DNA of 6,620 bases from Actinomycetota bacterium. Its GTDB lineage: Bacteria; Actinomycetota; Thermoleophilia; Gaiellales; Gaiellaceae. Position numbers and translations under genes: made by a program. The stretch covers positions 1-6,620 of the forward strand of contig JACCTK010000183.1 in NCBI GenBank assembly GCA_013812465.1. Direction: 5' to 3'. Below are positions 1 to 6,620 of the stretch, one piece after another (the first letter of the stretch is position 1; each line of letters opens with the position of its first letter). The notes beneath the pieces are model-generated. The model was given only the letters and a program-made list of their open reading frames with translations, was not told where the DNA came from and did not search any database.

Positions 1-114
1 GTGCTCGACGAGCACCGCGTACGAGGGGATCCGCACCTGGGGACCCGGGACGTTCCACATCAGCTGCGTGTGCTCGATGACGATCGAGCCGTTGTCGAGC
101 AGCCAGAGCTTCAT
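1..114 (-). CDS. Metallo-beta-lactamase-fold lactonase, N-terminal part (AHL lactonase / 4-pyridoxolactonase family), partial
   Basis: Only the first 38 residues lie in the window; the gene runs off the left edge. The visible part starts MKLWLLDNGSIVIE, continues LMWNVPGPQVRIPSYAVLVEH, and matches the pattern of the N-acyl-homoserine lactonase / 4-pyridoxolactonase branch: a first strand 'xxLLDxGSxV', then 'WN..G..VR.P.Y..LIEH' just before the zinc-binding core. Known members hydrolyse lactone rings with a dinuclear zinc site; the HxHxDH motif is outside the window, so activity cannot be confirmed. The ATG is fixed by a strong AGGAGGG site (118-124) three bases upstream. It is the last visible gene of the minus-strand catabolic operon, separated from the preceding reductase gene by palindromic element 1, which ends one base upstream of the ribosome site. 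Quorum-signal degradation and hydrolysis of a pathway lactone are both possible; the operon context favours the latter. Confidence 0.7.
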   Translation of the reverse strand, partial: MKLWLLDNGSIVIEHTQLMWNVPGPQVRIPSYAVLVEH

Positions 115-125
115 GATCCCTCCTG

Positions 126-288
126 GATGGTTGATCGGTAATTGTCGTCGGTGCGGGGATGGCTGAGACCAAGCCGGGGACGCCGCCCGTCCGAGCGCGT
201 ATCGGGAATACGGGCGAGGACGGGCGGCGCCAGCCGGCGACGTGTCTCAGCCACCGCCCGCGCGACGAGGAATTGCCGATCAGCCATC
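126..288 (+). repeat. Long palindromic element, copy 1 (possible structured RNA)
   Basis: A 163-nt imperfect inverted repeat fills the gap between the lactonase and reductase genes. Outer helix: 126-143 pairs with 271-288 (18 positions, two of them T-G). It continues as 145-149 with 264-268 and 151-157 with 257-263 (one T-G). Second helix: 160-169 with 244-253. Then comes an asymmetric internal loop containing CAAGCCGG (170-177) opposite GGCGACGT (236-243). Inner helix: 181-192 with 218-229, 12 perfect pairs, capped by a small hairpin 198-202/208-212. The ends read GATGGTTGATCGGTAATT and, reverse-complemented, GATGGCTGATCGGCAATT, nearly the same as in copy 2. I see no target-site duplication and no coding potential. 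I place it on the plus strand because its wobble pairs are G-U only in that sense. In minus-strand mRNA it would be a leader hairpin just before the lactonase ribosome site. Alternatives are a MITE-like palindrome or a protein-binding DNA palindrome. Confidence 0.8.
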
Positions 289-303
289 TAACGGTCAGGG
301 GCC

Positions 304-1257
304 TCATGCGAAGCCGTGCGCACGCTCGTAGCCTTCGACCAGCGCGACCATCGCTCGGTTCAGTGGAACGTCGACGGCGCGAGCTTCGGCTTCGCGAACG
401 ACGGCGCCGTTGATAACGGCGATCTCGGTCTGTCGGCCGGCTTCGACGTCCTGGAGCATCGACCCCTTGCCCTCACCGACGAGAGCGAGGCGGATTTTCT
501 CGAGCTGCTCCGCGGCCTCGAGCTCATAGCCTGCAGCGCGCGCGGTCTCGAGCGTCTCTAGGGCGAGCCCGTCTACGAGGTCGAGCATCGGCCCAGGCTC
601 GCCGAGAGCTCCCGAGGTCAGGCCCGTGAGCGCTGAGGTCGGCAACGTGGACGCGGTCATTACGAGCTTCTCCCAGATTGCGGCACGGATGGTTGGCGTC
701 GCCACGACGCCAAGTCCGGCCGGTGCGAGAAGATCCGCGATCCAGCGGGCGTCGTCGAGCGACTCCCCGGCGTACGGCCCGATGAACGTGGTCCCCTTGT
801 AGTTGTGCGCGATGCGTCCGGGCTCGAGCACCGTGCCGCTGTCGTACGTGACGCCCACGACGATCTGCTCGTCGGGAAAGAAGCGACCGAGGACTTCACC
901 GTTCCCCCAACCGTTTTGCAACGACGTGACGATCGTCTCCGGACCCACGAGGGTCTTCGCCAGTCTCGCGGCGCTCTCGGTCTGGTAGCACTTCACCAAG
1001 AACAGAATGAGGTCGACAACTCCGACGGAGTGCGGATCCGTCGTCGCGCGGACCGGAACCTCTCGCTCACCGTCAGGTCCGACGATGACGAGACCACGCT
1101 CCTGCAGCCGTTCGACGAGGGGCGCCGAGACGTCGACGAACACCGTGTCGGCGCCGGCGTCGATGCAGGCCGCCCCGAAGATGCTGCCCATGGCACCTGC
1201 CCCGATGACGGCGACGCGCGGGGGCTCTGAGCTTTTGTGCGACGGCGTCTCATGCAT
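304..1257 (-). CDS. Ketopantoate reductase family (PanE/ApbA-like) oxidoreductase
   Basis: The 317-residue product has the two-domain build of 2-dehydropantoate 2-reductase, which uses NADPH to reduce a 2-keto acid in the cytoplasm. A Rossmann motif GAGAMG sits at residues 19-24, the NG motif (SLQNGWG) has Asn115, and the C-terminal helical domain holds the catalytic Lys197 in WEKL. It also has Ser266 (SMLQD) and Glu278 (RQTEI), which match the E. coli Ser244/Glu256 region. Two asparagines that contact pantoate in E. coli PanE (Asn180, Asn184) align here with Thr201 and Leu205, so the substrate may not be ketopantoate; many actinobacterial paralogs of this family have unknown substrates. Length is normal. 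The ATG has an ideal AGGAGGT site (1266-1272) eight bases upstream. It lies 30 nt after the aldolase gene, so the two are very likely co-transcribed in a degradation operon and not in coenzyme A biosynthesis. Confidence 0.88.
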   Translation of the reverse strand: MHETPSHKSSEPPRVAVIGAGAMGSIFGAACIDAGADTVFVDVSAPLVERLQERGLVIVGPDGEREVPVRATTDPHSVGVVDLILFLVKCYQTESAARLAKTLVGPETIVTSLQNGWGNGEVLGRFFPDEQIVVGVTYDSGTVLEPGRIAHNYKGTTFIGPYAGESLDDARWIADLLAPAGLGVVATPTIRAAIWEKLVMTASTLPTSALTGLTSGALGEPGPMLDLVDGLALETLETARAAGYELEAAEQLEKIRLALVGEGKGSMLQDVEAGRQTEIAVINGAVVREAEARAVDVPLNRAMVALVEGYERAHGFA

Positions 1258-1287
1258 GATCTGCCACCTCCTGTTCGCCGACAGCGT

Positions 1288-2091
1288 TCAACGAGCCCCG
1301 GCCCGAGCCTGACGACCGAGTCCTTCGTGGACCGCGCGTACGTAGTCGGACAGCGCACGCACGAGGAGGATGACCTCGTCGTCGGCGACCACCGTGAAGC
1401 ACCCGAGCTGGATCTGCTCGATCGCAGCGTCCGGGGTGCTCGCGGCGCCGATCGCAAACGGCATCCCGTGGGCGCGGCAGGAATCCAGGATCCGATTCTC
1501 GGCAGTCCGGTAGGCAGGACCGCCGATGTCGCCCGGAGCATCGAACGACAGCACGAGATCAGCAGGTCCGATCCAGACTCCGTCGATTCCTGGGGTTGAG
1601 TTGATGTTGTCGATGTTGTCGACGCCGTCCCGAGTCTCGACAAGCGCGATGACCACGGTGTTGCGGTTCACCACGTCGATCAGTGGGCGCGGATCCTCGA
1701 ACTCGGAGATCGCCGCGATGCGACCGTCATCCCCGCGCTCGCCCAGCGGTCTGTACTTCGCGAACCTCACTGCTGCAGCCGCGTCCTCGCTGCTCTCGAT
1801 TCGCGGGACGAGTATCCCGTCGGCGCCAAGGTCGAGGACCCGTCCGACGGCGCTCCGGCTCAGCTCCGGAGGGCGGACGATGACTGGGAGCTCCGCCGCC
1901 CGCGCGCTCGTGACGAGCGCGGCAACGTCGCGGTACGAGAAGCTCGTGTGCTCCATGTCGACAAGTCCGTAGTCGACGCCCCCCGCGGCGAAGGCGGAGA
2001 AGAGGGACGGGCTGAACAGGTCGCTGACGCCAACGCCGATCGTCGCGGAGCCCTCTCGGATGATCGACCGGCCCCGCGGCGTTCTCCGCAT
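1288..2091 (-). CDS. HpcH/HpaI family aldolase (class II, metal-dependent)
   Basis: The 267-residue product is a TIM-barrel aldolase/lyase of the HpcH/HpaI family, which cleaves or forms 4-hydroxy-2-keto acids (pyruvate enolate chemistry) with a divalent metal. Family residues are present: His48 in DMEHTS (the base), Arg73 in IVRPPE (binds the keto acid), Glu152 in LVETRDG and Asp178 in WIGPADL (metal ligands). The phosphate-loop-like stretch YRPLGERG (113-120) is also typical. All catalytic positions are intact, so the enzyme should be active; the exact substrate is unknown. The start is uncertain. ATG at 2091 lies 11 nt after the stop of the MDR gene without a clear ribosome site. An in-frame GTG at 2106 would overlap that stop as GTGA and add five residues, which suggests translational coupling. 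The C-terminal tail (QARAGAR) is outside the barrel. The ketopantoate-reductase-like gene follows directly. Confidence 0.9.
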   Translation of the reverse strand: MRRTPRGRSIIREGSATIGVGVSDLFSPSLFSAFAAGGVDYGLVDMEHTSFSYRDVAALVTSARAAELPVIVRPPELSRSAVGRVLDLGADGILVPRIESSEDAAAAVRFAKYRPLGERGDDGRIAAISEFEDPRPLIDVVNRNTVVIALVETRDGVDNIDNINSTPGIDGVWIGPADLVLSFDAPGDIGGPAYRTAENRILDSCRAHGMPFAIGAASTPDAAIEQIQLGCFTVVADDEVILLVRALSDYVRAVHEGLGRQARAGAR

Positions 2092-2102
2092 GCGGTGTGC
2101 GT

Positions 2103-3071
2103 TCACGGCCGGATCACGAGCTTTCCCTCCGCGCCGGCCTGTAGCCGCTTCCAGGCGCTCACTCCGTCCTCGAGGGAAACGTTCTCGATCTCGAGCACGA
2201 TGCGGCCCTGCCGCACGTGCTCTCCAAGCTGACGGTATCCCTCGGCGAGCACCTCGAAGGGCACGTTGAAGTTCGTGTAGCCGAGGACGTCGAGATCCTT
2301 TCCCCGGATGAGGGCGGAAGGGACGAGTGCGTTCGCTCCGGCCGCCTGGCCAAGCTGGATGATGCGGGCCCGAGGAGCTGCCGCCTCGAGAGCGGCAACC
2401 AGGGGCTCCCCCCAAACGGGATCGAAAACGAGTGTCGGCCCCTCGTTCCCGCATGCGCGCCGGAAGGAGTCGGCGAGTGTGCTCGAATCCACGAGCTCGA
2501 CGGTGGCGTCGGCGCCGTAGCGGACAGCACGTTCGAGTCCTTCACGCCGTCGGCCCGCGGCGACGACGCGGCTCGCGCCAAGCAGCCTCGCCGCTTGCAC
2601 GGCGATCAGCCCGACGGCGCCCGTCGCGCCGAGGACGAGCACGTTCTCGCCCGGGGACAGGGGCGCACGCCAGGTCAGGGGAAGCCAGGCAGCCAGGCCG
2701 ACCGTGCCCAAGGCAGCGGCGACGCCGGGATCGACCCCCTCGGGAACCGAGATCAGCCTGTCGCGAGGAGCAGTGGCAAGCTCGGCGCAACTGCCGTTGC
2801 GGCTGGTGCCGAGCCCATGCAGGCATGTGTAGACGAGCCCTCCGGACGCCGTCGAATCTTCGGCCTCGACCCGAGCGACGGCTTCCACCCCGGGGATGTA
2901 CGGGACGTTGGGATGCCCTGCGAAGGAGCGCCCGGTCGCGATCGCGACGTCGACGGGATTGAGGGGTGCGGCGACGATCCGCAGGAGAGCCTCGGCGGGA
3001 GCCGGCGTCGGCTCGTCGACGTCGACCAGTCGTGGTGGCCGGCCAAGCTCCTCGATCAGAAGCGCTCGCAT
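2103..3071 (-). CDS. Zinc-independent MDR oxidoreductase (quinone oxidoreductase-like)
   Basis: This 322-residue protein is a medium-chain dehydrogenase/reductase of the quinone oxidoreductase (Qor) type. The N-terminal GroES-like domain (about 1-120) has APLNPVDV (35-42) and PYIPGVEAVARV (57-68). The Rossmann domain (about 125-260) carries VLVLGATGAVG (144-154) for NADPH. No cluster of Cys/His zinc ligands is visible, as expected for Qor/enoyl-reductase members and unlike zinc alcohol dehydrogenases. Known members reduce quinones or activated alkenes; the substrate here is not readable. I chose the ATG at 3071 because GGGAGGTT (3077-3084) lies just upstream and the family motif MRALLIEELG starts there. 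The same frame stays open to 3272, but the extra residues have no MDR character. Its start lies inside the preceding 47-codon frame, and its stop is next to or overlaps the aldolase start, so the genes look translationally coupled. Confidence 0.9.
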   Translation of the reverse strand: MRALLIEELGRPPRLVDVDEPTPAPAEALLRIVAAPLNPVDVAIATGRSFAGHPNVPYIPGVEAVARVEAEDSTASGGLVYTCLHGLGTSRNGSCAELATAPRDRLISVPEGVDPGVAAALGTVGLAAWLPLTWRAPLSPGENVLVLGATGAVGLIAVQAARLLGASRVVAAGRRREGLERAVRYGADATVELVDSSTLADSFRRACGNEGPTLVFDPVWGEPLVAALEAAAPRARIIQLGQAAGANALVPSALIRGKDLDVLGYTNFNVPFEVLAEGYRQLGEHVRQGRIVLEIENVSLEDGVSAWKRLQAGAEGKLVIRP

Positions 3072-3199
3072 GTGGCAACCTCCCGCACCTCCGCAACGGC
3101 GCGGGACGAGGAGTACGCAGGGCGCCTCTGCGACGAACCGATGCTCGACCTCGAGCCCTGATGCTGCGATCCGTCCTTCTCGTACGTCAGAAGCCTCAT
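3056..3199 (-). pseudogene. 47-codon frame with FAH-like N-terminus: probable gene relic or leader peptide
   Basis: An ATG at 3199 has a strong GGAGGT site (3205-3210) five bases upstream, so translation very probably begins here. The product begins MRLLTYEKDGSQHQG, which resembles the start of fumarylacetoacetate hydrolase family proteins (pattern M[RK]LxTYxxDGxxxLG), enzymes that often sit beside HpaI aldolases in catabolic operons. After that the sequence becomes Ser/Arg-rich and unlike the family, and it stops at 3056-3058, 14 nt inside the MDR gene. If one base is skipped near residue 15, the neighbouring frame reads GLEVEHRFVAEA, which is FAH-like again. This looks like a frameshifted and internally deleted FAH gene that still supplies the first ribosome entry point and couples translation to the MDR gene. 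A genuine short leader peptide is the alternative. The similarity is judged by eye from 15-25 residues. Confidence 0.35.
3077..3084 (-). promoter_or_regulatory. Ribosome binding site that fixes the MDR gene start
   Basis: On the minus strand this reads GGGAGGTT, five bases before the ATG at 3071. It supports that start over the longer open frame reaching 3272. It lies inside the 47-codon upstream frame. Confidence 0.75.
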
Positions 3200-3220
3200 G
3201 AGGCACCTCCGCCGCGGGTG

Positions 3221-3252
3221 TCAGCAGGGCTATCTTATTATCATACTGCTGA
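3221..3252. promoter_or_regulatory. AT-rich island flanked by an inverted repeat: candidate divergent promoter/operator
   Basis: TCAGCAG (3221-3227) and CTGCTGA (3246-3252) form a perfect 7-bp inverted repeat around an 18-nt core, most of which (3231-3245) is strikingly AT-rich in a GC-rich window. The core offers -10-like hexamers in both senses: TATGAT on the minus strand (3245 to 3240) and TATTAT on the plus strand (3236-3241). I find no convincing -35 box at the usual spacing in either direction. It lies 22 nt upstream of the first minus-strand start (3199) and about 160 nt upstream of the plus-strand cupin. This is the position expected for a shared control region where a dimeric regulator could bind; no regulator gene is in the window. 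Confidence 0.4.
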
Positions 3253-3409
3253 GGATCTCCGCGCAGGGACACGCACTCAGCTCAGGCTTCGACGGCGAGC
3301 TTACGGTGCTAGACCACCGGCTCGAGCGCTGCGGGGGCTGAGACAGGCGATCCCGCCGTGGCGGAACGCCTATCGCATTGCTACGGTGCGCGCCTACTCG
3401 GGGCAGAGC
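3253..3409 (+). other. Non-coding leader upstream of the plus-strand cupin
   Basis: I recognise no gene here, although one plus-strand frame is open throughout. Modest hairpins can be drawn: 3276-3283 with 3335-3342 enclosing 3296-3300/3320-3324 and 3304-3308/3315-3319, then 3345-3349 with 3367-3371 enclosing 3353-3356/3361-3364. These are shorter and less convincing than the three long palindromic elements. TACGGT at 3382-3387 fits the loose actinobacterial TAnnnT -10 pattern, but it has no good -35. Confidence 0.3.
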
Positions 3410-3787
3410 GTGAGAGATCGATTGACGACTGGATGGCTTCACTCTGGGCGGGACGCGACGGCCATCGATCACGGCTGGGGATCCCTTACCTGGCTGGCGA
3501 ACAAGGAGCTAACAGGGACCGAAGGCGTGACGCTGGGGCGAACGATCATCCGTCCGGGCAAACGCAGTCCGCGACACCGGCACAACACCTGCGAGGAAGT
3601 CCTGTACGTCCTACGGGGCAGGGTGCGCCACAGCGTGGGCGAGGAGTCCGTCGTCCTCGAGTCCGGGGACACGTTGACCATCACGGCTGGGGTGTTCCAC
3701 AACGCCGCGAACATCGGGCACGAGGACGCGGACGTCATCGTCGCCTATTCGACTGGGCAAAGGGACTTCGAGCTCGAGCAGCCCTGA
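3410..3787 (+). CDS. Small single-domain cupin protein
   Basis: The roughly 125-residue product is a monocupin beta-barrel. Motif 1 is PGKRSPRHRHNTCEEVLYVLRG, in two parts: residues 49-58 with His56 and His58, and 59-70 with Glu62/Glu63 and Gly70. Motif 2 runs from Gly86 (GDTLTITAGVFHNAAN) with His97 and Asn101; its usual Pro is Thr92. His56, His58, one Glu and His97 form a complete metal site. The IDHGWGSLTW segment (19-28) before the barrel is typical of a group of small cupins of unknown activity, which may act as metal-dependent enzymes or as binding proteins. The start is uncertain: GTG 3410 has a weak GGGG at 3400-3403; TTG 3422 would give MTTGWLHSG and fits the family length as well; GTG 3386 is also in frame. 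It diverges from the MDR operon and converges on the minus-strand cupin, with palindromic element 2 just past its stop. The two cupins are not close relatives. Confidence 0.82.
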   Translation: MRDRLTTGWLHSGRDATAIDHGWGSLTWLANKELTGTEGVTLGRTIIRPGKRSPRHRHNTCEEVLYVLRGRVRHSVGEESVVLESGDTLTITAGVFHNAANIGHEDADVIVAYSTGQRDFELEQP

Positions 3788-3795
3788 CGATGTCA

Positions 3796-3950
3796 GATGC
3801 TTGATCGGAAATTGGCGAGCAGTCGGGGGCGGTCACGACCAAGCCGGCGCCCGCACTCACGCGTCGTGCAGGCTAGAAGCCTGTGCGACGCGTGAGGGGC
3901 GATCCGGTCGTGGCCGTCATCCGGCCCGCGTGAATTTCGGATCAAGCATC
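3796..3950 (+). repeat. Long palindromic element, copy 2 (possible structured RNA)
   Basis: A 155-nt imperfect hairpin lies between two convergent cupin genes. Outer helix: 3796-3813 with 3933-3950, 17 of 18 paired (G3807/G3939 is the mismatch). After a poorly paired 17-nt stretch on each side, a second helix runs 3831-3840 with 3906-3915 (T3833-G3913 wobble). An internal loop with AAGCCGG faces ATCC. Then 3848-3852 pairs with 3897-3901, and a 19-pair inner helix follows, 3856-3874 with 3878-3896, with two G-U pairs and an AGA loop. The end GATGCTTGATCGGAAATT matches copy 1 except at three variable positions, and GACCAAGCCGG (3837-3847) is identical to copy 1 at the same 41-nt offset. It has no T-tract after the hairpin, so it is not a standard intrinsic terminator, though its position between convergent stops would allow it to block read-through. 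Confidence 0.8.
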
Positions 3951-3968
3951 GAGAGCTCGGAGGCTCGC

Positions 3969-4349
3969 TTACCGGCCATCGAGCAGCTCGACGGTCGTGA
4001 AACGAAGTACGGTATCGGCGACGTTCGTCAGGTCGTGGATCACGATCTCGCCGGGCGCGATTTCGTGGAAGGTCACCTCGTCGAGGTGGCTGTCGTAGGT
4101 CGCGACCGACCCGTCGGGAGAACGGACACGCGAGAGGCCCGGGCTCTCGCACCGGTAGAAGTAGCTCGTCCGGTGGCAGTGGAAAGGGAGGCGCTCGCCC
4201 GGCGCGAGCGTGATGTCCCAGAAGCGCGCGCGCTCGTTCTCGAACAGCAATCTGCTCCCGACTTCGAAGTTGGTCGCCCCCCGAATGAGCTCGTCGGCGA
4301 TGTCCTCGAGATCCGCAGGGACTTCGATCCTACTCACTTCGTAGCACAT
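3969..4349 (-). CDS. Small cupin, BauB-like (beta-alanine degradation protein family)
   Basis: The 126-residue product carries one cupin barrel of the type annotated as BauB-like: LLFENERARFWDITLAPGE (residues 34-52), then PFHCH (55-59) with His57 and His59, and GEIVIHDLTN (100-109) with His105. The Glu that usually follows the HxH motif is not evident (HCHRTSYFYR), so metal binding, if any, would rest on three histidines. The family's activity is not established; BauB occurs in a Pseudomonas beta-alanine catabolic locus, which fits the polyamine-type transporter next to it. I chose ATG 4349 because GGAGGA (4352-4357) lies directly upstream; GTG 4379 in the same frame has no ribosome site. 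It overlaps the 3' end of the ATPase gene by 20 nt, so it is co-transcribed and probably translationally coupled with the transporter. Palindromic element 2 follows its stop. Confidence 0.8.
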   Translation of the reverse strand: MCYEVSRIEVPADLEDIADELIRGATNFEVGSRLLFENERARFWDITLAPGERLPFHCHRTSYFYRCESPGLSRVRSPDGSVATYDSHLDEVTFHEIAPGEIVIHDLTNVADTVLRFTTVELLDGR

Positions 4350-5490
4350 TGTCCTCCGCTGCTGGCTCGGCCGTTTCACCGGAAGTCGGGTAGGCGATCC
4401 CCGCCGTGGCAGGCCAGTCGACGCCTACGCTTGCGCCCGGGTGTGCGGCAGCCGGCTCGTGTAGCCGCAGCAGTGCGATCGGCGTGCGTACAGTGATCGC
4501 GTAGTACGCGCCGAAGAAGGTGCATGTCTCGACGCTTCCCTGGACGCGTCCACTCCCAGGGTCGGCGAGCTTCAGGTCCTGAGGCCGTAGGAGCACCTGC
4601 GCCTCCTCGCCGCCGGCGACGCCGGCGTCCGCTGCCGCGAAGCGGATCCCCTGCACGTCTACCTCGGGTGCGCCGTCGGTCCGCCCGACGACCCGGCCGG
4701 AGACGAAGCAGCCAGCACCCACGAAGCGTGCCGCAAACAGCGTCGCCGGGCGGTGGTACATCGTTTCCGGATCGGCGACCTGCTCGAGCTTCCCCTCGTT
4801 CATGAGCCCGACGAGCTGGCTGATCGAGAGGGCCTCGTCCTGGTCGTGAGTGACCATCAGGAACGTCGTCCCGGTCTCCGCGTGGATGCGAAGCAGCTCC
4901 TCCCGCACCTGGTGGCGGACGTTGCGGTCGAGAGCGGCCATGGGCTCGTCGAGGAGGAGCGCGCGCGGCTGGCGGATCAGGGCGCGGGCTACGGAGACAC
5001 GCTGAGCCTGGCCGCCCGAGAGCTGCGTCGGCATCCGCTGCTCGAGGCCCTCGAGACCGACGAGCCGGAGCATGTCGGCTACGCGGCGCGTGACCTCGCC
5101 CTTCGGCGGGCGGCTGCTCCGCTCGGTGGTGAGGCCGAAGGCGACGTTGTCGAAGACATTGAGATGCGGAAAGAGCGCGTAGCGCTGGAAGACCATGTTG
5201 AACGGTCGGCGCTCGGGCGGCTGGCTCGTGATGTCCTGGCCGTCGACGAGAATCGATCCGCCGTCCGGCTGCTCGAGTCCGGCGATCATCCGCAGCAACG
5301 TCGTCTTGCCGCACCCAGACGGCCCGAGCAGGCTGAAGAAGACCCCGGCCGGAAGCTCGAGCGAGACGTCGTCGACCGCGACCACGGCCCCGAACCGCTT
5401 CGAGATGCCGCGGACGCTCAACGCGCCCTGCTCACCCGCTGGAGCCTCTGGCGACCCGCTCCTCATCTGCGCTTCGTGAGAGGAGATCAT
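4330..5490 (-). CDS. ABC transporter ATP-binding protein, PotA-like (spermidine/putrescine-type importer)
   Basis: The 386-residue protein is a complete importer ATPase of the PotA/CysA class, acting as a dimer on the inner face of the membrane. The Walker A GPSGCGKTT is at 56-64, the Q-loop Gln102 in VFQRYALFPH, the signature LSGGQAQR at 157-164, Walker B ALLLDEP at 177-183 (Asp181, Glu182), a D-loop AALD, and the switch His215. A C-terminal TOBE-type domain spans about 290-365 (LLRPQDLKL near 300). The signature has Ala where QQQR is common, and the D-loop has Ala for Ser; both are mild variants. ATG 5490 overlaps the permease stop as ATGA and is preceded by a strong GGGGAGGG site (5494-5501); a second in-frame ATG at 5466 is less likely. 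It works with the PotC-like permease; the second permease and the binding protein are not in the window. Substrate (polyamine, amine or other small cation) is inferred from family only. Confidence 0.93.
   Translation of the reverse strand: MISSHEAQMRSGSPEAPAGEQGALSVRGISKRFGAVVAVDDVSLELPAGVFFSLLGPSGCGKTTLLRMIAGLEQPDGGSILVDGQDITSQPPERRPFNMVFQRYALFPHLNVFDNVAFGLTTERSSRPPKGEVTRRVADMLRLVGLEGLEQRMPTQLSGGQAQRVSVARALIRQPRALLLDEPMAALDRNVRHQVREELLRIHAETGTTFLMVTHDQDEALSISQLVGLMNEGKLEQVADPETMYHRPATLFAARFVGAGCFVSGRVVGRTDGAPEVDVQGIRFAAADAGVAGGEEAQVLLRPQDLKLADPGSGRVQGSVETCTFFGAYYAITVRTPIALLRLHEPAAAHPGASVGVDWPATAGIAYPTSGETAEPAAEDNVLRSE
4352..4357 (-). promoter_or_regulatory. Ribosome binding site that fixes the BauB-like cupin start
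   Basis: On the minus strand this reads GGAGGA, two bases before ATG 4349. It lies within the last codons of the ATPase gene, so ribosomes finishing the ATPase could re-initiate here. Confidence 0.7.
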
Positions 5491-6293
5491 GCACCCTCCC
5501 CTACGGCGCGTGATCCTCCGGACCGTCGCAGGAAGAGAGCGCCGACCGCGAGGGCGATCCACGGCACGAGCAGCAGGATCGTCGCCACCGCGTTCGCTCC
5601 CGGATCGATGAACCGGCGCAGCCTGCCGAGGACGTAGAGCGGGACGGTGGACTGTGTGCCGGAGGTGAAGTTCGTGATCAGGACCTCGTCGAAGGAGATG
5701 GCGAAGGCAAGCAGCATCGCACCCAGGACGGCGGGGGCGATGATCGGCAGCGTGATGCGCCACAGCACCTGCCTCGGCCCGGCGCCGAGGTCGCGCGCGG
5801 CGCTCTCGAGCTCGACGTCGAAGGTGCGGAGACGCGCGACGATGACGACGAGAACGAACGGGATCGCGACCAGGGTGTGGCCGGCGACGATCGTCCACAT
5901 CGCCGGCGAGATGTTGGCGACGTTCATCGTCGCGACGAGGCCGATGGCGATGAAGAGCGGCGGAAGCATCACCGGGAGCAGGCCGAAACCCTCCAGCGCA
6001 CGCGCCGTGCGCGATCGCCGGCGGGTGAAGACTATCGCGGCAGCCGTCCCTATGATCCCTGCCACGACTGCGGTGATCGTCGCGGCGATGACGCTCGTGG
6101 TCAGCGCTTTGCTGAAGAGGTCATCGCTGAAGATCTCGCTGAACCACTTGAGCGAGAATCCCGTGGGCGGCCACGTGAGACGGCGACTGTCGTTGAACGC
6201 GTAGACCACCGCAATGACGAGCGGCGCATAGAGGAACACGAGGAGCGCGACGCACGTCAGCCCGAGCCAGTTGCGTCTCACGCGTGCAGCCAT
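5487..6293 (-). CDS. ABC transporter permease, PotC-like
   Basis: The 268-residue protein is an integral membrane permease of the binding-protein-dependent (BPD) type. I place membrane segments at about 10-31, 65-90, 103-123, 133-153, 184-206 and 235-255, giving the usual six. The EAA loop that docks on the ATPase is clear: ESAARDLGAGPRQVLWR starting at Glu163, followed by ITLP. The first loop (VYAFNDSRR..., WPPTGFSLKWF) and the EAA sequence are typical of PotC/YdcV-type permeases for polyamines and related compounds. Length is normal. The gene overlaps the ATPase start as ATGA. Its own start has only a weak AGG two to three bases upstream, within the end of palindromic element 3. A PotB-type partner would normally lie directly upstream, but that space holds only the hairpin element and a divergent gene. 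Confidence 0.92.
   Translation of the reverse strand: MAARVRRNWLGLTCVALLVFLYAPLVIAVVYAFNDSRRLTWPPTGFSLKWFSEIFSDDLFSKALTTSVIAATITAVVAGIIGTAAAIVFTRRRSRTARALEGFGLLPVMLPPLFIAIGLVATMNVANISPAMWTIVAGHTLVAIPFVLVVIVARLRTFDVELESAARDLGAGPRQVLWRITLPIIAPAVLGAMLLAFAISFDEVLITNFTSGTQSTVPLYVLGRLRRFIDPGANAVATILLLVPWIALAVGALFLRRSGGSRAVGEGA
5494..5501 (-). promoter_or_regulatory. Ribosome binding site that fixes the ATPase start
   Basis: On the minus strand this reads GGGGAGGG, three bases before ATG 5490. It lies inside the 3' end of the permease gene and rules out the much longer open frame that continues to 5898. Confidence 0.75.
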
Positions 6294-6297
6294 CGCC

Positions 6298-6463
6298 TAG
6301 TGCTTCTCGCCGCAGATACGCCCGTGATTCGCCGGCGAGAACCGAGCAGGCCTAGGACGCAGGGAGCGCCAATATTCTTGAATATTGGCGCGACTGAGGA
6401 CGACGGCATGCGAAGTGTTCGCGAGGGGCGCGAGTGCGGGCGTATTTGCGGTGGGGAGCACTA
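6298..6463 (+). repeat. Long palindromic element 3 in the divergent gap (possible structured RNA leader)
   Basis: Positions 6298-6326 pair with 6435-6463 in 29 consecutive pairs without a mismatch if G-U is allowed: 23 Watson-Crick and six G-U on the plus strand (T6305-G6456, T6307-G6454, G6309-T6452, G6315-T6446, T6325-G6436, G6326-T6435). After one A/G mismatch the helix goes on weakly (6328-6333 with 6427-6433). The middle adds partial pairing (6346-6352 with 6405-6411) and ends in a perfect 12-bp hairpin, 6366-6377/6380-6391. The whole element is 166 nt, close to elements 1 and 2, but its sequence is unrelated. In plus-strand RNA it would be the 5' leader of the ThDP enzyme gene, ending 11 nt before the GTG; on the minus strand it ends 4 nt before the permease ATG. 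A DNA-level reading (two inverted copies of a leader around an operator) is the alternative. Confidence 0.75.
6366..6391. promoter_or_regulatory. Perfect 12-bp palindrome with AT-rich core: candidate operator or RNA loop tip
   Basis: GCGCCAATATTC, two T bases, then GAATATTGGCGC. It is the only clearly AT-rich spot in the divergent region between the permease and the ThDP enzyme gene, and it sits at the centre of palindromic element 3. As DNA it looks like a dimeric regulator site serving both directions. As RNA it would be a stem closed by C-UU-G, a known compact loop type. No T-run follows, so it is not an intrinsic terminator. Confidence 0.45.
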
Positions 6464-6474
6464 AGGTTCCCGCC

Positions 6475-6620
6475 GTGACGGAGACGCGAGCCGCAACGCG
6501 CATCGGCGGTCACGTCGTCGCGGAGAGCCTCCGCGCGCTCGGGGCCGAGGTCGTGTTCGGGCTTCCGGGCGTGCATGCGCTTCCCATCTGGGAGGGCCTG
6601 CGCTCGACCGACCTCCGCGT
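6475..6620 (+). CDS. Thiamine-diphosphate-dependent enzyme, N-terminus (acetolactate synthase-like), partial
   Basis: Only the first 48 codons are present; the gene leaves the window at the right edge. The sequence runs VTETRAATRIGGHVVAESLR, then ALGAEVVFGLPGVHALPIWE. This is the standard start of the pyrimidine-binding domain of the acetolactate synthase / pyruvate decarboxylase superfamily (pattern G..V...L...GV..VFG.PG.H..P......). The catalytic Glu lies further on, so activity cannot be judged. Such enzymes decarboxylate 2-keto acids or join them; some relatives act on keto acids from arginine or polyamine breakdown, which would suit the neighbouring transporter, but this is inference. 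I chose GTG 6475 because TAAGG (6462-6466) lies eight bases upstream. An in-frame GTG at 6451 has no ribosome site and lies within the hairpin stem. It diverges from the permease gene across element 3. Confidence 0.8.
   Translation, partial: MTETRAATRIGGHVVAESLRALGAEVVFGLPGVHALPIWEGLRSTDLR

Follow-up and report, generated by a model that had tools for sequence, protein, structure and literature searches.

Full-length hairpin elements of an Actinomycetota class: apparent miniature transposons of an IS982-like element with an interior constrained on one strand

Three hairpin elements in the window

The window, a stretch of 6,620 nucleotides of an Actinomycetota bacterium, contains three palindromic elements. 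E1 (126–288, plus strand) is a 163-nt full-length hairpin, the plus strand of which is set by the motif ACCAAGC, and E2 (3796–3950, plus strand) is a hairpin of 155 nt. An earlier note had described these two, and both are real and fold end to end; it overlooked the third, E3 (6300–6461, plus strand), which is 162 nt long, was found as an inverted repeat and carries ACCGAGC at offset 41. The predicted end-to-end folding energy of the plus strand is −124.3 kcal/mol for E1 (z −13.1) and −110.6 kcal/mol for E2 (z −11.3), with −114.3 and −93.4 for the respective minus strands; for E3 the values are −98.3 (plus) and −73.0 (minus).

The terminal repeats of E1 lie at 126–143 (plus) and 271–288 (minus), and those of E2 at 3796–3813 (plus) and 3933–3950 (minus). 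All four arms fit GATGSYTGATCSGNAATT without mismatch, as claimed in the note, and when three mismatches are allowed these are still the only four matches, against 0.06 expected. Neither element retains an intact pair of TA dinucleotides at its flanks: E1 is preceded by TG (124–125) rather than TA and followed by TA (289–290), and E2 is preceded by CA and followed by GA. The terminal repeats of E3 (GTGCTTCTCG... and ...GGGGAGCAC) are unlike those of E1 and E2, and this element is flanked by TA on both sides (6298–6299 and 6462–6463).

In both E1 and E2, GACCAAGCCGG lies 41 nt from the left end (starting at 167 and 3837), an offset that is weak evidence alone, being equalled by 4 of 200 shuffles with one mismatch allowed. 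The nine-pair helix of the note was also recovered. It is formed by 161–169 (GGCTGAGAC) and 244–252 (GTCTCAGCC) in the predicted fold of E1, and by 3831–3839 and 3907–3915 in E2, with three pairs changed on both sides and one changed to a wobble. In alignment A4 the left side of the conserved loop of E1 is CAA (170–172), followed by GC (173–174), and its right side is GACGT (239–243), where most copies have GCCGY. E2 has the left CAA (3840–3842), but about 7 nt are missing from it between 3906 and 3907, seen as gap columns in the alignment, and these correspond to the right side of the loop. Thus only the left half of the internal loop reported as conserved is common to E1 and E2, and E2 is probably a decayed copy. 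The inner hairpins, said to differ completely, do not do so in origin; with relatives included, they align as one family.

We used an end pattern and two bit-score models, R1 and the core model R2. E1 scores 127.5 bits with R1 and 85.9 bits with R2, and E2 130.5 and 61.7 bits, both elements being part of the building set of both models. E3 is absent from the R1 matches at E values up to 0.01; R2 detects it on the plus strand with 24.2 bits (E 0.001), the next unrelated match in the window having 16.4 bits. It was aligned with loci L126 and L116, and a 162-nt element at locus L149 (845–1006) has GTGCT/AGCAC ends similar to those of E3 and TA on both sides. E1 is also crossed by chance open reading frames. 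A scan for sigma-70-like promoters, of a kind unsuited to some organisms, found none in the window.

Against Rfam the sole match of the window was to MIR3454, below the gathering score (22.5 bits for a cut-off of 142, E 0.48), and 12 further loci with other subfamilies gave nothing at E ≤ 0.1. Neither set thus matched a known Rfam RNA family at the gathering score. A search outside the dedicated MITE databases gave no exact match to a known MITE. Our literature search, which reached few subscription papers, found nothing on miniature inverted-repeat elements in Thermoleophilia, and we do not claim that they are absent from print.

A mobile family and its partner transposase

E1 and E2 belong to a family of full-length hairpins of about 165 nt, seen here in one Actinomycetota class only, among the carriers of which is one MAG titled Thermoleophilia. 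The copy number per genome reaches dozens; one genome has 26 forward and 27 reverse element ends. The note's own refuting condition was checked with an outcome in its favour: further copies are present in relatives, with arms that diverge by compensatory changes. Copies are mostly 163–166 nt long, and since their lengths vary by 1–3 nt no reading frame is kept.

Candidate loci were filtered by a GC content of at least 0.60 and an end beginning GA. Of 56 loci 27 passed, and the remainder were judged to be chance and dropped without individual tests; the 29 dropped include L008 and L028, which later gave weak R1 scores of about 23 bits. The sole pattern match in a virus (L057) has a GC content of 0.44 and unlike ends, and was taken as chance. 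The DNA of the E1 region gave zero matches to plasmids, and the end pattern of one odd copy (L255) had no second copy at fewer than two mismatches elsewhere in eight genomes. When a longer region of the window was compared with 103 genomes of one family, the matches were to coding sequence and to some copies of the element; orthologous sites lacking E1 or E2 were not among them.

Among 82 non-redundant copies, TA is present at the left flank in 53, at the right in 67 and on both sides in 45. The stretch matching the site of the copy at L004 was taken from eight genomes, of which one (G008) was aligned; its site is empty, and in this single case the comparison shows duplication of TA.

The terminal inverted repeats are common to elements of about 1 kb that code for an IS982-like transposase. 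In the partner element at L131 (1930–2929, about 1 kb) a 308-aa transposase lies between matching ends (GATGCTTGATCGGTAATTCACGGCGGG) with CTA/TAG flanks, and the continuation CACGGCGGG occurs also in right ends of the MITEs and in short copies of L136. Ends of the CTAGATG, CTAGACG or CTAGAGG type were found on both sides in 13 of 30 homologous loci inspected, and CTA...TAG surrounds 12 of the 13 partner elements as read; the left end at L174 was placed 7 nt off by the script, yet contains CTAGATGAG. No hairpin core was seen close to the ends of the 13 partner elements.

The partner transposase is of the DDE type. Plasmid homologs are 40–46% identical to it, several of them annotated as IS982 family transposase, and it scores 126 bits against NF033520, just under the IS982 cut-off of 130. 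The IS982 family has target duplications of 6–9 bp and ACCC-type ends. Neither was found here, where there are TA flanks and CTAGATG-type ends instead, and because the ends and flanks depart from the IS982 type we call the partner IS982-like only.

Short intergenic palindromic MITEs with TA targets also include Correia/NEMIS and RUP, and these have IS630-type partners. Such a partner was rejected for the present family: transposases with a DDE_3 domain occur in two of 11 host genomes (four loci), without an element end at fewer than four mismatches. For NEMIS and RUP, sizes of 100–160 nt are given in the part of PMC2267715 that describes them.

On the grounds of the common ends, the CTAG/TA sites, the copy number and the one empty site, the hairpins appear to be non-autonomous transposons (MITEs) of the IS982-like element.

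Constraint of the fold on one strand

The helices on either side of the conserved asymmetric loop (CAAGC/GCGCCGY) covary, and the loop is unchanged while they vary. Double changes occur in 57 of 75 pairs, with a covariation score of 0.430 compared with 0.066–0.081 in slid controls, and covariation also exceeds that of shuffles; these sequences, on both strands, had themselves served to derive the structure. Alignments A4 and A5 do not include L099, and A5 also omits L273 and L264. The same core is found under several unlike terminal repeats.

Taking the plus strand as the orientation given by the loop motif, we compared the folding of the two strands. Of 56 copies, 55 fold better as the plus strand, as do 48 of 49 when hand-oriented copies are omitted, and the same holds for all 13 cluster means; there were 68 copies of 110 nt or more, 12 of which were excluded, being outside 155–176 nt or unorientable. 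In a hold-out of 40 copies the motif gave an orientation for all but two (L263 and L264), and the plus strand is the better folded in 38 of these 38. The hold-out was drawn from the better R1 matches and 27 of its copies come from one genome (G006), so that related copies are numerous and poorly folded ones under-represented.

G·T wobbles exceed A·C mismatches by 230:69 in the main set and by 210:57 in the hold-out, the relatedness of copies meaning that p values overstate independence. A class of 198–259 nt shows little asymmetry, with 10 wobbles and nine A·C mismatches in its four oriented copies. The conclusion that emerges from these sequence comparisons is that the fold is under constraint on one fixed strand. 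The note had favoured a structured RNA and set a MITE-like palindrome against it; mobility and a structural constraint on one strand both hold, and the two are not alternatives.

Possible roles of the folded strand

The reading we prefer, with a probability of about 0.68, is that the palindromes are MITEs of the IS982-like element with an interior constrained on one strand, the plus strand of which would serve the element itself as RNA. The transposase would move the DNA of the element by way of the terminal repeats. We infer that the plus strand is transcribed and acts on behalf of the element and not of the gene beside it; the most likely mode of action is protein binding to the conserved loop during some phase of the element's mobile life. 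The core would be retained while terminal repeats vary between subgroups of transposase. A role for the element is consistent with the copies being randomly oriented to neighbouring genes: upstream neighbours are in the same sense in 27 cases and opposite in 28, downstream in 25 and 30, and sense and antisense copies are equally folded.

That orientation would also fit a plus strand that folded as single-stranded DNA in replication or transposition, its hairpin being recognised by the transposase or a host factor with no RNA function. In keeping with this, the constraint extends through the terminal repeats, where wobbles also occur and the ends of E3 show four differences, and with DNA energies the plus strand is still the more stable in 54 of 56 copies, with nearly the same asymmetry. 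However, in every cluster the two strands differ less in energy when DNA rather than RNA parameters are used, and DDE-type transposases are not known to act on single-stranded hairpins. We consider this explanation unlikely, though the best placed of the alternatives. Strand-specific recognition of single-stranded DNA is a property of the IS200/IS605-type TnpA-REP that acts on REP/REPIN elements, which are likewise intergenic hairpins with conserved irregularities. REP are 20–40 bp with GTAG or CGTC tags, as far as PMC3733652 describes them, whereas the present elements are about 165 nt, with a DDE partner and TA duplication.

Less probable again is a palindromic MITE without strand selection, its arms kept by correction between them at the DNA level and its asymmetry a product of shared ancestry or mutational bias. 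Template switching can correct long palindromes, close relatives are frequent among the copies, and C>T changes dominate the asymmetry. Yet strand-blind correction across copies of both senses yields no asymmetry, and the excess of G·T over A·C survives when each column state is counted once (63:33), with cluster-majority states (36:14) and within clusters (56:21). Moreover, C>T changes are in excess in paired columns (35:10) and not in unpaired ones (5:11), so the asymmetry does not arise from a general C-to-T bias, and the loop stays as the helices change. By itself, the 17:11 excess of A>G over T>C carries little weight.

That the elements are host-beneficial mRNA hairpins, stabilising 3′-UTRs or intercistronic regions or acting as processing sites in place, is very improbable: none of 61 oriented copies lies within a predicted gene (called by a simple codon score, not a trained gene finder) and Bacillus cereus bcr1–bcr3 are often in UTRs or operon-internal regions according to the relevant part of PMC3446304, but neighbours are evenly oriented, sense and antisense copies fold alike, the L004 copy is missing from the matching site in G008, and the window has no terminator-like site.

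The bcr1-type repeat is the nearest known kind that we found, by description, the sequences not being compared. As set out in the relevant passages of PMC3446304 and PMC2267715, bcr1–bcr3 are intergenic, MITE-like repeats about 150 nt long that fold into a stem-loop and are transcribed within UTRs and operons; their host is a Firmicute, and those passages name no transposase partner. The present family differs in its IS982-like partner, TA duplication, terminal hairpin spanning the whole element and measured constraint on one strand. MITECca01 of Cardinium, a non-autonomous element of about 240 bp derived from ISCca4, has inverted repeats of an IS982-family element, and the account of it in PMC9769881, so far as it extends, mentions no conserved RNA-like interior; in our family the 13 partner elements showed no core close to their ends.

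Returning to an RNA that serves the element, we can tentatively picture a selfish module, for which the odds are somewhat against: an RNA with a defined structure, about 110 nt long and of other origin than the transposons that move it, would have become joined to terminal sequences of several IS982-like subgroups. As their MITE it would be spreading through one bacterial class, its strand-specific fold and conserved loop helping it to propagate, perhaps through binding of the transposase or of a host protein. That unlike terminal repeats enclose one and the same core suggests that the module persists longer than the transposase it is paired with.

Bacterial MITEs are usually regarded as passive products of deletion within insertion sequences. 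The wobble test separates selection for a fold on one strand from plain DNA palindromy, and here points to a function of RNA, or single-stranded DNA, in a mobile element. Requiring nothing beyond sequence, it may be applied to ERIC, Correia, RUP and bcr1, for which it is a long-standing question which are entities at the RNA level.

Three elements in the window and their copies in relatives

The earlier note described two palindromic elements, at 126-288 and 3796-3950, and inspection of the sequence bore out their coordinates, ends, loop offset and second helix. Each folds along its whole length, much more stably than shuffled controls do. Pursuing an inverted repeat detected in the window led to a third element of 162 nt at 6300-6461, flanked on both sides by TA (CTA...TAA), with terminal repeats unlike those of the other two and a core of the same kind. 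It folds with -98.3 kcal/mol on the plus strand (the strand bearing the loop motif ACCAAGC) and -73.0 kcal/mol on the minus. Its first 18 nt differ from the reverse complement of the last 18 at four positions, each of which forms a G.T wobble on the plus strand, and ACCGAGC lies one nucleotide from the offset of ACCAAGC in other copies. A core model built without it matched it on the plus strand (24.2 bits, E = 0.001; next unrelated match in the window, 16.4 bits); the full-length model missed it at a threshold of E 0.01. It can be aligned with the elements at loci L126 and L116, and a 162-nt element of another genome (L149, 845-1006) has similar ends (GTGCT...AGCAC) with TA on both flanks. 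No transposase was found for such GTGCT/AGCAC-ended relatives. The genes around the elements (304-6293) encode ketopantoate reductase, HpcH/HpaI aldolase, zinc-binding dehydrogenase, a cupin, an ABC ATPase with TOBE and an ABC permease; 3969-4352 had no Pfam match at 1e-5.

Further copies in relatives, a check that the earlier note had named, were found. When the genome collection was scanned with a two-ended pattern, 56 loci came up and 27 of them passed the selection rule; these clear copies come from 11 MAGs, all labelled Actinomycetota, Actinomycetes or Thermoleophilia (the genome of L034 is labelled Thermoleophilia) and all within one class draw. The 18-nt end, with at most one mismatch, occurred in 30 of the 399 genomes of that draw, and the reversed pattern gave three hits in total. 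In the phylum draw the core model, with stricter filters, was positive in 3 of 396 genomes, all already in the class list.

Two genomes (G203 and G290) carry a longer class (L116, L119, L124-L127), most members measuring 198-259 nt, whose ends are GTAAGT-type and whose folds branch; ACC(A/G)AGC stands at the same offset, and inner sequence is common with the element at 6300-6461. Four contigs of G265 (L120-L123) stop within about 5 nt past a GACGGTTGATCGGTAATT end, as if assembly had broken at element copies.

Mobility and the modular core

The palindromes are a mobile element. At L131 two such ends lie exactly 1000 nt apart with the gene of a DDE transposase of 308 aa between them (DDE_Tnp_1, 2e-9; IS982 family, 126 bits, just below the curated cut-off of 130). 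Transposase matches (E up to 0.001, partials counted) were present in 69 of the 399 genomes of the class draw, and CTAGATG-, CTAGACG- or CTAGAGG-type ends stood on both sides in 13 of 30 transposase loci inspected. Among 82 non-redundant paired-end copies TA flanked the left end in 53, the right in 67 and both in 45, with CTA...TAG in 32; 14 are only 46-102 nt long and are probably internal deletions. The filled site at L004 reads GCGGACGCCTC-TA-[element]-TA-GGGATCTTG, and a matching empty site in G008 reads GCGGACGCCTT-TA-GGGATTTG. At L149 one TA is all that lies between two elements whose end types differ, and TA also stands on their outer sides; two adjoining copies in G070 have a CTAG in common where they meet.

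Adjoining the L004 element is a distinct palindromic repeat, some 50 nt long (3173-3223, GGGATCTTGCGC...GCGCC), a REP-like repeat or terminator, whose query segment 1675-1722 recurs at many sites in at least seven genomes of the genus. In the leaders of seven IS982-like elements (L131, L173, L175, L177, L181, L182, L191) a GTCGAAG...CGTCGAC-type hairpin directly precedes the ribosome-binding site and transposase gene start, possibly limiting transposase translation.

One core is found under unlike terminal repeats (GATGSTTGATCGGNAATT, GATGGTTGATTCCTAATT, GATGGTTGATGCCACGCG, GAGGCTTGATGTGGAACT, GATGGTCGATTCCCCATT and, once, CTTGGCCGGATAGCCGCA), several of which look like the termini of different IS982-like elements of the class (GATGATTGATGCC, GATGATCGATTCC, GAGGCTTGATGCG). 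In 13 autonomous elements the outermost 140 nt at either end were searched for CCAAGC, ACCAAG and GCCGTG. Neither CCAAGC nor ACCAAG was present there at the MITE offset, and thus the core does not look like a leftover of any of these insertion sequences.

A structural constraint with a strand

The interior is under structural constraint. In 26 sequences less than 91% identical, with the structure derived by folding both strands, changes on both sides were seen at 57 of 75 pairs, which upholds the covarying helices around a conserved loop of the earlier note. Double-change cells numbered 287 (shuffles averaged 103, slid controls gave 46-74). The covariation score was 0.430 (slid control, 0.066-0.081). 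The loop between the helices is constant: its left side reads CAA or CGA and its right side GCGCCGY. Loose patterns found both halves in 88 of 96 copies, the left being missing in four and the right in four. Comparison with Rfam, also proposed in the earlier note, gave no family at its cut-off.

This constraint has a strand, the plus. The plus strand had the stronger fold in 55 of 56 motif-oriented copies (mean difference -19.6 kcal/mol), in 48 of 49 once seven hand-oriented copies were removed, in 54 of 56 using DNA energies, and in all 13 cluster averages. Of 40 newly fetched copies, for which the orientation rule was fixed before their folds were seen, 38 could be oriented and the plus strand was more stable in every one; they contained 210 wobbles and 57 A.C mismatches.

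Because a G.T on one strand is an A.C on the other, and the elements insert in either sense, a strand-blind process should give equal numbers of the two. In 53 motif-oriented copies whose arms were aligned strand-symmetrically, there were 230 wobbles and 69 A.C. Counting each column state once gave 63 versus 33 (p = 0.003), cluster-majority states 36 versus 14 (p = 0.003) and within-cluster changes 56 versus 21 (p = 8e-5), the binomial probabilities assuming independence. A general C-to-T bias is rejected as the cause, since C>T exceeded G>A by 35 to 10 in paired columns and fell short of it, 5 to 11, in unpaired ones (p = 0.0016). Against the asymmetry, the 198-259-nt class of G203 and G290 displays little of it, many of the copies are closely related, and the excess of A>G over T>C (17 versus 11) is weak taken alone.

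Genomic setting and proposed function

By simple gene calls, none of 61 oriented copies lies within a predicted gene. Upstream neighbours were in the same sense in 27 cases and opposite in 28, downstream neighbours in 25 and 30, the remainder being contig ends. Fold quality was equal for sense (12) and antisense (15) copies (p = 0.83 and 0.90). The lack of a preferred sense, together with equal folding, argues for a function belonging to the element rather than to the adjacent mRNA. The plus strand would be transcribed, the folded species would be RNA, and its conserved loop may bind something; a scan of the window detected no sigma-70-like promoter.

Among the published kinds consulted, the nearest are bcr1-bcr3 of Bacillus cereus (PMC3446304) and an IS982-derived MITE of Cardinium (PMC9769881). 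The family is real and multicopy, consisting of IS982-like MITEs with a conserved core structured on one strand. Its noteworthy features are the evidence for a strand and the modular core.
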